From Acetonema longum DSM 6540 (GTDB lineage: Bacteria > Bacillota > Negativicutes > Sporomusales > Acetonemataceae), in the NCBI RefSeq assembly GCF_000219125.1, contig NZ_AFGF01000049.1, forward strand, positions 62,001-126,000: a stretch of DNA of 64,000 nucleotides, read 5' to 3'. Positions within the stretch are counted from its first letter, which is position 1. Every line of letters starts with the position of its first letter. Made by a program: the position numbers and the translations under genes. Below, one piece after another: positions 1 to 64,000 of this stretch. The notes beneath the pieces were generated by a model. It was not told where the DNA came from. It ran no database searches and saw nothing but the letters and a program-made list of their open reading frames with translations.

Positions 1-313
1 TCATTGACGGAAAGGAAACAACGGCAACGTTCTCCCCATATTGGCGCGCTTTTTCCAAGGCCAAAGCTAAGTCAAAACCCGATATAGGAACGTCGATCAC
101 CGCGATACCGGGATATGCATCTCTGATATTAAAAGCAGTCTCACCGCGGGCAATAATAATCTCCACACCGCATTCGATCAATTGCTTAGCTTTCAATAAA
201 CCTTCGGACAAAGAACCAACGGCAAATGCAATTTCGTTTTGAGAATCTGCGAATAGAGCTTTCAACTCGATAAGCTTGGTTTCATTTGGCGCAAGCACGG
301 CTATTTTTTTCAT
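1..313 (-). CDS. PrpR-type sigma-54 activator, N-terminal part (cut by window edge)
   Basis: Only the first 104 codons are in the window. The protein starts MKKIAVLAPNETKLIELKAL and contains IIIARGETAFNI followed by VIDVPISGFDLALAL. This is the signature of the PrpR_N sensory domain, which in propionate and related catabolic regulators binds a small carboxylate and controls a sigma-54 AAA+ domain. The AAA+ and helix-turn-helix parts would lie to the left and are not seen. The gene follows the hydratase/isomerase cluster on the same strand after a terminator. Two -24/-12 promoters in that cluster make it the likely pathway activator (inference). Confidence 0.85.
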   Translation of the reverse strand, partial: MKKIAVLAPNETKLIELKALFADSQNEIAFAVGSLSEGLLKAKQLIECGVEIIIARGETAFNIRDAYPGIAVIDVPISGFDLALALEKARQYGENVAVVSFPSM

Positions 314-398
314 TTACTTCACCTAGTTTCGTTTTGCACTTTCATTTTAGCCTGCTGTACACAATTTAGCAAGCCAATTAACAGATGCCTATATTTAA

Positions 399-428
399 AA
401 CCGCACCTTTATAATAAGAGGTGCGGTG
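399..428 (-). terminator. Intrinsic terminator after the hydratase operon
   Basis: An inverted repeat with arms ACCGCACCT and AGGTGCGGT is followed on the minus strand by TTTTAAAT. It lies 100 bases past the stop codon of the 530-2452 gene and separates the catabolic operon from the regulator gene. Confidence 0.75.
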
Positions 429-529
429 TCAAACTTTATTGATACGGTTTGATAAGCCTGATATCCTAACAGCACCGGAGTGTACGCGCCGCCATAATGG
501 GTCACCAGAGTTCCCCGGGGTTGTAAAGA

Positions 530-2452
530 CTAACCCCCAGACTTAATCCAGTTCAAACGGCCGCCGCTCTTGACAATTTCCAACTCTTCATGAGTTAAAG
601 GGGTTTTTACCGCAAACTCGAGTTGTTTAGTTTCATTAACAACTGCGGTAGCTTGTGACTCAAAGAGGGGTTTAAATTCCAACTTTAATTGATCCCCTTG
701 TTCAATGCTGCTATAATCACTTTCATTTTCGAAGACCAAAGGCAATATTCCAAAGTTAACCAGATTGGCAAGATGTATCCGGGCAAAGCTTTTGGCTATT
801 ATCGCGCTTACTCCCAAATATCGAGGGGCAAGCGCGGCCTGCTCCCGGCTGGAGCCTTGACCGTAGTTGACTCCGGCTACAATAATTCCGCCGCCTTCGG
901 CTTTCGCTCTTTCAGCAAACGAAGTATCAACAAAATGGAAAGTATATTTCGAGATTTCAGGTGTGTTATTCCTAAGAGGCAGGAAATTTGCCCCGGCGGG
1001 AGTGATATGGTCCGTCGTTATATCCTCGCCCAGTTTAATCAACGTTTTGCCGGAAATGATATCCGGCGCTGCGGCTAATTCCGGAAGCGCGCTGATGTTG
1101 GGACCGCGTCGTATCGAAATATCCGCTCCATTCGCCGGCGGGTAAATAAACATATTGTCCTCGATCAGAAATTGATCAGGCATTTTAAACTCCCCAGGGG
1201 TAATGCCCAGCTCTCTCGGGTCGGTTATAACTCCGGCCATGGCGGCGGCCACGGCAACTTCAGGGCTGACTAAATAGACGTTGCCTGTCGCGTGTCCGCA
1301 TCGTCCCAGGAAGTTTCGGGTGGTCGTCCGAAGCGAAACGCCATTGGTCGGAGGCGCAAATCCCGAGCCGTTACAGGCGCCGCAGCCCGATTCAAAAACG
1401 CGTACCCCCGCCCTGAGAATGTCAGCAAAGATGCCCCGTTCCACACTTTCCAGATAAACTTGCCTGCTGCCGATGTATAATCCGGCATCGACATTTTTAT
1501 GCACCGCTTTGCCTTTCAGCATATCGGCTACCCTTGCGATGTCCGGCAATGAGGAGTTGGCGCAGCTTCCAATCACTACCTGGTCAACCGGTAACCCTTC
1601 TACTTCACGCAGAGGCACTACCTTATCCGGTTGATGCGGCAGCGCAATCAGCGGTTCGATTTCCGCCAAGTTAATGTCAATGACCGCATCATAAACGGCA
1701 TCCGCATCTGCCTCCAACGGTATCCATTGATCTTCCCGCCCTTGCGCCCGCATCCATTGTTGGGTGATTTCATCACTCGGAAAGATCGATGACGTTGCAC
1801 CGGTTTCCGTTCCCATATTGGTGATGATAGACCGTTCTGCGACATTCAGGGTTTTGATGCCGGGTCCGGCATATTCAAAAATTTTATTTACGCCGCCCTT
1901 TACGCTGACGCGTCTCAACAGCTCCAAAACGATATTTTTAGCCGAAACAAGCGGCGGTAAATGTCCGGTTAAATTGACCTTAACAATTTGCGGCATCTTC
2001 AAAGGGAAGGGTTCTCCCGCCATAGCCAGTGCAACATCCAAACCGCCGGCGCCAAGCCCCAGCATCCCAATCCCGCCGGCAGCCGGTGTATGCGAATCAC
2101 TTCCCAGCAGCGTTTTGCCGGGAATATCGAAACGCTCCAGATGAACCTGGTGGCATATGCCGTTCCCCTGGCGGGAAACGACTATGCCATGCTTGGCGGC
2201 GACATCCAGCAAGTAGCGATGATCATCCGGGTTGCGAAAATCCGCCTGTATCAGGTTATGGTCAATATAACTTACCGACAGTTCAGTCTGGACCCGTTCT
2301 ATTCCCATTGCTTCAAATTCCAGATAAGCCATGACCCCGTTGACATCGTGGGTAAGTGTCTGATCAATTTTAACATTGATCGGTTCGCCGCGCTTCAAAC
2401 TGCCTTTGGCTAAATGAGCTGAAATAATTTTTTCGGCTATGGTGAATCCCAT
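530..2452 (-). CDS. Aconitase-family hydratase, 640 aa (copy 1)
   Basis: Aconitase-superfamily enzyme that would isomerise or hydrate a tricarboxylic or related acid using a [4Fe-4S] cluster. Cluster cysteines are visible in IGSCANSS and in CGACNGSG. The C-terminal swivel domain shows GEDITTDHITPAG and GQGSSREQAALAPRYLG. The reading frame is open for 52 codons further upstream. I place the start at MGFTIAEK because an AGAGAGGTG ribosome site precedes it and the paralogue at 7994-9919 begins at the equivalent residue (MGLTVAEK). The 640-residue length fits the short aconitase/homoaconitase type. It is the last gene of the cluster. The substrate is unknown; aconitate, methylaconitate or a related acid are all possible. 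Confidence 0.88.
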   Translation of the reverse strand: MGFTIAEKIISAHLAKGSLKRGEPINVKIDQTLTHDVNGVMAYLEFEAMGIERVQTELSVSYIDHNLIQADFRNPDDHRYLLDVAAKHGIVVSRQGNGICHQVHLERFDIPGKTLLGSDSHTPAAGGIGMLGLGAGGLDVALAMAGEPFPLKMPQIVKVNLTGHLPPLVSAKNIVLELLRRVSVKGGVNKIFEYAGPGIKTLNVAERSIITNMGTETGATSSIFPSDEITQQWMRAQGREDQWIPLEADADAVYDAVIDINLAEIEPLIALPHQPDKVVPLREVEGLPVDQVVIGSCANSSLPDIARVADMLKGKAVHKNVDAGLYIGSRQVYLESVERGIFADILRAGVRVFESGCGACNGSGFAPPTNGVSLRTTTRNFLGRCGHATGNVYLVSPEVAVAAAMAGVITDPRELGITPGEFKMPDQFLIEDNMFIYPPANGADISIRRGPNISALPELAAAPDIISGKTLIKLGEDITTDHITPAGANFLPLRNNTPEISKYTFHFVDTSFAERAKAEGGGIIVAGVNYGQGSSREQAALAPRYLGVSAIIAKSFARIHLANLVNFGILPLVFENESDYSSIEQGDQLKLEFKPLFESQATAVVNETKQLEFAVKTPLTHEELEIVKSGGRLNWIKSGG

Positions 2453-2582
2453 GAATAAAGCACCTCTCTTTGATTGTCCATCAATCCACTTCCCGGCAGG
2501 GTCACGGTAAAGGCTCGTACGCTGGTCTTGTATTCTTCGTACTTTGTGTCCTGTTGCAAGACTTGTTTTACGCAAAGACTCC

Positions 2583-3725
2583 TTAGGTAACAGGAATGAA
2601 TAACTCACCCTTCATAATTCTCCTGGCGGTTCTTTTCATTCCTACTTTCTTTATACTGCTGCCGTCTGCAGCAAGGGTTACACAAACTTCAACAATTCCT
2701 TCGGGATGGCCGATCCGGACTGCGCTTTCCCCGGCGCCTTGCTGTATTCCGGCGATTTGATGGGGAATTGTGCCCTGAATGAATGTTTCGGCTGCCAAGT
2801 TATATAAACCGCTGGCAGGACTGGTGCGATGAAGTTTGCCTAAAGAAATAACTTTGATGAGAATATCCACATCCTCTTTTTTGATTTGCTCGCCGCAGAT
2901 AGTTACATAGTCCTGTGCGGGAGCAATCATGGCAATTTTAGGAACATTGGGCTTGTTTTGCCTGGCATCCTGCTCATCCTTTGCCATGCCTGCAATAACC
3001 GCGATTTTATCACGAATGAAGTTAAGCTCATCAAGCACCTCCTGATTAGCAGCAACCGCGCCGCTCGTTTCAGTTCCCGTTAACCCTGCCGCCTGCGCCG
3101 CAACAAATATGAAAGGATTGATCAAGTCGGAAAAGGTAACTTCATAAGTTGCTTTGTCCGTGGTTACTTTATATCTCTCGCCCAGGGGCAATAGTTGTCC
3201 GGTCATTTCTCCCCCGGGATTTACAATAGAAACCCGGAACATTGCTCCTGGTGTTACAACTCCCGGCATAAGATAGTCCCCGGAGACTTTTGCCCTGCCA
3301 TTCACCACGGGGATTTCCATATGCAGGATTTTTTTGATATTTGTGTTATACACAAAAACATCTTTCTTATCAGCGGCAGGATCGACTTCTACTAAGCCTT
3401 CATCTACGGTAAAAGCTCCCACTCCTGCCATCAGATTTCCACAAGTTCCTTTTTCATCTATGACTGCCTCGGCTACTCCCAATTGGTAGAAGGTCCAGTC
3501 AACATCGGCTCCCTCCCGGGTTGACGGGGAAACCACACAGACTTTACTTGTCGAAGATGTGGCCCCGCCTAAACCGTTAACCTGTGAAGCATTATAGCAG
3601 TCAATTCCCTCGAGAAAAATCCTGTTGCGTGTCGGAACATCTTGAGGCAAATCTTTTTTGTGAAAAAACAGGCCCCGGCTGGTCCCGCCTCTGTAAACGC
3701 TACAGGGAACTGAAAATTGCGCCAT
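2583..3725 (-). CDS. PrpF-family isomerase (2-methylaconitate isomerase / oxalomesaconate tautomerase type)
   Basis: A 380-residue member of the PrpF family, which has the diaminopimelate epimerase fold. The family moves a double bond or isomerises cis/trans unsaturated tricarboxylates: PrpF acts on 2-methylaconitate, GalD on 4-oxalomesaconate and YbhH is uncharacterised. Seen here are the N-terminal PCSVYRGGTSRGLFF, the central GTCGNLMAGVGAF and the C-terminal IRIGHPEGIVEV. The ORF is open 30 codons upstream. I place the start at MAQFSVPC because AGGAGGAGA precedes it. It follows the YbhJ-type hydratase, the same pairing as ybhH and ybhJ in E. coli. It likely prepares a trans or misplaced double-bond isomer for one of the hydratases. 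Confidence 0.85.
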   Translation of the reverse strand: MAQFSVPCSVYRGGTSRGLFFHKKDLPQDVPTRNRIFLEGIDCYNASQVNGLGGATSSTSKVCVVSPSTREGADVDWTFYQLGVAEAVIDEKGTCGNLMAGVGAFTVDEGLVEVDPAADKKDVFVYNTNIKKILHMEIPVVNGRAKVSGDYLMPGVVTPGAMFRVSIVNPGGEMTGQLLPLGERYKVTTDKATYEVTFSDLINPFIFVAAQAAGLTGTETSGAVAANQEVLDELNFIRDKIAVIAGMAKDEQDARQNKPNVPKIAMIAPAQDYVTICGEQIKKEDVDILIKVISLGKLHRTSPASGLYNLAAETFIQGTIPHQIAGIQQGAGESAVRIGHPEGIVEVCVTLAADGSSIKKVGMKRTARRIMKGELFIPVT

Positions 3726-3781
3726 ATATAATCTCCTCCTAATAATTGAATTCGTCTCCGCGAAAATTAGCATTTGCCTTA

Positions 3782-6115
3782 TCAGCAATTCCCTCTGTAA
3801 TAATTGATAAGACATCCGGCGAGTATGATGTCTCTTTCCTCTCTGGATAAACTCTCCAGTTTGAGTTCAATAGCCGACACAGTACTTCCCCGGATTATAA
3901 AAGCCCGGACTTTTCCGGACCCTTCGGCAACAGCCTGCCTGATTCCCGGGATGTGGATTAAGTCATCAACAAGCAATTGGCGGAAAGTTTCCGGGTCGAC
4001 AGTAAACGGAAGCAAGCCCCAGTTGATCAGATTGCTGCGATACCGTTTAGTAGCATATTCATGCGCAACATTGGCCTGGCCTCCTAACATTTTTTGACTC
4101 GACGCCGCCTGCTCTCTGGCTGATCCATCTCCGGGCTTAACGGCGGCTATCAGGCTTCCCAAAGCAGTGGTTGGCAGGTTACCGGCAAAATGCTCCGGCA
4201 AGCCGATTGCATCAACAATTTGTTCAAACAACTGGCCGGCATCCGCCTTCGCCAGGCCGCCCAGGCGTTTTTCCTCCAGTTGTTTGACGGCTTTGGACCG
4301 GCCCACATACGCGGGATCTTTACGTCCCAGCGTGAATTCCGCCAATTTTTGAGGATTGGAACGATACGTAGACGCCTCACCGGATGGAATCAGTTCATCG
4401 GTGGTGGTCACCGGATCTTTCAGAACAGCCGCTATTTTGAGCACAAGGTTCTCGGCAAGGGGCGGAATCGGCGGCCAGCTGGAAATATTCGGACCCGTTT
4501 TTAATTCTGTCCCGGGCACCGGATTGCCAAATCCCTGGTATACCCGATTATCATATACATGCGGATCAAACCGGTAGCCAGCCCGGGTATATTCCACCTC
4601 CAACTCGGTTGCCGGCGTTAGCATGCCGCCGTTCAATGCCGTCGCGGCAATCGACCTTGCGTCCATCAGTGCGCTCGATGCCAACTGGCCGTTTGTGGGA
4701 ATGGAACCTTCCCTATGTTTAAAATTCCGTGTTACATGGCGAATACTCAGACTGCCGTGCGCAGGAATGTCGCCAAAGCCAAAGCAAGGTCCGCAGAATG
4801 CCGGTTTAAATGCGGCGCCGGCTGTCATTAATCGTTCAACAGCTTTGTGCCTGATTAGTTCAAGATAGATTGGCTGACTTGCCGGATAAACGTTAAGCGA
4901 GAAATAACCGCTGCCGATTGATTTGCCGGCTAGAATGTCGGCCATAGCCGTAATATTTTCGAACATGCCGCCGCAGCAGCCGGCAACAATCCCCTGTTCC
5001 ACTTTTAAGCGGCCATTTGCCAGTTTATCAGTCAACCGGAAGGGCAAGTTCGCATTGTCCAATTGTTTTTGACCTTCCACCTCCACTTGCCGGAGTATCT
5101 CGGAAGCATTGCGGTTCAGTTCGTCAATCGGCCACACATTGCTGGGATGAAAAGGCAAAGCAATCATCGGGTCAATTTTGCTTAGGTTAACCTTGACCAG
5201 ACCGTCGTAATAGCTTACCTCCGCCGGTTCCAGGCAGGCATACGCATCAGGGCGTCCATGAATGGCGAAGTACTCCTTCACCGTATCATCGGTACACCAA
5301 ATAGAAGACAGACAGGTTGTCTCCGTAGTCATGACATCAATGCCGTTTCTAAAATCAACCGAAAGCTTATGTACGCCGGGCCCGACAAATTCCATAATTT
5401 TGTTGGTAACAAAATTATTATCATAGACGGCTTTGATAATGGCCAGCGCCACGTCGTGCGGTCCAACTCCGGGTTTGGGCTCACCTTCCAGATAGATGGC
5501 AATCACTTCCGGATAAGCTATATCATATGTCTTGTTAAGCATCTGCTTAACAATTTCCGGGCTGCCCTCGCCAACTCCCATGGTCCCTAAGGCGCCGTAG
5601 CGAGTATGACTGTCTACTGTAAGTATCATTTTGCCACAGCCGGTCAGCATTTCCCGCATATACTGATGAATGACCGCCTGATTGGGCGGAATAAAGGTAC
5701 CGCCATATTTTTGGGCGGCGGTAAAGCCGAAGGCATGATCATCCTCTGCCACAGTGCCGCCGATTGCACATAAAGTGTTATGACAATTGGTCATGACAAA
5801 CGGCACCGGGAATTCGCCAATACCGCCAAGGGCGGCTGTCTGAACAATGCCAACATAGGTTAGATCATGAGAACCAAGCGCATCAAAACGGAGCTTTAGA
5901 TTCTGCCAGTCGCCGGATTGATTATGACTACTGAGAATCTGATAGGAAATCGTGCCTTTTTTAGCTTTTTCCACCTCAACAATATCACCAGTCAAAGGCG
6001 TTAATCCTTCCTGTTTTAAACGATTGGCGATCTCGTCTTTCCCCTTTTTGTCCGCTTCTTTCAGAATAAACCGGCCTTTTAAAAGATAGATGCCTCCCCC
6101 TAGTAACTCAATCAT
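3782..6115 (-). CDS. YbhJ-like aconitase-superfamily hydratase, 777 aa
   Basis: A large aconitase-superfamily protein resembling E. coli YbhJ in length and order of motifs. Cluster-ligand motifs are AGCCGG and CGPCFGFGDIP. The swivel region carries TTDELIPSGE and GDGSAREQAASSQKMLGGQ in place of the canonical ITTDH and GQGSSRE. That divergence suggests a substrate different from those of the two 640-residue paralogues. The start ATG follows GGAGGG. It lies between the RraA-like gene and the PrpF-like gene, all on the minus strand with short gaps. Function is unknown in the family; here it is inferred to be part of a carboxylate catabolic route. Confidence 0.82.
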   Translation of the reverse strand: MIELLGGGIYLLKGRFILKEADKKGKDEIANRLKQEGLTPLTGDIVEVEKAKKGTISYQILSSHNQSGDWQNLKLRFDALGSHDLTYVGIVQTAALGGIGEFPVPFVMTNCHNTLCAIGGTVAEDDHAFGFTAAQKYGGTFIPPNQAVIHQYMREMLTGCGKMILTVDSHTRYGALGTMGVGEGSPEIVKQMLNKTYDIAYPEVIAIYLEGEPKPGVGPHDVALAIIKAVYDNNFVTNKIMEFVGPGVHKLSVDFRNGIDVMTTETTCLSSIWCTDDTVKEYFAIHGRPDAYACLEPAEVSYYDGLVKVNLSKIDPMIALPFHPSNVWPIDELNRNASEILRQVEVEGQKQLDNANLPFRLTDKLANGRLKVEQGIVAGCCGGMFENITAMADILAGKSIGSGYFSLNVYPASQPIYLELIRHKAVERLMTAGAAFKPAFCGPCFGFGDIPAHGSLSIRHVTRNFKHREGSIPTNGQLASSALMDARSIAATALNGGMLTPATELEVEYTRAGYRFDPHVYDNRVYQGFGNPVPGTELKTGPNISSWPPIPPLAENLVLKIAAVLKDPVTTTDELIPSGEASTYRSNPQKLAEFTLGRKDPAYVGRSKAVKQLEEKRLGGLAKADAGQLFEQIVDAIGLPEHFAGNLPTTALGSLIAAVKPGDGSAREQAASSQKMLGGQANVAHEYATKRYRSNLINWGLLPFTVDPETFRQLLVDDLIHIPGIRQAVAEGSGKVRAFIIRGSTVSAIELKLESLSREERDIILAGCLINYYRGNC

Positions 6116-6208
6116 TTTTCACTCAGCCCTCCATGATAATATTTGTGTCTATGGACTGTCCTGTTGCCTGCCGGCCGGCAGCGACATCTCTGCTTCTACT
6201 CCGTACAT

Positions 6209-6832
6209 TTATTTTTCCGGTTGAACAGTATCAATATATTGAATAGCCGTTTCCCTGTTCATCAAAACTTTTTCTGCACGCACCTGATCTTTCTGCATTT
6301 TTTGTTTAGCGGCGTCCATGACCTGCTTCGCCTTGTCTTGGGGGATAACGACTACACCATTGGCGTCACCCGCAATAATATCTCCGGGGAAAATTGTTAC
6401 GCCCCCGCAGGATACGGGAATATTCATTTCTCCCCTCCCGATTTTTTTACTGCAGGCCAGAGTCGCTCCCAGACAAAATACGGGAAAATCCATTTCCTTT
6501 ATACTGAGAACATCCCGTACGGTTCCGTTCGCAACTACGCCGCCAAATCCTACAGCCTTCGCCAGACCAATAACAAAGTCCCCGGCAAAGGACCTATATT
6601 GAACCCCTTCACAATCAACTACCAGTATATCCCCCGGGTTGCCTTCCTTCATGGCTTGTATTACCAGCATATTGTCGCCTGCCGGCACTTTAACCGTAAC
6701 GGCCCGCCCGCAAATCCTATACTCTTCCTTGAGCGGTTTAATAGCCGGATCACAGTGATTGAAGCCCTGTAAAGCATCCGATATACAAGTGGCCGGAATA
6801 AACTTCAGTTCATCAATAAGAGCTTTTTCCAT
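6209..6832 (-). CDS. RraA-like aldolase/decarboxylase
   Basis: A 207-residue RraA-like protein. The family includes 4-hydroxy-4-methyl-2-oxoglutarate / 4-carboxy-4-hydroxy-2-oxoadipate aldolase and oxaloacetate decarboxylases. The active-site core is present: NGTVRDVLSI with the catalytic Arg and metal-site Asp, then PGDIIAGDANGVVVIP. In this catabolic context an aldolase producing pyruvate or oxaloacetate is more likely than an RNase E regulator. It would supply the carbon-carbon cleavage step for the hydrated, isomerised acid (inference). The start follows GGAGAATAGATC. The gene sits between the dehydrogenase and the YbhJ-like gene. Confidence 0.85.
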   Translation of the reverse strand: MEKALIDELKFIPATCISDALQGFNHCDPAIKPLKEEYRICGRAVTVKVPAGDNMLVIQAMKEGNPGDILVVDCEGVQYRSFAGDFVIGLAKAVGFGGVVANGTVRDVLSIKEMDFPVFCLGATLACSKKIGRGEMNIPVSCGGVTIFPGDIIAGDANGVVVIPQDKAKQVMDAAKQKMQKDQVRAEKVLMNRETAIQYIDTVQPEK

Positions 6833-6951
6833 GATCTATTCTCCTCAACATATGATATGGTTGCTCTCTGCACATACGCCCACATTCTTGTATCTTATAC
6901 ATCACACGAAAGGCTGCCAGCTTTGTTCGTGCCGCTGGTCTGATTTTGCGA

Positions 6952-7920
6952 TTAATCTTTCCGGGCTGCCGATAACGGCTCCTGCCCGCCAGCTACCCTT
7001 TGAATATTCTTCCAGGCAAAATCAATCCGCCGGGTCCACCCCTCACTGGTGTGTCCGGCAGTATGTGGAGCGACGATGACATTATCCAATTTTAAAAACA
7101 GGTCATCGGCCAATACAGGTTCCTGGTAGAAAACATCCAGAGCGGCGCCGGCAATCCGCCGGGACTGCAATGCTCCGAGGAAGGCTTCCTGATCAATCAG
7201 TTCCGCCCGGCTAGTATTTACAATCACTGCGGATGGTTTCATAAGGGAAAATTCGTGTTTTCCCAAAAGTCCCCAAGTATCTTTAAGCAACGGCGCATGC
7301 AGCGAAATAATATCCGCCGCGCTTGCCAATTCTTCTATAGAAACTTTGCGAGCGCCCAACTCTGTTTCAATATCGGTCGCAACAGAAGGATCATAGTATA
7401 TGATATCCGCTTCAAATGCCTTAAGCCTCCGGGCCACTTTGCGGCCAATATTTCCTGCCCCGATAATGCCCACGGTTTTGCCGGCAATCTCAAATGTGTT
7501 AAACCCACTGATTGCCTCGCGCCATTTTCCCTCACGCACAGACTTATCGCATTGAATAAGTCTTCTATATAGAGCCAACAGCAGCGCAATACTTTGTTCG
7601 GCCACAGCCCAAGAGTTTGCGCCGCCGTTAGTTGCTACCGGAATATTCAGCTCTTTGGCTGCCTTTAAATCAATTTTGTCGTATCCGGCGGTCAGAGATT
7701 GAATTAATTTAAGCGATTTGGCTTCTCGCAGAATTTGCCCGGAAATAACGCCCGGATGCAGCATGACATATTCCACACCCTGTAAAAGCTTAATCTTCTC
7801 CTCTTCGCTAAGCTTACTTGATGCATAGGCTATTTCAAACCCTTCCGGAGCCATTGCGCAGAATATATCCGCAACCCGCTGCGCGTTTCCATTAAAAAAA
7901 ACCACTTTACTTTTGCTCAT
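6952..7920 (-). CDS. D-2-hydroxyacid dehydrogenase
   Basis: A 322-residue NAD(P)-dependent dehydrogenase of the D-isomer-specific 2-hydroxyacid family. The Rossmann motif is GIIGAGNIGRKVARRL near residue 150. Catalytic residues are the Arg of VNTSRAELID, the Glu of FYQEPVLADD and the His of APHTAGHTSEGW. It would interconvert a 2-oxo acid and a D-2-hydroxy acid. In this operon it may reduce the 2-oxo product of the RraA-like aldolase or oxidise the starting hydroxyacid. The start ATG follows GGAGGGAATATGAG. Exact substrate not determinable. Confidence 0.88.
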   Translation of the reverse strand: MSKSKVVFFNGNAQRVADIFCAMAPEGFEIAYASSKLSEEEKIKLLQGVEYVMLHPGVISGQILREAKSLKLIQSLTAGYDKIDLKAAKELNIPVATNGGANSWAVAEQSIALLLALYRRLIQCDKSVREGKWREAISGFNTFEIAGKTVGIIGAGNIGRKVARRLKAFEADIIYYDPSVATDIETELGARKVSIEELASAADIISLHAPLLKDTWGLLGKHEFSLMKPSAVIVNTSRAELIDQEAFLGALQSRRIAGAALDVFYQEPVLADDLFLKLDNVIVAPHTAGHTSEGWTRRIDFAWKNIQRVAGGQEPLSAARKD

Positions 7921-7993
7921 CTCATATTCCCTCCGCTTTATTAATTATCAGTGATTTTTTATTACAAAACGTTTGTACTGCCCTGTCCCCAGA

Positions 7994-9919
7994 CTAGCGC
8001 TGGTTTAGTCTGATCCAGTTAAGACGTCCGCCCGCACGGATGATATCTAACTCGGCCTGGGACAACGGAGTTTCAACCGCTATTTTTTGGTTTTTGGTAA
8101 TATTGTGAACGAGGTACTTCATTCCTTGTTTTAAGATTGCTGTATCAATGGACAGGGTATCGCCCTGATCAATCAGTTCAAACTCGTCTTCATTGACCAA
8201 AATAAACGGAATGAGACCAAAGTTCACTAAATTGGCCAGATGAATGCGTGCAAAGCTTTTGGCGATCACAGCCCGGATTCCCAGGTATCTTGGTGCTAGC
8301 GCCGCCTGTTCCCGGCTTGAACCCTGCCCGTAATTATGACCGGCTACAATAAATCCGCTTCCGGCCTTTCTCGCCCTTTCCGGAAACGATTCATCAACGA
8401 CTTTAAACACATACTTGGACACCTCCGGTATATTGCAGCGAATAGGCAGAAAGTGCGCCCCGGCCGGAACGATATGATCCGTAGTGATATCATCGCCAAC
8501 CTTAATCAGTGTTTCACCGGAAAGTTGCCCGGGTACCGCTTCGAGATCAGGCAGCGGTTTAATATTCGGCCCCCGGCGAACCGGTGAATGATCTAAAAAA
8601 CCCTGAGGCTGCAAAAACATGCTTTCATCTATAACAAACTTTGCCGGCATGCTATATTCCCAGCCCGACAGCCCCAAGCCACGCGGATCCGTTATTTTTC
8701 CGGTTATCGCGGAAGCTGCGGCAACCTCCGGACTTGCTAAATATACGTCCGCGCTTTCCGTACCACAGCGTCCGTAAAAGTTTCTGGGTCCCGTTCTAAG
8801 GGATTTCCCCTTGCTGGGGGGCGCAAAGCCCATGCCATTGCACGCGCCGCAAAACATTTCCATAATGCGCACCCCGGAACAGATCAGTTTATCGATAGCA
8901 CCGCGCCGGATAGCTTCCAGCATGACCTGCCTGCTGCCGCAATACAATCCTGTGTCTACGTTCCCATGTACATGTTTTCCATTTAAAACGTGGGCAATTG
9001 AGAGTACATCCTGCAGGGAAGAGTTGGTACAGCCGCCGAACATCACCTGATCGATCTCAACCCCGGCCACTTCGCGCACAGGCACCACATTATCCGGTTG
9101 ATGGGGCAATGCGATTAACGGTTCCAATTCAGAGAGGTTAATTTCTATCATTTGGTCATATACCGCGTCATCATCAGCAACAATTGGCTGCCAGTGCTGC
9201 TCCCGGTCTTGGGCTTTAAACCAATATCGGGCAACTTCGTCACATGGAAATACCGAAGTTGTAGCGCCGGCTTCCGCGCCCATATTGCAAATAGTCGCCC
9301 GTTCCGTTACGTTTAGGGTTTTTATTCCCGGACCCGCATATTCGAGTATTGTGTTCAGCCCGCCTTTAACCGTAAGGCGTCTTAAAACTTCCAAAATGAC
9401 ATTTTTAGCTGATACAAACGGTGATAATCTTCCGGTAAGCATTACTTTTATAATTTGCGGCATTTTAAAGTAAAACGGTTCACCAGCCATTGCCATTGCA
9501 ATATCCAGACCGCCTGCACCTATGGCGAGCATACCGACTCCGCCAGCATTAACGGTATGTGAATCACTGCCAAGCAGGCTCTTCCCGGGCTGTGCAAAGC
9601 GTTCCAAGTGCAGCTGATGACAAATTCCGCTGGCAGGCTTAGTACACAGGATACCGAATTTACTGGTAATGTCCATCAAAAACCTGTGATCATCCGGATT
9701 TTTGTAATCAGCCTGCAAAATATTATGGTCAATATAACTTACAGACAAATCCGTTTTTATCCGTTTTAAACCAATCGCTTCAAATTCCAAATAGGTCATA
9801 ACACCGGTTACATCATGCGTTAACGTCTGTGTAATATGAATTCCAATCCGATTTCCTTTTTTCATTTCGCCGTCAACTAATGAAGCAGTTATCAGCTTTT
9901 CCGCAACAGTAAGTCCCAT
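7994..9919 (-). CDS. Aconitase-family hydratase, 641 aa (copy 2)
   Basis: Close paralogue of the 530-2452 protein, with colinear motifs throughout. Cluster ligands are FGGCTNSS and CGACNGMG; swivel motifs are GDDITTDHIVPAG and GQGSSREQAALAPRYLG. The start chosen is the second of two adjacent ATG codons, because GGAGGT stands only two bases before the first. It is the first gene after a -24/-12 promoter at 10032-10047 and so probably leads a six-gene operon ending at 530. Two such enzymes in one operon suggest either two successive hydration steps or two stereoisomeric substrates (inference). Confidence 0.88.
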   Translation of the reverse strand: MGLTVAEKLITASLVDGEMKKGNRIGIHITQTLTHDVTGVMTYLEFEAIGLKRIKTDLSVSYIDHNILQADYKNPDDHRFLMDITSKFGILCTKPASGICHQLHLERFAQPGKSLLGSDSHTVNAGGVGMLAIGAGGLDIAMAMAGEPFYFKMPQIIKVMLTGRLSPFVSAKNVILEVLRRLTVKGGLNTILEYAGPGIKTLNVTERATICNMGAEAGATTSVFPCDEVARYWFKAQDREQHWQPIVADDDAVYDQMIEINLSELEPLIALPHQPDNVVPVREVAGVEIDQVMFGGCTNSSLQDVLSIAHVLNGKHVHGNVDTGLYCGSRQVMLEAIRRGAIDKLICSGVRIMEMFCGACNGMGFAPPSKGKSLRTGPRNFYGRCGTESADVYLASPEVAAASAITGKITDPRGLGLSGWEYSMPAKFVIDESMFLQPQGFLDHSPVRRGPNIKPLPDLEAVPGQLSGETLIKVGDDITTDHIVPAGAHFLPIRCNIPEVSKYVFKVVDESFPERARKAGSGFIVAGHNYGQGSSREQAALAPRYLGIRAVIAKSFARIHLANLVNFGLIPFILVNEDEFELIDQGDTLSIDTAILKQGMKYLVHNITKNQKIAVETPLSQAELDIIRAGGRLNWIRLNQR

Positions 9920-10031
9920 CATCTACCTCCGCAATTGAAACTTCTAAGCACATATGACCTCTTAATAATCACGATATTATGATCATCACCCCGTCCGCCA
10001 GCTCACTATTGTTTTGCTGCTACGTAAGTAA

Positions 10032-10047
10032 TGCAATTAGCATGCCA
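10032..10047 (-). promoter_or_regulatory. Sigma-54 (-24/-12) promoter for the hydratase operon
   Basis: On the minus strand the sequence is TGGCATGCTAATTGCA. It matches the sigma-54 consensus TGGCAYG-N4-TTGCW, with the GG and GC dinucleotides exactly 12 bases apart. Transcription would start near 10021, about 100 bases before the start of the 7994-9919 gene. A PrpR-type activator is encoded at the end of the same cluster. Confidence 0.85.
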
Positions 10048-10157
10048 AATTTATAAATTCAAGCTGGCTGCATAGTTTCAGTTGAATCAACCCTATAGCG
10101 GCGAAACACAATGAAGAATCGAATTGATTTTGCAACTTTTATTATAGTTTCCGCGTT

Positions 10158-10187
10158 TTTGTTTCACTTTCTCAACCTTTTGTTGCA
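10158..10187. promoter_or_regulatory. Candidate activator-binding direct repeat
   Basis: Two copies of a ten-base word, TTTGTTTCAC and TTTGTTGCAC, begin 20 bases apart (two helical turns). They lie about 110-140 bases upstream of the -24/-12 promoter at 10047, a typical distance for an enhancer-type site of a sigma-54 activator. Assignment to the PrpR-like protein is inference. Confidence 0.4.
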
Positions 10188-10248
10188 CAATTCCACTGAC
10201 TATTTCACTGCCGCCTCTTCTTCGTCCGGATGGCAGCATGACCCGGAT

Positions 10249-10290
10249 AACAAACTAAGCCAGCATGCATTCATGCTGACTTAGTTTGTT
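10249..10290 (-). terminator. Long hairpin after the transporter gene
   Basis: Arms AACAAACTAAG and CTTAGTTTGTT extend inward with one mismatch through CAGCAT/ATGCTG, giving an 18-pair stem. It begins 40 bases past the transporter stop codon. There is no good U-run on the minus strand, so termination or 3'-end protection are both possible. Confidence 0.55.
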
Positions 10291-10330
10291 AGTTCTTATC
10301 TGCAGTACAGGCTTAACGGGAGCAATCCTT

Positions 10331-11665
10331 CTAAAGAGGAATAACCCCCAATACAATTGCCGTTGCCAACATTATAACCGAAGTCATAATAGACGGCAGC
10401 AACGCTTTTTTAGTAAGATCCTCAAGCGTAATATTATTTAAACCAATCAAAATGTAGGTGGATGCTACAAGCGGGCTTAATAAATGACAGCCCTGAGCAA
10501 CCAGTGAAGCGCGCCCTATTTCGGCTGTACTAATCCCATAAGTTGCCGCTGTCTTGGCCAGAAGAGGCACAATACCAAAATAAAACGCATCATTGGTCAA
10601 AAAGTAGTCAAAAGGCAAACTAGTCAAACCGGTAATTAACGCTAAATGCGTCCCCATAGATTCGGGGATATTATTGGTTAATGTCTTGGCCATAGCGTCA
10701 ATCATTTTAGTGCCGCTCAATATACCCGTAAATATACCGGCGCCAAGCACCATAGAGATATTGGGCAAAACATTCGTTCCGTAATGAGAGATTCTCTCTG
10801 ACTGAATTTTAAGATTAGGATAGTTGATTAGCAAGGCAATCGCCGATCCCACCATGAACAATACATTCAGGGGAAGCGCTTCTGTGACTAAGCAGGCCAT
10901 CAAAACAATGGTAAGCGCCAGATTTACCCCAAATAATTTCGGACGTTTTAGCGAAGCATCCGACCCCATTTCCTCCAGTGAAGCGGCACTAAAGTCACCT
11001 GGCGCCGCAGTCGCCGCAGTCTGCGCATTCTCTAAATGATGCACGATTCCCAGCCTTTTACGTTCAGCAATACCCCATCGGTATGCGACAAAGAGGATCC
11101 AAAGTGTACCGGCAATCATTCCGGGAATAAGCGGTATAAACAGTTCGGAAGCTTCCAGATGCAGCGAAGCCATAACGCGAGCCGTCGGCCCTCCCCATGG
11201 AGTTATATTCATTACACCATTTTGCATTATTGCAAGCGCCGGCAATATCACAGGATCCATTTTTAAATGTCTATGAACCGCCAGCATTGCGGAAGTCGTA
11301 ATAATATAGGTTGTCGCTCCATCCCCATCCAAAGAAACGAATCCTGCTAATAAGGCAGTCCCAACGGCTACCTTCATAGGATCACCCTTAACCGCACGCA
11401 GAATACCATTAATGAGAGGATCAAACAAGCCGGTGTCAATCATAATCATAAAGTAGAACATCGCAAACGCAATCATTACTGCAGTGGGAGCGACCTTTTT
11501 TATACCGTCGAGAGCCATCGCACCGACTTGGGGCCCAAACCCAAGTATAACGGCAAATACAATGGGAATGAGGATAAGACCTACCATGGCTGATATTTTC
11601 TTTTTCATAAGCAGAAACATGAAGATGACAATCATAAGAAAACCGGCAACAGCTAAACTGGACAT
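10331..11665 (-). CDS. CitMHS-family carboxylate transporter
   Basis: A 444-residue, highly hydrophobic protein with about a dozen membrane segments. Family-typical stretches are FVSLDGDGATTYIITTSAML, ITPWGGPTARVMASL and SLPFDYFLTNDAFYFGIVPL. CitMHS members import citrate or related di/tricarboxylates, often as a metal complex with protons (CitM, CitH). It is the first gene of the catabolic region, preceded by its own -24/-12 promoter. The start ATG follows AGGGGG. It most likely brings in the acid processed by the downstream hydratases, isomerase and aldolase. Confidence 0.87.
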   Translation of the reverse strand: MSSLAVAGFLMIVIFMFLLMKKKISAMVGLILIPIVFAVILGFGPQVGAMALDGIKKVAPTAVMIAFAMFYFMIMIDTGLFDPLINGILRAVKGDPMKVAVGTALLAGFVSLDGDGATTYIITTSAMLAVHRHLKMDPVILPALAIMQNGVMNITPWGGPTARVMASLHLEASELFIPLIPGMIAGTLWILFVAYRWGIAERKRLGIVHHLENAQTAATAAPGDFSAASLEEMGSDASLKRPKLFGVNLALTIVLMACLVTEALPLNVLFMVGSAIALLINYPNLKIQSERISHYGTNVLPNISMVLGAGIFTGILSGTKMIDAMAKTLTNNIPESMGTHLALITGLTSLPFDYFLTNDAFYFGIVPLLAKTAATYGISTAEIGRASLVAQGCHLLSPLVASTYILIGLNNITLEDLTKKALLPSIMTSVIMLATAIVLGVIPL

Positions 11666-11734
11666 ACAATATATTCCCCCTAGTAAATTTTTAAATGATG
11701 AAATTTTCCGTCAAGCCCGACAACTTAGATATAT

Positions 11735-11751
11735 AGCATATTTCGTGCCAA
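11735..11751 (-). promoter_or_regulatory. Sigma-54 (-24/-12) promoter for the transporter gene
   Basis: The minus strand reads TTGGCACGAAATATGCT. The -24 element TTGGCACG is perfect, and GG and GC are exactly 12 bases apart. The predicted start is near 11723, about 58 bases before the transporter ATG. The region to its right up to about 12030 has no gene. It is AT-rich, with several TTTCG/TTTCAC words near 11885-11940 that might be activator sites. Confidence 0.85.
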
Positions 11752-12030
11752 TTTTAAATTAACAGAATACTTATCTCGCATTCTCCTGTTATCTCCATCC
11801 ATCTTGTTTTATCTAACCTTTTTAATAATTTAGAAAATAAAATTTATTCTTTTTGTTATGATGATTCACTGCGCAGCCATTTAATTTCACTAATTTCGTT
11901 ATATGTTTCGTTTTTTTCAGGATTTGTCGCATTATTTTTCGAGATTAGCAAGATTTTTGTATATTTGTTTTATTTTAATTGACGATTTGGGACTTTCTCC
12001 CTGGAGATGACACCCTTGCTGGACGTATCC

Positions 12031-12073
12031 AAAAAAACCGGTCTCACCAAAATTTGGCGAGACCGGTTTTTTA
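12031..12073 (-). terminator. Terminator after the tRNA-like gene
   Basis: A strong hairpin with arms AAACCGGTCTC and GAGACCGGTTT, flanked by A and T runs on either side, so it could work in both directions. It starts two bases beyond the CCA end of the tRNA-like sequence. Confidence 0.8.
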
Positions 12074-12074
12074 T

Positions 12075-12163
12075 TGGCAGAGCGGCCGGGATTTAAATCC
12101 CGGCTGGCCTTGCGCCCCTAATGATTTAACTACCATCCTCTTCAGCCGTTCGAGACCGCTCCG
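12075..12163 (-). tRNA. Aberrant class II tRNA-like gene (Ser-like body), possibly pseudo
   Basis: An 89-base sequence with a 7-pair acceptor (GGAGCGG with CCGCTCT), discriminator G and encoded CCA. The D-arm (CTC, GAACGGCTGAA, GAG) resembles tRNA-Ser, and the variable region is long. Two loops are abnormal. The anticodon arm pairs best as GATGG/TCATT around an 8-base loop TAGTTAAA. The T-arm is a self-complementary GCCGGGATTTAAATCCCGGC with no TTCRA loop. No anticodon can be assigned safely. It may be a decayed tRNA, or an unusual type such as the reported allo-tRNAs. It lies between two terminators, downstream of the normal tRNA cluster. Confidence 0.5.
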
Positions 12164-12184
12164 TTAAAATTTCTGGAACGGGTG

Positions 12185-12220
12185 AAAAAAAGCAGCCCTC
12201 CGCCTAAGCGGAGGGCTGCT
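12185..12220 (-). terminator. Terminator of the tRNA operon
   Basis: Perfect 13-base arms AGCAGCCCTCCGC and GCGGAGGGCTGCT around CTAA. A run of seven T follows on the minus strand. It closes the fMet-Gly-Leu tRNA transcript. Confidence 0.9.
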
Positions 12221-12241
12221 AAACTAACTTGTAAACGATTT

Positions 12242-12327
12242 TGGTGCGGCCGAGTGGATTTGAACCACCACGAGGTTGCCCCCACTAGCTCCTGAGGCTA
12301 GCGCGTCTGCCGTTCCGCCACGGCCGC
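12242..12327 (-). tRNA. tRNA-Leu (anticodon CAG)
   Basis: Class II tRNA with a 7-pair acceptor GCGGCCG/CGGCCGC, anticodon arm CTAGC-CTCAGGA-GCTAG giving anticodon CAG, a long variable arm, T-loop GGTTCAAATCC, discriminator A and encoded CCA. It reads CUG codons. Confidence 0.95.
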
Positions 12328-12344
12328 ATAGACAATAATATGAA

Positions 12345-12418
12345 TGGAGCGGGTGATGGGAATCGAACCCACGTGACTAGCTTGGAAGGCTAGGACTCTA
12401 CCATTGAGCTACACCCGC
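12345..12418 (-). tRNA. tRNA-Gly (anticodon TCC)
   Basis: Acceptor GCGGGTG/CACCCGC, anticodon arm CTAGC-CTTCCAA-GCTAG giving TCC, T-arm GGGTTCGATTCCC, encoded CCA. It lies 17 bases upstream of tRNA-Leu in the same transcript. Confidence 0.95.
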
Positions 12419-12427
12419 ATATTTTTT

Positions 12428-12503
12428 TGGTTGCGGGGGCAGGACTTGAACCTGCGACCTTCGGGTTATGAGCCCGACGAGCTGCCAGCTGCTCCACCCC
12501 GCG
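12428..12503 (-). tRNA. Initiator tRNA-fMet (anticodon CAT)
   Basis: The acceptor begins CGCGGGG and ends CCCCCGCA-ACCA, leaving the unpaired first C typical of bacterial initiator tRNA. The anticodon arm TCGGG-CTCATAA-CCCGA has the three G-C pairs diagnostic of initiators. It is the first of the three normal tRNAs in the cluster. Confidence 0.93.
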
Positions 12504-12601
12504 ATATGACCATTGTCTGTATGATCATAGGTTCGGTCATAGCGACTAATATAGAATAGCATAATTCAATCGATTTGTCTATAGCAATTTTTAGATTTTT
12601 A

Positions 12602-13747
12602 TCATTCTACCGGTAATACCACCCGAAAAATCGTTCCTTTTTCTTTTTGACTCGATACTGTCACCTGGCCCCCGTGGATTTCCACCAGTTGCTTTACGAT
12701 AGCCAAACCCAAACCCGATCCGCCGCTTTTGCGGTCACGGGATTTATCACTGCGGTAGAAATGATCAAAAATATAGGGAATATCTTCGGTTTCGATCCCC
12801 GGTCCATTGTCAGCCACAGAAACGGTCAGCCGCCGGCAGAGATCCTCTTCTCTCAGGACCGTAGTCACCTCTACCCTGCCTTTCGGAGGCGAGTAGCGGA
12901 CAGCGTTGACCAAAATATTATAAATCACCTGGCTCATGCGGTCCCGGTCAATGCTGATCTCCGGCAAAGCCGCGGCCAGGCTGCAGCTAATCTGAATATC
13001 CTTGGCGTCAGCCAGGGGCTTGAGCATAGCCACCGCCCGGCCAACCAGCTGATTGATATCAGTGGGCCGCTTTTCCAGCGCCAGTTGCCGGACTTCCGCC
13101 AGGGACAGATCCCGCAGGTCCTTTAGTAGACGGTTTAACCGGACGGCTTCTTCGTGCAGAGACAAAAGCTGCTCTTTGTTCGCCGCAATGACCCCGTCCA
13201 CCATACCTTCCAGATGACCCTGGATGACAGTCAGGGGAGTTTTCAGCTCATGGGCGATATTGGCCAATAACTGGCGACGCAGATTGGTGTTGGTGGCCAG
13301 AGTTTCAGCCATCCGGTTGAAAATATCCGCCAGTTCTCCAATTTCATCCTTGGTTTCTACGACTACTTTCTGGTCATAATCCCCCTGCTCAAGCTTTCGG
13401 GCTGCCCGGCTCAAGTTTCTAAGGGGCACTGTGATGCTGCGGGCCAGGGTATAGCTTGCTGCCAGGCCGGTTGCTAAAATGGCCAGTCCCACCCAGATCA
13501 AAGACTGATGCACCGAGGCTAAAAAACTTTCTTCCAGCGGCCCCATTCCGGTCATACTGTGCCCACCCCCTGAAAGATGCCCCGAGGCGTCTCCCATGTG
13601 GGTTTCCATCTGCTGCACCACCAGGTACTCCTGAAACAGTTCGATCATCTGTTCATTGGCCAGGTAAATGAGCAAGAACACCGTCAGAGCCACCGCCAGA
13701 AACATCAAGCCGGTAATTCGGCAGGTGATGCTGTTGAACCTATCCAT
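12602..13747 (-). CDS. Orphan sensor histidine kinase with His/Met-rich outer loop
   Basis: About 381 residues: TM1 near the N-terminus, an extracytoplasmic loop, TM2, HAMP, HisKA (NIAHELKTPLTVIQGHLE) and HATPase (VADNGPGI, then GGSGLGLAIVKQLVEIHGG). The loop contains METHMGDASGHLSGGGHSM, rich in His and Met, which suggests metal sensing, perhaps copper or silver given the neighbours (inference). No response regulator is adjacent, which is unusual. A GTG nine bases upstream is an alternative start. It is divergent from the amidase gene and followed directly by the tRNA cluster on the same strand. Confidence 0.88.
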   Translation of the reverse strand: MDRFNSITCRITGLMFLAVALTVFLLIYLANEQMIELFQEYLVVQQMETHMGDASGHLSGGGHSMTGMGPLEESFLASVHQSLIWVGLAILATGLAASYTLARSITVPLRNLSRAARKLEQGDYDQKVVVETKDEIGELADIFNRMAETLATNTNLRRQLLANIAHELKTPLTVIQGHLEGMVDGVIAANKEQLLSLHEEAVRLNRLLKDLRDLSLAEVRQLALEKRPTDINQLVGRAVAMLKPLADAKDIQISCSLAAALPEISIDRDRMSQVIYNILVNAVRYSPPKGRVEVTTVLREEDLCRRLTVSVADNGPGIETEDIPYIFDHFYRSDKSRDRKSGGSGLGLAIVKQLVEIHGGQVTVSSQKEKGTIFRVVLPVE

Positions 13748-13933
13748 CGCTGACACGTTCCATCATAAGCAGTTTCTCCATTAAACACAAATGTCGTATA
13801 GCAATGGAGTTATTATAGCATACTGCCCCGGGGTGTACAATATTGCCGGTTACTTTTTATTGAACACCAGGGGCCTGCCGTACTATAATCTTATTATACG
13901 GTTTAAATAGTTTTCCAGTCCACTGAGCACAGC

Positions 13934-15076
13934 ATGAGGAGGAAAAATTCCTATATTATGACAATCACAGAAACCAACCGGAAAGCGAAAAAAACGACAG
14001 CGCGGCATACTATAGCCGCTTTGATAATCAGCGGCCTGTGCCTGCTGTATACAGTCAACGTCGGCCATGCCAACCCGGGCGATACCCAGCAGCAAATCGA
14101 AGACAAATTAGGCCTTTACAATACCGTCCAGGACACCGGCGGGCAATACTGGAATAAGACCCAGTGGCACCAGCGATCTGCCGGGCTGCCGGCCAGGCAG
14201 TTTGGCTATACAGCCTCCTTGGGCAAGCTGAAAGGCTCCCTTTGGATTGAATATGACCAGAATATGGTCAAAACCGAGATGTATGTCCTGGATAACCCCA
14301 TCCCCCTGTGGAAACTGAGAAATTCAATCAGCGAACAATATCGGCAGCTGGCCGAGGCCGAAAGTCTGGCCCTGGTCAACCGGCATGCCCCCGACGATGA
14401 ATTGGGCATTATTTATCAGGACCAGGATACCCACCGCTATATCATGATACGGTTTCAGCGGCTAAAGGAACCGGTCTCCAAAGGACAACCCACCGTCTTC
14501 AGCATCAATACCAAAATCCGTTCCTTCCAGGTCACCGGGATCTCGCCCCAGGAATACATAGGGGCTCATAAACTGTCCGGCAAACAGCCCGTGGCCCTGG
14601 CCGGCGCCAAGTGGGCCCGGACTGACAACCTGTTCCGGCCGGAGCTGTTCTTTGCCGAGCGTTTGGTCCCGCGCAAAAGAACCGATATGATCGTCATCCA
14701 CCACACGGCCATCGAAAACATCTCCCCCATGGGCATCCACGAACTGCACCTGAGCAAAGGCTGGGCCGGCATCGCCTACCACCATGTCATCCTGCCGGAC
14801 GGCACGATGCAAACCGCCCGCCCGGAAAAAATGGTAGGCGCCCATGCCTACGGCGTCAATCCCCGCAGCATCGGCATCGTTCTGGTAGGCGACTTCAATC
14901 AGCACGATCCCACGCCGGAACAGGAAAAGGCTTTGATTGCGCTGACCAAAAAGCTGATGAAACGATACCGGGTCCGTCCGGCGAACGTAGTCCCCCATAG
15001 GAAAGTCTCAGCCACAGACTGTCCCGGGAAGCATTTTCACTGGGATGAGTTTATGAAGGCCATCACATCCAAGTAA
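13934..15076 (+). CDS. N-acetylmuramoyl-L-alanine amidase (Amidase_2 / PGRP fold), exported
   Basis: A 380-residue protein with an N-terminal signal segment (HTIAALIISGLCLLYTVNVGHA), a middle region of unknown function and a C-terminal Amidase_2 domain. Zinc-ligand positions are visible in MIVIHHTA, VVPHRKV and TDCPGKHF. It would cut the bond between N-acetylmuramic acid and L-Ala in peptidoglycan, for wall turnover or spore/germination remodelling. The start is uncertain: a GGAGG lies 15 bases before an in-frame ATG at 13958, and the ATG at 13934 has no clear ribosome site. It converges with the spore protein gene, with no bases between the stop codons. Confidence 0.87.
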   Translation: MRRKNSYIMTITETNRKAKKTTARHTIAALIISGLCLLYTVNVGHANPGDTQQQIEDKLGLYNTVQDTGGQYWNKTQWHQRSAGLPARQFGYTASLGKLKGSLWIEYDQNMVKTEMYVLDNPIPLWKLRNSISEQYRQLAEAESLALVNRHAPDDELGIIYQDQDTHRYIMIRFQRLKEPVSKGQPTVFSINTKIRSFQVTGISPQEYIGAHKLSGKQPVALAGAKWARTDNLFRPELFFAERLVPRKRTDMIVIHHTAIENISPMGIHELHLSKGWAGIAYHHVILPDGTMQTARPEKMVGAHAYGVNPRSIGIVLVGDFNQHDPTPEQEKALIALTKKLMKRYRVRPANVVPHRKVSATDCPGKHFHWDEFMKAITSK

Positions 15077-15265
15077 TCAATTTACTTTTCCCACCTCATG
15101 AAGCTCCGCCACCGGCACGTCGACCCGGTTGCCTTCACCGAGAATCGTAACCTGCGCTGTCGCTGCGTCTGGGTCGATACTCTCGATCCAGATCGGCGCA
15201 TCCTGATACACGACCCAAATCATATCCACTGACTGAAGAATTTCTTTCGCTCTTGTTACCAGCAT
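15077..15265 (-). CDS. sspH: Small acid-soluble spore protein, H type
   Basis: A 62-residue protein, MLVTRAKEILQSVDMIWVVY then IWIESIDPDAATAQV and VDVPVAELHEV. It follows the SspH family pattern of an N-terminal RAKEIL helix and a C-terminal VPVxEL. H-type SASPs are spore-core proteins made in the forespore and are found only in endospore formers. This is the main evidence that the organism sporulates. GGAAGGACGG precedes the ATG. No sigma-G promoter could be identified confidently. Confidence 0.88.
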   Translation of the reverse strand: MLVTRAKEILQSVDMIWVVYQDAPIWIESIDPDAATAQVTILGEGNRVDVPVAELHEVGKVN

Positions 15266-15522
15266 AAAAACAACCGTCCTTCCATTGACTTGTATCGTTT
15301 TAGTTCTGCAAAGTAAAAACAGTATTCAGCCTGTACACTCTGCCCTTGCTTTTCCATTAGTTTATCTCATTTTAGACCAATTAGTCGTGAAAAAAGGGGT
15401 CTACGAGCTGCAAACCAGTTATCCGACTTTCGATACTATGTTGCTATGCTGCCGAAAGAAATTATATCTTAAAACAAGGGAACAGTTACACTATAACAGA
15501 CAGTTCTGCTATCCGGACCGGT

Positions 15523-15669
15523 TCACTCCCCAGTCTTCTTTGATACTTCATCAGGCTGCCGGTGACAGCCGCCGTTATGGCTGCGCATCATGAAGAAATG
15601 CAGCAACGGGCAAAGCAAGAGCATCAGATAAGGCAACCAGTTGAATACTGACTGTTGATCAAATGGCAT
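15523..15669 (-). CDS. DUF2933-like small membrane peptide
   Basis: A 48-residue peptide with one membrane segment, NWLPYLMLLLCPLLHFFMM, followed by a His/Cys-bearing tail, RSHNGGCHRQ. This resembles DUF2933 peptides that accompany metal-resistance and methyltransferase genes. I place the start at MPFDQQS, overlapping the end of the methyltransferase gene by 11 bases, so the two are translationally coupled. Function unknown; metal binding by the tail is a guess. Confidence 0.7.
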   Translation of the reverse strand: MPFDQQSVFNWLPYLMLLLCPLLHFFMMRSHNGGCHRQPDEVSKKTGE

Positions 15670-16330
15670 TGTCCATTCCCCCTCCCATATCGCGCGGACT
15701 TTGGTCCTTGCGGCCAACCCGCGGGATAAACGCCGGGATTGCGTTCATATATTCGTCGTATTCTGCGCCGAACTGCTGTCTGGCTTCACCTTCTTCGATG
15801 CGCGCCAATTTTATATACATCAGCACAAGTACCGGGAACATCAGGATGGTAAGAATCGTTGGCCACTGAAGCAAAAATCCCAGCAGGATACCGATAAAGG
15901 CAACGTACTGCGGATGCCGCACATAAGCATATGGTCCGCTTTTAGCCAGTTGACCGCTTCTCTGCGCCTGATACAAATATCGCCAGGTAATCGCCAGAAA
16001 TACCAGGCCGCCGGTAATTAACACCTCGCTCGCCATATGGATGGGCGACGAATGCGGGTCACCGCTCAACCCCAGCAAGCTATACCAAAGATGCCCGGCA
16101 TCATGCGTCAACAGAGTCAACTGGGGAAATTGGGAGCCTAACCAGCCGGACAGCAGATAGACCGTAAGGGGAAAGCCGTACATTTCGGTAAAAAGTGCCA
16201 CAATAAACGCCGAAAAGGCTCCGAAAGACCGCCAGTCCCGCATTGACCCGGGCCTGGTGAAACTGAAGGCAAAGATTATAAAAATGATAGAGTTTACTGC
16301 CACAATTGGCCATAATCCATAGGCAGACAT
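15659..16330 (-). CDS. Isoprenylcysteine methyltransferase-like (ICMT/PEMT) membrane protein
   Basis: A 223-residue polytopic protein with about five membrane segments. The family-defining SAM-binding motif is GPYAYVRHPQYVAFIGILLG, followed by EGEARQQFGAEYDEY. Bacterial members are uncharacterised lipid or small-molecule methyltransferases, often found near copper genes. The start MSAYGLW follows GGGAGGAAT; the frame is open 14 codons further up without a ribosome site. It is preceded by a promoter carrying the same three-box repeat as the efflux operon and by a leader terminator, so metal-linked control is likely. Confidence 0.8.
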   Translation of the reverse strand: MSAYGLWPIVAVNSIIFIIFAFSFTRPGSMRDWRSFGAFSAFIVALFTEMYGFPLTVYLLSGWLGSQFPQLTLLTHDAGHLWYSLLGLSGDPHSSPIHMASEVLITGGLVFLAITWRYLYQAQRSGQLAKSGPYAYVRHPQYVAFIGILLGFLLQWPTILTILMFPVLVLMYIKLARIEEGEARQQFGAEYDEYMNAIPAFIPRVGRKDQSPRDMGGGMDNAI

Positions 16331-16381
16331 ACTATTCCTCCCGCTATTTATTAAAGCCAGGCTTCTCCTCATGGTTCATAT

Positions 16382-16426
16382 AAAAAGCTGCGGCCAGACT
16401 GAGTGAAGAAGTTCAGCCCAGCCGCA
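16382..16426 (-). terminator. Leader terminator/attenuator upstream of the methyltransferase gene
   Basis: On the minus strand a 14-pair stem (allowing G-U) forms between TGCGGCTGGGCTGA and TCAGTCTGGCCGCA, followed by GCTTTTTA. It sits between the promoter at 16457-16511 and the gene start at 16330. Transcripts could therefore end after about 65 nt unless antiterminated. Mechanism unknown. Confidence 0.65.
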
Positions 16427-16456
16427 TAACCTAAGGAGGATGACCTCTTGTATATA

Positions 16457-16511
16457 ACTATACGATAAAACTATAGGTTTCTTATGAATGAATTGTGAAT
16501 TATTGATGAAG
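16457..16511 (-). promoter_or_regulatory. Promoter with three 11-bp-spaced response-regulator boxes (methyltransferase gene)
   Basis: On the plus strand the boxes are TATGAAT, TGTGAAT and GATGAAG, starting at 16483, 16494 and 16505, exactly 11 bases apart. A -10 element TATAGT (minus strand) lies at 16457-16462, 26 bases from the first box. The same arrangement with the same distances stands upstream of the efflux operon at 24593-24647. An OmpR/PhoB-type regulator is the expected binder. Confidence 0.75.
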
Positions 16512-16514
16512 ACA

Positions 16515-16551
16515 GACGCCCCCAAACCAGAATACGGTTTTTGGGGGCGTC
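16515..16551 (-). terminator. Hairpin after the sigma-54 activator gene
   Basis: Arms GACGCCCCCAAA and TTTGGGGGCGTC, 18 bases past the stop codon of the 16569-17957 gene. No U-run on the minus strand. Confidence 0.6.
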
Positions 16552-16568
16552 CAGCGGTTACCGCCATC

Positions 16569-17957
16569 TCACAAATTGTACTTCTTCTTCTTTCTCACCA
16601 GGGTGGATAAGTCGACGCCCAGGTGAAAAGCGGCTTTGCGCAGGGAGCCGAATACGGCCAGGGATTTTTTTATGACCTCCCTTTCTACTTCCGCCAGGAT
16701 TGTTTTCAGGTCATAGGTGGAGAAATAGTCAGGCGTGGCGATAAAGTGGGTTTTGCCGGCCATCTGCAGGATTTGAACGGGAATACAGGATTCATCAATG
16801 GTATTGCCGTCAGCGGTGACTACCATTCGTTCAATGACATTCTTCAATTCACGGACATTGCCCGGCCAGGGATACTCGCTCAGAATTTCAATGACCTGCG
16901 AGTCAATGCGTCGTTTCATGCCGAATTTGCGGTTTTTCCGGTTCAAAAAATAAGAGATCAGAGATACCAGGTCCTCTTTTCTTTCCCGCAAGGGCGGAAT
17001 GTAGATGGGAATGACGCTGAGCCGGTAATAGAGGTCCTGGCGGAAGCGATTTTCCCGGATCAGGGTTTCCAGCTGCTTGTTGGTAGCCGCAATGATCCGG
17101 GGGTTGACGCGAATGCTTTTGGTGCCGCCTACCCGGTGCACCTGATTGGTCTGGAGAACGTCCAGAAGCTTTACCTGCAGGGATAAGGGCATTTCACCGA
17201 TTTCATCCAGAAACAGAGTGCCGTTGCCGGCCAGCTCAAACAGTCCCGCTTTGCCCTGTTCGGAAGCGCCGCTAAAAGCCCCCGGTTCATAGCCGAACAA
17301 TTCCGCCTCCAGCAGTTCTTCCGGAATGGCGCTGCAATTAATGTGAATAAAAGGCCTGGCGGCCGGCGTATCGATACGATCGTGAATATACCGTGCCAGC
17401 AGGTCTTTGCCCACGCCGGCTTCACCCTGGATTAAAACCGGCGAAGATACGCCGGCCACACGGTCAGCCAGGCGCAGGATATTTACCATCATCGGGCTGT
17501 TGGCCAGGAGGATATTCTGTTCCTGATCCTGGATCTGCCGCAGCTGCCGTTGGTATTCCGCATTTAAATCACTGGTGCTTTTGAGCTGCTCCTGGAGTGT
17601 AACCAGTTCGGTAATGTCCCGGACATTGGAAAAGACCCAGACCAGGGAACCGGCGCTGTCAAAAACCGGCACGCTGGTAACCAGAGCCGATACTCCCTGA
17701 TAGTAGTCGATCATCTTGGTAATCGGCCGCTGGGTCCGTATCACGTCAGGCGAGCAAGCATCCGGTATTTCCGTCCCCGCTACCAGGTCTTCTATTTTTT
17801 GGCCCCGGATGGATGCCGCGTTCAGGCCGGAGATCCGGCTGTAGGCCTCGTTACAATAGAGGATAACGCCCTCATGGCTGGTAATAAAAATACCGTCATA
17901 GGAAGAATCAATGATCTTTAATAGTAAACTGGGGTCAATGTCAACAGGACTTTCCAT
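16569..17957 (-). CDS. PAS-domain sigma-54-dependent activator
   Basis: A 462-residue enhancer-binding protein: an N-terminal PAS domain (about residues 10-115), a short coiled linker, an AAA+ domain and a C-terminal Fis-type helix-turn-helix (AAFHLGVDLSTLVRKKKKY). Visible motifs are Walker A GEAGVGKD, the sigma-54 contact loop GAFSGA (a variant of GAFTGA), Walker B GTLFLDEIGEMP and RNIIAATN-like sensor residues. The start ATG follows AAGAAGGGTG. It is transcribed alone between two metal-related operons. No -24/-12 promoter was found next to it, so its target is not evident. Confidence 0.9.
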   Translation of the reverse strand: MESPVDIDPSLLLKIIDSSYDGIFITSHEGVILYCNEAYSRISGLNAASIRGQKIEDLVAGTEIPDACSPDVIRTQRPITKMIDYYQGVSALVTSVPVFDSAGSLVWVFSNVRDITELVTLQEQLKSTSDLNAEYQRQLRQIQDQEQNILLANSPMMVNILRLADRVAGVSSPVLIQGEAGVGKDLLARYIHDRIDTPAARPFIHINCSAIPEELLEAELFGYEPGAFSGASEQGKAGLFELAGNGTLFLDEIGEMPLSLQVKLLDVLQTNQVHRVGGTKSIRVNPRIIAATNKQLETLIRENRFRQDLYYRLSVIPIYIPPLRERKEDLVSLISYFLNRKNRKFGMKRRIDSQVIEILSEYPWPGNVRELKNVIERMVVTADGNTIDESCIPVQILQMAGKTHFIATPDYFSTYDLKTILAEVEREVIKKSLAVFGSLRKAAFHLGVDLSTLVRKKKKYNL

Positions 17958-17991
17958 AAAATCACCCTTCTTCAATTAATATATATGCGCA

Positions 17992-18033
17992 GTTATGCAT
18001 AACAACAACAGAATTTCCGTCCGGCATAACTGG
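17992..18033. promoter_or_regulatory. Palindrome upstream of the sigma-54 activator gene
   Basis: GTTATGCATAAC is a perfect 12-base palindrome at 17992-18003. A further half-site GCATAAC occurs at 18024-18030. It lies 35-75 bases before the activator ATG and could be an operator, possibly autoregulatory. Evidence is limited to symmetry and position. Confidence 0.35.
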
Positions 18034-18113
18034 GTAATCCGCGAATTTCGGCAGAATATTCAATATATGTATTCATTATTGCATATGTACTTTCCCTGCT
18101 TTGATGAAAAAGA

Positions 18114-18155
18114 AAATAGTGATATTACCGGCCGTAACCGGAAATATCACTATTT
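18114..18155 (-). terminator. Terminator of the metal-efflux operon
   Basis: Perfect 13-base arms AAATAGTGATATT and AATATCACTATTT; the minus strand continues TCTTTTTC. It lies 30 bases beyond the last gene of the efflux operon. Confidence 0.85.
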
Positions 18156-18184
18156 AGCGCGTCTTTCTGGGGAAATATTTTATT

Positions 18185-18640
18185 CTAACTATGGGTATGG
18201 TTTTGCAGCTGGGCCTTGGCCTCCGCCAGGACCTGGAGAGCAGCGGCGACTTTAGCTTCCACGGCAGTTTTGTCGGACGCAAGGACAGCGTCATGGGCTT
18301 CCTGGACGCTTTGCTGCAGTTCCTGGTTCAGGCGGGTGTCGGTAATATGGACCAGCAGACGGTCCCTGGTTTTGAGCGCGGCTGCCGCCACCAGTTTGGC
18401 ATTGGCCCACTGGCCCGCTCTGGCGATAGCGCCGGTGTCTTTGAGTTTGCGCTCTAAGTCCTGAGCGATGGGCAGGGGATCTTCGTTGGGCATGCTGTGA
18501 CCGTGGCCGTGGGCTGCCTGGGCCACAGAAGAAGTGGCCGGCAGGACCGGCTGACGGCCGGCGGAAATACCGCCGGCAACCGCTGTCAGGGCGAAAATAG
18601 CGGCCAGGGAGAATACTGCTTTCTTTAGGTTCAGGTTCAT
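18185..18640 (-). CDS. Exported His-bearing small protein of the efflux operon
   Basis: A 151-residue protein with a signal peptide (KKAVFSLAAIFALTAVAGGI) and, just after it, AAHGHGHSMPNED, a possible metal-binding segment. The rest is a helical, Ala/Gln-rich region, and the tail ends NHTHS. The start MNLNLKKAV follows GAAGGAGAGA. It is the last gene of the operon, 34 bases after the RND pump. I recognise no named family. A periplasmic metal chaperone or buffer is a reasonable guess from context. Confidence 0.7.
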   Translation of the reverse strand: MNLNLKKAVFSLAAIFALTAVAGGISAGRQPVLPATSSVAQAAHGHGHSMPNEDPLPIAQDLERKLKDTGAIARAGQWANAKLVAAAALKTRDRLLVHITDTRLNQELQQSVQEAHDAVLASDKTAVEAKVAAALQVLAEAKAQLQNHTHS

Positions 18641-18674
18641 GGTCAATCTCTCCTTCATATTTGTTTGATCTATA

Positions 18675-21600
18675 TTAATGAAAATGGGATGCCTCCTGCC
18701 GGGACTGAAGATAATCTTTCCACAGGTAGCAGATGCTCGGGAGCACCACCAGGGTCAGCAGGGTGGATGTCACCATGCCGCCCACCACCACAATGGCCAT
18801 GGGGCGCTGGATTTCCGCGCCGGCGCCGGTGGCGAACAGCAGAGGCAGCAGCCCTAAGCCGGTGGTAAAGGCGGTCATCATCACCGGGCGCAAGCGGTCC
18901 ATAGCTCCCTGCAGCACAGCCTCCTCCAGGGGCTTTTCTTTGGCCAGAGTGTTGATATGGTCCACCATGATAATGCCGTTCTGCACGGCAATGCCAAACA
19001 GGGCGATGAAACCAACGGCCACAGCCACAGTGACGTAGGTGCCGGTCAGAAAGATGGATACGATGCCGCCTACCAGGGAAAATGGCACATTTAAGAGGAT
19101 CAGGAGGGCATCCCCCATGGAGTGAAAGGTCATATACAGGAGGAAAAAGGTCAGGGCAATGACGGCCGGAATCACCAGGGTCAGGCGGTCTTTAGCCCGC
19201 TGCTGATTCTCGTACTGGCCGGCCCATTTATAATAGTAGCCGGAAGGCAGCTTGACCTGCTCCTGGATCACCCGGTTGGCTTCATTCACGAAACTGACGA
19301 TATCCCGGCCCCGGGTGTTGAGCTGCACCAGCACCCGGTAGCTTCCGTTCTCACTGCTGATCATGGAGGGGCCGTCGACTACCCGGAACTGCGCCACTTC
19401 TCCCAGAGGCACATAAACTCTGGTTCCGGGAGCGGCATTGGCTGATGCAACCGGACCTGATCCCATGCCGCCCATAGAACCCATGCCGCTGCTGCCAACA
19501 GCAGCCCCGCCGCCGGTTTGGGCCGGTATGAGGATGTTTTGCATGGCCTCAATGCTTTCCCGGCTGTCCCGGTTATAGCGGATCAGGATATCGAAGCGTT
19601 TCTTGCCTTCGATGGTAGTGGTTGCTGTCTGGCCGCCAATGGCCATCTCAATGGCGTTTTGCACCTCCGCCACATTCAGGCCGTAGCGTGCCACTTTTTC
19701 CCGGTCCATCTGGATCTCCAGATAGGGCGCGCCAAAGACGCGTTCGGCCAGGAGATCGCTGACTCCCGGCACGGCAGCCAGGGCTTTTTCGATTTCATAG
19801 GCTTTTTGCTGCAATACGCCCAGATCGTCGCCATAGAGCTTCACGCCCAGTTCAGTGCGGACGCCGGTGGTCAGCATGGCCAGCCGCCCGGCGATGGGCT
19901 GGGTAAAGGCCAGGTTCAGGCCGGGTATGCCAGCCAGCTTGACCATCATTTCATTTTCAATATCCTCCTTGGTGATGCCGGGACGCCACTGGTCCTTGGG
20001 CTTCAGGGTGACGATGGTCTCGATCATGCTGATAGGGGCCGGGTCAATGGCTGTCTCGGCCCGGCCCACTTTGCCCACCGACATGTCCACCTCGGGGATC
20101 TCCATAATCAGGCGGTCCATTTTCTTGGCTGCTTCCACCGCCTCGGTGAGGGATACCGAAGGCAGCATGGTGGGCATGACCAGGAAGGCGCCTTCATCCA
20201 GGTCCGGCATGAACTCTGTACCCAGGAAGGGAACCAGGGCAAAGCCTGCGATCATGGCGATGAGGACCAAGGCAATGGTGCCGGTGCGATATCTCATAGC
20301 CGTTTTGATGACCGGCTCATACAGCCGGTTCATCCAGCGGACCAGCCAGGTGTCTTCCTCTTTGATTTTCCCCCGGAGCAGCATGAGGCACAGCACCGGG
20401 ATCAGGGTAAAGGCCAGGATCAGGGAGCCGGCCATGGCGAAGGTCTTGGTCCAGGCCATGGGGGTGTACATTTTACCTTCGGTGCCGGTCAGGGTAAATA
20501 CCGGCAGGAAGGTCACAATGATAATCGCCACCGAGAAAAAGATGGGGCCGACTACCTCTTTCACCGCTTCCAGGGTGATTTCCAGAATGTTTCTTTTTTC
20601 ACCGGCCTCGGCCAGACGCTTGTACACGTTCTCCACCACTACGATGGCCGCGTCCACCATTTCCCCTACGCCAATGGCAATGCCGCCCAGGGACATCAGA
20701 TTGGCCGACAGGTTAATCTGACGCATGAGAATGAAGGCCAGCAGCATGGCGATCGGAGTCACAGCCGCCACAATCAGGCTGGAGCGAAAGTGCCCCAGAA
20801 ACAGGATCACGGTCAAAGACACCAGGATAAACTGCTCGAACAGGGCGCTGGACAGGGTCTCTACCGATTTTTCCACCAGCTCGGTCTGATCATAAAAGGG
20901 CACGATCTTCATGCCCTGGGGCAGGGCCGGCTGGATCTCGGCGATTTTTTCCCTGACCCGCTCAATGACTTCCAGGGTATTTTCGCCCATGCGCTGGATT
21001 ACGATGCCGCCGGCGGCTTCCTGACCAAACTTGGTGAGTACGCCCCGCCGGAAATCAGGCCCCAGCTCCACCCTGGCCACATCTTTTATATATACGGGAA
21101 TATTGCTGTTCTGCGTCACTACAATGTTTTGGATATCCTCCAGGGACTGAACCAGACCTAACCCCCGGATCACATACTCCTGGCCGTTTTGTTCCAGGAC
21201 CTTGGCGCCGACATTGGCGTTGTTGGCGCTGACCGCGCCATAGACCTGGCTGATGCTGACGTTGTAAGCCCGCAGGAGATCCGGGTCCAGATTGATCTGG
21301 TACTGCAGCTCATAGCCGCCGATGCTTGCGACTTCCGCCACCCCCGGCACCGCGCTCAGCTGGGACTTGATAAAAAAGTCCTGGGTGGTCCGGAGCTCAG
21401 CTAAGTTGTGCTGATCGCTTTCGATGGTGTACATGAACACCTGGCCCATGGAGGTGGAAGCCGGGCCAATGGCCGGCTGCACGCCCGCCGGCAGTTCGGG
21501 CAAAGCCTGCTGTATCTTTTCGTTGACCACCTGCCGGGCAAAATAGGTGTCCACGCCGTCTTCAAAAATGACAGTGAGCAACGACATGCCAAAGGCGGAC

Positions 21601-21854
21601 AGGGAACGGACTTCCTTGACCTTGGGCAGGCCCCTGAGAGCCGTTTCCAGGGGATAGGTCACCTGGTCCTGGATCTCCTGGGGTCCCCGCCCCATCCAGT
21701 CGGCCACCACCAGGACCTGATTCTCGCTCAGGTCGGGGAAAGCGTCAATGGGCATGTCTTTGAGGGCAAAGCCGCCCCACAGGATGGCAAAGATGCTGCA
21801 GGCAATGATAATCGCCCGGTTATGAAGGGAAAATTCAATGATTTTATTCAGCAT
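18675..21854 (-). CDS. cusA: CusA-type heavy-metal RND efflux pump
   Basis: A 1059-residue inner-membrane pump of the HME-RND family. The TM4 segment is GVGEMVDAAIVVVENVYKRL. Met560 (LVMPTM), Met610 (ISMIET) and Met660 (LAMLTTG) align in position and context with the three Met residues that carry Cu(I)/Ag(I) through E. coli CusA (573, 623, 672), so monovalent copper or silver is the likely substrate. A Gly/Met-rich insertion, SSGMGSMGGMGSGP, lies around residue 780 in the outer region. The gene is flanked by the adaptor and outer-membrane channel genes. ATG follows AAGGGGGATG. Confidence 0.93.
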   Translation of the reverse strand: MLNKIIEFSLHNRAIIIACSIFAILWGGFALKDMPIDAFPDLSENQVLVVADWMGRGPQEIQDQVTYPLETALRGLPKVKEVRSLSAFGMSLLTVIFEDGVDTYFARQVVNEKIQQALPELPAGVQPAIGPASTSMGQVFMYTIESDQHNLAELRTTQDFFIKSQLSAVPGVAEVASIGGYELQYQINLDPDLLRAYNVSISQVYGAVSANNANVGAKVLEQNGQEYVIRGLGLVQSLEDIQNIVVTQNSNIPVYIKDVARVELGPDFRRGVLTKFGQEAAGGIVIQRMGENTLEVIERVREKIAEIQPALPQGMKIVPFYDQTELVEKSVETLSSALFEQFILVSLTVILFLGHFRSSLIVAAVTPIAMLLAFILMRQINLSANLMSLGGIAIGVGEMVDAAIVVVENVYKRLAEAGEKRNILEITLEAVKEVVGPIFFSVAIIIVTFLPVFTLTGTEGKMYTPMAWTKTFAMAGSLILAFTLIPVLCLMLLRGKIKEEDTWLVRWMNRLYEPVIKTAMRYRTGTIALVLIAMIAGFALVPFLGTEFMPDLDEGAFLVMPTMLPSVSLTEAVEAAKKMDRLIMEIPEVDMSVGKVGRAETAIDPAPISMIETIVTLKPKDQWRPGITKEDIENEMMVKLAGIPGLNLAFTQPIAGRLAMLTTGVRTELGVKLYGDDLGVLQQKAYEIEKALAAVPGVSDLLAERVFGAPYLEIQMDREKVARYGLNVAEVQNAIEMAIGGQTATTTIEGKKRFDILIRYNRDSRESIEAMQNILIPAQTGGGAAVGSSGMGSMGGMGSGPVASANAAPGTRVYVPLGEVAQFRVVDGPSMISSENGSYRVLVQLNTRGRDIVSFVNEANRVIQEQVKLPSGYYYKWAGQYENQQRAKDRLTLVIPAVIALTFFLLYMTFHSMGDALLILLNVPFSLVGGIVSIFLTGTYVTVAVAVGFIALFGIAVQNGIIMVDHINTLAKEKPLEEAVLQGAMDRLRPVMMTAFTTGLGLLPLLFATGAGAEIQRPMAIVVVGGMVTSTLLTLVVLPSICYLWKDYLQSRQEASHFH

Positions 21855-21866
21855 AATCCATCCCCC

Positions 21867-23156
21867 TTAATGCCCGGCATGACCGCTGTGGTCATTTGCC
21901 GGGGGGACTGACGGGGCGGGACCGGAGGCCGAAGGTGCGGCGCCGGGCTGTTTGGCCGGTGAGGGGGCGGGTTTTTTGTTTGAACTGCCATGGCCGGCGT
22001 GGCTGCTAAAGCTCCCCAATTGGGTCTGGGAGTCCAGAAGAAAGGCAGCGGCAGTCACCACTGTGTCGCCGGGGTCCAGCCCCGACAGGATCTGGACAAA
22101 CCCCTGCGCTTCCTGTCCGGTGACCACGTCCCGCTTCACAAAGCTGTCCTCGCCCTGGGCGATAAACACCATTTTGCGCCGGCCGGTGTCCAGCAATCCG
22201 GAAACCGGAATCACCAGGCTGTCGCCCAGAGGAGCCTGCAGGCTGGCGCTGGCGAACATGTTGGGCTTGAGTTTGCCCTCGCCGTTATTGAGCTCTATCC
22301 TGACTTTCACGGTCCGGGTGGCGTCATCCAGCACCGGGTTGATGAAGCTGACCTGGCCGGTAAAGGTCTCCCCCGGCCAGGCGGTGGTGGTCACAGCCGC
22401 CTCCTGGCCGACCTGAACCGCGGCGATGTCCTTCTCGTAGAGATCGGCGTAAAGCCAGACTGTGGACAGGTCGGACAGGGTGTAGAGTTTTTCCCCGGCC
22501 ATGATATAAGCGCCGGGCAGGATTTGCTTCTCCAGCACCGTGCCGCCGAACTGGGCCCGCAGGATCATATGGGCGCCGGCCTGGCGCGTATGTTCCAGAT
22601 GGGCGATGTCAGCCGGGGACACGCCCAGGAGCTCCAGCTTGCGGCGGGCCGCCTCCAGTAGGCGCTGATTCACCTGAATCAGGTCCGGGCTGGCGTTGCG
22701 CAGTTTATAGACGGTATCCATGGCCAGGATATATTCTTCCTGGGCTGCGATGTAGTCCGGACTGTAGATGGCGGCAACAGCCTGGCCCGGCGTGATATAC
22801 TGGCCCTCGGCGCTGATGTAGAGCTCATCTACCCGGCCCATGACCCGGGAGGTGATGTAAGTGCGGCCGGTTTCATTGAGGGTGATTTTACCGGTAGTCC
22901 TGATTTCTTTGACCAGATTCCTGGTTTCCGCCTGGGCGGTCTGCACCCCGGCCAGCTGCCGGGCATTGGCGTCCAGGACCACCGTTTCACCGTTAGCCGC
23001 TGCAGCTCCGGCGGAACCGTGCCCTTCGTGCCCGGCAGCTGCCGGGGACGCCGGCGGCTTATGAAAGTAGCCGTAATAGCCGTAGGTTCCGCCTGCCAGT
23101 AAGGCCACTGCTACACCGGCGGCGATGATCTTTTTCTTGCCTGTGCTGTCTGCCAT
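21867..23156 (-). CDS. cusB: CusB-type periplasmic adaptor (membrane fusion protein)
   Basis: About 429 residues: an N-terminal membrane anchor, a GHEGHGSAG segment, a lipoyl/hairpin/beta-barrel core (GRVDELYISAEGQYITPGQ; TVWLYADLYEKDIAAVQVGQ) and a Pro/Ala-rich tail ending NDHSGHAGH. It bridges CusA and the outer-membrane channel. His-rich motifs at both ends suggest metal capture. The start MADSTGKKK follows GGGGAGGAAG; the frame is open seven codons upstream. It lies 17 bases after the channel gene and 12 before cusA. Confidence 0.9.
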   Translation of the reverse strand: MADSTGKKKIIAAGVAVALLAGGTYGYYGYFHKPPASPAAAGHEGHGSAGAAAANGETVVLDANARQLAGVQTAQAETRNLVKEIRTTGKITLNETGRTYITSRVMGRVDELYISAEGQYITPGQAVAAIYSPDYIAAQEEYILAMDTVYKLRNASPDLIQVNQRLLEAARRKLELLGVSPADIAHLEHTRQAGAHMILRAQFGGTVLEKQILPGAYIMAGEKLYTLSDLSTVWLYADLYEKDIAAVQVGQEAAVTTTAWPGETFTGQVSFINPVLDDATRTVKVRIELNNGEGKLKPNMFASASLQAPLGDSLVIPVSGLLDTGRRKMVFIAQGEDSFVKRDVVTGQEAQGFVQILSGLDPGDTVVTAAAFLLDSQTQLGSFSSHAGHGSSNKKPAPSPAKQPGAAPSASGPAPSVPPANDHSGHAGH

Positions 23157-23173
23157 ATGCTTCCTCCCCAGTC

Positions 23174-24535
23174 TCATTTCTTCACCTTCATGATGTCCGC
23201 CGTCATAGACAAAGGTTTGCCCACTGCTTTCTCCAGGTTGGCGACGGCTTTCTCGTAATCTACCCTGGCTTTATACAGCCCAAGCCGGGCATTGCGCAGG
23301 GTGTTGACTCCCTCCAGCACGGTCATGAAATCCACTTTGCCGTTGGTATAGCCCACCACAGCGGCCTGATAAGTCTGCTCGGCCTGGGGAACAATAGTAT
23401 GCTGGTACAGTTCAATCTGCCGCCAGGTGGCCTGAGCCTCGGTGAGAGTCATTTGCACATCCAGCTCGGCCATGTTTTTCATGCTCTGCAGTGCCGCCCG
23501 GGAAGCCTCCCGGCTGGCTTCAGCCGCCTTGATTTCAGCTTTGTTCTTGCCCTGCCAGAGCGGGATCATGGCCATGAGCTCGATCCGCCAGGTATCGGGC
23601 TGATCGGAGGCCATCACCTGGGGCATTCCCATGCCGTCATCCATAACCTCGATCATCTGCCCTTTGTTCATTTTATAGCCATAGCTCAGCTCAAAATCGG
23701 GAAGCTGCTGCCTCTTGGCCAGATCCAGGCCGTTCTCGGCCATAGCCAGGCCGTACTCCATGCCGGCGATGGCCGGCTTCTCGCTGGCGGCGGTCTTTAA
23801 AAGCTCTGCCAGGTCAAATTCGGGCGGCAACGCATAAAACTCTTCTTTTACTTCAAAAGCGGCTGCAGCCGACCGTCCCATCAGGTTATTCAGCTTAGCC
23901 CTGGCTACAGTTTCCATAGAGGCCATGTTCGAAAGATCAATGGCCATTTGGGAATACTCGGTCTGTGCCTTGAGAGTATCCTGCAGCGGCACCATGCCGG
24001 TGGAGTAGTTGACCTGGGCCAGGCTGGCCAGCTGCCCCATCAGCGCCTGGGCCTCCCGGCCGATCACCAGGGCCTGGCGGGCATAGAGGTAATCATAGTA
24101 GGCCTGTTTGGTCTGGGCATACACCTCCAGCCGCTTCTCGCTCCACTCGGCCTTGCTCATGGCGGCCTCATTTTCCGCCATCCTGCCCATGGCCCGGATC
24201 TTCGACGGAAGCATGAGCTCCTGGCTGATGCTGATCTCGGTCATCATGGCTTCGCCGATATTTAAGGTATTCTTAGGAATATCGTCCTTCATAATGCCGA
24301 TCTTGGGATTGGGCTGAGCGGTGGCCAGCCGAATCCGGCTCTTTTTCTCCTCCCAGCGTTTCTGGGTCTCTATCACCGCCGGATTGTTCAAAATGGCGGT
24401 ATTCACAATCTCTTCAAGGGTCATGGGCTGCTCAGCCGCCAGCCCAATCGCAGCAATGCCGATGAAAGAAACTCCGGCTAACAGCACCGCTGTCAATCGA
24501 TCCCAGCGCCAAAGAAACGACCTCGTAGCGCTCAT
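23174..24535 (-). CDS. TolC/CusC-type outer-membrane efflux channel
   Basis: A 453-residue protein with a signal peptide (LTAVLLAGVSFIGIAAIGLA) and two OEP repeats of long helices, including VIETQKRWEEKKSRIRLA and QAEQTYQAAVVGYTNGKVDF. Such channels work only in cells with an outer membrane, supporting a diderm host. It is the first gene of the efflux operon, driven by the three-box promoter at 24593-24647. The start ATG follows GGGAGGTCGG. Confidence 0.9.
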   Translation of the reverse strand: MSATRSFLWRWDRLTAVLLAGVSFIGIAAIGLAAEQPMTLEEIVNTAILNNPAVIETQKRWEEKKSRIRLATAQPNPKIGIMKDDIPKNTLNIGEAMMTEISISQELMLPSKIRAMGRMAENEAAMSKAEWSEKRLEVYAQTKQAYYDYLYARQALVIGREAQALMGQLASLAQVNYSTGMVPLQDTLKAQTEYSQMAIDLSNMASMETVARAKLNNLMGRSAAAAFEVKEEFYALPPEFDLAELLKTAASEKPAIAGMEYGLAMAENGLDLAKRQQLPDFELSYGYKMNKGQMIEVMDDGMGMPQVMASDQPDTWRIELMAMIPLWQGKNKAEIKAAEASREASRAALQSMKNMAELDVQMTLTEAQATWRQIELYQHTIVPQAEQTYQAAVVGYTNGKVDFMTVLEGVNTLRNARLGLYKARVDYEKAVANLEKAVGKPLSMTADIMKVKK

Positions 24536-24592
24536 TTTCCGACCTCCCTGGAAAATTTATATCCGATGCACGGATCAGTCATCGATACTAAA

Positions 24593-24647
24593 AGTATAGC
24601 GGCCAATTATAGATTTCCCATGAAGGAATTATGAAGAACTTGTGAAT
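24593..24647 (-). promoter_or_regulatory. Promoter with three 11-bp-spaced response-regulator boxes (efflux operon)
   Basis: On the plus strand the boxes CATGAAG, TATGAAG and TGTGAAT start at 24619, 24630 and 24641. The -10 element TATACT (minus strand) is at 24593-24598, again 26 bases from the first box, with no good -35. This is the layout of a promoter activated by an OmpR/PhoB-type regulator bound next to -35. The regulator/kinase pair at 25484-27350 is the nearest candidate. Confidence 0.78.
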
Positions 24648-24708
24648 TCGATCAATAAAAAACGATACTCCCGCCGGGACCAATTTCAAGCAGAAAGGGC
24701 GATACCGC

Positions 24709-25230
24709 ATGCGAATAGCGATCCTTTCCGATACTCATCTGACACGAAGCACCGCAAAATTGGATCAGCTCCTCATGCAACTGGAGAATATGGACCTGAT
24801 CATCTATGCCGGAGACTACACTGACTGCCAGACGGTGGAGCGGCTGCAAGACCGGGGCAGGTTCGCCGGCGTCTGGGGCAACGGAGACCCGGACGACATC
24901 CGGGCCCTGCTGCCGGAAAAAACAATACTCCCGCTGGGACCGTATCGCATGGGAATTTTCCATGGACACGGCACCAGCGGGAGTACACCCCAAAGAGCCT
25001 ATGATATGTTTAAAGAAGACGCGGTGGATATGATCGTGTTCGGCCACAGCCATCAGCCCGCGATTTTCACCAAAAAAGGGGTCCTGATGCTGAACCCCGG
25101 CTCGCCGACAAACAAGCGGCAGGAGCGGTGGTTTTCCTACATCCTGCTGGAATTGGCCGGCAGCCGGATGGAGGCCAGGCTGATCATGACAGAAAATCCG
25201 CCGAAATGTCAGGAACCGGCGACGTCGTAG
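24709..25230 (+). CDS. YfcE-type metallophosphoesterase
   Basis: A 173-residue calcineurin-like phosphoesterase with the full metal-site series: SDTHL, AGDYTD, WGNGDPDD, FHGHGT and FGHSHQP. Family members are small phosphodiesterases or phosphatases of uncertain physiological substrate. GAAAGGG precedes the ATG. Its 3' end overlaps the convergent copper-chaperone gene by 22 bases. Confidence 0.88.
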   Translation: MRIAILSDTHLTRSTAKLDQLLMQLENMDLIIYAGDYTDCQTVERLQDRGRFAGVWGNGDPDDIRALLPEKTILPLGPYRMGIFHGHGTSGSTPQRAYDMFKEDAVDMIVFGHSHQPAIFTKKGVLMLNPGSPTNKRQERWFSYILLELAGSRMEARLIMTENPPKCQEPATS

Positions 25231-25412
25231 CCCAATGTCTCAATCACCGTAACGACCTGGTCCTGGCTCACATCGCCCTCTACCGAGGCAGTGGCGGTGG
25301 AGAAATCCACTTTCGCCTGCTCCACGCCAGGCAGCGAGAGCAATGCATTTTCCACACGGGCAGCGCAGCGGGCACATTTCATACCGGAGATTTTAAGGGT
25401 AGACTGACTCAT
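25209..25412 (-). CDS. CopZ-like copper chaperone (HMA domain)
   Basis: A 67-residue single HMA domain with the metal motif GMKCARCAARVENAL and the beta-strand VEQAKVDFSTATASVEGD. It would carry Cu(I) to the CopA ATPase or a sensor. The usual second residue is varied: CARC instead of CAAC or CGHC. The start MSQSTLK follows AGGGAGGTG. It lies just downstream of the regulator gene on the same strand and may be co-transcribed with it. Confidence 0.88.
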   Translation of the reverse strand: MSQSTLKISGMKCARCAARVENALLSLPGVEQAKVDFSTATASVEGDVSQDQVVTVIETLGYDVAGS

Positions 25413-25483
25413 GGGTACACCTCCCTGCAATCAATACTGCTTTCTAGTATTAAAATGCCCGGAGTGCCGGCGGAATATGAACG

Positions 25484-26173
25484 TTACATCGGATTGAACC
25501 GATAGCCTGATCCCCATATGGTTTCTATATACTCGGGGTTTACGGGATCTTTTTCGAGTTTTTTGCGTATTTTTTGAATGTGCACCGCGATGGTGGCAGT
25601 ATCGCCGCAATATTCACTGCCCCATATGGCGTCAAAGATCCGTTCTTTGCTGAAAACAATGTTGGGATTCGAGGCCAGAAACACTAAAAGCTCGTATTCT
25701 TTGGCTGTCAGCTGCGTTTCTCTTCCGTCTACAAAGACTTTATGGGATGCAGTATTGATTTCCAGTCCTTTATGCTGTATCACGTCAGAAGCTGCGGCAT
25801 GGCCTCTGAGCCGTTCATATCTCTTAATATGAGCGTTGATCCTGGCTGTCAGTTCAGCCGGGCTGAAAGGCTTGGTGAGATAATCGTCCGCTCCGAAATC
25901 CAACCCTCTGATTTTATCAATATCTTCGTTTTTGGCTGACACGACAAGGATAGGTATCTCCTGGGTCTTTCTGACTTCTTTAATGATTTCATAGCCGTCT
26001 TTATGAGGCAGCATGACATCGACCACAATCACATCATACATGCCGGAAACCGCTTTTTTCAGCCCTTGCAATCCGTCCAGGGCAATCTCCGCTTTGTAGC
26101 CGTTTAACCCCAGATAATCCCGCTCCAGTTCAGCGATATCAGGGTCATCTTCAATAATCAGGATACGTTTCAC
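25484..26173 (-). CDS. OmpR/PhoB-family response regulator
   Basis: About 229 residues: a receiver domain (acidic residues in LIIEDDPDIAEL, phospho-Asp in VIVVDVMLPHKDG, Lys in LTKPFSPAEL) and a winged-helix DNA-binding domain (FSKERIFDAIWG, IETIWGSGYRF). The GTG at 26173 is preceded by GGGGGTGAGG and is preferred to the GTG seven codons further up. It overlaps the end of the kinase gene. It is the closest candidate to bind the three-box promoters of the efflux and methyltransferase genes. Confidence 0.92.
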   Translation of the reverse strand: MKRILIIEDDPDIAELERDYLGLNGYKAEIALDGLQGLKKAVSGMYDVIVVDVMLPHKDGYEIIKEVRKTQEIPILVVSAKNEDIDKIRGLDFGADDYLTKPFSPAELTARINAHIKRYERLRGHAAASDVIQHKGLEINTASHKVFVDGRETQLTAKEYELLVFLASNPNIVFSKERIFDAIWGSEYCGDTATIAVHIQKIRKKLEKDPVNPEYIETIWGSGYRFNPM

Positions 26174-27350
26174 TGGCCTCACCCCCACTGTCACGTAAAA
26201 TCGGAAGCATGATACTAAAACAAGCGCCTTCGTTTATGATGCTGGAAACGGTGAGCTTTCCTCCCTGAGACTCCAGAAGCTCCCTGGCGATAGCCAGTCC
26301 CAGTCCCGTGCCCGCAAAGCTTTTGGGCCGTTCCGTCTCAATGCGGTAAAACCGGTCAAAGATAAACGGCAGCTTATCTTCAGGAATGCCGGGGCCATTG
26401 TCTTTGATATCAATACAGACAAAATCGCCCTGCCGGCAGAGCCTGACTTCTATGGACAAACCGGTTTCAGGGCCGTGCTGCACGGCGTTGCTGATAATAT
26501 TTCTAAAAGCCTGATGGACTCTTTTTCCGTCCACATTCAGCCAAACATCCTCGTCCAGCTCGACTCTATAGTGAAACCCGATATTTTTTTCCTCGCAATC
26601 GAACCGGTATTCCTCCATCAAATCGTTCATAAAGGGACGAATCGATACTGCTTCATAGTGAAATTCCAACTTTTGCATATCTAATTTAGAAAATAAGACG
26701 AGATCATCAATCAGCCGATTCACGTAAATGATATTTTTGTAGATGATTTTCAGGTACTTATCACGATTTTCCCCGGAAGCGGCCGGGACCTCCAGCAACG
26801 TTTCTATATAACCGTGAATTGCCGTTAACGGGGTCTTCAAATCGTGGGATATATTGGCAATAAGCGCCTTGCGGTTTTCTTCGTACTCAGCCTGCATCTT
26901 TTCACTTTCAGACAACTTCTCGGTCATTTCATTGAAAGAAGCGATGAGGAAAGAGAGATCATTGGGCTTGTCATATGCTGCTTTTACGCTATAATTCCCC
27001 CTGGCGACTTCGTCCAATCCCTGCCTGATGCTTTCCATGGGTTTAAAAATTCGTTTTTCCAAACGCACCAGAAAGAAAAATTGAAGTACCTCTTTCATAA
27101 TGATTAACGCTGCAAAAAAGATGCCGATACCCTTAAATCCACCCCAGCTAAACAGCAGATAGAGGATCAGCAGGTTAAATACCAGGGCGACGGGCCGGAA
27201 GTAGCGAAAATACCTATAGTGCCGCAGGAACTGGCTGCGGTGATGCTGATGCAGATGATCATGCATCAGCCTGAAGCGTTCCGGAACCTGATGCCGGCTC
27301 TCTTTCCCGTGGCCAAAATAGCTGCAGGGGCGCCGTTCATGTCTGAACAT
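26151..27350 (-). CDS. Sensor histidine kinase (His-rich N-terminus)
   Basis: About 399 residues. The first 50 are basic and His-rich (LMHDHLHQHHRSQFLRHYRY), followed by two close membrane segments with almost no outer loop. Then come HAMP, HisKA (NISHDLKTPLTAIHGYIE) and HATPase (IKDNGPGIPEDKLPF, GTGLGLAIARELLE). With so little periplasmic domain, sensing may occur in the membrane or through the cytoplasmic His stretch. The frame is open to 27422, but the -10 TATAAT at 27394-27399 and the GGGTGG before MFRHERR place the start at 27350. Pair of the downstream regulator. Confidence 0.88.
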   Translation of the reverse strand: MFRHERRPCSYFGHGKESRHQVPERFRLMHDHLHQHHRSQFLRHYRYFRYFRPVALVFNLLILYLLFSWGGFKGIGIFFAALIIMKEVLQFFFLVRLEKRIFKPMESIRQGLDEVARGNYSVKAAYDKPNDLSFLIASFNEMTEKLSESEKMQAEYEENRKALIANISHDLKTPLTAIHGYIETLLEVPAASGENRDKYLKIIYKNIIYVNRLIDDLVLFSKLDMQKLEFHYEAVSIRPFMNDLMEEYRFDCEEKNIGFHYRVELDEDVWLNVDGKRVHQAFRNIISNAVQHGPETGLSIEVRLCRQGDFVCIDIKDNGPGIPEDKLPFIFDRFYRIETERPKSFAGTGLGLAIARELLESQGGKLTVSSIINEGACFSIMLPILRDSGGEASETYPDY

Positions 27351-27393
27351 ATCATACCACCCTATCCAAATCCTTTGGTAGTCTTTCCTCATA

Positions 27394-27442
27394 ATTATAG
27401 TACCTGGAACTATAGGACGCAAAATGTTCTTTGCGTCCTATA
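27394..27442 (-). promoter_or_regulatory. Kinase/regulator promoter overlapped by a perfect inverted repeat
   Basis: The minus strand has TTGCGT, 17 bases, then TATAAT at 27394-27399. The -35 hexamer lies inside a perfect inverted repeat at 27411-27442 with 13-base arms TATAGGACGCAAA and TTTGCGTCCTATA and a 6-base centre. The repeat could act as an operator at -35, or as a hairpin closing the upstream ferredoxin transcript. Position favours the operator role. Confidence 0.6.
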
Positions 27443-27462
27443 TCGCCATGGCCCTTATCAGC

Positions 27463-27663
27463 TTAACAGTTCAACTTCACACGGGAAACGATCGCCTTTT
27501 GCTTGCAGATCCTTTTGCAGGCGCCGCAGCGCAGGCATTTTGCGGTCTGAATCTGCGGCAAGCCTGTTGCGTCAAGCTCAATCGCCCCTGCCGGGCAGGC
27601 GGTCAGGCATCGGCCGCAGCGCAGGCACCGTTCGGGACAGATAAGATAGTTTTTAAAATGCAT
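27463..27663 (-). CDS. 2[4Fe-4S] ferredoxin-like protein
   Basis: A 66-residue protein with two cluster motifs, CLRCGRCLTACP and CLRCGACKRICK, typical of bacterial ferredoxins or small electron-transfer subunits. It follows the His-rich protein gene by 16 bases on the same strand, implying co-transcription. ATG follows GAGGTGGG. Confidence 0.88.
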   Translation of the reverse strand: MHFKNYLICPERCLRCGRCLTACPAGAIELDATGLPQIQTAKCLRCGACKRICKQKAIVSRVKLNC

Positions 27664-27679
27664 GGGCTCTTACCCACCT

Positions 27680-28348
27680 CTACCCAACCAGCGACAATTC
27701 GACCTTGGCGGTCACGTCATGGGCTGTATTTTGCTCATCTTGCCGCGTCCCGGCAAAAATGATAACCGCTTTCTCAATTTCATGATTGGCATTGAGAAAG
27801 ATCCTGGCTGCAAAATCGGGCTCATCCGCCTGGCATATCTCGCGGAACAGGCCATGCCGCTGATGTTGCCGGCAAGCGCCGAACCGGATCAGATGTTCAC
27901 GGAACAAATCCCTGGCATCTTCTGACAAATCGGCAGCGCTGAGCATGATCACGGGCTTGCCTTCCTGTTCCTCGATTTGCAGGGCTGACAGGATGCTGAA
28001 ACCAAAAGCCAGTCTGGCCAGCCTGCCTTGCCAGCCTCCATGTCTGCCGGCCTCATGGAAGTGCTGAAAGTGCGGATGGAGGTTGTGGAAATGATGCTGC
28101 CTGCATTCACCGGAAGGCTGCCGGGTGAATTCGGTATTGCTTTCGTGATTGAATGTAGTGCCGTCATAATTCAGATCGGTGGTGATCTTGGCCTTGGTCT
28201 GTCCGGTCAGTAGATTTTTGACAAATTCGTTCCGCAGGGAAAATAGCCGGACGTCGTCTTTGTTCACTTGCACCGTCAGCGTCCCATTGAAAGTCTCCTT
28301 TTTTCGCATCGCCATAACCGCATCATACAAAACTTTAATCCTGTTCAT
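27680..28348 (-). CDS. Uncharacterised His-rich protein
   Basis: A 222-residue protein of no family I recognise. The first 75 residues resemble a small globular domain (YDAVMAMRKKETFNGTLTVQ). The middle contains HHFHNLHPHFQHFHEAGRHGG, a dense histidine stretch likely to bind metal. The C-terminal part (FREHLIRFGACRQHQRHGLF; AVIIFAGTRQDEQNTAHDV) has no clear motif. ATG follows AAGGGGG. It is linked to a ferredoxin gene and sits in a copper-handling region, so a metal-storage or electron-transfer role is possible but unproven. Confidence 0.65.
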   Translation of the reverse strand: MNRIKVLYDAVMAMRKKETFNGTLTVQVNKDDVRLFSLRNEFVKNLLTGQTKAKITTDLNYDGTTFNHESNTEFTRQPSGECRQHHFHNLHPHFQHFHEAGRHGGWQGRLARLAFGFSILSALQIEEQEGKPVIMLSAADLSEDARDLFREHLIRFGACRQHQRHGLFREICQADEPDFAARIFLNANHEIEKAVIIFAGTRQDEQNTAHDVTAKVELSLVG

Positions 28349-28468
28349 AAAAACATTAACCCCCTTGTATTTGATGAGGTTATTATAAAAATAAAGGTTA
28401 AACCGGCTTTAAAGCATTTTTAAAAGTTTTATAAAAATAAATAAAATCTTGTTAAAGCGATCCGCTGC

Positions 28469-28496
28469 AAAAAAACAGGAGGGCTTGCGCCCTCCC
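28469..28496 (-). terminator. Terminator (GGAGGGC hairpin)
   Basis: The stem GGAGGGC/GCCCTCC around TTGC is followed on the minus strand by TGTTTTTTT. It ends transcription arriving from the pcp gene. The 28497-28664 stretch between them holds no convincing gene. The same hairpin sequence recurs near 29840-29860. Confidence 0.75.
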
Positions 28497-28664
28497 CAGA
28501 CTGTCGACCGATCCAAGCGTTTTATGGCCTTCGTTCCCTGCGTCAGATCATTCAAGAGGTACAAGGCAATCTGGCCTGCCGTTGGTTTTAGGTTGGGTTC
28601 CGGGAAACTATCCCCCACTTTGCTACTTTCGGCAAAAACATGAGCTTACCGGGCCGCACTTATA

Positions 28665-29312
28665 CTAATGTATTTTGCCTGCCCCCATCTTGATATCTTC
28701 GCCGGTTTCCAGCGCGGCTTCCAGGGCCAGCATCAGACCGCGCACGATAGTCTCAAGGCCCATGCTAGGCTGACCGGGATTGCGGGCCGCCTGCTCCGGC
28801 AGGTACGGAATGTGAATAAAGCCGCCGCGAATCTGATTGCCGCCTTGATGCAAATAATGCATCAGCCCGTAGAAAAGATGATTGCAAACAAAGGTGCCCG
28901 CCGAGTTAGAGATCCCGGCGGGAATGCCGTTGCGCCGCATCCGCTCCACCATCGCTTTAATGGGCAGGGTGGACCAGTAGGCAGCCGGAGCGGCAGATAC
29001 GATCGGCGCATCGACCGGCTGATTTCCTTCATTGTCCGGAATACGGTAATCGTCGATATTGATAGCTACGCGTTCCACCGATATCTCAGGCCGGCCTCCC
29101 GCCTGGCCGATGGCGAGCACAAGCGCGGGCTGCAATTCCCGGATGCTGCCGCTGACAGCGGCAATGCTCTTCTTTTGCACTACCGGCAGGGCCCGGGTGA
29201 TGATCTGATGACCGGCGATTATGCGCCCGTCCAATTGCTTAACCGCCTCCAGCGCGGGGTTGATGGATTCGCCTCCGAACGGCTCGAATCCGGTTGCCAG
29301 TATCTTTTTCAT
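28665..29312 (-). CDS. pcp: Pyroglutamyl-peptidase I
   Basis: A 215-residue cysteine peptidase that removes N-terminal pyroglutamate. It starts MKKILATGFEPFGGESINPA. The catalytic Glu is in VERVAINIDD, Cys in SNSAGTFVCNHLFYG and His in GGFIHIPYLPEQ. Length and motif order are normal. AGGGAGGCG precedes the ATG. It is transcribed alone. Confidence 0.93.
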   Translation of the reverse strand: MKKILATGFEPFGGESINPALEAVKQLDGRIIAGHQIITRALPVVQKKSIAAVSGSIRELQPALVLAIGQAGGRPEISVERVAINIDDYRIPDNEGNQPVDAPIVSAAPAAYWSTLPIKAMVERMRRNGIPAGISNSAGTFVCNHLFYGLMHYLHQGGNQIRGGFIHIPYLPEQAARNPGQPSMGLETIVRGLMLALEAALETGEDIKMGAGKIH

Positions 29313-29744
29313 CGCGGTTCGCCTCCCTAGAATGCTAATGTGTACATGAGGATCATGTTAATGACCAGCAGGGGTATCGAATTGATTCCGGAAATACGTC
29401 CTCATAAGGGTTTGCCTCTGATCATCAAACATTGACTGATACATGCTGCCACATCTGCATTCAGATTTCGATTCCATTCTAGCACATGTATGCGAGCGGC
29501 AAATGTAGAATAGTCGCCGGAGACTCGGGCTGTGGAGCGGTTTTCGCGCATTTCAAACTGTAATCCTGCAGGCTCATCAGGCCCGGGTTACCGCAGCCAT
29601 GGCAGAACAAAGTTGTCGTTATACTTATTATAATGAATTTTGAACAATAAAAATGTATACCAGGCTACGCTTTTATTTATCCAACGTGTACAATCGCACA
29701 TAAGTGCCGTACACAAACAGGACCGTTTCGGTGTCGACACGCTG
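29313..29744. other. Intergenic stretch without a gene
   Basis: About 430 bases between pcp and the copA terminator. I see no coding signal on either strand. It is AT-rich with scattered stop codons and no clear promoter for pcp beyond TTGAC/TATACT-like words. Nothing further can be supported. Confidence 0.5.
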
Positions 29745-29748
29745 CCAT

Positions 29749-29776
29749 AAAAAAAGAGCTGTCATAAGACAGCCCC
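29749..29776 (-). terminator. Terminator of copA
   Basis: The stem GCTGTC/GACAGC around a four-base loop is followed on the minus strand by TCTTTTTTT. It lies beyond the long inverted repeat at 29777-29836. Confidence 0.85.
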
Positions 29777-29836
29777 GATTGCAGACAAAGCCCACTTCCT
29801 AGCCTTGCGGCTTGAAAGTGGGCTTTGTCTGCAATC
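29777..29836. repeat. Long perfect inverted repeat downstream of copA
   Basis: Arms of about 21 bases, GATTGCAGACAAAGCCCACTT and its complement, enclose a loop with its own short stem (AGCCTTGCGGCTT). It stands between copA and its terminator, next to another hairpin at 29840-29859. Possibly an mRNA-stabilising or mobile palindromic element. Confidence 0.6.
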
Positions 29837-29859
29837 TGAGGAGGGCTTGCGCCCTCCCT

Positions 29860-32253
29860 TTAAATTTTTGCCCGCCGCAGCCGCAACGAGTTGGTAACTA
29901 CCGACACCGAGCTGAAGGCCATGGCCCCGCCGGCGATCATCGGCGAGAGATAGCCGGCGGCTGCCACCGGGATGCCGATCACATTGTAGAAGAATGCCCA
30001 GAATAGGTTCTGTTTAATGTTGCGCATGGTGGCCCGGCTGAGACGGATGGCGCTGACAATGCCCCGCAGGTCGCCCCGCATGAGGGTCACGTCGCCGGCC
30101 TCGATAGCTACGTCTGTGCCGGTGCCCATGGCGATGCCCACATCGGCTGTGGCCAGCGCCGGCGCGTCGTTGATGCCATCGCCCACCATGGCCACGATCT
30201 TGCCGGCGGCTTTTAGCCTTTCTACCTGCTGGGCTTTATTTTCCGGCAATACTTCAGCCATGATATGGGTAATAGCTACCTGTCCGGCAATAGCCTCGGC
30301 GGTGCGCCGGTTATCGCCGGTGATCATCCAGACCTCAAGGCCCATGGCCTGCAGATCGGCAATGGCTTCGGCGGCATGCTCCTTCACTGTGTCCGCCACG
30401 GCAACCAGAGCGGCCAGGAGCCCGTCCACAGCCGCAAACATCACGGTCTTGCCGGCGGTTTCCAGCGCCTCTACCTGGGACAGGGCGGCTTCAAACGGAA
30501 TGTTGTTGTCCTGCATCAGCCGGCGGGTGCCCACCAGAAGCTTTTTCCCGCCTACCGTGGCTGTCACTCCGGCGCCGACGATGGCTCCGAACTGTTCCGC
30601 TGCCTGAAGCTCCAGGTTCCTCACAACTGCTCCGTTCACAATGGCCTGAGCCAGAGGATGCTCGGAAGTCTTTTCCGCCGCCGCGACCAGGGCCAGGACC
30701 TCATTTTCGCTGTATTGCGGGGCAGTGACCACAACATCGGTCAATTCCGGCTCCCCTTTGGTGATAGTGCCGGTCTTGTCCAGGATAATGGCGGTCACCT
30801 GGTGGGTTTTCTCCAAGTGTTCGCCGCCTTTAAACAGGATTCCGCCTTCCGCTCCCCGGCCGGTTCCCACCATAATTGCCGTGGGAGTGGCCAGCCCCAG
30901 AGCGCAGGGGCAGGCAATGACCAGCACCGCTGTGGCGTTCAGAATGGCAGTATCCAGCTGACCGGGCTGAAGCAGGAAATACCAGACCAGGAAGGTAACC
31001 GCCGCCAGGGCCACCACCACCGGTACGAACCAGCCGGAAATCACATCCGCCAGGCGCTGAATGGGGGCTTTGGACCCCTGAGCCTCTTCCACCACCTTGA
31101 TGATCTGGGCCAGGGCGGTATCTTTGCCCACTTTGGTAGCCTCAAACCGGAAGGACCCATGCTTGTTGATGGTGGCTCCGATGACCTTGTCGCCGGGCTT
31201 TTTGTCCACCGGGATGCTCTCACCGGTGAGCATGGACTCATCCACCGCCGAATCGCCGAAAACGATTATGCCGTCAACGGGAATCCTTTCGCCCGGCCTG
31301 ACGATGATCACATCGCCGACCCGGACTGTTTCGATGGCAATATCCGTCTCCTGGCCGTCCCGCAGGACTCTGGCGGTTTTCGGCTGCAAGCCCATCAGCG
31401 TGCGGATGGCTTCTGAGGTCCGTCCTTTGGAAACAGCCTCTAACAGGCGTCCTAACAGGATCAGGGTGATCAGCAGGGCCGAAGTCTCGTAATAAACCGG
31501 ACCGGCTACGAAAAAGGTGTGGTAAATGCTGAAGAAATACGCCGCACTGGTGCCCATGGCAACCAATACAGCCATGTTGGCCCCGCCATGCCGGAGCATG
31601 TTAAAAGCGTCCGCGTAAAACTGCCAGCCGGCGTAAAATTGCACCGGCGTGGCCAAAATCAGCTGAAACCAAGGATTCATGAATATGGCCGGAACAGCGC
31701 CATGTCCTAAAACCATTTCGGCAAGCATACCCAGGACCAATGGCAGCGAAAAAATGGCGGAAAACAGGAACATGCGTTTTTGCCGCCTGATCTCTTCTTC
31801 CCTGGCCGCTCTCTCCCGGTCGGCATTTTGTCCCGTTTCCCGGACAACTTCGGCCTCATAGCCGGTATCCTGAACTTTTTTGATGATATCACTCTCATTC
31901 AGACCGGCGCCCAATTCCACCGTGAGTTTTTCCATGGCAAAATTCACATTAGCCGTGATAACTCCCGGCATCTTGCTCACAGCCCGTTCCACCCGGCTGG
32001 CGCAGGCGGCGCAGCTCATGCCGCCCACCTTGAATTCCGCTTTATCAGCTACCGGCTCATACCCGGCGTCCTTTACGCTGTTTACGATATCAAGGGTCCT
32101 TAACTTGGCCGGGTCATAATCCACTGCCAGCTTTTCCATGGCAAAATTCACGTTAGCCTCGGCTACCCCAGGCAGCTTTTTCACGGCCCGTTCCACCCGG
32201 TTGGCGCAGGCGGCGCAGCTCATGCCTTTGACAGTAATGCTAAACTGACTCAT
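29860..32253 (-). CDS. copA: Copper-exporting P1B-type ATPase
   Basis: A 797-residue Cu(I) pump with two N-terminal HMA domains (each [15 protein letters not shown]), eight membrane helices, the transport motif [12 protein letters not shown], phosphorylation site [13 protein letters not shown], nucleotide-site SEHPLA and hinge [10 protein letters not shown]. It pumps Cu(I) out of the cytoplasm. The start MSQFSITV follows AGGAGGTCG. It lies downstream of csoR on the same strand, so it is probably derepressed by copper through CsoR. A 124-base palindromic element sits in the gap between the two genes. Confidence 0.95.
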
Positions 32254-32269
32254 ACACACGACCTCCTAG

Positions 32270-32393
32270 GGAGACTGCGGCAGAAGCCCCATCTGCGTTG
32301 TTGCTTCTGCGGCATTGCGTATACCAGTAACCAGTACGCGGCGCGGCGTAATCCTCGTCGCGCCTAGCATCTGGAACTTTTGCCGCAGTCTCC
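32270..32393. repeat. Palindromic element between csoR and copA
   Basis: Terminal inverted repeats GGAGACTGCGGCA and TGCCGCAGTCTCC enclose further nested stems (CAGAAGC/GCTTCTG; GCGTA..TACGC; GGCGCG..CGCGCC). The whole 124 bases could fold as one branched hairpin. It ends only eight bases from the copA ribosome site. The structure suggests a non-coding palindromic (MITE/REP-like) insertion. Confidence 0.65.
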
Positions 32394-32422
32394 GGCTTTA
32401 GTATTTATTTACTCGTATCCTA

Positions 32423-32692
32423 TCAATCCAGTTTCTTCACCGCGCTGCTCAATTTCTCCAGCGCCTCTTTCTCGTTGCCGCTGCGTACTGCATCACAGAT
32501 GCAATGCTCCAGATGGTCGCCCAGAATGATATGGGATACCTTTTTAACTGCGGCTTTGACCGCTGAAAGCTGCAGCAGCACATCCGGACAGTCCCGGCCT
32601 TCCTCCACCATTTTCTTGATCCCTTGCACATGACCTTCGATTTTGGACAGCCGGTCTAGTACTTCCTTGGCATTTTGCTTTGGTTTTTGCAT
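32423..32692 (-). CDS. csoR: CsoR-family copper-sensing repressor
   Basis: An 89-residue all-helical repressor. Cys35 (GRDCPDVL), His60 and Cys64 (GDHLEHC) have the spacing of the C-H-C Cu(I) site of CsoR. Copper binding releases DNA. ATG follows AAAGGAG. A GC-rich pseudo-palindrome stands directly at its promoter, and copA follows on the same strand, so it likely controls csoR-copA. Confidence 0.93.
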   Translation of the reverse strand: MQKPKQNAKEVLDRLSKIEGHVQGIKKMVEEGRDCPDVLLQLSAVKAAVKKVSHIILGDHLEHCICDAVRSGNEKEALEKLSSAVKKLD

Positions 32693-32717
32693 GGGCTCAG
32701 TTCGTCTCCTTTAATCC

Positions 32718-32775
32718 CATCCCCCCGGAGGGGATGTGCTGGTTATATTATACTGCGGCGACAAAAATTAATCAA
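32718..32775 (-). promoter_or_regulatory. csoR promoter and CsoR operator
   Basis: The minus strand has -35 TTGATT (32770-32775), a 17-base spacer and -10 TATAAT (32747-32752). Just downstream, at 32718-32736, is CATCCCC-CCGGA-GGGGATG, a GC-rich palindrome like known CsoR operators, placed over the transcription start. Binding here would block initiation. Confidence 0.82.
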
Positions 32776-32798
32776 TACTCATTATCAATTATAACGCC

Positions 32799-32828
32799 TT
32801 GCGGTGAAACCTCATTCGATGGTAGAAT
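32799..32828 (+). promoter_or_regulatory. Candidate promoter of the AAA+/TPR gene
   Basis: TTGCGG, an 18-base spacer, then TAGAAT, giving a start near 32835 and a 50-base leader to the ATG at 32887. Confidence 0.5.
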
Positions 32829-32886
32829 ATTGTCAGATTTATGGGTATTTTTTCTAATCAAAACTGGCTATGAAGGAGGAATCAAC

Positions 32887-35085
32887 ATGGATGAGAATGA
32901 AGACCAGCCAAAAAACAAGCTCAAGGTCATAGCCTTTAACCGGGATAAACAAAGCCTGGTGGAAAGTTCCCAGCCAAAGGAAACCTTCGCCTCAGTGGGT
33001 GGTTTGGATGAGGTAAAGCAGAAAATCAACATGAATTTTATTCTCCCAATGAAGAATCCGGAGTTTTTTGCGGCTTACGGCAAACAGGCCGGCGGCAGCA
33101 TGCTGTTATATGGTCCCCCCGGCTGCGGCAAGACTTTTCTGGCTAAAGCTCTGGCGGGGGAAATCAATGCCAGCTTTATTCATTTGGAACTCCAGGCTAT
33201 TTTGTCCATGTATGTAGGAGAAAGCGAACATAATCTGCATGATGTGTTTGAAAAAGCCCGCGGGGAAAAACCCTGCATTTTATTTATTGACGAACTGGAC
33301 GCGCTGGGAGGCAACCGCCAAAAGATGGGGCAGCATCATGAGAGAATGCTGGTCAATCAACTGCTGGTAGAACTGGATGGGATGAACTCGTTCAATCAAG
33401 GTGTATATATTATCGCCTCCACCAATACTCCCTGGTATCTGGACCCTGCCTTACGCCGCCCCGGCCGGTTCGATACTTTGATTTTTGTACCGCCGCCCGA
33501 AGAGTCCGAACGCAAGACCATCCTGGAGCTAAAACTCCAGGGAAAGCCTCAAGCCGCCTTAAACACCAAAACTATTGCCGCCAAAACAAAGCACTTTTCC
33601 GGCGCCGATTTGGAGCAGGTGGTCAAAGACGCCATAGAACTCGCCCTGCAGCGCTCCCTTACCACCGGGCAGCTGCAGCCTCTGACCGATGCCGATCTGG
33701 CTCAGGCATTGGGGAATCGCAAACCCACCACACTGGAATGGTTTGCCACGGCGAAGAACTACGCCATGTTCAGCGATGTGAATAAGGACTTTCAGTATGT
33801 GCTGGACTATATTAAAAACAAACCGGCTGTAGTCGAAAAAAGGAAGGGCTGTCCTATGGATTCTTCATCGCGCTATGAGCGGATTCACTTTCTGCTCAAT
33901 TGCCGTCGTTACGGCGAGGCCATCCGGGAAGCCGAGGATTGGCTGCAGGAATCTCCCGCCGCTGCTGACGCCTATGCAATGCTGGCTGCCGTTTATCTGA
34001 AAAAAGGCGCTGAATATCAAGCAGTGCATTGGGCGAAGGAATCGTTCAAAATCGACCCGGAAAATATCATCGCCTGGCGTGCATTGGCAGGCGCCTATTA
34101 CCATAAGCAGGAATGGGAACTTTTTGATACTGCCAGCGCAGACGCCAGGCGCATTTTTCCCTGGGAAGCGTATTTCCCCTATTTGATGGCCAATGCCGCC
34201 TTGGCGCGGCGCGGAGACTATCAACAGGCCCGCCAATATCTTGAAACCTGTCTGAACCTCGATCCGGACGATGCCGACTACTTAGCCAACTATAGTTATG
34301 TCCTGGCCAACCTGAAAGAAAACGCTGCATCCCGCAAGGCCCAGGAACAGGCTTTGCAATTAGAGCCTGGCGACGCCAACGTTTTTTTGATTTTGGCCTG
34401 GGCGGCGGATGGCAGGAAAGACTATCAGGCAGCCATCGACTTTTTAACCCAAGCCGTCCGGCTGGCTCCGGAGAATACCCAGATCCGGGAAGAATACCTG
34501 GAAATCCTGCGAAAAAAATATTGGATCTATCGTCTCCTGCTGCCTATCGGTGAATCAGACAGAATTCAGCTGAAGCATGTTGTGTTCTTATTTGTCGCAG
34601 CCGCTTTAGGTCTGCGATTTGTTTTTGCGATTTTCCTGGTAATAGGAGTTTTCCTTTTTTCGCTCATTTTTTTAATCAGACAAGCGGTAAAAATGGCGGC
34701 CTATGTGCAAGTATATGGCTGGAATCTAACCTTCACCGGCTTTAAGGCCAAAACGGACACTGATATGAATGAAATTCAAGCCCTCAAAAATGAAATCCGC
34801 CTGAACCCAAAAAACAGGGGGCTTCTAACGAATTATCTGACCATGATGAAAAACCGCATGAGGTTCTATACGGCTTTGACCCAGGCCTGCAATCTCATCC
34901 GGGAATTGGCCAGCCACTGGTCCTTTTGGCTGTTCCTCGGTTCCACCACCTACCTGTTCCCTTCTTTCAAACCACTGACCTCGGGGTTTGTGTTTTTGTA
35001 CGTCCTGTCTTTTTTCTTGCGTATCATCACAAACCTGGGATTGGATCTGTTTTTGAAATATAAACTGCGGCGGTCCCCAGGATAA
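32887..35085 (+). CDS. AAA+ ATPase / TPR / membrane-domain fusion protein
   Basis: A 732-residue protein with three parts. Residues about 30-300 are a Cdc48/FtsH-like AAA+ module: Walker A GPPGCGKTF, Walker B CILFIDELDAL, sensor IIASTNTPW, arginine-finger region RRPGRFD. About 345-560 are tetratricopeptide repeats (AYAMLAAVYLKKGAEYQAVH; LDPDDADYLANYSYVLANL). The C-terminus has two hydrophobic blocks, VVFLFVAAALGLRFVFAIFL and a second near the end. The combination suggests a membrane-anchored remodelling ATPase that picks partners through TPRs. Substrate unknown. The start MDENEDQ follows AAGGAGGAATC. Confidence 0.8.
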   Translation: MDENEDQPKNKLKVIAFNRDKQSLVESSQPKETFASVGGLDEVKQKINMNFILPMKNPEFFAAYGKQAGGSMLLYGPPGCGKTFLAKALAGEINASFIHLELQAILSMYVGESEHNLHDVFEKARGEKPCILFIDELDALGGNRQKMGQHHERMLVNQLLVELDGMNSFNQGVYIIASTNTPWYLDPALRRPGRFDTLIFVPPPEESERKTILELKLQGKPQAALNTKTIAAKTKHFSGADLEQVVKDAIELALQRSLTTGQLQPLTDADLAQALGNRKPTTLEWFATAKNYAMFSDVNKDFQYVLDYIKNKPAVVEKRKGCPMDSSSRYERIHFLLNCRRYGEAIREAEDWLQESPAAADAYAMLAAVYLKKGAEYQAVHWAKESFKIDPENIIAWRALAGAYYHKQEWELFDTASADARRIFPWEAYFPYLMANAALARRGDYQQARQYLETCLNLDPDDADYLANYSYVLANLKENAASRKAQEQALQLEPGDANVFLILAWAADGRKDYQAAIDFLTQAVRLAPENTQIREEYLEILRKKYWIYRLLLPIGESDRIQLKHVVFLFVAAALGLRFVFAIFLVIGVFLFSLIFLIRQAVKMAAYVQVYGWNLTFTGFKAKTDTDMNEIQALKNEIRLNPKNRGLLTNYLTMMKNRMRFYTALTQACNLIRELASHWSFWLFLGSTTYLFPSFKPLTSGFVFLYVLSFFLRIITNLGLDLFLKYKLRRSPG

Positions 35086-35311
35086 TCTCAAGAGAAAAAA
35101 TGTTACAGCCGGCTGCTCAGGAGGTGCTTACACATTCCCGGAGCAGCTTATTTTTTTAAATGTCACGGCTCCCGTAAAGCAATGTAAGGCGACAGAAGCG
35201 GACTAACCGGCGTCGTTTACTCTAAGTATATAGAAAATTCCAAATCGTGAAGGGTATTACAGGAAATAGCAGAATATATAGTTTCAATACTTTAAAGGAG
35301 GGTGAAAAACT

Positions 35312-36925
35312 ATGTCCTGGAAAAAGGGTTGTTCGCTGTTTCTTGCCGCCGTCCTGCTATTATCGCTCACGGCCGGCTGCGGCGGCGCCAAAGACACTTC
35401 CGGCAAAATGATGCGGATCGCTACCGGCGCCGAGCCGGAAACCCTCGATCCCCGGAAATCAACAGGTATCCCGGAAGCCCTCATCCAAAACCAGATCTTC
35501 GAAGGCCTTTGCAGCAGAGACAAGAACAGCAATCCGGTTCCGGGCGTTGCCGAGAAATGGGATATCTCGGACGACGGTCTCAAGTACGTGTTCCATTTAA
35601 GAGCCAATGCCAAGTGGTCCAATGGCGACCCTGTGACCGCTCAGGATTTTGAATATGCCTGGAAAACCCTGCTCAGCCCGGAAATGGCCAGCCGCTATGC
35701 CGACCAGTTGTACTACTTAAAGAACGGGGCGGCCTACAATAAACAACAAAACGGCATTACCGCCGATCAAGTCGGCGTAAAAGCCCTAAATGACCGGACT
35801 CTGGAAGTCACCCTGGAAAAGCCCACGGCTTTTTTCCTCGCCTTATTAGGCCATCACACCTATTTCCCGGTACACAAAAAAACAGTGGAGGCGAATCCGG
35901 ACTGGATCAAGGAGCCGGCCACCATCATCAGCAACGGGCCGTTCAAAATGGCGGCCTGGGTGCATAACAGCAAAATTGAGCTGGTGAAAAATGAGCATTA
36001 CTGGGATGCAGGCAAACTAAAGCTGGATAAGCTGGACGTAACCCTGTCGGACAACGCCACTACCGTACTGGCAATGTTTGAAAACAATCAGCTTGACCTG
36101 GCTATCAGACCCGAACCTCCCGTGGCCGAAGTTCCCCGGTTGCTCAAAGAAAACAAACTGAAAATATACCCTTATCTTGGCATATACTACTATGCCATTA
36201 ACGTAACCAAGCCGCCGCTGGACAACGTCAAGCTGCGCCAGGCCCTGGCATTGGCCATTGACCGTCAGGCTATCGTCGACAACATTACCCGCAGCGGCCA
36301 GATACCGGCTATGGCCTTGGTTCCCTTTGGCCTGTCGGACGCCAAAGCCGGCGAGGACTTCCGCAAGGTTGGCGGCGATTACTTTAAAGACAAAGATTTC
36401 GCAACGGCGAAAAAACTGCTAGCCGAAGCGGGCTACCCTGACGGCAAGGGACTGCCTGCGCTTACCATCCTCTATAATACCCTTGACCAACATAAAGCAA
36501 TTGCCGAAGCAATTCAGGAAATGTGGAAAAAGAATCTCGGCATTGAGGTCAATTTAGTAAATCAGGAATGGAAAGTATACCTGGCCAGCCTGCGTCAGGG
36601 TGATTATCTAATCGGCCGCGCCGGCTGGATCGGCGATTACACCGATCCGATGAACTTTGCCGATCTGCTGATGACCGATGCCGGCAACAACCATTCCAAA
36701 TGGAGCAGCAAGCAATATGATGACCTGGTCAATCAGGCAAAAGCAACCCTTGATCCAACCAGCCGGATGAAAGCAATGCACGATGCGGAAAAGATTTTGA
36801 TGGATGAAATGCCCATTATCCCGATCTATTTCTACACGCTGCTCAATCTGGAAAAGCCCAATGTCAAAGGTATTGTCCGCAATGTGGACGGCAATGTCTA
36901 CCTCAAAGAAGCTTTTCTTGAATAA
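35312..36925 (+). CDS. Oligopeptide ABC transporter substrate-binding lipoprotein
   Basis: A 537-residue SBP family 5 (OppA/DppA) protein. The signal peptide ends in a lipobox LTAGC, giving a lipid-anchored mature protein. Family features are GAEPETLDPRKSTG, YVFHLRANAKWSNGDPVTAQ and LRQALALAIDRQAIV. It captures peptides outside the membrane. AAAGGAGGG precedes the ATG. No permease or ATPase genes are adjacent, so it must work with components encoded elsewhere, or have a sensing role. Confidence 0.93.
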   Translation: MSWKKGCSLFLAAVLLLSLTAGCGGAKDTSGKMMRIATGAEPETLDPRKSTGIPEALIQNQIFEGLCSRDKNSNPVPGVAEKWDISDDGLKYVFHLRANAKWSNGDPVTAQDFEYAWKTLLSPEMASRYADQLYYLKNGAAYNKQQNGITADQVGVKALNDRTLEVTLEKPTAFFLALLGHHTYFPVHKKTVEANPDWIKEPATIISNGPFKMAAWVHNSKIELVKNEHYWDAGKLKLDKLDVTLSDNATTVLAMFENNQLDLAIRPEPPVAEVPRLLKENKLKIYPYLGIYYYAINVTKPPLDNVKLRQALALAIDRQAIVDNITRSGQIPAMALVPFGLSDAKAGEDFRKVGGDYFKDKDFATAKKLLAEAGYPDGKGLPALTILYNTLDQHKAIAEAIQEMWKKNLGIEVNLVNQEWKVYLASLRQGDYLIGRAGWIGDYTDPMNFADLLMTDAGNNHSKWSSKQYDDLVNQAKATLDPTSRMKAMHDAEKILMDEMPIIPIYFYTLLNLEKPNVKGIVRNVDGNVYLKEAFLE

Positions 36926-36977
36926 AGTGCCTCAGTAAATAGAATTCCTGAGTACACGTCTTGCCAAAACGTTTTGC

Positions 36978-37011
36978 GGGGAGATGCTTGAAGCACTCCC
37001 CTCTTTTTTTT
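36978..37011 (+). terminator. Terminator after the peptide-binding lipoprotein gene
   Basis: The stem GGGGAG..TGCTT/AAGCA..CTCCCC is followed by CTCTTTTTTTT. Confidence 0.9.
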
Positions 37012-37054
37012 GAACCAAAGCATTTACAGATTGCCCGGTTCATAGTACAATACC

Positions 37055-37132
37055 AATAGTTAACCAAAACTAGGTTTCAGGTTAACTATTTTTCCTACTA
37101 TTTGGTTAACCATTATTATTAAATAAGTTAAC
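37055..37132 (+). promoter_or_regulatory. Two tandem BirA-like biotin operators upstream of bioB
   Basis: The first operator is AATAGTTAACC (37055-37065), 14 bases, GGTTAACTATT (37080-37090), a perfect inverted repeat. The second is TTTGGTTAACC (37101-37111), 14 bases, AGTTAAC (37126-37132). Both match the BirA half-site GTTAACC-N14-GGTTAAC. The second ends 15 bases before the bioB ATG. Biotin-dependent repression by a DNA-binding BirA is expected. Confidence 0.85.
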
Positions 37133-37147
37133 GAACGAGGCGAAGCT

Positions 37148-38128
37148 ATGAAGGCGAAAGACATCATCGCCCTAGGCGAACACATCCTGGAAGGCGGCAG
37201 CATTACATATCCGGAAGCGCTGCAGTTAACAGAGACAGAGAAACCGGATATTCCTCTGCTGGCCGCCTATGCCAACAAAATCAGGCACCAGTTCAGCGGC
37301 GACAAGGTGGAGATGTGCGGCGTGATCAATGTCCGTTCCGGCCGGTGTTCGGAAGACTGCAGCTACTGTGCCCAGTCCGCGTTTCACACCACCCAGTCTC
37401 CGGTCTATGACCTGCTCTCAGAAGAAGATATTCTGGAGCGGGCCCGGGCGGCCCAGCGGGACGGAGCCAACCGCATCAGCCTGGTAACCAGCGGCAAAGG
37501 AATGGAACACGATCCCGATTTTCCGCGCATCCTGTCCGGAATCCGCGCGGTCATCCGCCGGACCGGCCTGCGGGTATGCGCCAATCTGGGCACTCTCACT
37601 GCCGGTCAGGTTCAGGACCTGGTTAACGCCGGCATCAAACGCTATGCTCATAATTTAGAGACCAGCGAACGCTATTACCCTGACGTCTGCTCCACTCACC
37701 CTTACCAGGAGCGGCTCCGGACCGTCCGGGCCGCCAAAGCGGCCGGTCTGGAACTGTGTACAGGCGGCATCATCGGACTGGGCGAAAACTGGCAGGACCG
37801 GATCGACCTAGCCTTTGCCCTGCGGGAAATCGATGCCGACTCTGTGCCGCTGAATATTCTCAATCCCATTAAAGGCACCGCCCTGGAAGGGGCTATCCCG
37901 CTGCCAGCCCTGGAAATCATCCAGACTTTTGCCATCTTCCGGTTCATCCTGCCCGGCAAAATCATCCGCCCGGCCGGCGGACGGGAGATCAACCTGCGGG
38001 ACCTGCAGGGAACCTTAATGCTGTCCGGCGCCAACGGACTGATCATCGGCAATTACCTGACTTTTTCCGGCCGTCAGGCGGCCCATGATTTTACAATGGT
38101 GCAGGATGCCGGAATGACTGCAATATAA
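37148..38128 (+). CDS. bioB: Biotin synthase paralogue 1 (lacks one auxiliary-cluster Cys)
   Basis: A 326-residue radical-SAM biotin synthase homologue; the family inserts sulfur into dethiobiotin. The SAM-cluster motif is CSEDCSYC. Auxiliary-cluster residues equivalent to E. coli Cys128 (RVCANLGTL), Cys188 (ELCTGGIIGLGE) and Arg260 (IIRPAGGRE) are present. The position of Cys97 is a serine (NRISLVTSG). That absence is notable because Cys97 binds the [2Fe-2S] cluster that donates sulfur. The gene may use a different auxiliary cluster or have another role. It is controlled by the two operators just upstream. Confidence 0.85.
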   Translation: MKAKDIIALGEHILEGGSITYPEALQLTETEKPDIPLLAAYANKIRHQFSGDKVEMCGVINVRSGRCSEDCSYCAQSAFHTTQSPVYDLLSEEDILERARAAQRDGANRISLVTSGKGMEHDPDFPRILSGIRAVIRRTGLRVCANLGTLTAGQVQDLVNAGIKRYAHNLETSERYYPDVCSTHPYQERLRTVRAAKAAGLELCTGGIIGLGENWQDRIDLAFALREIDADSVPLNILNPIKGTALEGAIPLPALEIIQTFAIFRFILPGKIIRPAGGREINLRDLQGTLMLSGANGLIIGNYLTFSGRQAAHDFTMVQDAGMTAI

Positions 38129-38169
38129 AGTACTGATCCTATATTTTTATCAACCGGGAGGATGTAAAA

Positions 38170-39165
38170 TTGAGCTATGATTTGATTTTTAATGTAGGTA
38201 AAAAAGTATTGAACGGCGGGCAGATTTCTTTTGACGAGGCCCTTGCCCTTACTGAAATCGAAGAATCCGACATTCCGATTCTGCTGGGAGTGGCCAACAA
38301 GGTGCGGGAAACCTTCACCGGCAATGCGGTTGACACTTGTCAGATCGTCAACGCCCGGTCGGGCAATTGCTCGGAAAACTGTAAGTTCTGCGCTCAGTCG
38401 GCCCATCATGAAGTCAAAATCGAAGTTTATCCGCTTATGAGCGAGGATGATATTGTGTCAGCCGCCAAACAGGCCGAAGCTCAGAAGGCAGGCCGTTTTT
38501 GCATCGTAACCGCCGGCTGCGGCATGGACGGCGACCCGGACTTTACCAAAATCACCGCCGCGATCAGACGGATTGGCCGGGAAACATCCCTCAACCGCTG
38601 CTGTTCCTTAGGCACCTTGGATACTCACCATGTAGCGGCGCTGAAAGAAGCCGGCATCTCCCGCTATCATCATAACCTGGAGGCCAGTGAAAGCTACTTT
38701 GAGAGTATCTGCACCACCCATACCTACCGGGAACGGGTGGAGACTATTAAAAAAGTAAAGGCCGCCGGCCTGCAGATCTGTTCGGGCGGCATCATCGGCA
38801 TGGGAGAAACCTTCCGTCAGCGGGTGGAGCTGGCCTTTGCCCTGAAAGAACTGGATGCCGACTCCATTCCCATCAACGTCCTCAATCCGGTCAAAGGCAC
38901 GCCGCTGGAAAACCAGACCCCGCTGAAACCCCTGGCCATCCTCCAGACCTTCGCCATCTTCCGCCTGATTCTGCCCAGCAAGATCATCCGCTACGCCGGC
39001 GGCCGGGAACACAACCTGGGCGAACTGGTGCCGCTGGGATTCTTGTCCGGCATCAACGGCATGCTGATGGGCCATTACCTTACCACCCAGGGCCGGGGAG
39101 CCGACCGGGATCTGGATACGCTCCAAAATCTAGGGCTGCAGCCGATCTGCAATCAGGCAGGCTGA
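38170..39165 (+). CDS. bioB: Biotin synthase paralogue 2 (full ligand set)
   Basis: A 331-residue radical-SAM protein with CSENCKFC and all four auxiliary-cluster ligands: Cys97 (GRFCIVTAG), Cys128 (NRCCSLGTL), Cys188 (QICSGGIIGMGE) and Arg260 (IIRYAGGRE). This makes it the conventional biotin synthase of the pair. It starts with TTG after GGGAGGATG, 41 bases behind paralogue 1, so the two form one biotin-controlled operon. No other biotin genes are in the window. Confidence 0.9.
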   Translation: MSYDLIFNVGKKVLNGGQISFDEALALTEIEESDIPILLGVANKVRETFTGNAVDTCQIVNARSGNCSENCKFCAQSAHHEVKIEVYPLMSEDDIVSAAKQAEAQKAGRFCIVTAGCGMDGDPDFTKITAAIRRIGRETSLNRCCSLGTLDTHHVAALKEAGISRYHHNLEASESYFESICTTHTYRERVETIKKVKAAGLQICSGGIIGMGETFRQRVELAFALKELDADSIPINVLNPVKGTPLENQTPLKPLAILQTFAIFRLILPSKIIRYAGGREHNLGELVPLGFLSGINGMLMGHYLTTQGRGADRDLDTLQNLGLQPICNQAG

Positions 39166-39190
39166 AACCGCATCCCCTTATCCTTATAAC

Positions 39191-39225
39191 GGAACGCGCC
39201 CGGCGGATAACCCCGGGCGCGTTCC
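39191..39225. terminator. Bidirectional hairpin between bioB2 and the kinase gene
   Basis: Perfect 13-base arms GGAACGCGCCCGG and CCGGGCGCGTTCC separate two convergent genes. T-rich flanks are short. Confidence 0.7.
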
Positions 39226-39246
39226 TTATGCTTAAAAATATGACGT

Positions 39247-40665
39247 CTATTGCTTAGCCACAGGCAGTCTGATTGTAAAGGCCGCCCCTTTTCCCGGCGG
39301 ACTTTCCACTTCCGCCTCGCCGCCCATGGCCCGGACCAGGTCCCGGACAATGGCCAGTCCCAGACCGCAGCCGCCGGCGTTTCGGGTGCGGGATTTTTCC
39401 GCCCGGTAAAACCGTTCCCAGATATAAGGAAGATCCTCCGGTTGAATGCCGGGCCCCTGATCGGTGACAGTAAATTGGCTGAACCGGCCTTTGGTTTCGA
39501 TCCGTATTTTGATCTCCGACCCTTCCGGCGAGTACCGGATCGCATTCATACCGATGTTGTTAAACACCTGGGTCAACCGTACCGGGTCAGCCCAGACTGC
39601 CGCCAGCCGGTCATTTTTCTGGGGTTTTTGCAGGACAAATTTTAGCTTCTTCTCCTGACTGAGGGCAATCGTGGTCATTTTCTCGGTTTCCCGGGCCAAA
39701 AATTCAGCCAGGTCCACCTTTTCCCGCAGGATCGTTATTTCACCGGCCTCCAGCTGGGCCAGATCCAGAAGGTCCTGCACCAGCCGGTTGATATGTCCGG
39801 TCTGGCTGACGATATTAGCCAGATAACGCTGGGTATCCGCCCGGGTGGTGACCATACCGTCGGCTAACGCTTCGGCCATAGCCTGTATGGCTGCCACCGG
39901 GGTTTTCAGTTCATGAGATACATTGGCCAAAAAATCCCGCCGGTTCTGCTCGGTATGGGCCAGAGACGCGGCCATGTCATTAAACACCTGTCCCAGCCTG
40001 CCAATCTCATCCTCGCCCACCGCAGCGGTCCGGCTGGCATGTTCACCCTTGGCAAAGCGGCTGGCAGCCCGGCTGATATCAGCCAGCGGCCTGGTAAGAG
40101 TACGGGTGATAAAAAAGCCCAGAATGACCGAGGCGCCGATGCCGAACAGCAGAGAATAATAGAGCAGTTTGTCCAGCGCCGCTACCGCCCGGTTAATACC
40201 GGTCACCGGCGCAAACAAATAAACCGCCACCGGATTGGGTGCTCCCGCTACCGGCAGGGCGATGACCATGGACCGGTCTTTTTCTTCCCTGTCATTGCCG
40301 ACCCACAGATTGCTCAGCCCGGCAAACAGATCATCCAAATCCTCCGCCGGCTGGGGAAACTGGGCAAACCAGCGGGGCGGCGGCTGGCCCACCAATACCC
40401 TGCCATCCTCATCAGTCAGCCAGACGCGGCCGCCCACCATTTCGTTGAGGCGTTCCACCACCTCAGGGGAAGGCAATTTTCCTGTCTTGATATCCGGCGC
40501 CAAAAAGGCCGTGATGGAATTGGCCTTGGTGATCAGATCGGCCCGCCGGTTGATCACCACATGGCTGCGGATCAAGAAAGACATCAACAGGCTGAGAGCC
40601 AGGATACTGACCAGAATGACCGCCATATGGGACATCAGAATACGTCCGAATATAGAACGGGTCAT
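39247..40665 (-). CDS. Sensor histidine kinase
   Basis: A 472-residue kinase: TM1, an outer sensing domain (about residues 35-165), TM2, HAMP, HisKA (NVSHELKTPVAAIQAMAE), HATPase (VTDQGPGIQPEDLPY, GGCGLGLAIVRDLVRAMGG). Its ATG overlaps the regulator stop by four bases, so the pair is translationally coupled. The signal is not identifiable. Confidence 0.93.
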   Translation of the reverse strand: MTRSIFGRILMSHMAVILVSILALSLLMSFLIRSHVVINRRADLITKANSITAFLAPDIKTGKLPSPEVVERLNEMVGGRVWLTDEDGRVLVGQPPPRWFAQFPQPAEDLDDLFAGLSNLWVGNDREEKDRSMVIALPVAGAPNPVAVYLFAPVTGINRAVAALDKLLYYSLLFGIGASVILGFFITRTLTRPLADISRAASRFAKGEHASRTAAVGEDEIGRLGQVFNDMAASLAHTEQNRRDFLANVSHELKTPVAAIQAMAEALADGMVTTRADTQRYLANIVSQTGHINRLVQDLLDLAQLEAGEITILREKVDLAEFLARETEKMTTIALSQEKKLKFVLQKPQKNDRLAAVWADPVRLTQVFNNIGMNAIRYSPEGSEIKIRIETKGRFSQFTVTDQGPGIQPEDLPYIWERFYRAEKSRTRNAGGCGLGLAIVRDLVRAMGGEAEVESPPGKGAAFTIRLPVAKQ

Positions 40666-41339
40666 TTGGCCACCACCTCAAATTTATACCCGGTTCCCCA
40701 TACCGTATGTACATATTGATACTCTCCCTGAGAAATCTTTTGCCGCAATCGCTTGACTGTAGCATCCACCGTCCGGTCGTCGCCGCAGTAATCATAACCC
40801 CAGATATTCGTAAGCAGCTGTTCCCGGGAAAAGGCGATCTTGCCATGCCGGGCCAGAAATAAAAGCAATTCAAATTCCTTGGGTGAAAGGGGCACAGTCT
40901 TGCCGGCGCATTCAATCATCTGCCCGTTGACGTTAATCGTCAACCCAGGATAGGATAAGACTGCGCCGTCGCCGTACAACAGCCCGCTGCGCCGCAGCAC
41001 CGCCTTGACTCTGGCCACCAGTTCCCTGGGGCTAAAGGGCTTGGTTATGTAATCGTCAGCCCCCAGCGAAAAACCGGTCATTTTATCCGGTTCAGTTCCT
41101 TTCGCCGTAAGAAAAATCACCGGTATTTGCCGGGTGATAGCCTGACACACTTCCCAGCCTGACATTTTCGGCAGCATCACATCTAAAATTACCAGATCAG
41201 GCTGAATATCAGTCTCTACCTCCATGGCGGCATCACCGTCGGCGGCAGTATATACGTCGAAACCTTCCTGCTTCAGATAAAGTTCCACCACTTCGCAAAT
41301 ATTCGGCTCATCATCGGCCACCAGTATCTTAATAGGCAC
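40662..41339 (-). CDS. OmpR/PhoB-family response regulator
   Basis: A 225-residue regulator with receiver acidic pocket VADDEPNIC, phospho-Asp LVILDVMLPKMSG, Lys in ITKPFSPREL, and a winged helix (FSREQLLTNIWGYDY, VHTVWGTGYKF). It starts with GTG after GGAGGAACG. First gene of the pair with the kinase at 39247-40665. Confidence 0.93.
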   Translation of the reverse strand: MPIKILVADDEPNICEVVELYLKQEGFDVYTAADGDAAMEVETDIQPDLVILDVMLPKMSGWEVCQAITRQIPVIFLTAKGTEPDKMTGFSLGADDYITKPFSPRELVARVKAVLRRSGLLYGDGAVLSYPGLTINVNGQMIECAGKTVPLSPKEFELLLFLARHGKIAFSREQLLTNIWGYDYCGDDRTVDATVKRLRQKISQGEYQYVHTVWGTGYKFEVVAK

Positions 41340-41440
41340 AAATCGTTCCTCCTATCCATTGTCCTACTGGTACAATCCTATTATACAACACCTAAGGCCG
41401 GAGGGGAGAGGCCAAATATAGGCAAAACGGTCCTTACAAC

Positions 41441-41462
41441 AATAAAAGGCCCGGAGGGCCTT
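41441..41462 (-). terminator. Terminator after the small membrane protein gene
   Basis: The stem AAGGCCC/GGGCCTT is followed on the minus strand by TTTATTG. Confidence 0.75.
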
Positions 41463-41473
41463 CATGGGGTGTC

Positions 41474-41932
41474 TCAAACGCCTGTTTTCGGATATAGCTC
41501 CTTAATCTGCTGCAGCGCATATAAGACAAGCACATCCCAGACCACGCCAAACGCATAGACATATAAGGCATTGATGGTCAGACTGATCAACGTCGCCAGC
41601 ACGGCCAGACGCCATCCTTTCAGCCGGCGGCCGAGCATATAATAGCCGCCGGCCATAATCAAAATCTGTGATAGGGGGACCAGGGCATAAAAGATGATAA
41701 GGCCAAGCAGCGGAACATCATATCCCAGGATATAGCTGCCTTTCAAGGCTGCCATTTGGCTAAAGTTTACCAGGCCAACCGCGGTAATCCAGGATAAAAA
41801 CCCCAATGCCCCAAAAGCGGCAAAAATCCATGGCAGAACCTGCATGATGACGGATTTCACCTTATCCGGCAGCACAGGCAGTTTTTGCGTGAACAGGGTA
41901 CCCATCAGCGCTTCCAGTTTTTCCACCTTCAT
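41474..41932 (-). CDS. Uncharacterised four-helix membrane protein
   Basis: A 152-residue hydrophobic protein with about four membrane segments (WIFAAFGALGFLSWITAVGL; VPLLGLIIFYALVPLSQILI; LAVLATLISLTINALYVYAF). I recognise no specific family. GGGAGG stands directly against the ATG; an in-frame GTG two codons later has better spacing and may be the true start. It is transcribed alone. Confidence 0.7.
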   Translation of the reverse strand: MKVEKLEALMGTLFTQKLPVLPDKVKSVIMQVLPWIFAAFGALGFLSWITAVGLVNFSQMAALKGSYILGYDVPLLGLIIFYALVPLSQILIMAGGYYMLGRRLKGWRLAVLATLISLTINALYVYAFGVVWDVLVLYALQQIKELYPKTGV

Positions 41933-42099
41933 CCTCCCTCACTGTACCAGGGTATATTAGTACAATGTATGAAGAATTTTGGAAAATAGAAGCCGAACGG
42001 GCCGAGATTCGAGATAAAGAGCAGGGTTACAGTTTCAGCAGGATTTTCTCCTGTCTGTGATAAAGTATTATCATTATCAAACGAAAAGGAGAATCGATC

Positions 42100-42738
42100 A
42101 TGAGTTTATTCCCCTTCCTGGCCAAGCGCCACAGCGTCAGAAAGTTTAAGGACCAGCCGGTGCCGAAAGACGATATCGTCAAGCTGCTGGAAGCGGCAAC
42201 CCTGGCCCCTTCCGGCAAAAACAAACAAAACTGGCACTTTGTCGTAATCACCAATAAAGATAAGATCAGTCATATCGCACAACTGGTGGCAGAAAAAAAT
42301 GCGTCCCTGGCAGCTCTCCATACCGACCCGGAAAAAAAGAAGATCATCCAGTCCTCGGCCGCCTATCACACAATCTTCAAAAACGCTCCGGTCCTGATTC
42401 TGATCTATGCCGGCCCTTATGACTCCATTGGAGATGGCTTGAGAGAGGCAGGCGTCATCAGCGCCGAAGAATTTCATGCTCTGGTCCGGCCCAATCCGGG
42501 AGTGCAAAACATCGCCGCAGCCATGGAGAACCTCCAACTGGCGGCAGCCGACCTGGGCTACGGCGGCTGCTGGATGACCGGCCCCACTTATGCCGCCAGG
42601 GAAATCAGCAAATACCTGGGCTTTGAGAAACCAGGCTACTACCTGGCCGCCCTCACCCCACTGGGAGTCCCCGCCGACGACAAGCTCTCCAGCCCGCCCC
42701 GCAAGCCCGTGGCAGATGTGGCTACATTTATTGAGTAA
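42100..42738 (+). CDS. Nitroreductase-family FMN oxidoreductase
   Basis: A 212-residue nitroreductase-like protein. FMN-site residues are in KRHSVRKFKDQPV near the start and ATLAPSGKNKQNWHF. The C-terminal core is AAMENLQLAAADLGYGGCWM. Family members reduce nitro compounds, quinones or flavins with NAD(P)H. AAAAGGAGAATCG precedes the ATG. Confidence 0.9.
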   Translation: MSLFPFLAKRHSVRKFKDQPVPKDDIVKLLEAATLAPSGKNKQNWHFVVITNKDKISHIAQLVAEKNASLAALHTDPEKKKIIQSSAAYHTIFKNAPVLILIYAGPYDSIGDGLREAGVISAEEFHALVRPNPGVQNIAAAMENLQLAAADLGYGGCWMTGPTYAAREISKYLGFEKPGYYLAALTPLGVPADDKLSSPPRKPVADVATFIE

Positions 42739-42810
42739 TCGGCCAGGCAGTTATGGCGCTGAGCGGACGGAAAATCAAAAAAATCCGTCAGAGCGCCTAA
42801 CCTTCATAAA

Positions 42811-42847
42811 AAATCCGCCGCTACAGTCCGTAACGGCGGATTTTTTT
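42811..42847. terminator. Terminator after the nitroreductase gene
   Basis: The stem AAATCCGCCG/CGGCGGATTT with a T-run on the plus strand and an A-run on the other side serves both convergent genes. Confidence 0.88.
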
Positions 42848-42864
42848 ATGCGGCGTAATCACTG

Positions 42865-43191
42865 TCAGCGATTACGCTGCGCATTGCGGTCAGGCTGCTG
42901 TTTCACCGGTTTTGGAACAGCGCTGATCAATACCTGCCTCCCGTCGCGGCTGACCTTCAGATCATAATCCACGATCCCTTCCTGGAAAAGCTGAACCTTT
43001 ATCTCCAGCAAATGCTTGCTGACCTTTTCCTGCAATTCCGGCGTAAAAAAAGACTCCTTCTCTTTTGACTTGGCCTGAACGCTCTTTTTATCCTCCGGAC
43101 TATCTTGTGCTAAGCCGGTTTCAAAGGTGATTTTTTCTTTAAAATGTTTTACCATTTCCTGATCGCTTAGGTTTTTGGGGATCTTAGGCAT
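42865..43191 (-). CDS. Small hypothetical protein, 108 aa
   Basis: A charged, soluble protein (MPKIPKNLSDQEMVKHFKEK; LLEIKVQLFQEGIVDYDL; DGRQVLISAVPKPV) with a Lys/Gln-rich tail. No family recognised. ATG follows AAAGGATGAAC. The following 290 bases up to the CRISPR array hold no gene I can support. Confidence 0.6.
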   Translation of the reverse strand: MPKIPKNLSDQEMVKHFKEKITFETGLAQDSPEDKKSVQAKSKEKESFFTPELQEKVSKHLLEIKVQLFQEGIVDYDLKVSRDGRQVLISAVPKPVKQQPDRNAQRNR

Positions 43192-43485
43192 GATTGTTCA
43201 TCCTTTCGTATAAACCACTTTACCGTTTGAATAATAGCATCGACAAAAAGATGCCTTTTGGTGTTGCATTATTTAATAGTATGATTTCGTTGTTTTATAG
43301 TTATTGACCTGCTGGAATTGGATTGCTACGCAGTTGACTATCAGCAACCTTTGCCCAAAAAGTTGCACAGTGCAAACTTAGTTTAACTGCACAAAGGAAT
43401 TTCAGGAGCAGATTGTTTCTTTGCTCTCAATAGAGTTCGTAGTTTTAAATATTACGGATTAGCCAGATTATTATACAGTACAGGC

Positions 43486-46400
43486 GTTTCAATCCATATG
43501 GGGCATGATGTTTTCCTTGATGGTATCCTTGATCATTTCGTTGTTCAATCCACGTGCCCGTACAGGCACGACAGGGCACACTGCTGTGGTCCACCCGGCT
43601 CCCTGTTTCAATCCACGTGCCCATACGGGGCACGACTGAGGCATATCTGGTTCCAACTGGCCTTTCTATGGTTTCAATCCACGTGCCCATACAGGGCACG
43701 ACAATACTCGGGACACAACCCCTCACCCCGGCTTTGTTTCAATCCACGTGCCCGTACAGGGCACGACGCAATCACTTTGTTTCGTTGCTTATTCTGAGAA
43801 GTTTCAATCCACGTGCCCGTACAGGGCACGACCCAAAACGACATTCTTGAGCGCAAAGTTCCAGGGGTTTCAATCCACGTGCCCGTACATGGCACGACGG
43901 GCATGCTGCGAGACATGCTCCAATTATCATACGTTTCAATCCACGTGCCCGCACAGGGCACGACAAAAAACTTTCGGGTAGCTGCACGAACGAAAGTAGT
44001 TTCAATCCACGTGCCCGTACAGGGCACGACCCTTTTGCCGGTACTCGTATTCCGGATTTCCTTTGGTTTCAATCCACGTGCCCGTACAGGGCACGACGCG
44101 AACGGTTTCGGCGGCTACCTTTTCATTAGCAGTTTCAATCCACGTGCCCGTACAGGGCACGACGGCAATAGCATCAGTGATCGGTTCTCTGCCGGATGTT
44201 TCAATCCACGTGCCCGTACAGGGCACGACTATTTTTGTATTAAATAACGAAGGTCTTTGCAAGGTTTCAATCCACGTGCCCGTACAGGGCACGACAAGCT
44301 GGAAAACGCCGACCTGCGGCGACAGGTAGTTTCAATCCACGTGCCCGTACAGGGCACGACGACTGGCCGTAAGAATCGCCATTATCCGAAATTGTGTTTC
44401 AATCCACGTGCCCGTACAGGGCACGACAATAAGCCGTTTAGGGTGGCGTGGTGATGATGCAGGTTTCAATCCACGTGCCCGTACAGGGCACGACGAGAGC
44501 GTGACAGACAGACCGACAAAAGCACATGTTTCAATCCACGTGCCCGTACAGGGCACGACAAAACCATCCTGGTCCCCGGCCATTGATATCAGTTTCAATC
44601 CACGTGCCCGTACAGGGCACGACCTGATGGCGCAAGTCATTGAAGTTCTGGCGAAGGTTTCAATCCACGTGCCCGTACAGGGCACGACATGACTTTAAGA
44701 CAGTTCTACGCCTATTGGAATGTTTCAATCCACGTGCCCGTACAGGGCACGACACGCCGCAAAATGGCTCCAGGTGATTGAGGACGTGTTTCAATCCACG
44801 TGCCCGTACAGGGCACGACACGATATGCCCACACTGCAGTCGAGGTATTTTACCGGTTTCAATCCACGTGCCCGTACAGGGCACGACACAAACATCGTAG
44901 GGATCAATGGTTTTTCCAATGTTTCAATCCACGTGCCCGTACAGGGCACGACTAAAACGTATTTACATACCCGGCACGGTAAAATGTTTCAATCCACGTG
45001 CCCGTACAGGGCACGACTGATCTACTAAAACAGATGCATTCGTTCATGCTGTTTCAATCCACGTGCCCGTACAGGGCACGACCTTAAATATGCGGAGGCG
45101 GTAAAGATGACAAAGGTTTCAATCCACGTGCCCGTACAGGGCACGACATGATTCATAAAACATATGTTTCATTATATATATGTTTCAATCCACGTGCCCG
45201 TACAGGGCACGACGTTGCAGGGCATTATCAATGGATTTAACATGACGTTTCAATCCACGTGCCCGTACAGGGCACGACAACTTGATTAGTTTATGTGACC
45301 AATGCCACAGTTTCAATCCACGTGCCCGTACAGGGCACGACGATCTCCATCAGGTGGGAGGATGGGAGAGTATTTGTTTCAATCCACGTGCCCGTACAGG
45401 GCACGACCAGAAAGCACTATATCCGGCATTCACGACACCGCCAGTTTCAATCCACGTGCCCGTACAGGGCACGACCGGCGCTCCAAGCCTGTCAGCCCAC
45501 TGCTCCGCCGCGTTTCAATCCACGTGCCCGTACAGGGCACGACCCCCCTGGTGGATTCCAGCACTCTGGCTATCGTCATCGTTTCAATCCACGTGCCCGT
45601 ACAGGGCACGACTGTAGCCCAAGCTATCAAAGCCCGTCCGATTGAGTTTCAATCCACGTGCCCGTACAGGGCACGACATGGGCAGAATCGCATAAATTAA
45701 AGGCGGACGTTCGGTTTCAATCCACGTGCCCGTACAGGGCACGACTCAATCATGAATAATTCACCCCCTTCATGGAGTGTTTCAATCCACGTGCCCGTAC
45801 AGGGCACGACCGAAGTTGACCGCAAAAAGCTGTTTAATGTCCTGTTTCAATCCACGTGCCCGTACAGGGCACGACCCTGATGTCGCTGGAAGGCGAAGCG
45901 TCGTAATGGTTTCAATCCACGTGCCCGTACAGGGCACGACGCACTAACCGCATGGTAGCCTACGTCAACGACAAGTTTCAATCCACGTGCCCGTACAGGG
46001 CACGACCGGCCCAAAGACTTGTTCGAGTTTGAAGAGGCTAGTTTCAATCCACGTGCCCGTACAGGGCACGACGTATAACGCTATTGCCTTGGCCGTATGT
46101 CTTACGGTTTCAATCCACGTGCCCGTACAGGGCACGACCTGTGGATACACAGTCTTCTTTAAAAAATGAGGTTTCAATCCACGTGCCCGTACAGGGCACG
46201 ACTCCTTGAAACGTGCCAATTCATCAGCAATGTAAGTTTCAATCCACGTGCCCGTACAGGGCACGACCGGTTGGCCGAGTTAAGGAGGTGTTCATTGTGA
46301 TGTTTCAATCCACGTGCCCGTACAGGGCACGACGAAATTCTCAAAGAATATGCGGATGGTAAAAAGTTTCAATCCACGTGCCCGTACAGGGCACGACCCC

Positions 46401-47916
46401 GTCCACCGCCGGATGTCAGACCCATTTTTTCGTTTCAATCCACGTGCCCGTACAGGGCACGACCTCCCATGGCATTCGATATTAAGCTTCCTAAATTTGT
46501 GTTTCAATCCACGTGCCCGTACAGGGCACGACCGACCCAGGGCCAACAAATCCAGATACATCAGCGTTTCAATCCACGTGCCCGTACAGGGCACGACCCG
46601 TTCTTGTTCAAGCAAGGCAAGGTACTCTGCCAGTTTCAATCCACGTGCCCGTACAGGGCACGACGTCAGCGGACTTACCGTGACCATGGATGAGCTGGTT
46701 TCAATCCACGTGCCCGTACAGGGCACGACTCGCTATGCCTGGCTTTACTCCAATATCTTCGAGTTTCAATCCACGTGCCCGTACAGGGCACGACCAGTGC
46801 GGATTTTTTTATTTCGCTTATTTGCTTGTTTCAATCCACGTGCCCGTACAGGGCACGACAACTTCGTTTGCAGTATACAGCACCTCATCTATGTTTCAAT
46901 CCACGTGCCCGTACAGGGCACGACGGTTCAGCGGCGAACGCAGAGGAATTTTATTAGAAGTTTCAATCCACGTGCCCGTACAGGGCACGACTTCGCTATG
47001 CCTGGCTTTACTCCAATATCTTCGAGTTTCAATCCACGTGCCCGTACAGGGCACGACGCAATCTACTTGATAAAACTAATTAATCTTAGGCGTTTCAATC
47101 CACGTGCCCGTACAGGGCACGACGGCGGGTGACAGGGGTACTGAAATGATGATACCGTTTCAATCCACGTGCCCGTACAGGGCACGACATCATTATACCT
47201 TCCTCCAATTTTCGGTTGATTGGGTTTCAATCCACGTGCCCGTACAGGGCACGACCAGAAAAAAGATACGGAAAACTAAAGAAAACCGGGTTTCAATCCA
47301 CGTGCCCGTACAGGGCACGACATCCATCTTGCCAGGTGAGCGGCCGATACGTTTTTTGTTTCAATCCACGTGCCCGTACAGGGCACGACATTATTTTTAT
47401 TCTAATCGCCTTACCTTCCAGGGTTTCAATCCACGTGCCCGTACAGGGCACGACCGGCACGATGGAATGAGTATTAAATATTAGGAGGTTTCAATCCACG
47501 TGCCCGTACAGGGCACGACGGCCGGGAAAAAGTTGATCATCGACAGCGTCAACGGTTTCAATCCACGTGCCCGTACAGGGCACGACGCCGGCCCCAAATC
47601 CAGCATGGCCTTTCCGATAGGTTTCAATCCACGTGCCCGTACAGGGCACGACGGGCCAAAGACGGAGCGTCGCGGAGATCATTTTACAGTTTCAATCCAC
47701 GTGCCCGTACAGGGCACGACTGCGTTGACGACAGCCTTAAAACCCTGGGAATGGTTTCAATCCACGTGCCCGTACAGGGCACGACTATAGACCACGATGT
47801 TGTGGTCATCACTAAGCGGTTTCAATCCACGTGCCCGTACAGGGCACGACTAATACGCGGGATCAATGTATTCCAGTACACAGGGTTTCAATCCACGTGC
47901 CCGTACAGGGCACGAC
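43486..47916 (-). CRISPR. Type I-C CRISPR array 1 (about 68 repeats, 67 spacers)
   Basis: 32-base repeat, on the plus strand GTTTCAATCCAC, then stem GTGCCC, loop GTACA, stem GGGCAC, then GAC; spacers are 33-36 bases. Read on the minus strand the repeat ends GTGGATTGAAAC, the type I-C form, so transcription runs leftward from the leader at 47917. The left end is the old, trailer end: a truncated repeat at 43486, a damaged one at 43540-43572, then variants at 43605 (loop ATACG) and 43671 (ATACA). Other variants occur at 43867 and 43933. One spacer (47189-47223) matches 56298-56332 exactly, and one spacer occurs twice. Confidence 0.98.
47189..47223 (-). other. Self-matching spacer in array 1
   Basis: This 35-base spacer is identical over its full length to 56298-56332, the ribosome site and start codon of the DUF3892-like gene next to cas3. 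In crRNA orientation the target flank is GATT before the first spacer base C. The expected TTC motif is therefore present but shifted one base into the spacer. Confidence 0.9.
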
Positions 47917-48082
47917 TGTCAAACTCATGACACATTAAAATCATGCATCAAAACACATGATTTTGCGAATCAAAAATTCCTTCACTTAAATAAATCGGTT
48001 ACACCTAACGCAACATCAATTATCCCTGAATCTACGCGCCTTGCGAACTACCCTGAATTCCAATGTTCGCTTAAGGTTCGCA
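47917..48082 (-). promoter_or_regulatory. CRISPR leader of array 1
   Basis: A 166-base AT-rich stretch between the newest repeat and the cas2 stop codon. It begins TGTCAAACTCATGACACATT next to the repeat and shares most of its length with the stretch beside array 2 (59958-60125), which marks it as the functional leader carrying promoter and integration signals. Confidence 0.88.
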
Positions 48083-48373
48083 TCAAAGCATTAAAACCCC
48101 TTCCGGATCATATCCAACCTTAGCGCCAAAATGTTCTACTCTGTTTTTCCAATTGCTTCCCAGAAAATAATAGCGCAAACTGTCAGTATTTGGATCGACA
48201 ATACTTTCTAATCGGTGTTTTAATTCGGCAAACTGTGTAGGATCGACCAAACATTCAAATACCGAATTTTGAACACGCTGCCCATAATTGACACATTGCT
48301 TAGCTACTCGGCGAAGCCGACTCTTGCCTAAGTCGGTTGTCACATTCACATCATAGGTAATCAGCACTAACAT
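48083..48373 (-). CDS. cas2: Cas2
   Basis: A 96-residue protein, MLVLITYDVNVTTDLGKSRL with the typical first-strand Asp, and QNSVFECLVDPTQF. With Cas1 it forms the spacer-integration complex. It is the last cas gene, ten bases after cas1, and abuts the leader. A 27-codon remnant of a second cas2 lies at 60126-60206. Confidence 0.96.
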   Translation of the reverse strand: MLVLITYDVNVTTDLGKSRLRRVAKQCVNYGQRVQNSVFECLVDPTQFAELKHRLESIVDPNTDSLRYYFLGSNWKNRVEHFGAKVGYDPEGVLML

Positions 48374-48383
48374 GCCTATGACC

Positions 48384-49415
48384 TCACTTCCAGAAAAATG
48401 GCGGATAATCTTCCAGATCGCCCCTCAGGTGCCTAGCCAAGAGCAGGGCTTGGACATAAGGAACAAGTCCCAACGGAATTTTCTCTTCTAAATAAGGATG
48501 GGTGATTTCCTCTTGTTTTCGTTTTTGCCAGGAAGTAAGTACTTCTTTGCGTGTTTCATCGCTCATGATGACAGCGCCGTTTTCTTTCACGACAAAGCCG
48601 GCTTCAGAAATCTGATTGCGGTTGATTAGCGTTACTGCCAATCGATCCGCAAAGTGAGGCCGTAGTTCTTCCATAACATCCAGTGCGAGGCTTTGTCGTC
48701 CGGGCCGGTCTCGATGCAAAAAACCAACCTGTGGATCCAGACCGACACTTTCCAGAGCTGCTGCAACTTCATGAGAGAGCAGTGTGTACAGGAATGACAG
48801 CAAAGCATTGACCCGATCTGTCGGCGGTCGTCTGTTACGGCCGAAAATGGGAAAGCCGTCTTTTTGACTGACTATTAATTGATTGAAGTTAGAAAAATAA
48901 AGATGCGCCGCTTCTCCTTCAATCCCTCGTACTGTATTGCCATCCAATGCTTTTTCTAGTCGCTCCGGCATCCTCGCCAAACACGCCATAGCATACTCCA
49001 ACGCCTTATTGTCGACAACCTTCCCGTGGTCTCGGAGGGCGCGATGCAATACCGCCCTGCTGTTGATAATCTTTGCTGCAATAAATCGCCGTGACAACCG
49101 AACGGATATCTCCTTATCATCGGCCCAGCGATATTGCGTCCGTCGGAGTAAAACGTTGCCTGAAACATTACCTGTTATACGCCCCATAAACTTGCCGTAT
49201 TCGTTTAAAAATGAAAGAGCTACCCCGCGTTCGCAGCACAAATACATAAGCTTGGGACTGGCTCCGGCAAAGCCAAAACAGACAATACCCTCCAAGTTAT
49301 GCACTGGCACTCGAAACCGAATTTCATTATCTACTTTCACTAACACATTCTCGCCATCGCAGGCTAAATAGGCATCCGGTAAGGTAACATACAGCGTATT
49401 CAGAAGTCGCCTCAA
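48384..49415 (-). CDS. cas1: Cas1 (type I-C)
   Basis: A 343-residue integrase; motifs include TLYVTLPDAYLACDGENVLV near the start and GFLHRDRPGRQSLALDVMEE with the metal-site His and the Asp/Glu following. I place the start at the TTG overlapping the cas4 stop (TTGA), with GGAGGT upstream. This gives the usual I-C length; the frame is open 27 codons further up inside cas4. Confidence 0.95.
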   Translation of the reverse strand: MRRLLNTLYVTLPDAYLACDGENVLVKVDNEIRFRVPVHNLEGIVCFGFAGASPKLMYLCCERGVALSFLNEYGKFMGRITGNVSGNVLLRRTQYRWADDKEISVRLSRRFIAAKIINSRAVLHRALRDHGKVVDNKALEYAMACLARMPERLEKALDGNTVRGIEGEAAHLYFSNFNQLIVSQKDGFPIFGRNRRPPTDRVNALLSFLYTLLSHEVAAALESVGLDPQVGFLHRDRPGRQSLALDVMEELRPHFADRLAVTLINRNQISEAGFVVKENGAVIMSDETRKEVLTSWQKRKQEEITHPYLEEKIPLGLVPYVQALLLARHLRGDLEDYPPFFWK

Positions 49416-50122
49416 GAATGATCTACCTCCACATGGCACATGCGCGCCAAATAGCTTTCTACTGAACGATGACGCAACATCCATTGCGGCTGACATTGTT
49501 CAACCAGAGAGCACTGAGAGCAGTGTTTCCCCTTCTGCGGCTTTGGAGTGATTTCTTCCCTGGCAAGCTGATGCATGCGTGTGGCCAATTCAACAGTATG
49601 CTGCCGCAGAGCTATATCGAAGAAAACCGATTCACGATGTTTAGTTTGTCCATAGAAAAGAAAGCCGGACGGGATAGAGATTACCATCATTTCTTCCAAA
49701 GCCATAGCTTGAGCGCAAAGCTGAACAGCATCTCGATCATCAGGTTTGGGACGGCCTCGCTTATACTCGACCGGAACAGGCCTCCACCAGCCCTCACGCT
49801 TTTCCAGCCGGCACATTTCACCGCTCACAACTTCCTGACTCTGGTGAAATTCCACCACATCGGCAACACCCCGCAGGCCAATCTGATACGAAACTAATGG
49901 CATGGCCCGTATAACCCGCAGAGTTTTACGGGTTTCATCCTTATAGGGATCATCTGCTCGCTCATGGAGATGCTTGCCCTCTACGGTCCGGACATTCTCC
50001 GCCCACACTTGTTCCAAGTGTATAAGAGCCCACTGTCGCTCACAAAAGGCGATATGTTGGATACCTGAAAGTAAAAGAAGATCATCGTCGGAATATTTCT
50101 TTTCAGTTTCAAAGTTTCTCAA
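49412..50122 (-). CDS. cas4: Cas4 exonuclease
   Basis: A 236-residue RecB-type nuclease used in PAM selection and prespacer trimming. The iron-sulfur Cys are FCERQW near the start and [11 protein letters not shown] near the end. The nuclease core is [11 protein letters not shown] with [12 protein letters not shown]. It starts with TTG inside the last codons of cas7 and overlaps cas1 at its end. Confidence 0.95.
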
Positions 50123-51020
50123 TGAATGTCACGCCTTGCGGAATATCGTCTGTGCTCACAGAAATAACATAATCACTGAAATCTCTTGCTGGTTTGCCAG
50201 TATCTTTTCGCTTTATTTTTATAGCGTCAAACAGCTTCTGAACCGGAGCATCCCCCATCTTAGACGCATGTTCAAAAACAAACAGCTTTCTTGTTCCCAT
50301 TAACCCTCGGGCAGCCGAACGATCATGCTCGAACATTTTTTCAAGCGCTTCCCAAAGAAGTTCCAGATCCTCTTGTGAAAAACCGGTCTGATTTGCCAAC
50401 GGTGCTGAAATAAAACCATGGGCGCGATAAAGTCCATAGGGAACAGTAAACTTCCGGCCCATTGTACGATTATCGCCACCTTGCTTTTCCGCCTCAGCTT
50501 CTGTTGCAACCGCCATACGAGTAATGCTATGCTCAAGGGACACAATAGGTTCTACCGAGCGTGCAAAGGTAAACTGCACTGGGCCGCGAACTTGTCCGGC
50601 ATTAGCTCCCGTTGATAGAACAGCTCCAAATGTTCTAATGTCAAAAAAGTTTTGACACATAAATTGCTTGGCCCGATCCACCTCTTTCCCTTGACCCTGC
50701 CCGGGCTTATTTCGCTTTTTACCATCTGCCGAATCGGTCGGAGGTTGTTGCAAATCAATATTTAAGCTAGCATAAGCCTGCTCAATCGTATTGTTTAATA
50801 TAGATTTTTCTTTAACGAAAATTCCATAAGGAGCTTTTTCTTCTTGTTTTAGGCTAACATAATTCCTTACTTTTCTTTTTAAACAAACATCGGTAACCAG
50901 CCCATGTCCTGTTTCTGCATCTACACGGGGTAAATTGCCCGCATCCGGATCTCCATTAGGATTTCCGTCTTTAACGTCAAATAATATGACAAAATCATAA
51001 CGTTTTTGAATGGTACTCAT
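50109..51020 (-). CDS. cas7: Cas7c (Csd2) backbone subunit
   Basis: A 303-residue RAMP protein forming the crRNA-covering backbone of the I-C Cascade. It starts [20 protein letters not shown] and contains [13 protein letters not shown] and [17 protein letters not shown], all typical of Csd2. It is encoded between cas8c and cas4. Confidence 0.96.
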
Positions 51021-51048
51021 ATTTTACACCCTTTCTAAATTTTTTTAT

Positions 51049-52776
51049 TCATTTGTCACTTTCCGCAACACCTTTGCTAGTGAAAAAATCTTGCCGCTGA
51101 TGATAATAGCCGATGGCGAAACGTCCTTGCTCGTGCAAATCAAGCTGGGCGGGAAAGTCTTTTAAATTTCCGATGATTTCACCCAATAACCGTTCAAAAT
51201 TCACTACTCTTCCTTTATTGTCGAGTTTTGCAAGATGGTGATTTTTAAGGCGAAGCAGATTCGTAAAGACAGTTACCGGGGTTGCACAGGCGGCACCGTA
51301 AAAACGCTCTCGGATAGTAGCATTGATTCCTGGATTCGCCTCTTCTTGAATCTTTTCCAGTGTGGCAAATAACCTTCCCAGTTGATAACCGATTGAGGGT
51401 TGTGAAATATCCAATTCCATCTGAACCTCCCTTTGGTTTTGATCAGGATAAAATTGATAATAACGATTTAAATAGGCTTTAATCAACGCCGCCCGAACTG
51501 GTTTAACCCTGTTTTCCGTATCGCTGCGGATTCGCCGCAACACGGCTTGCAGCAATGTAGCCGGATAAGGCATTCCTGTCAAAATGGATCGCATGAAATC
51601 CCCGGCAAGATTCGGCGGAATATTTTCGCTCTTATCTTGGGTAGCGATATTTACTAAGATGCGCCAAATAGAATAATACTCCGGCTCTCTAGGTGGTTTG
51701 ACAATGGCAAAATCCTTAAAGTATTGATGAATCCGAACGGCAATTTCGGCAATGGTTCCAATCTGCCAAAAGCGAACAGCAATGCGAGCGGCATTAGGGG
51801 CCAGCCCCAAGATGTAGAATGGGGTCTTGCCGTCATCTTCCCGATAAGCGCCGCTATGAATTGACTCAAATAATGCCTTAACATTTTGCGTGCCTGCATC
51901 AGGATTGTCTTTTTCCGGTTCTTCAAAAAAGGAAGAGAACTCGGATTCAAAGGATGATTGCTTTTTTGACCAAAAGACAGTGGAGGCATCTCCGATCAAA
52001 AGACGTTGTTTAGAATCTCTTCCCAGCAGTGTATTGATAGCAGTTGTATAAGAAAATTCAGCCTCAGCGCCTACCGGTGCATTAAACCCTTGCTCTTTCC
52101 CGTATGACTTAAAGGCATCAAGATTAAAAGAAACAATATTAGCTCCTGCAGTTTGAGCACCATACACCCCCTTAATGGATGTATGAAGCACTTTGATCCT
52201 CGCATTCTTCCCTGTTACCAGGCAAGTTCCTGATATATCATTTGAGCTTTGGCTTGTTGAAGAAAGCCTTGATACAACATCAGGATGGCGACATATTAAA
52301 AATGAGTCTGCACTCATTCGAAAAGAGAGATTGGGGTTTGATGCAGAGATTTCTTGCCAGCATTCCTCTTGTGAGAGTCTTTCTTCTGTAACGTTTGTAA
52401 GGAAAGCAATGACTGCTTGGACAACTTTAATATCCCCAAGTTCATTTGTTAAACGGTCAATAAAAGCATTCTTTTGTTTAATAGCACGTTCATTGTTTCC
52501 TTTTGTAGCAATCCCCAATACATATCCGGCATTTTCCCAAAGAAGATTAGCGGCAATCCCCGATGTCTTTTTTTCTGCTTGAGGTACCAGAAAGGCTTTT
52601 GCTCTTTTTTTCTTTCCTTCACCTTCCCGCGTATCCTCAATTTGCATCAAATTCCCCGCATGATCTAAGACAATAATAAAAGGTATTTCTTTCTTTTCCC
52701 AGCCTTCTGGCGCAATATCGCTCTCAGGATCGGATGCCTTACGGTCATAATATTCCTTCAACGCCTGCAGTATCAT
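51049..52776 (-). CDS. cas8c: Cas8c (Csd1) large subunit
   Basis: A 575-residue type I-C large subunit that recognises the PAM. In I-C systems an internal start within cas8c also yields the small subunit Cas11c, which may apply here but was not located. It starts MILQALKEYYDRKAS and contains CLVTGKNARIKVLHTSIKGV. Its ATG overlaps the cas5 stop by four bases (ATGA). Confidence 0.95.
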   Translation of the reverse strand: MILQALKEYYDRKASDPESDIAPEGWEKKEIPFIIVLDHAGNLMQIEDTREGEGKKKRAKAFLVPQAEKKTSGIAANLLWENAGYVLGIATKGNNERAIKQKNAFIDRLTNELGDIKVVQAVIAFLTNVTEERLSQEECWQEISASNPNLSFRMSADSFLICRHPDVVSRLSSTSQSSNDISGTCLVTGKNARIKVLHTSIKGVYGAQTAGANIVSFNLDAFKSYGKEQGFNAPVGAEAEFSYTTAINTLLGRDSKQRLLIGDASTVFWSKKQSSFESEFSSFFEEPEKDNPDAGTQNVKALFESIHSGAYREDDGKTPFYILGLAPNAARIAVRFWQIGTIAEIAVRIHQYFKDFAIVKPPREPEYYSIWRILVNIATQDKSENIPPNLAGDFMRSILTGMPYPATLLQAVLRRIRSDTENRVKPVRAALIKAYLNRYYQFYPDQNQREVQMELDISQPSIGYQLGRLFATLEKIQEEANPGINATIRERFYGAACATPVTVFTNLLRLKNHHLAKLDNKGRVVNFERLLGEIIGNLKDFPAQLDLHEQGRFAIGYYHQRQDFFTSKGVAESDK

Positions 52777-53507
52777 CCCCGCACCTCCACTTCCCTGCGG
52801 TCTGCATTCACTGCCCCATTTTCAATCCAGGCCCGGAAAAATAAAGGTATCGGGTCATTTTCATCTTTTTCAAAATCCATATCATACAGCATAAACCCTA
52901 GATCCCGCGTTTCTTCAATCAACTCAACCGGCTCCTTCTGGGGATCTACCAGCCTGAAATCACAGGCAAATTCCCGGCAACCTAAATAAGGCCGGTGAAA
53001 GCACTGGCCTTTTTTTGCCCGCCGTTCAAACATGGCTGCATATTTTGCCTCGGTTTCATCCAAGCGTATTTTTTCCGCCAGTTCTTGCTCATCTGCCCAA
53101 AATTCAGGCGAGACTGAATGATTTGCTTTCCTTTGATCCGGGGGGATAAAGTCGAAATAGCCATAAATACGATACCTGACATCCCTCAGAAAGAGTCCGG
53201 CCCGTTGTTGGCGTTCATCTTCAATAAAAATACCCATAGGTTCGCCTAATGCGCCAGCCATCTGCTTTGCTGTAGGATTAGGCATCTTTCTCCCCACTTC
53301 ATTACGGCGAACAGAAATCCATTTAATCGGGTTAATCACTTCGATTTTTGTTACGTTCCAGCGAATGGCCGGTTTCCAGAGAATGGACTCAAAGATAGCT
53401 CTGGCTGCCGATGGCGTCATCACATCGTAACTTACCCGTTCCACTTTCATTTCCGGACGGGTGAAACAAGCATAGTCGCCCCATACTTCTAAACACCAGT
53501 TATGCAT
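52773..53507 (-). CDS. cas5c: Cas5c (Cas5d) crRNA-processing endoribonuclease
   Basis: A 244-residue RAMP protein that, in I-C systems without Cas6, cuts the repeat 3' of its stem-loop to leave an 11-nt 5' handle and then caps it. It begins WCLEVWGDYACFTRPEMKVE and contains YDVMTPSAARAIFESILW. Here the predicted handle is UGGAUUGAAAC, which also occurs in the solitary crRNA-like gene at 56653-56763. AAGGAG precedes the ATG. Confidence 0.95.
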   Translation of the reverse strand: MHNWCLEVWGDYACFTRPEMKVERVSYDVMTPSAARAIFESILWKPAIRWNVTKIEVINPIKWISVRRNEVGRKMPNPTAKQMAGALGEPMGIFIEDERQQRAGLFLRDVRYRIYGYFDFIPPDQRKANHSVSPEFWADEQELAEKIRLDETEAKYAAMFERRAKKGQCFHRPYLGCREFACDFRLVDPQKEPVELIEETRDLGFMLYDMDFEKDENDPIPLFFRAWIENGAVNADRREVEVRG

Positions 53508-53522
53508 TTTATCAACTCCTTC

Positions 53523-55787
53523 CTAAATAATAAATGAATCTGGATCAAAAGGGGTTTCATCAACTAAAAGACCTGTATCCCTGGAATAATCCAGATTAGT
53601 TGCCAGTGCAAAAATGTTAGGCTGCACTTCTTCAATTGCTCCTCGCTGTTGCATATGATAAAAATCAGTATTGTAGATATTCACGGTATATCGTTGAATC
53701 TTCCTCATCAACCAACGGTCCGGCCCTCTTGATTTTAGTAAATCAATCAATTTTTCACTTTCATCATACCGGACAATAATTGTTTTTAGCTGAGAATCAT
53801 CGATTATACGGAATATTTCCGCTGCCGTTCGAAAATAAATACTGCATTCTTGGGAATCAGGCTTTAGATACCTAAGAATCTCTTTTTCATCCAGCGAATT
53901 AGCCTTCCAATATAATTCTGAGAAATATCGTTCATATACAGCATGATCTGACGGATCCTGACACCCGCTCAAAAATATGCTGCGAGTCGTTTCTTCCGCT
54001 TTGCGAAGAATCCCTATGGGAGCTTTTTTCGGCGCATTAAAGACAATGACCTGTCCCAGTCCGGATAGTTTACCCTCCCGGTTGCAGCGGCCTGCTGCCT
54101 GAGCAATAGAATCCAACCCGGCAAGAGCCCGGTAAACGACCGGGAAATCCATGTCCACACCTGCTTCCACAAGCTGAGTGCTAATCACCCGAACCGGCTC
54201 TTTATTTTTTAATTTTTGTTTGATCTTCTCGATAATTTCAGTGCGATGCCGGCCGCACATCAAAGCCGATAAATGAAACGTTCCCTCAGGCATTAAACCA
54301 TGCAGTGTACGGCAGCTTTTTCGGTCGGAAACAATGCACAATACTTGTTCATATTGCTTTAATGCGGCCGCAATATCTTCCCAAACGGATGGAGTGCGAA
54401 TATCTTCCGGTAATTGAACCTGATACCGTTTTAGTGAATCATAAAGTGATTTTACCTCTTCCCGATTCCCCATGATCTCTTTGATATTCTTCAACCCCGG
54501 AAACGATTTTCCATCCACTATTCGCTCACCGAAGGCCGGTTGGGTTGCGGTGGAAATGATAAAAGTAACATGATAATGTGCTACCAGCAGTTGCATGGTC
54601 TCAAGAATAGGGGCTAAATATTCAACCGGCACTAATTGGGCTTCATCTAACACCACTACTGAATTTACAATATTGTGCAGCTTACGGCAGCGGCTGGACT
54701 TAGCGGCGAAAAGCGATTCGAAAAATTGCACCGTAGTAGTAACTATGATGGGAGCATCCCAATTTTCTGAAGCCAAGCGAGATTTTACAGTAGAATCATC
54801 TTCGTCCAAACTGGAATGATGTTCTACTACTTGATCGGCTCCCACCACTGAACGGAATACATCGGCATTTTGCTCGATAATGCTGGTGTAAGGGATTACA
54901 TAAATAATCCGGTCCAAGTCATGCTTTTTAGCATGCTCAAGGCCAAATGCAAGGCCTGACAATGTTTTTCCACCGCCTGTCGGCACTGAAAGAGAAAAAA
55001 TGCCCTGTGGCTTTTGAGCCATTTGTATACACTTTTCCCGGATACTTCTTCGAATTGCATTAACTTTCGTATTTTCCGCTGTTTCATCTAGTTTCTTACT
55101 GAATTGATGAAATCGTTCCAAGAGTTCCGGGATAGAACAATAGTCACCTCTGATACCGGCCTGAGCGTCGTCCATATAAGATTCCGTATCCAAGAAATCC
55201 GCATCCACCAGGCATGAGTACAGCATCCTGATCCACAAAGACACATCCAGTCCTCTTGAAAATTTCCAGGGAGGCGTTCCCGGCTTTGAGGATTGCATTT
55301 TATCTAAAATAAATCCAGCAACATTATTTAAATCCTTTACATGATCCTCCTGAAACTGCAACGAGGATTGTCCCGCCCCTTCGGCGCTGGACCAATCCGG
55401 CAAACCTGCATGATGCCCGGCAATACAATATGCCAATAACCTTCCAGGTCCTTTTCCTAAGATATCTTCCGTCAGTCTTGCTCCGTGAATAGCATGAGGT
55501 ACTTTCCCTGATTTCCCTTCTAAATGCGCTTCTTCATCATAACCACTTTTAGCACCGATATATTTTTGCCATTCTGGCCTGCCTTTGCCTGCATCATGAG
55601 CCAATCCGGCTATCTTTCCCCATTTTCCGGAATGAAACTTGGCGGCAAAAGTTTCTGCTAATCCTGCGGTGCCATCCAAGTGTTGAGATAATAAATGCGG
55701 AGAAGCCCATGTGCCGTCATCGTTTTTACGCACATGGGCGATGAATTCATTTTGACTCAAAGGAAAAAAACGATTCAATAAACTCAC
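53523..55787 (-). CDS. cas3: Cas3 helicase-nuclease (HD and DExH domains)
   Basis: A 754-residue fusion of an N-terminal HD nuclease (SQHLDGTAGLAETF; GLAHDAGKGRPEW) and a superfamily 2 helicase: Walker A VPTGGGKTLSGLAF, motif II VVLDEAQLVP, motif III ISTATQ, motif VI QAAGRCNREGK. It degrades target DNA after Cascade binding. The start is GTG at 55787 or the TTG nine bases on, which has GAGGTG at better spacing. It is the first gene of the cas operon. Confidence 0.96.
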   Translation of the reverse strand: MSLLNRFFPLSQNEFIAHVRKNDDGTWASPHLLSQHLDGTAGLAETFAAKFHSGKWGKIAGLAHDAGKGRPEWQKYIGAKSGYDEEAHLEGKSGKVPHAIHGARLTEDILGKGPGRLLAYCIAGHHAGLPDWSSAEGAGQSSLQFQEDHVKDLNNVAGFILDKMQSSKPGTPPWKFSRGLDVSLWIRMLYSCLVDADFLDTESYMDDAQAGIRGDYCSIPELLERFHQFSKKLDETAENTKVNAIRRSIREKCIQMAQKPQGIFSLSVPTGGGKTLSGLAFGLEHAKKHDLDRIIYVIPYTSIIEQNADVFRSVVGADQVVEHHSSLDEDDSTVKSRLASENWDAPIIVTTTVQFFESLFAAKSSRCRKLHNIVNSVVVLDEAQLVPVEYLAPILETMQLLVAHYHVTFIISTATQPAFGERIVDGKSFPGLKNIKEIMGNREEVKSLYDSLKRYQVQLPEDIRTPSVWEDIAAALKQYEQVLCIVSDRKSCRTLHGLMPEGTFHLSALMCGRHRTEIIEKIKQKLKNKEPVRVISTQLVEAGVDMDFPVVYRALAGLDSIAQAAGRCNREGKLSGLGQVIVFNAPKKAPIGILRKAEETTRSIFLSGCQDPSDHAVYERYFSELYWKANSLDEKEILRYLKPDSQECSIYFRTAAEIFRIIDDSQLKTIIVRYDESEKLIDLLKSRGPDRWLMRKIQRYTVNIYNTDFYHMQQRGAIEEVQPNIFALATNLDYSRDTGLLVDETPFDPDSFII

Positions 55788-55974
55788 CTCAGTTTAAGGG
55801 TACTTCCTGAATAGTGGAATCCTGTCGAAAATTACATTACTATACTATTGATTTGAGTTTCACACTTTTTCCATGAACTCCTGCATCTGGATCGAAAAAT
55901 CCTATATTTTATAAAATTCTGCGTTTCCTTTTGAAAATAAGTAGAGAAATTTACTAACCCCTCGCCGGGTAGAG

Positions 55975-55994
55975 AGGCCACCCAAAGGTGGCCT
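55975..55994 (-). terminator. Hairpin between the DUF3892-like gene and cas3
   Basis: Arms AGGCCACC and GGTGGCCT, 30 bases beyond the stop of the small gene. There is no U-run. It may partly separate that gene from the cas operon. The region 55788-55974 otherwise holds only the likely cas promoter (minus-strand TATAGT near 55843). Confidence 0.5.
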
Positions 55995-56023
55995 GAAGGC
56001 TTATACAACCCCGGCGTTGGGTA

Positions 56024-56302
56024 TCATTCCCGCGGCAATTTCAGCAGATTATCATGCGGAGAATCATTTGCTTGAGATCGCACATATTTTTCATCATAAG
56101 CACTAAGTGCCGGTAAAAGGTCAGGGAAAGGAGCAATATTCACTTGAATTGAACGAGGATTTTGCACCAAACAATCATAAACTGCTGCCTTTTTGTAAAA
56201 GCCCGGATTGATACAATCAGCTACATAAATTTCATCAATTTCCACTAAGTTATTTGAGAAATGACAACCCGATTTCATTTTTATTTTTGTTGCTTTCATC
56301 AT
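56024..56302 (-). CDS. DUF3892-like small protein upstream of the cas operon
   Basis: A 92-residue protein starting MMKATKIKMKSGCHF. Its C-terminus KYVRSQANDSPHDNLLKLP resembles the end of DUF3892 proteins (an RS...NNL..LP pattern); the match is judged by eye. GGAGG eight bases before the first of two adjacent ATGs supports this start; an earlier in-frame ATG at 56359 also has a GGAG. The start region is an exact match to an array 1 spacer, and a crRNA-like gene lies 350 bases away on the other strand. It may be CRISPR-controlled or CRISPR-controlling. Function unknown. Confidence 0.7.
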   Translation of the reverse strand: MMKATKIKMKSGCHFSNNLVEIDEIYVADCINPGFYKKAAVYDCLVQNPRSIQVNIAPFPDLLPALSAYDEKYVRSQANDSPHDNLLKLPRE

Positions 56303-56375
56303 TATACCTTCCTCCAATTTTCGGTTGATTGGAATCAAAAGACCTGTACATTTTTGCATTCACTCCTTTCCGCTG

Positions 56376-56404
56376 TACATAAACTGGCGGAAAGTAATTG
56401 ACAA
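56376..56404 (-). promoter_or_regulatory. Candidate promoter of the DUF3892-like gene
   Basis: On the minus strand TTGTCA, a 17-base spacer, then TATGTA. The -35 is good and the -10 weak. The start would be near 56369. On the opposite strand the same bases include TTGACA (56398-56403) and TAAAGT 18 bases later, so a plus-strand promoter is also possible. Confidence 0.4.
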
Positions 56405-56561
56405 TGCATACAATTCTGCAGTAAAGTATAGCAAACAGCTTATTAATAGTATGCATGTCTTACTTGCCTTGTCCTGATAGAGGGGATCAGCCTCTGTTGG
56501 GGCAATTTTCTTTTAATTCTCAAGATTATTGTATTATACTTCCTCTTTTTTGTAAAGTATA

Positions 56562-56599
56562 TATAATATTTCTTTTTGAATAATAATATATCATTCGAA
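56562..56599 (-). other. Candidate target site of the crRNA-like RNA
   Basis: On the minus strand a TTC motif (56597-56599) is followed by GAATGATATATTATTATT. The pseudo-spacer begins GAATGTAATATCAGTATT. Bases 1-5, 8-11, 13 and 15-18 agree. Two of the four mismatches in this stretch, 6 and 12, are positions that type I Cascade flips out. The region is AT-rich, so chance similarity cannot be excluded. Confidence 0.35.
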
Positions 56600-56611
56600 A
56601 TATAGAAATAA

Positions 56612-56644
56612 TTGATTTGGATTTTGGATAAACTATGCTATATT
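56612..56644 (+). promoter_or_regulatory. Promoter of the crRNA-like gene
   Basis: TTGGAT (56617-56622), a 16-base spacer and TATATT (56639-56644) place the start near 56651. An alternative pairing is TTGATT (56612-56617) with TATGCT (56634-56639). Either puts the transcript start at the pseudo-repeat hairpin. Confidence 0.55.
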
Positions 56645-56652
56645 ACTATTGT

Positions 56653-56763
56653 CAGATGAAACATCTGTGGATTGAAACGAATGTAATATCAGTATTTCAA
56701 AAAAGAACTAACACAGAACTAAAAACAGACACGGTTAATCAACCGTGTCTGTTTTTAGTTCTG
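56653..56763 (+). ncRNA. Solitary crRNA-like RNA (CreR-like) with type I-C handle
   Basis: Reading along the plus strand: a perfect stem-loop CAGATG-AAA-CATCTG (56653-56667); TGGATTGAAAC (56668-56678), identical to the 11-nt handle Cas5c would leave from the array repeats; a 35-base pseudo-spacer starting GAATGTAATATC (56679-56713), the same length as real spacers; then a perfect 23-base inverted repeat with loop AATC (56714-56763) containing a GC stem and T-run, a strong terminator. The stem sequence differs from the array repeats, so only structure and handle are kept. This matches the design of CreR-type RNAs that guide Cascade to repress a nearby promoter. It runs opposite to both arrays and the cas genes. 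Confidence 0.72.
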
Positions 56764-56962
56764 TCAGGCCGTCGAAAAGCGGGGTTGGGAGATCGTTTAT
56801 CTCTCCCAGTCTTCCGCAATCACTTGTTTCTTGGAAAAATCTGTTCCAAATCGACTCTTAGTCATTTAAACTATTTTGGTCAAATGCCTTACAATATGCA
56901 ATGTATGCCTTGCTGTCCCATCTGAGTAACCTTTAAACTGCCCTTTTATACTAAATTCAACC

Positions 56963-59957
56963 GTTTTCCTTGATCACGGGGATGACCATCGCTGGCCAGC
57001 GGCAGTTGTCGCCAGTCGCTGTTTCAATCCACGTGCCCACACGGGGCACGACTTTATCCAGCGGCGATTAGTGGCTTATCGCCAATGTTTCAATCCACGT
57101 GCCCACACGGGGCACGACGGTTTCAGGTTGGTAATGTCCAGACGCTTGAAGGTTTCAATCCACGTGCCCACACGGGGCACGACTGCTATTCCAGTTCGCT
57201 TTTTCCGCGTCTGTTGCGTTTCAATCCACGTGCCCACACGGGGCACGACGTTATGTGCGCGGCGGAGTACTGGACGAAGAATTGTTTCAATCCACGTGCC
57301 CACACGGGGCACGACAGGCGGTTACGGAAACGATGTTTGTATATCCGGGTTTCAATCCACGTGCCCACACGGGGCACGACGATAGATACAAACACGTCCC
57401 GTGTGCCTAAATTATGTTTCAATCCACGTGCCCACACGGGGCACGACGCATAGGTTAAGGTGGTGTAAAGGTCATCTTCTTGTTTCAATCCACGTGCCTA
57501 CACGGGGCACGACATCTGCGCTAATTTAAGACGGTTTGCCGTTGCAAGTTTCAATCCACGTGCCCACACGGGGCACGACATCAGGGGGGGAGAAAAGGGC
57601 TGGATGGTCAAGTTTCAATCCACGTGCCCACACGGGGCACGACTACATCGACCCCGAACTCTACGCCCTAATGACCGTTTCAATCCACGTGCCCACACGG
57701 GGCACGACAAGGATGGCAAACGTTTATGATAAATGGTCAAAAGTTTCAATCCACGTGCCCACACGGGGCACGACGTATGTTTTGCTATACCAAAAATCCA
57801 TTTTATAGGTTTCAATCCACGTGCCCACACGGGGCACGACGAAAGGAGCAGGCGGCGGAAGTAGCGATACATGAAGTTTCAATCCACGTGCCCACACGGG
57901 GCACGACGCAATCACAGCCTTAAACAGCGCCGTCCAGGACCTGTTTCAATCCACGTGCCCACACGGGGCACGACACGGAAGGCATTATGCAGGCGCAAAG
58001 TCTGGAGTTTCAATCCACGTGCCCACACGGGGCACGACTCTTATCGGCACATACCCATGAGTTGTCTTGCTGGTTTCAATCCACGTGCCCACACGGGGCA
58101 CGACGCAGGCCCCCATAAATCACCTCTACTGCTGCAGTGTTTCAATCCACGTGCCCACACGGGGCACGACCTGCTGTGGTGCACTCTAAATATGCCCAGG
58201 ATGGTTTCAATCCACGTGCCCACACGGGGCACGACATACGCTGGAGTTGTCGCCGCCTTTCTCCACGGTTTCAATCCACGTGCCCACACGGGGCACGACT
58301 TTCGCGGTAAATGCCGCCAAATACTCAAAAGAAGTTTCAATCCACGTGCCCACACGGGGCACGACCTGATGGGCCAGATGCTTCCCGGAGGGCTTGATGC
58401 GTTTCAATCCACGTGCCCACACGGGGCACGACAGAAACTGGGGTTGAACCTAGAATGGATTAAAGGTTTCAATCCACGTGCCCACACGGGGCACGACATG
58501 GCTGCTTTGCTGAACTAAAAATGCTGCTTGCCAGTTTCAATCCACGTGCCCACACGGGGCACGACTAGGGTCGCCATCTTTTCTGCCGTCTCCAGGCAGC
58601 GTTTCAATCCACGTGCCCACACGGGGCACGACACCTTGCAGGCACGGGATAATCACCTGATTGATATTGTTTCAATCCACGTGCCCACACGGGGCACGAC
58701 TTTCGCCCCTCTTTCTTGTTTTTTCTCATGATAGGTTTCAATCCACGTGCCCACACGGGGCACGACGTCAAACTGCTGCCACGCCTTATCCGTATCGAGT
58801 TTCAATCCACGTGCCCACACGGGGCACGACGAGCCTACCTGGGCAGTACGCTTATCCATGAGGTTTCAATCCACGTGCCCACACGGGGCACGACCAAAGC
58901 TGTTAAGCCGCTTGATATTCGTCTTATTGTTTCAATCCACGTGCCCACACGGGGCACGACTGGCGTAAGAGGAGTTGGGATGACCACAAATATAGTTTCA
59001 ATCCACGTGCCCACACGGGGCACGACGCCGCCCTTTGGGGTGGTATTTCTTTATGTTGTCGTTTCAATCCACGTGCCCACACGGGGCACGACGGGAGCTC
59101 AAGCAGGCGACGCAGCCTGACACACTGGTTTCAATCCACGTGCCCACACGGGGCACGACCATAAACGTGACGCAATTCTGCAGCGGGATAACTACGTTTC
59201 AATCCACGTGCCCACACGGGGCACGACTGGATGGTGGTTTGATTATTCGCCAACGGAAAAACGTTTCAATCCACGTGCCCACACGGGGCACGACCTGCAG
59301 CCACACCACCGGCCACACCGGTTATTATAGTTTCAATCCACGTGCCCACACGGGGCACGACGTAGTTTGATCATAAGATCACCTCATTTTCAAAACGGTT
59401 TCAATCCACGTGCCCACACGGGGCACGACGAGGCATGCTGCGGGACATCGCCCAGTTTTCATAAGTTTCAATCCACGTGCCCACACGGGGCACGACAGAT
59501 AGTCGCTTAAGTTTACGTCGATCATAGAGGTTTCAATCCACGTGCCCACACGGGGCACGACGGAAGGAAAAAAGAATAAACATTACCTATAACTGGTTTC
59601 AATCCACGTGCCCACACGGGGCACGACGATATAAACCGCTGTTGGGCAGTTGTATTCATTTGTTTCAATCCACGTGCCCACACGGGGCACGACCATGTTA
59701 AAATTTTCGTCAACCTCCACCAGTTCAGTTTCAATCCACGTGCCCACACGGGGCACGACCTCCTGGCTTATATCGAGCAGGTTGAGCAGGAGCGGTTTCA
59801 ATCCACGTGCCCACACGGGGCACGACTGCCGCCGTGGATAATCTGGTTTTTACTTACGCGTTTCAATCCACGTGCCCACACGGGGCACGACGCCGTATGC
59901 TCTGATAAGTCTTCGCTAAACGCATGTTTCAATCCACGTGCCCACACGGGGCACGAC
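56963..59957 (-). CRISPR. Type I-C CRISPR array 2 (about 46 repeats, 45 spacers)
   Basis: The 32-base repeat is the same as in array 1 except for the loop: GTTTCAATCCAC, GTGCCC, ACACG, GGGCAC, GAC. 45 full repeats run from 57021; a shortened, degenerate one at 56963-56986 with a 34-base spacer marks the old end. One repeat (57482) has a T in the stem. The leader lies to the right (59958-60125), so it reads leftward like array 1. No cas genes follow the leader, only a cas2 fragment, so the array depends on the cas operon at 48-56 kb. Confidence 0.97.
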
Positions 59958-60125
59958 TGTCAAACTCATGATACATTAAAATCATGCATCAAAACACATG
60001 ATTTTGCGAATCAAAAGTTCATTCACTTGAAATAAAGCATTTTGTACCTAACTCAACATCAATTATCCTGTAAACTACACGCCTTGCGAACTACCTTGAG
60101 TTCCAATGTTCGCTTGGGGTTCGCA
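59958..60125 (-). promoter_or_regulatory. CRISPR leader of array 2
   Basis: Begins TGTCAAACTCATGATACATT and stays alignable with the array 1 leader throughout, including CATGCATCAAAACACATGAT and CGCCTTGCGAACTACC. Similarity is highest beside the repeat. Confidence 0.85.
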
Positions 60126-60206
60126 TCAAAGCATTAAGACTCCTCTCGGATCATATCCGGCCTTAGCTTCAAAATATTCTACTTTATTTCTCCAGTTACT
60201 TTTAAT
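60126..60206 (-). pseudogene. cas2 3'-terminal fragment
   Basis: On the minus strand about 26 codons read SNWRNKVEYFEAKAGYDPRG then VLML and stop, matching the end of the intact Cas2 (SNWKNRVEHFGAKVGYDPEG, VLML). An in-frame stop precedes the fragment and no start exists. The junction cas2-end/leader/array is thus duplicated here. Confidence 0.85.
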
Positions 60207-60599
60207 GATTTAGAATGCTTTTCTTCAAGTTTCATTAACGCCCACCCGTTATTGCCGCCATTACATTTTACAATTTTCTATATTCTTTTTTCCATATTCT
60301 TCATCAATCTCCTGTATCCCGAACAAAAAAGTCCTACGCTTTACTTCTACAAGAAAGCACTCCCGGCCCTAAAAAGTCGCGAGTGCTTTCTTGATGATTC
60401 TTTCCACACAAAACGTAATTGTTGCTTTTAGTCGTAACTGTCGCCCTCCTGAACACCCCGTATCTCACTTTTTCCTTTCACTTCAATCTTGGTACCAGTC
60501 ATAACTCAAAGTCCCAGATCCATTTTCCCTGCAACCTGATAAAGGGAACAGTCTTACCATGCTGGTGGATATAGTAGACGATAAATTCCCGCCATCTCT
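60207..60599. other. Intergenic stretch right of array 2
   Basis: No gene seen. It contains a hairpin at 60351-60392 with 12-base arms AAGAAAGCACTC and GAGTGCTTTCTT, A- and T-rich on the flanks, probably a terminator for one or both directions. The rest is AT-rich with no coding pattern; it may include further decayed cas sequence that I cannot align by eye. Confidence 0.5.
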
Positions 60600-62009
60600 C
60601 TAAACCAAAAACATCGCCACAATCGTCGTCACCACCAACCCCACGACCACCGGCACCAGATTCCTCCTGGCCAATTCAAATGGATCCACGCCGCAAATAG
60701 CAGCCGCCGGAATCAGCGCCCAGGGTATAAGTGTTCCGCCTCCTACCCAGACAGCGGCAATCTGTCCCAACGCAGTGAGAGTTTCGATGCCCGATCCAAT
60801 AGCCACCGAAAACAATCTGGCGATGGAGCCGGCCAGGGAGATGCCCGAGAAGCCGGAGCCGTCCAGGCCGGTGATGGCGCCTACCAGGGTGAGGGTGACC
60901 GCGCCTACGCCGGCATTTAGGGGTACGGTGCGGGCCAGGGCCAGGCCTAAGTCATTGACTAAGCCTTGGGAACCGGGTGGCAGGACTTTGCCGAAAAGAG
61001 TTACCAGGGCGGCGTCCCCCAGGTAGAAAAAGGCGGCAATAGGGATGACCGGGCCGAAGATTTTAAAGCCGAACTGAAATCCTTCCACCAGGTAGCCGGT
61101 TATCTGCTCCAGACCTTCCCCCCGGTGGGCCAGCATGGCAATGGTGATGAGAATGAGAACCGCCGTTCCGCCGATCAGCGCGGTGGCGTCCCCTCCCTGA
61201 AGCTTGGCCTGGTACATGACGAATACGTCCAGGGCAAACATCACCGGGATCAGGACCGCCAAATAGCACTGAGCCGGTTTGGAGAGAAAGTTCGGTGAGC
61301 TGTTTTTGCCGAAGCGGGCGTTTGTGTTCTCCCGGTCGGCGCCGTTGCTCGCGGCCTGGAGGGCGCCGCTGGCCAAGTCCCGCCGCAGCAGCCAGAACGC
61401 TGTCACAGTGGTAACCACCCCCATGATCAACACCAAGGGTACGCTGGCCGTCACTACACTGGCGGTGGAAATGCCGGCGGCGTCCGCCGTCAGCTTGGGA
61501 GCGCCCTGGATGACAAAGTCGCTGGACAGGGCAATGCCGTGGCCGAACAGGTTCATGGCCATGGCCACCCCAATCGCCGGCAAACCTACCCGGATTGCTA
61601 CCGGCAGGAGCACCGCTCCCATCAGGGCCACAGCCGGCGATGGCCAGAAAAACCAGGAAATGGTCATCATCAGGATCCCGATCACCCAGAAAGCCCGGGC
61701 CGGGGTCCGGATCAGGCCGGCAAAGGGCGAAATCATCATCTCGTTGATGCCGCTGTAGAGCAGCACCCTGCTCATAGCCGTAATGATCGAGATGATCAGA
61801 ATGGTCCCCAGCAGTTCGGTAATGGCATAGATAAAGCTGGTAAATACGCCGGTTACCGCCAGATAGACTGACTGCTTGGCCAGAAGACCCAGGACAAAAA
61901 TACCGGCAATGCACACCAAGGTTGTATCACGCCGCAGCAGCATAAAACCCAGAATCAGGATGATAAACGACAGATACACCCAGTGCATAATACCCAGCGT
62001 AACTGGCAT
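60600..62009 (-). CDS. Polytopic ion/organic-acid permease
   Basis: A 469-residue protein with about 12 membrane segments, for example HWVYLSFIILILGFMLL, VIGILMMTISWFFWPSPAVA and IETLTALGQIAAVWVGGGTL. It looks like a secondary transporter of the ion-transporter superfamily (Dcu/Gnt/NhaC-like layout with two similar halves). I cannot name the substrate. The start MPVTLGIMHW follows GGGGGAGAGAGGG; the frame is open 30 codons further up. Confidence 0.7.
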   Translation of the reverse strand: MPVTLGIMHWVYLSFIILILGFMLLRRDTTLVCIAGIFVLGLLAKQSVYLAVTGVFTSFIYAITELLGTILIISIITAMSRVLLYSGINEMMISPFAGLIRTPARAFWVIGILMMTISWFFWPSPAVALMGAVLLPVAIRVGLPAIGVAMAMNLFGHGIALSSDFVIQGAPKLTADAAGISTASVVTASVPLVLIMGVVTTVTAFWLLRRDLASGALQAASNGADRENTNARFGKNSSPNFLSKPAQCYLAVLIPVMFALDVFVMYQAKLQGGDATALIGGTAVLILITIAMLAHRGEGLEQITGYLVEGFQFGFKIFGPVIPIAAFFYLGDAALVTLFGKVLPPGSQGLVNDLGLALARTVPLNAGVGAVTLTLVGAITGLDGSGFSGISLAGSIARLFSVAIGSGIETLTALGQIAAVWVGGGTLIPWALIPAAAICGVDPFELARRNLVPVVVGLVVTTIVAMFLV

Positions 62010-62078
62010 ACCCTCTCTCCCCCTTTGCTGTCTTACCACAATAATATATGTCACAGACAGCCGGGAGGTCCCAGGAAC

Positions 62079-62113
62079 AAAAAAACTGCTGTCGCTCATG
62101 CAACAGCAGTTTT
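62079..62113 (-). terminator. Terminator after the small membrane protein gene
   Basis: Arms AACTGCTGT and ACAGCAGTT, then a T-run on the minus strand. It lies between the 73-codon gene and the permease gene, so the two are at most partly co-transcribed. Confidence 0.85.
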
Positions 62114-62127
62114 CGTGAAAATTCCGG

Positions 62128-62340
62128 TCAACCGGGCAATACGTTGCGCACGGCCTTTAAAAGTACGCCCAATACAAACAGGGCCGGCCCGATAAAGATA
62201 ACGGTGAAATAGCCGTACAGGCCAAAATGCAGATAGATGAAGTCCTGGATACTTCCAAACCCTATCAAAGAACCCATTACCACAACCGCAGTAGTAAAAA
62301 TGGCGCCAACGCCGATGAACACGTCAGTCACGTACCCCAT
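62128..62340 (-). CDS. Small two-helix membrane protein, 70 aa
   Basis: MGYVTDVFIGVGAIFTTAVV followed by a second hydrophobic stretch FTVIFIGPALFVLGVLLKAV. The start follows GGAGGATG. No family recognised. Next to the permease gene on the same strand, it might be an accessory subunit, but a terminator separates them. Confidence 0.6.
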   Translation of the reverse strand: MGYVTDVFIGVGAIFTTAVVVMGSLIGFGSIQDFIYLHFGLYGYFTVIFIGPALFVLGVLLKAVRNVLPG

Positions 62341-62467
62341 GTCACACATCCTCCTTGGTTCCGTCGATAAGCATTCCGAACAAATCTTATAAATCTCCTT
62401 TGACGGACATGTGACAAAATCCTGCTCACAGGAATATCTTTAGGAAAATAATCCTATCAAATTGGTA

Positions 62468-62512
62468 AAAAAGCATCAAATGCAGAGAGTATTTCCCAAT
62501 TTATGCTTTTTG
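62468..62512 (-). terminator. Terminator of glnS
   Basis: The minus strand has AAAAAGCATAAAT paired with ATTTGATGCTTTTTT, just at the end of the glnS reading frame. Confidence 0.65.
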
Positions 62513-64000
62513 CTGCTCTTTGACCCATGAATCCTTCAATCCGACAATCCGGTTGAACACCAGCGCCCCCGGCTTAGAGTCGCGGCTGTCCAGGCAGAAA
62601 TATCCCTGCCGCAGGAACTGGAAGCGGTCGCTGACGGTCGCTTGGGCCAGGTTTTCTTCCACCATGCAGGTTGTGAGTTTTTCCATGGAGTTAGGGTTCA
62701 GGCGGGCTATAAAATCGGTCTGTTCGGTTTCTTCCGTTTTGTCATCCACCAGCAGATAGTCATAGAGACGAACTTCGGCGGCAATGGCGTGAGGGGCGGA
62801 AACCCAGTGAAGAGTCCCCTTTACCTTGCGGCCGGACTGGCTGCCGCCGCTTTTGGTTTCCGGGTCATAGGTGCAGTGCACTTCTGTCACCCGGCCGGAG
62901 GCGTCCTTAACTACGGATTCGCATTTGATGATATAGGCGTGCTTCAGGCGGACTTCCTGTCCGGGGGTCAGGCGGAAGAACTTTTTAGGCGGCACTTCCA
63001 TGAAATCTTCCTGTTCAATGTAGAGTTCCCGGCCAAAGGGCAGTTTGCGGGAGCCCATCTCCGGATGTTCCGGATGATTCTCCGCATCCAGCCATTCGGT
63101 CTGGCCGGCGGGGTAATTATCAATGACCACTTTTAAGGGGCGCAGCACCGCCATGACACGCCTGCCGCGGTTGTTCAGGTCCTCCCGGATGCAGTGCTCC
63201 AGCAGGGAAATATCCACCACGCTGTTGGCCTTGGCCACGCCGATGCGCTCGCAGAAATCCCGGACAGCCTCGGGCGTATAGCCCCGGCGGCGCAGGCCCG
63301 AGATAGTGGGCATGCGGGGATCGTCCCAGCTGCTGACCCGTCCCTGCTCCACCAGTTGACGCAAAAAGCGCTTGCTCATGATGGTGTTGGTCAGGTTCAG
63401 CCGGGCAAATTCGATCTGCTGGGAGCGGAAAATTCCCAGAGTCTCCAGCGTCCAGTCATAGAGGGGGCGGTGGTCTTCAAATTCCAGGGTGCAGATAGAG
63501 TGAGTAATATTTTCTATGGAATCGGATATGGGATGGGCATAATCATACATGGGATAGATGCACCATTCATTCCCGGTCCGGTGATGCTCGGATTTCATGA
63601 TCCGGTACAGAACAGGGTCTCGCATATTCAGATTGGGAGAAGCCATATCAATTTTGGCCCGCAGCACCCGGGCGCCGTCGGGGAATTCGCCGTTTTTCAT
63701 GCGGGTGAACAGATCGAGATTTTCTTCAATCGAACGGTTGCGGTAAGGACTCTCTTTTCCCGGCTCGGTAAGAGTCCCCCTGTACTCTCGCATTTCCTGG
63801 GGGGTCAGGTCGCAGACATAAGCCTTGCCCAGCTCAATCAGCTGCACGGCATATTCATAGATCTGAGGAAAATAGTCCGAAGCGTAGTGTCTGCGATCGC
63901 CCCAGTCAAAGCCCAGCCAGTGGACATCCTCCTGAATGGAATCGACATATTCCACGTCTTCCTTGGTGGGGTTGGTATCGTCAAACCGCAGGTTGCACAG
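62501..64000 (-). CDS. glnS: Glutaminyl-tRNA synthetase (5' end beyond the window)
   Basis: Class Ic aminoacyl-tRNA synthetase charging tRNA-Gln. The visible 499 codons start within [15 protein letters not shown] and include the active-site [30 protein letters not shown], the KMSKS-equivalent [11 protein letters not shown] and the C-terminal anticodon-binding beta-barrels. The N-terminal HIGH motif lies outside the window to the right. A dedicated GlnRS rather than the GatCAB route is a minority trait among Firmicutes. Confidence 0.95.

Follow-up and report, generated by a model that had tools for sequence, protein, structure and literature searches.

The oldest repeats of CRISPR array 1 of Acetonema longum carry variant loops, which probably (about 0.6) represent a mixture of inherited copies and private changes. 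An earlier reading of the same DNA, here called the first-pass annotation, had interpreted them as a fossil series leading in single-base steps from the loop of array 2 (ACACG) via ATACG and ATACA to GTACA. Overall, our analysis confirmed this account in part. Common descent of the two arrays is well supported, the ordered series is interrupted on both sides of the supposed intermediates, and the direction of change is unproven.

Two type I-C arrays around a single cas operon

Within the window, the 64,000-nt stretch of DNA that was analysed, a cas operon lies between two CRISPR arrays of the same orientation (Table 1). The gene products passed the NCBIfam cutoffs for Cas3 (TIGR01587, TIGR01596), Cas5c, Cas8c, Cas7, Cas4, Cas1c and Cas2. 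No cas6 was seen among the operon genes, and the gene set cas3-cas5c-cas8c(csd1)-cas7(csd2)-cas4-cas1-cas2 without cas6 is that of type I-C. The repeats agree with this type: they are 32 nt long, end in GGATTGAAAC, contain one hairpin (7-bp) and are separated by spacers of 33-36 nt. A pattern scan of the whole genome allowing up to 3 mismatches gave 111 repeats, of which 110 are countable inside the window; among the matches listed, every repeat is located on the contig of the window. Array 1 is transcribed from the right. As the leader is on the right in both arrays, the left end is the oldest.

The leaders of arrays 1 and 2 are identical in 153 of 172 aligned columns (~89%), up to the cas2 stop. 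Since the likeness runs on into cas2, as a relic of 26 codons, the array 2 leader once adjoined a cas2 gene; it may stem from a duplicated locus end or be the leftover of a second locus. No relationship was found between the trailer flanks of the two arrays. Leaders and relic make a solid case, based on sequence comparison, that arrays 1 and 2 are paralogous and descend from one common ancestor. Paralogy itself does not tell which loop came first. No spacer is common to both arrays, and only one similar pair was detected. These related, non-identical spacers, located at 43899-43932 in array 1 and 59430-59464 in array 2, were probably derived from homologous genes of related phages.

Table 1. 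Features of the type I-C locus and of the old end of array 1 (window positions).
Feature	Position	Strand	Remarks
CRISPR array 1, type I-C	43486..47916	-	68 repeats including two degenerate; consensus loop GTACA; adjoins cas2
Terminal degenerate repeat, array 1	43486..43510	-	7-base deletion across stem and loop; C>T changes; normal spacing to next repeat
Second-oldest repeat, array 1	43541..43572	-	loop GTACA; one stem base (G) deleted; first two bases changed
Repeat with loop ATACG	43605..43636	-	array 1
Repeat with loop ATACA	43671..43702	-	array 1
Repeat with loop GTACA, loop-closing stem pair broken (G>T)	43867..43898	-	array 1
Repeat with loop GCACA	43933..43964	-	array-2 base at position 2; three GTACA repeats older
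Leader of array 1	47917..48085	-	between array and cas2
cas operon cas3-cas5c-cas8c-cas7-cas4-cas1-cas2, type I-C	48083..55787	-	NCBIfam hits
Small gene, weak DUF3892 match	ORF 56024-56359	-	start region matched by an array 1 spacer
CRISPR array 2	57021..59957	-	45 repeats, loop ACACG in all; stem variant at 57482
Leader of array 2	59958..60128	-	alignment to array 1 leader
Relic of last 26 codons of cas2	60129..60206	-	tblastn; 69% identical to live Cas2 at the amino acid level; adjoins array 2 leader

Loop sequences toward the trailer of array 1

The loop was defined as the five plus-strand bases between GTGCCC and GGGCAC. The consensus repeats of the two arrays differ in three loop bases (GTACA vs ACACG). 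ATACG at 43605, ATACA at 43671 and ACACG in 45 of 45 array 2 repeats had all been read correctly in the first-pass annotation. Its statement that the later repeats of array 1 carry GTACA applies to the bulk of the array, that is to 43736, 43801, 43867 and the other 60 repeats, all younger than 43933; the repeat at 43933 itself is an exception. The remnant at 43486 consists of GTTTCAATCCA-TATGGGGCATGAT and lacks a full loop. Neither this remnant nor the repeats at 43541 and 43933 had been used for the proposed series. An ACACG loop was not found in any array 1 repeat, and an array 2 repeat continuing directly into array 1 was rejected on this ground.

A fossil series runs in one order without return. 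Read from old to young, loop position 1 is G, A, A, G and position 5 is A, G, A, A, and the claimed order of one-base steps from trailer to leader is broken by GTACA at 43541 as well as by GCACA at 43933. The repeat at 43541 is of the array 1 type at all three diagnostic positions, and a spacer of normal length separates it from 43605. Since it precedes 43605 on the trailer side, the supposed intermediates have GTACA on either side of them. In the reading preferred below, GTACA was already present when the ATACG and ATACA repeats arose, so that these two do not make up a one-way series from array 2.

All five aberrant repeats are found within the oldest seven of 67 (43541 to 47916; P = 2.2e-6), and chance does not account for their concentration at the trailer. 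Accumulation of propagating repeat mutations at the leader-distal end has been described (CRISPRDetect, PMC4869251). Among the seven substitutions of the old repeats, four are array-2 bases. With substitutions allowed anywhere in the repeat, the match to the shortest path toward ACACG has a probability of P = 0.002 (transitions only) or 3e-5 (uniform). The same match has P ~0.11 (about 1 in 9) if the changes are transitions within the 5-base loop. The latter is the fairer figure, since variation among related arrays is found mainly in the loop, where positions 1, 2 and 5 undergo transitions as well. Moreover, the order of only two intermediates amounts to about one bit of information.

Relatives, ancestral loop and readings of the old repeats

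Repeat states in related arrays pass on in runs but also come back. In a very long type I-C array (L063, G092:C123, 5852-19868) the repeat type switches in blocks, which in the stretch read comprise GCAGG 1, GCACG 20, GCAGG 4, GCACG 12 and GCAGG 179; a repeat type once lost returns in this array. In another genome, blocks of the standard repeat are interrupted by five repeats whose loop is one base longer, and in a third the loops alternate between ATGAA and GTGAA. As repeat states return in relatives, the position in an array alone gives no path. The first-pass annotation had regarded variants at random positions along the arrays of related strains as evidence against its series, and the relatives display variants of this kind: outside the trailer, variant repeats form blocks after which the earlier type returns. 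The supporting observation it had suggested, an array with ATACG or ATACA as consensus, was found neither in 84,980 species genomes scanned for this exact stem nor in 380 genomes of the class; as these sets included no second genome of the genus, the absence is weak evidence. Its premise that the leader-end repeat is copied into new repeats is borne out by the inheritance of variants in relatives and by published work (PMC2886076, PMC4869251).

In Escherichia and Salmonella, repeat variants run in stretches, which was taken as evidence that a new repeat copies the adjacent one (Touchon and Rocha 2010, PMC2886076). The likeness lies in these runs of variants. In contrast, the Escherichia and Salmonella arrays are of type I-E and I-F, whereas array 1 is of type I-C, has mostly single variants and was compared with a sister array. 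Array 1 also resembles the cases described in the CRISPRDetect paper (PMC4869251) and those of Streptococcus agalactiae, in which degeneration of the terminal repeat is a standard feature (PMC4466440), in that the oldest repeats gather mutations and the terminal one is degenerate. Unlike in these cases, several changes in array 1 affect the loop bases that separate it from the sister array. Propagated repeat variants have already been published; array 1 adds an instance and no new principle.

An uncultured Oceanospirillaceae, known from a metagenome genome, likewise carries two arrays (L009/L010) on one contig, with leaders homologous to each other and different loops. Its cas2-linked array has the loop GTACG, but the three oldest readable repeats have GCACG, the loop of the sister array, which makes it a clear instance of the principle behind the first-pass annotation. 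The older-looking loop thus occupies the oldest cas2-linked repeats and equals that of the sister array, whereas the old loops of A. longum are not identical to those of the sister.

The relatives with the closest Cas1 have the loops GTACG (one genome, Cas1 82% identical) and GCAAG (three genomes), and position 1 is G in both Oceanospirillaceae arrays. On this comparison, A at position 1 is more likely derived than ancestral, and G was probably the ancestral state, contrary to the claimed A-to-G step. At position 5 the ancestral base was probably G as well, which agrees with the claimed G-to-A step. In a copy model, a small two-state template-copying sketch with inherited and private changes and with assumed rather than fitted rates, ACACG as ancestor reached at most 0.5%, and GTACA, ATACA, ATACG and GTACG were inseparable as the oldest loop. 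Because the outcome hinges on the reading of the 43486 remnant, the model shows only this openness and that ACACG is disfavoured. Of the proposed descent of array 1 from an array 2-like ancestor, the common origin is retained on account of leaders and cas2 relic, and the start from ACACG is disfavoured by the outgroup G at position 1 and the model value.

Our preferred reading starts from a pair of paralogous type I-C arrays on either side of a single cas operon. The leader-end repeat would be copied for each new repeat, so that a base change at this site would be inherited by later repeats. Old repeats would additionally gather private changes, and the variants in the oldest array 1 repeats probably reflect both processes, mixed in a weakly constrained 5-base loop. 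Most likely, the common ancestor carried GTACG, GCACG or a similar loop; array 1 would have exchanged G for A at position 5, and array 2 would have made this change at position 1. Some observations run against a mixture. An inherited run would be expected to leave A at position 1 of neighbouring repeats, as is seen in 43605 and 43671 and possibly in the 43486 remnant; moreover, four of seven old-repeat substitutions point toward array-2 bases, and the Oceanospirillaceae genome presents the sister loop in its oldest repeats.

Those observations are closest to the path ACACG, ATACG, ATACA, GTACA frozen in array 1, with 43541 explained as a later private change or as gene conversion from a neighbour. 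ATACG and ATACA do stand in the right order, the end of the 43486 remnant (ATATGGGG) is nearer to ATACG/ACACG than to GTACA, and the three oldest readable Oceanospirillaceae repeats with the sister loop offer a parallel. We nevertheless consider this path rather unlikely: 43541 agrees with array 1 in every diagnostic base, array 1 is devoid of ACACG repeats, outgroup arrays have G at position 1 and an ACACG root obtained no more than 0.5% in the copy model.

Purely private decay, with GTACA as the array 1 repeat from the outset and the old variants arising separately by mutation in relic repeats, is about equally improbable. In its favour, the variants are confined to the oldest repeats, the GCACA loop and the stem change at 43867 each occur once without being inherited, and the array-2 match has a chance of about 1 in 9 under loop transitions, at positions where relatives vary too. 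On the other hand, ATACG requires two loop changes in one repeat, right beside an ATACA repeat with which it has A in common, P for the array-2 match is 0.002 or less under unrestricted mutation, and relatives clearly inherit variants in runs. Recombination or gene conversion that placed array-2 bases into a few array 1 repeats is highly improbable. The arrays share their orientation, their leaders are homologous, their repeats are almost identical, and a single crossover within the loop can give ATACA. However, ATACG and likewise GCACA would take a double exchange inside five bases, the arrays have no spacer in common, and arrays have been reported to recombine only rarely with one another (PMC11472070).

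If trailer repeats reliably keep ancestral states, arrays carry a dated record of repeat evolution and array duplication; array 1 does not demonstrate this. Since variant loops reappear and revert, such readings have to take in outgroup arrays and every degenerate terminal repeat. It is quite doubtful that, in type I-C loci with two arrays, the one linked to cas2 generally tends to change its loop while the satellite array keeps the older one, so that old trailer repeats would date the split. One other genome, that of the Oceanospirillaceae, fits this pattern.

Stem integrity and array 1 spacers

The stem had been described as unchanged, as Cas5c requires. The first part is wrong in detail: the loop-closing pair is broken in two full repeats, 43867 (G>T) and 57482 (C>T), and 43541 is one stem base short. 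Both pair-breaking changes weaken the predicted fold from ~-13 to ~-9 kcal/mol. The second part is overstated. In a review citing Nam 2012 (PMC7064716), a 3-bp stem with a tetraloop is given as the reported minimum for Cas5d. As this would be enough, an intact 7-bp stem would not be required, though it is the rule in arrays 1 and 2.

The repeat was not found in viral contigs, a plasmid search with the end and leader of array 2 returned weak matches only, and the search for phage targets of array 1 spacers yielded only a 24-base match at chance level. The array 1 spacer at 47189-47223 matches its own genome perfectly over 35 bases at 56298-56332, and the sequence occurs nowhere else in the genome. 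The match lies at the ribosome-binding site and the start codon of the small gene just upstream of cas3. The usual PAM of type I-C is TTC; the PAM-side flank at 56298-56332 is ATT, shifted by one base. Furthermore, a 33-base spacer is present twice in array 1, at 46730-46762 and at 46992-47025. The second copy is one base longer, as if the spacer had been acquired twice with a one-base slip.

Follow-up and report, generated by a model that had tools for sequence, protein, structure and literature searches.

The window (the whole 64,000-nucleotide stretch of Acetonema longum DSM 6540 DNA analyzed here) carries a cas operon flanked by two CRISPR arrays, with a small DUF3892-like gene and a solitary degenerate repeat, the psi-repeat, between cas3 and array 2 (Table 1). 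All seven Cas proteins have Pfam matches, their open reading frames are intact and the repeats fit subtype I-C, so the locus is of type I-C; a preliminary description of this DNA had likewise taken the CRISPR system to be intact. No cas6 was found within the operon. On the minus strand the array repeats read GTCGTGCCC-TGTAC-GGGCAC-GTGGATTGAAAC and the leader side faces cas2; this reading of the repeats, the leader placement and the complete type I-C cas set give the minus strand as the crRNA sense. Type I-C systems use TTC and TTT as PAMs (PMC10865793).

Table 1 Features of the type I-C locus and its upstream region (positions are those of the window)
Feature	Position	Strand	Details
CRISPR array 1	43736..47916	-	crRNA-sense repeat GTCGTGCCCTGTACGGGCACGTGGATTGAAAC
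Array 1 spacer, 11th counting from leader end	47189..47223	- (crRNA sense)	CCAATCAACCGAAAATTGGAGGAAGGTATAATGAT
Type I-C cas operon: cas3, cas5, csd1 (cas8c), cas7, cas4, cas1, cas2	48083..55787	-	Pfam matches
DUF3892-like gene, 92 aa, intact	56024..56302	-	Weak Pfam match; upstream of cas3
Canonical TTC PAM adjoining self-protospacer, opposite strand	56295..56297	+	crRNA-sense GAA; pattern expected of flipped integration
Self-protospacer over RBS and start codons of DUF3892-like gene	56298..56332	-	crRNA-sense 5′ flank GATT (56333-56336), no PAM
Promoter-like site of DUF3892-like gene	56528..56556	-	TTTACA-17-TACAAT; promoter scan
Partial psi-spacer target	56562..56596	-	TTC PAM 56597-56599
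Promoter-like site of psi-repeat RNA	56617..56644	+	TTGGAT-16-TATATT, extended -10 TGC; sequence reading
Solo degenerate type I-C repeat (psi-repeat)	56651..56678	+	GTCAGATGAAACATCTGTGGATTGAAAC; array-repeat fold, 11-nt 3′ tail
Spacer-like guide (psi-spacer)	56679..56713	+	GAATGTAATATCAGTATTTCAAAAAAGAACTAACA
24-bp perfect hairpin, T-rich arm	56715..56765		Likely terminator of psi-repeat RNA and, on the other strand, of array 2
CRISPR array 2	57021..59957	-	crRNA-sense repeat GTCGTGCCCCGTGTGGGCACGTGGATTGAAAC

One 35-nt spacer of array 1 (47189-47223) is identical to the minus-strand target 56298-56332 at 35 of 35 bases, with no mismatch (E ~4e-10 in the 4.3-Mb genome). In a repeat-pair comparison the identity is 100% over 36 nt (47188-47223 and 56297-56332), one of the 36 being the last repeat base. 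The target includes the ribosome site (GGAGGAAGG) and both ATG codons (ATGATG) of the 92-aa reading frame. Its flanks in the crRNA sense are TTTTGATT on the 5′ side, ending in TTGATT, and GAAAGC on the 3′ side, so that the canonical crRNA-sense PAM is absent, the adjoining bases being GATT, and a TTC lies on the other side. The match, its position over the ribosome site and start codons, and the reading of the flank as GATT followed by C had all been given in the preliminary description, and our ORF reading and comparisons agree with it on each of these points; it had overlooked the GAA flank, eight further self-matching spacers and the solo repeat unit at 56651.

These further spacers came to light when the 102 spacers extracted from the arrays were searched against the whole 4.3-Mb genome and the flanks of the matches were read out. 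Nine spacers, including 47189-47223, match their own genome. Two of the nine fall in a prophage on contig C106, both beside a 5′-TTC, one perfectly and the other at every base but the last. The seven outside the prophage are all without a 5′-TTC; six have their targets in apparent chromosomal genes (glmS-like, Spo0A-like, sigma-factor-like, polynucleotide-kinase-like, an HD-type protein and a transporter, as named by sequence reading) and the seventh is 56298-56332. Exactly adjoining the 3′ end, GAA is present in four of these seven, namely 47189-47223 and three other chromosomal ones; with the frequency of GAA measured as 0.018, four or more such flanks among seven would arise by chance with a probability of 3.7e-6. 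Since GAA 3′ of a protospacer is TTC on the opposite strand, it is the signature of uptake at a correct PAM followed by back-to-front integration. Flipped spacers are known from type I-F acquisition, where their non-consensus PAMs let self-spacers escape interference, and there, as here, the PAM complement lies at the far side and the near-side PAM is apparently random; the type I-F flips were seen by acquisition sequencing, whereas ours are deduced from four retained type I-C chromosomal spacers (PMC5059440).

We conclude that spacer 47189-47223 was most likely integrated flipped. It would have been taken from the cell's own chromosome at a proper TTC PAM (plus strand, 56295-56297) and inserted in reverse. 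Its crRNA then faces GATT, no known PAM of the subtype, so Cascade would not license Cas3 and the spacer would survive, persisting as a harmless passenger. This account has position-exact flanks in four of the seven cases, calls for no special mechanism, and is on these sequence grounds the most likely one. The preliminary description had instead proposed uptake in the normal orientation with a shift of one base, the last C of the PAM becoming spacer base 1. The flank GATT and a spacer that begins with C do give a TTC overlapping the spacer by one base, and for this single spacer flip and slip are not fully separable (TT-C overlaps its other end too), but for the reverse orientation the PAM on the other flank is exact and needs no shift, and the three other GAA-flanked self-spacers show no slip at all, which makes a slip here improbable. 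Its wider point, that the non-canonical flank accounts for tolerance of the match, is upheld by the seven PAM-less self-spacers, and only the one-base slip as the cause probably gives way to the flip. Spacer 47189-47223 is most likely a tolerated and inert self-acquisition and, taken alone, is ordinary.

That every self-spacer outside the prophage is PAM-less implies that interference was active and purged those that had a PAM. Another explanation would be that self-matching is tolerated since interference is off, through cas inactivation or an anti-CRISPR of the prophage, and the two spacers that match the C106 prophage beside 5′-TTC (one perfect, one with a last-base mismatch) fit it. We consider it rather unlikely all the same: the cas ORFs are all intact, the seven PAM-less spacers speak for purging, and no known anti-CRISPR family is among the top 25 families listed for 53 prophage ORFs, which may encode one all the same. 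The two PAM-bearing matches may reflect an anti-CRISPR or a recent arrival of the prophage; the anti-CRISPR idea of the preliminary description is relevant to the prophage and not to spacer 47189-47223.

The C106 prophage itself spans ~40-96 kb (L117-L119) and encodes a DNA methyltransferase, SSB, a YopX-like protein and other phage-type genes. It is targeted by one spacer from each array (matches at L107 4034-4069 and L113 5153-5184), and is a good place to seek a type I-C anti-CRISPR. Sequenced phages were rejected as a source of the spacers, since they gave no match to either array. The plasmid hits are few, 65-74% identical and mostly long, and look like array-to-array matches and not like hits of spacers.

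The DUF3892-like gene runs in the same direction as cas3, 236 bp from it and without a clear terminator between them. Its match to DUF3892 (PF13031; E 6e-5, 23.9 bits against a cut-off of 22.3) is confined to the last 22 residues, which correspond to profile positions 50-71 of 71. Relatives with 47-64% protein identity are present in ~10 of the ~800 genomes searched, none of them near type I-C cas genes; a conserved pairing of this gene with cas genes was rejected for that reason, and the combination of a DUF3892-like gene with a psi-repeat occurs in one genome only. The preliminary description had raised the question of whether the small gene occurs on phages or plasmids, and its relatives do. 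More distant ones (~44%), annotated as DUF3892, are carried by plasmids of Enterococcus, Pediococcus and Lactiplantibacillus, mobilizable and conjugative ones among them, amid transposases in the two that were inspected, and a viral contig has one relative (54%) next to tail-like genes. Because its relatives sit on plasmids and in a viral contig, the gene is, as far as such relatives can tell, an accessory one associated with mobile elements.

The same relatives could be taken to mean that the spacer was acquired from an invading plasmid or phage with a near-identical DUF3892-like gene, and that the chromosomal match is incidental. The known relatives, however, are at most 64% identical in protein and are not expected to share 35 bases of the ribosome-site region, no phage matches array 1 and no plasmid hit can be assigned to a single spacer; such an origin has perhaps one chance in ten.

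One study describes DUF3892 as having a fold that also occurs in dsRNA-binding domains and in ribosome hibernation factors (PMC12419801). It is no better than a guess that the 92-aa protein might be toxic through ribosome or RNA binding. The structure model of this protein has a pLDDT of 40, too low for a fold search, the PDB yielded no credible relative by sequence, and an Rfam scan around the gene gave nothing credible. Elsewhere, DUF3892-like relatives adjoin a similar-looking ORF without a Pfam match (at 1012-1404 of L116; L010 and L012 have comparable ORFs upstream), which suggests a two-gene mobile module whose second member is missing in the window. At 56398-56505 a plus-strand promoter-like sequence, TTGACA-18-TAAAGT, is followed by a terminator-like hairpin; a possible product is an antisense RNA covering the 5′ leader region of the DUF3892-like transcript.

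The psi-repeat lies upstream of this gene, in a unit 320 bases from the self-protospacer. It reads GTC-AGATG-AAA-CATCT-GTGGATTGAAAC and, like the array repeat, starts with GTC; its 12 final bases are also those of the array repeat. Its stem sequence is wholly replaced and still pairs, so that it folds like the array repeat with an 11-nt tail. The 28-nt pattern has a single match in the whole genome. The psi-spacer behind it matches its target at 23 of 35 bases and at 9 of the 10 seed positions, the mismatches within the first 13 bases being at 6, 7 and 12 (GAATG-T-AATAT-C-AGTAT against GAATG-A-TATAT-T-ATTAT, with TTC before the target). By seed and by total matches this is the best psi-spacer target in the 64-kb window, and the same seed and total beside a TTC, in the stretch between cas3 and the psi-repeat unit, were reached in 0 of 20000 mononucleotide and 1 of 20000 dinucleotide shuffles. 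Just 5 bp separate the end of the target from the -35 of the putative DUF3892-like promoter, in a region that has no more promoter-like sites than expected from shuffles. The promoter-like site of the psi-repeat RNA is below the scan threshold and ends just ahead of the psi-repeat, at which transcription starting ~7 nt on would begin; the terminator-like hairpin lies ~40 bases past the psi-repeat.

From this arrangement the RNA of the psi-repeat unit probably lets the CRISPR complex keep the DUF3892-like gene off. The unit (56617-56765) would be transcribed and then cut by Cas5 into a crRNA-like RNA that begins at 56668 with an 11-nt 5′ handle (UGGAUUGAAAC). The psi-spacer part would guide Cascade by seed pairing beside the TTC PAM (56562-56599), and Cascade bound just upstream of the promoter-like site of the DUF3892-like gene would block transcription without cleavage, in the CreA/CreR mode. 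The seed rule established for CreA comprises positions 1-5 and 7-11 with a TTC PAM, and in the haloarchaeal system of H. hubeiense CreA lost its function with every single change made in the seed (PMC8501985); the mismatch at position 7 is therefore the weak point of the guide unit in the window, for which the longer pairing (23 of 35) may compensate. We put at about 0.7 the probability that a flipped, inert self-spacer and psi-repeat-guided control of the DUF3892-like gene together explain the locus.

A regulatory role had been suggested in the preliminary description for spacer 47189-47223 itself; its crRNA and Cascade would then sit at the ribosome site without cleavage and hold the gene down. 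The target does include the ribosome site and start codon, and the TT at -2/-1 of the flank is common to TTT, a usable type I-C PAM. Against this, the base at -3 is A, the six other chromosomal spacers have equally poor flanks and lie in unrelated genes with no sign of regulation, and a full match beside a weak PAM is expected to prime further uptake, yet no second spacer derives from the locus of the DUF3892-like gene. Regulation by this spacer is thus highly improbable as well as unneeded, the gene being apparently controlled by the RNA of the 56651-56678 unit.

Units of the same kind recur at other type I-C loci. The DNA upstream of cas3 was scanned in ~118 loci from other genomes, found with the cas3 of the window and a few of them overlapping, and at least seven of them (L030, L038, L040, L045, L071, L092 and L160) have a clear solo repeat unit whose guide matches a target beside TTC or TTT at 10 of 10 seed positions. 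The seven guides are mutually unrelated, each matches its own nearby target, and the mismatches concentrate at positions 6 and 12; in L045, for example, the guide TCTTC-T-TGTAT-G-AAATA faces TTC|TCTTC-A-TGTAT-A-AAATA. The ordinary array spacers listed for loci of this set match at only 6-8 of the 10 seed positions beside TTC. The pattern of the seven loci is the rule published for CreA (PMC8501985), and such co-variation of guide and target would be hard to explain without function. Solo handles without a convincing target are present in L078, L146, L159 and L162, and L153 is ambiguous.

What lies between target and cas3 differs among these loci: a DEDDh/DnaQ-like exonuclease gene in L030, a gene for an IS3-OrfA-like (transposase-like) HTH protein in L040, and small ORFs in L045 and L071. 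L038 has no gene there, and its target is directly upstream of the promoter-like site of cas3 itself, a CreR-like arrangement. L092 and L160 have their targets close to the unit's own promoter. The exonuclease gene stands directly before a type I-C cas3 in both L030 and L028; in L030 it has a guide-RNA target upstream, and in L028 it is apparently broken, by our reading.

It is also possible, if somewhat short of an even chance, that the RNA of the psi-repeat unit acts on the cas operon as an autorepressor of the CreR type, the DUF3892-like gene being merely the first one on the transcript. The shared direction of that gene and cas3, 236 bp apart without a clear terminator, fits this, as does L038 with its target directly upstream of the apparent cas3 promoter and no intervening gene. 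However, terminator-like hairpins appear, on sequence reading, between the small gene and cas3 in L040, L045 and L071, and in the window cas3 is preceded by a promoter-like sequence. The psi-spacer target is 0.8 kb away from cas3 on its upstream side, with the DUF3892-like gene in between. The cas3 promoter was rejected as a psi-spacer target, since the site there, at 55805, has 9 of 12 matches with position 1 mismatched and a flanking TAG, which is no PAM.

By analogy with the known CRISPR-guided regulators, the psi-repeat unit would control the DUF3892-like gene, a protein gene, through an RNA of CreA/CreR type, and would do so in a subtype that lacks cas6. CreTA of types I-B and I-F has a degenerate ectopic repeat, a TTC PAM, a target beside the promoter of a neighboring gene and a terminator after the guide (PMC8501985), each with a likely counterpart in the window. 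The repeat at 56651-56678 is such an ectopic degenerate repeat within a cas locus, in a single genome copy, and its guide has nine of the ten seed bases (position 7 mismatched) beside TTC, where seven other loci have all ten. The window differs from CreTA in being type I-C, in an operon without cas6 in which Cas5 is the expected processing enzyme, and in that the product of the putatively regulated gene is a 92-aa protein, which has homologs, and not a toxic small RNA. CrePA likewise has, within the CRISPR locus, a protein gene whose proposed repressor is a crRNA-like RNA with Cascade (PMC12737573), but CreP typically has a KilA-N domain whereas the protein in the window is DUF3892-like, a putative toxin at most, and other type I-C loci carry a DnaQ-like exonuclease or a transposase-like HTH protein. 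CreR, a crRNA-like autorepressor of cas operons (PMC12737573), is fitted by L038 with its solo repeat and its target upstream of the cas3 promoter; the window has an extra gene between target and cas3. In the open-access literature we found no paper that treats CreTA together with type I-C; other journals may hold such work.

The solo units thus indicate crRNA-like CreA/CreR elements upstream of cas3 in type I-C, with protein genes of unrelated families as cargos. A published CreTA search placed such elements around cas6 (PMC10097628), and a subtype without cas6 would escape a search so centered. If the DUF3892-like cargo is toxic, it would be a new protein class among CRISPR-regulated toxin modules, and toxicity would be the first role for a DUF known from plasmids and a phage-like contig. 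For the spacers, the result suggests a rule by which the chromosomal ones retained in this genome are those facing the wrong PAM, four of seven probably through flipped integration.

A more far-reaching reading joins the self-spacer to the guide. Type I-C CreA-type guides would silence interchangeable protein cargos (DUF3892-like, DnaQ-like exonuclease and HTH proteins) for as long as Cascade is present and no anti-CRISPR blocks it. Here CreA-guided Cascade at the promoter would have primed the uptake of a spacer from the gene so controlled, and only its flipped integration would have let this spacer survive. One of the seven non-prophage self-protospacers lies less than 500 bases from the guide target, with a chance of ~0.0016 if positions are random, and this proximity hints at guide-primed self-acquisition. 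Active spacer uptake near CRISPR loci in general would also favor the region. For this reason, and because there is neither a second local spacer nor a similar one in the tested loci of other genomes with such units, we give this reading a low probability, roughly that of the one-base slip. CreA-primed self-acquisition as a general phenomenon was rejected: in the tested loci from other genomes no array spacer matched the creA neighborhood.

Array 1 has some further peculiarities. Four successive spacers, 24-27 (45476-45713), all have matches in chromosomal genes of the cell itself. No 5′-TTC accompanies any of these matches, and the run suggests a burst of self-acquisition. The same spacer also occurs twice in the array, at 46730-46762 and 46993-47025, the two copies being four units apart and differing in length by one base.
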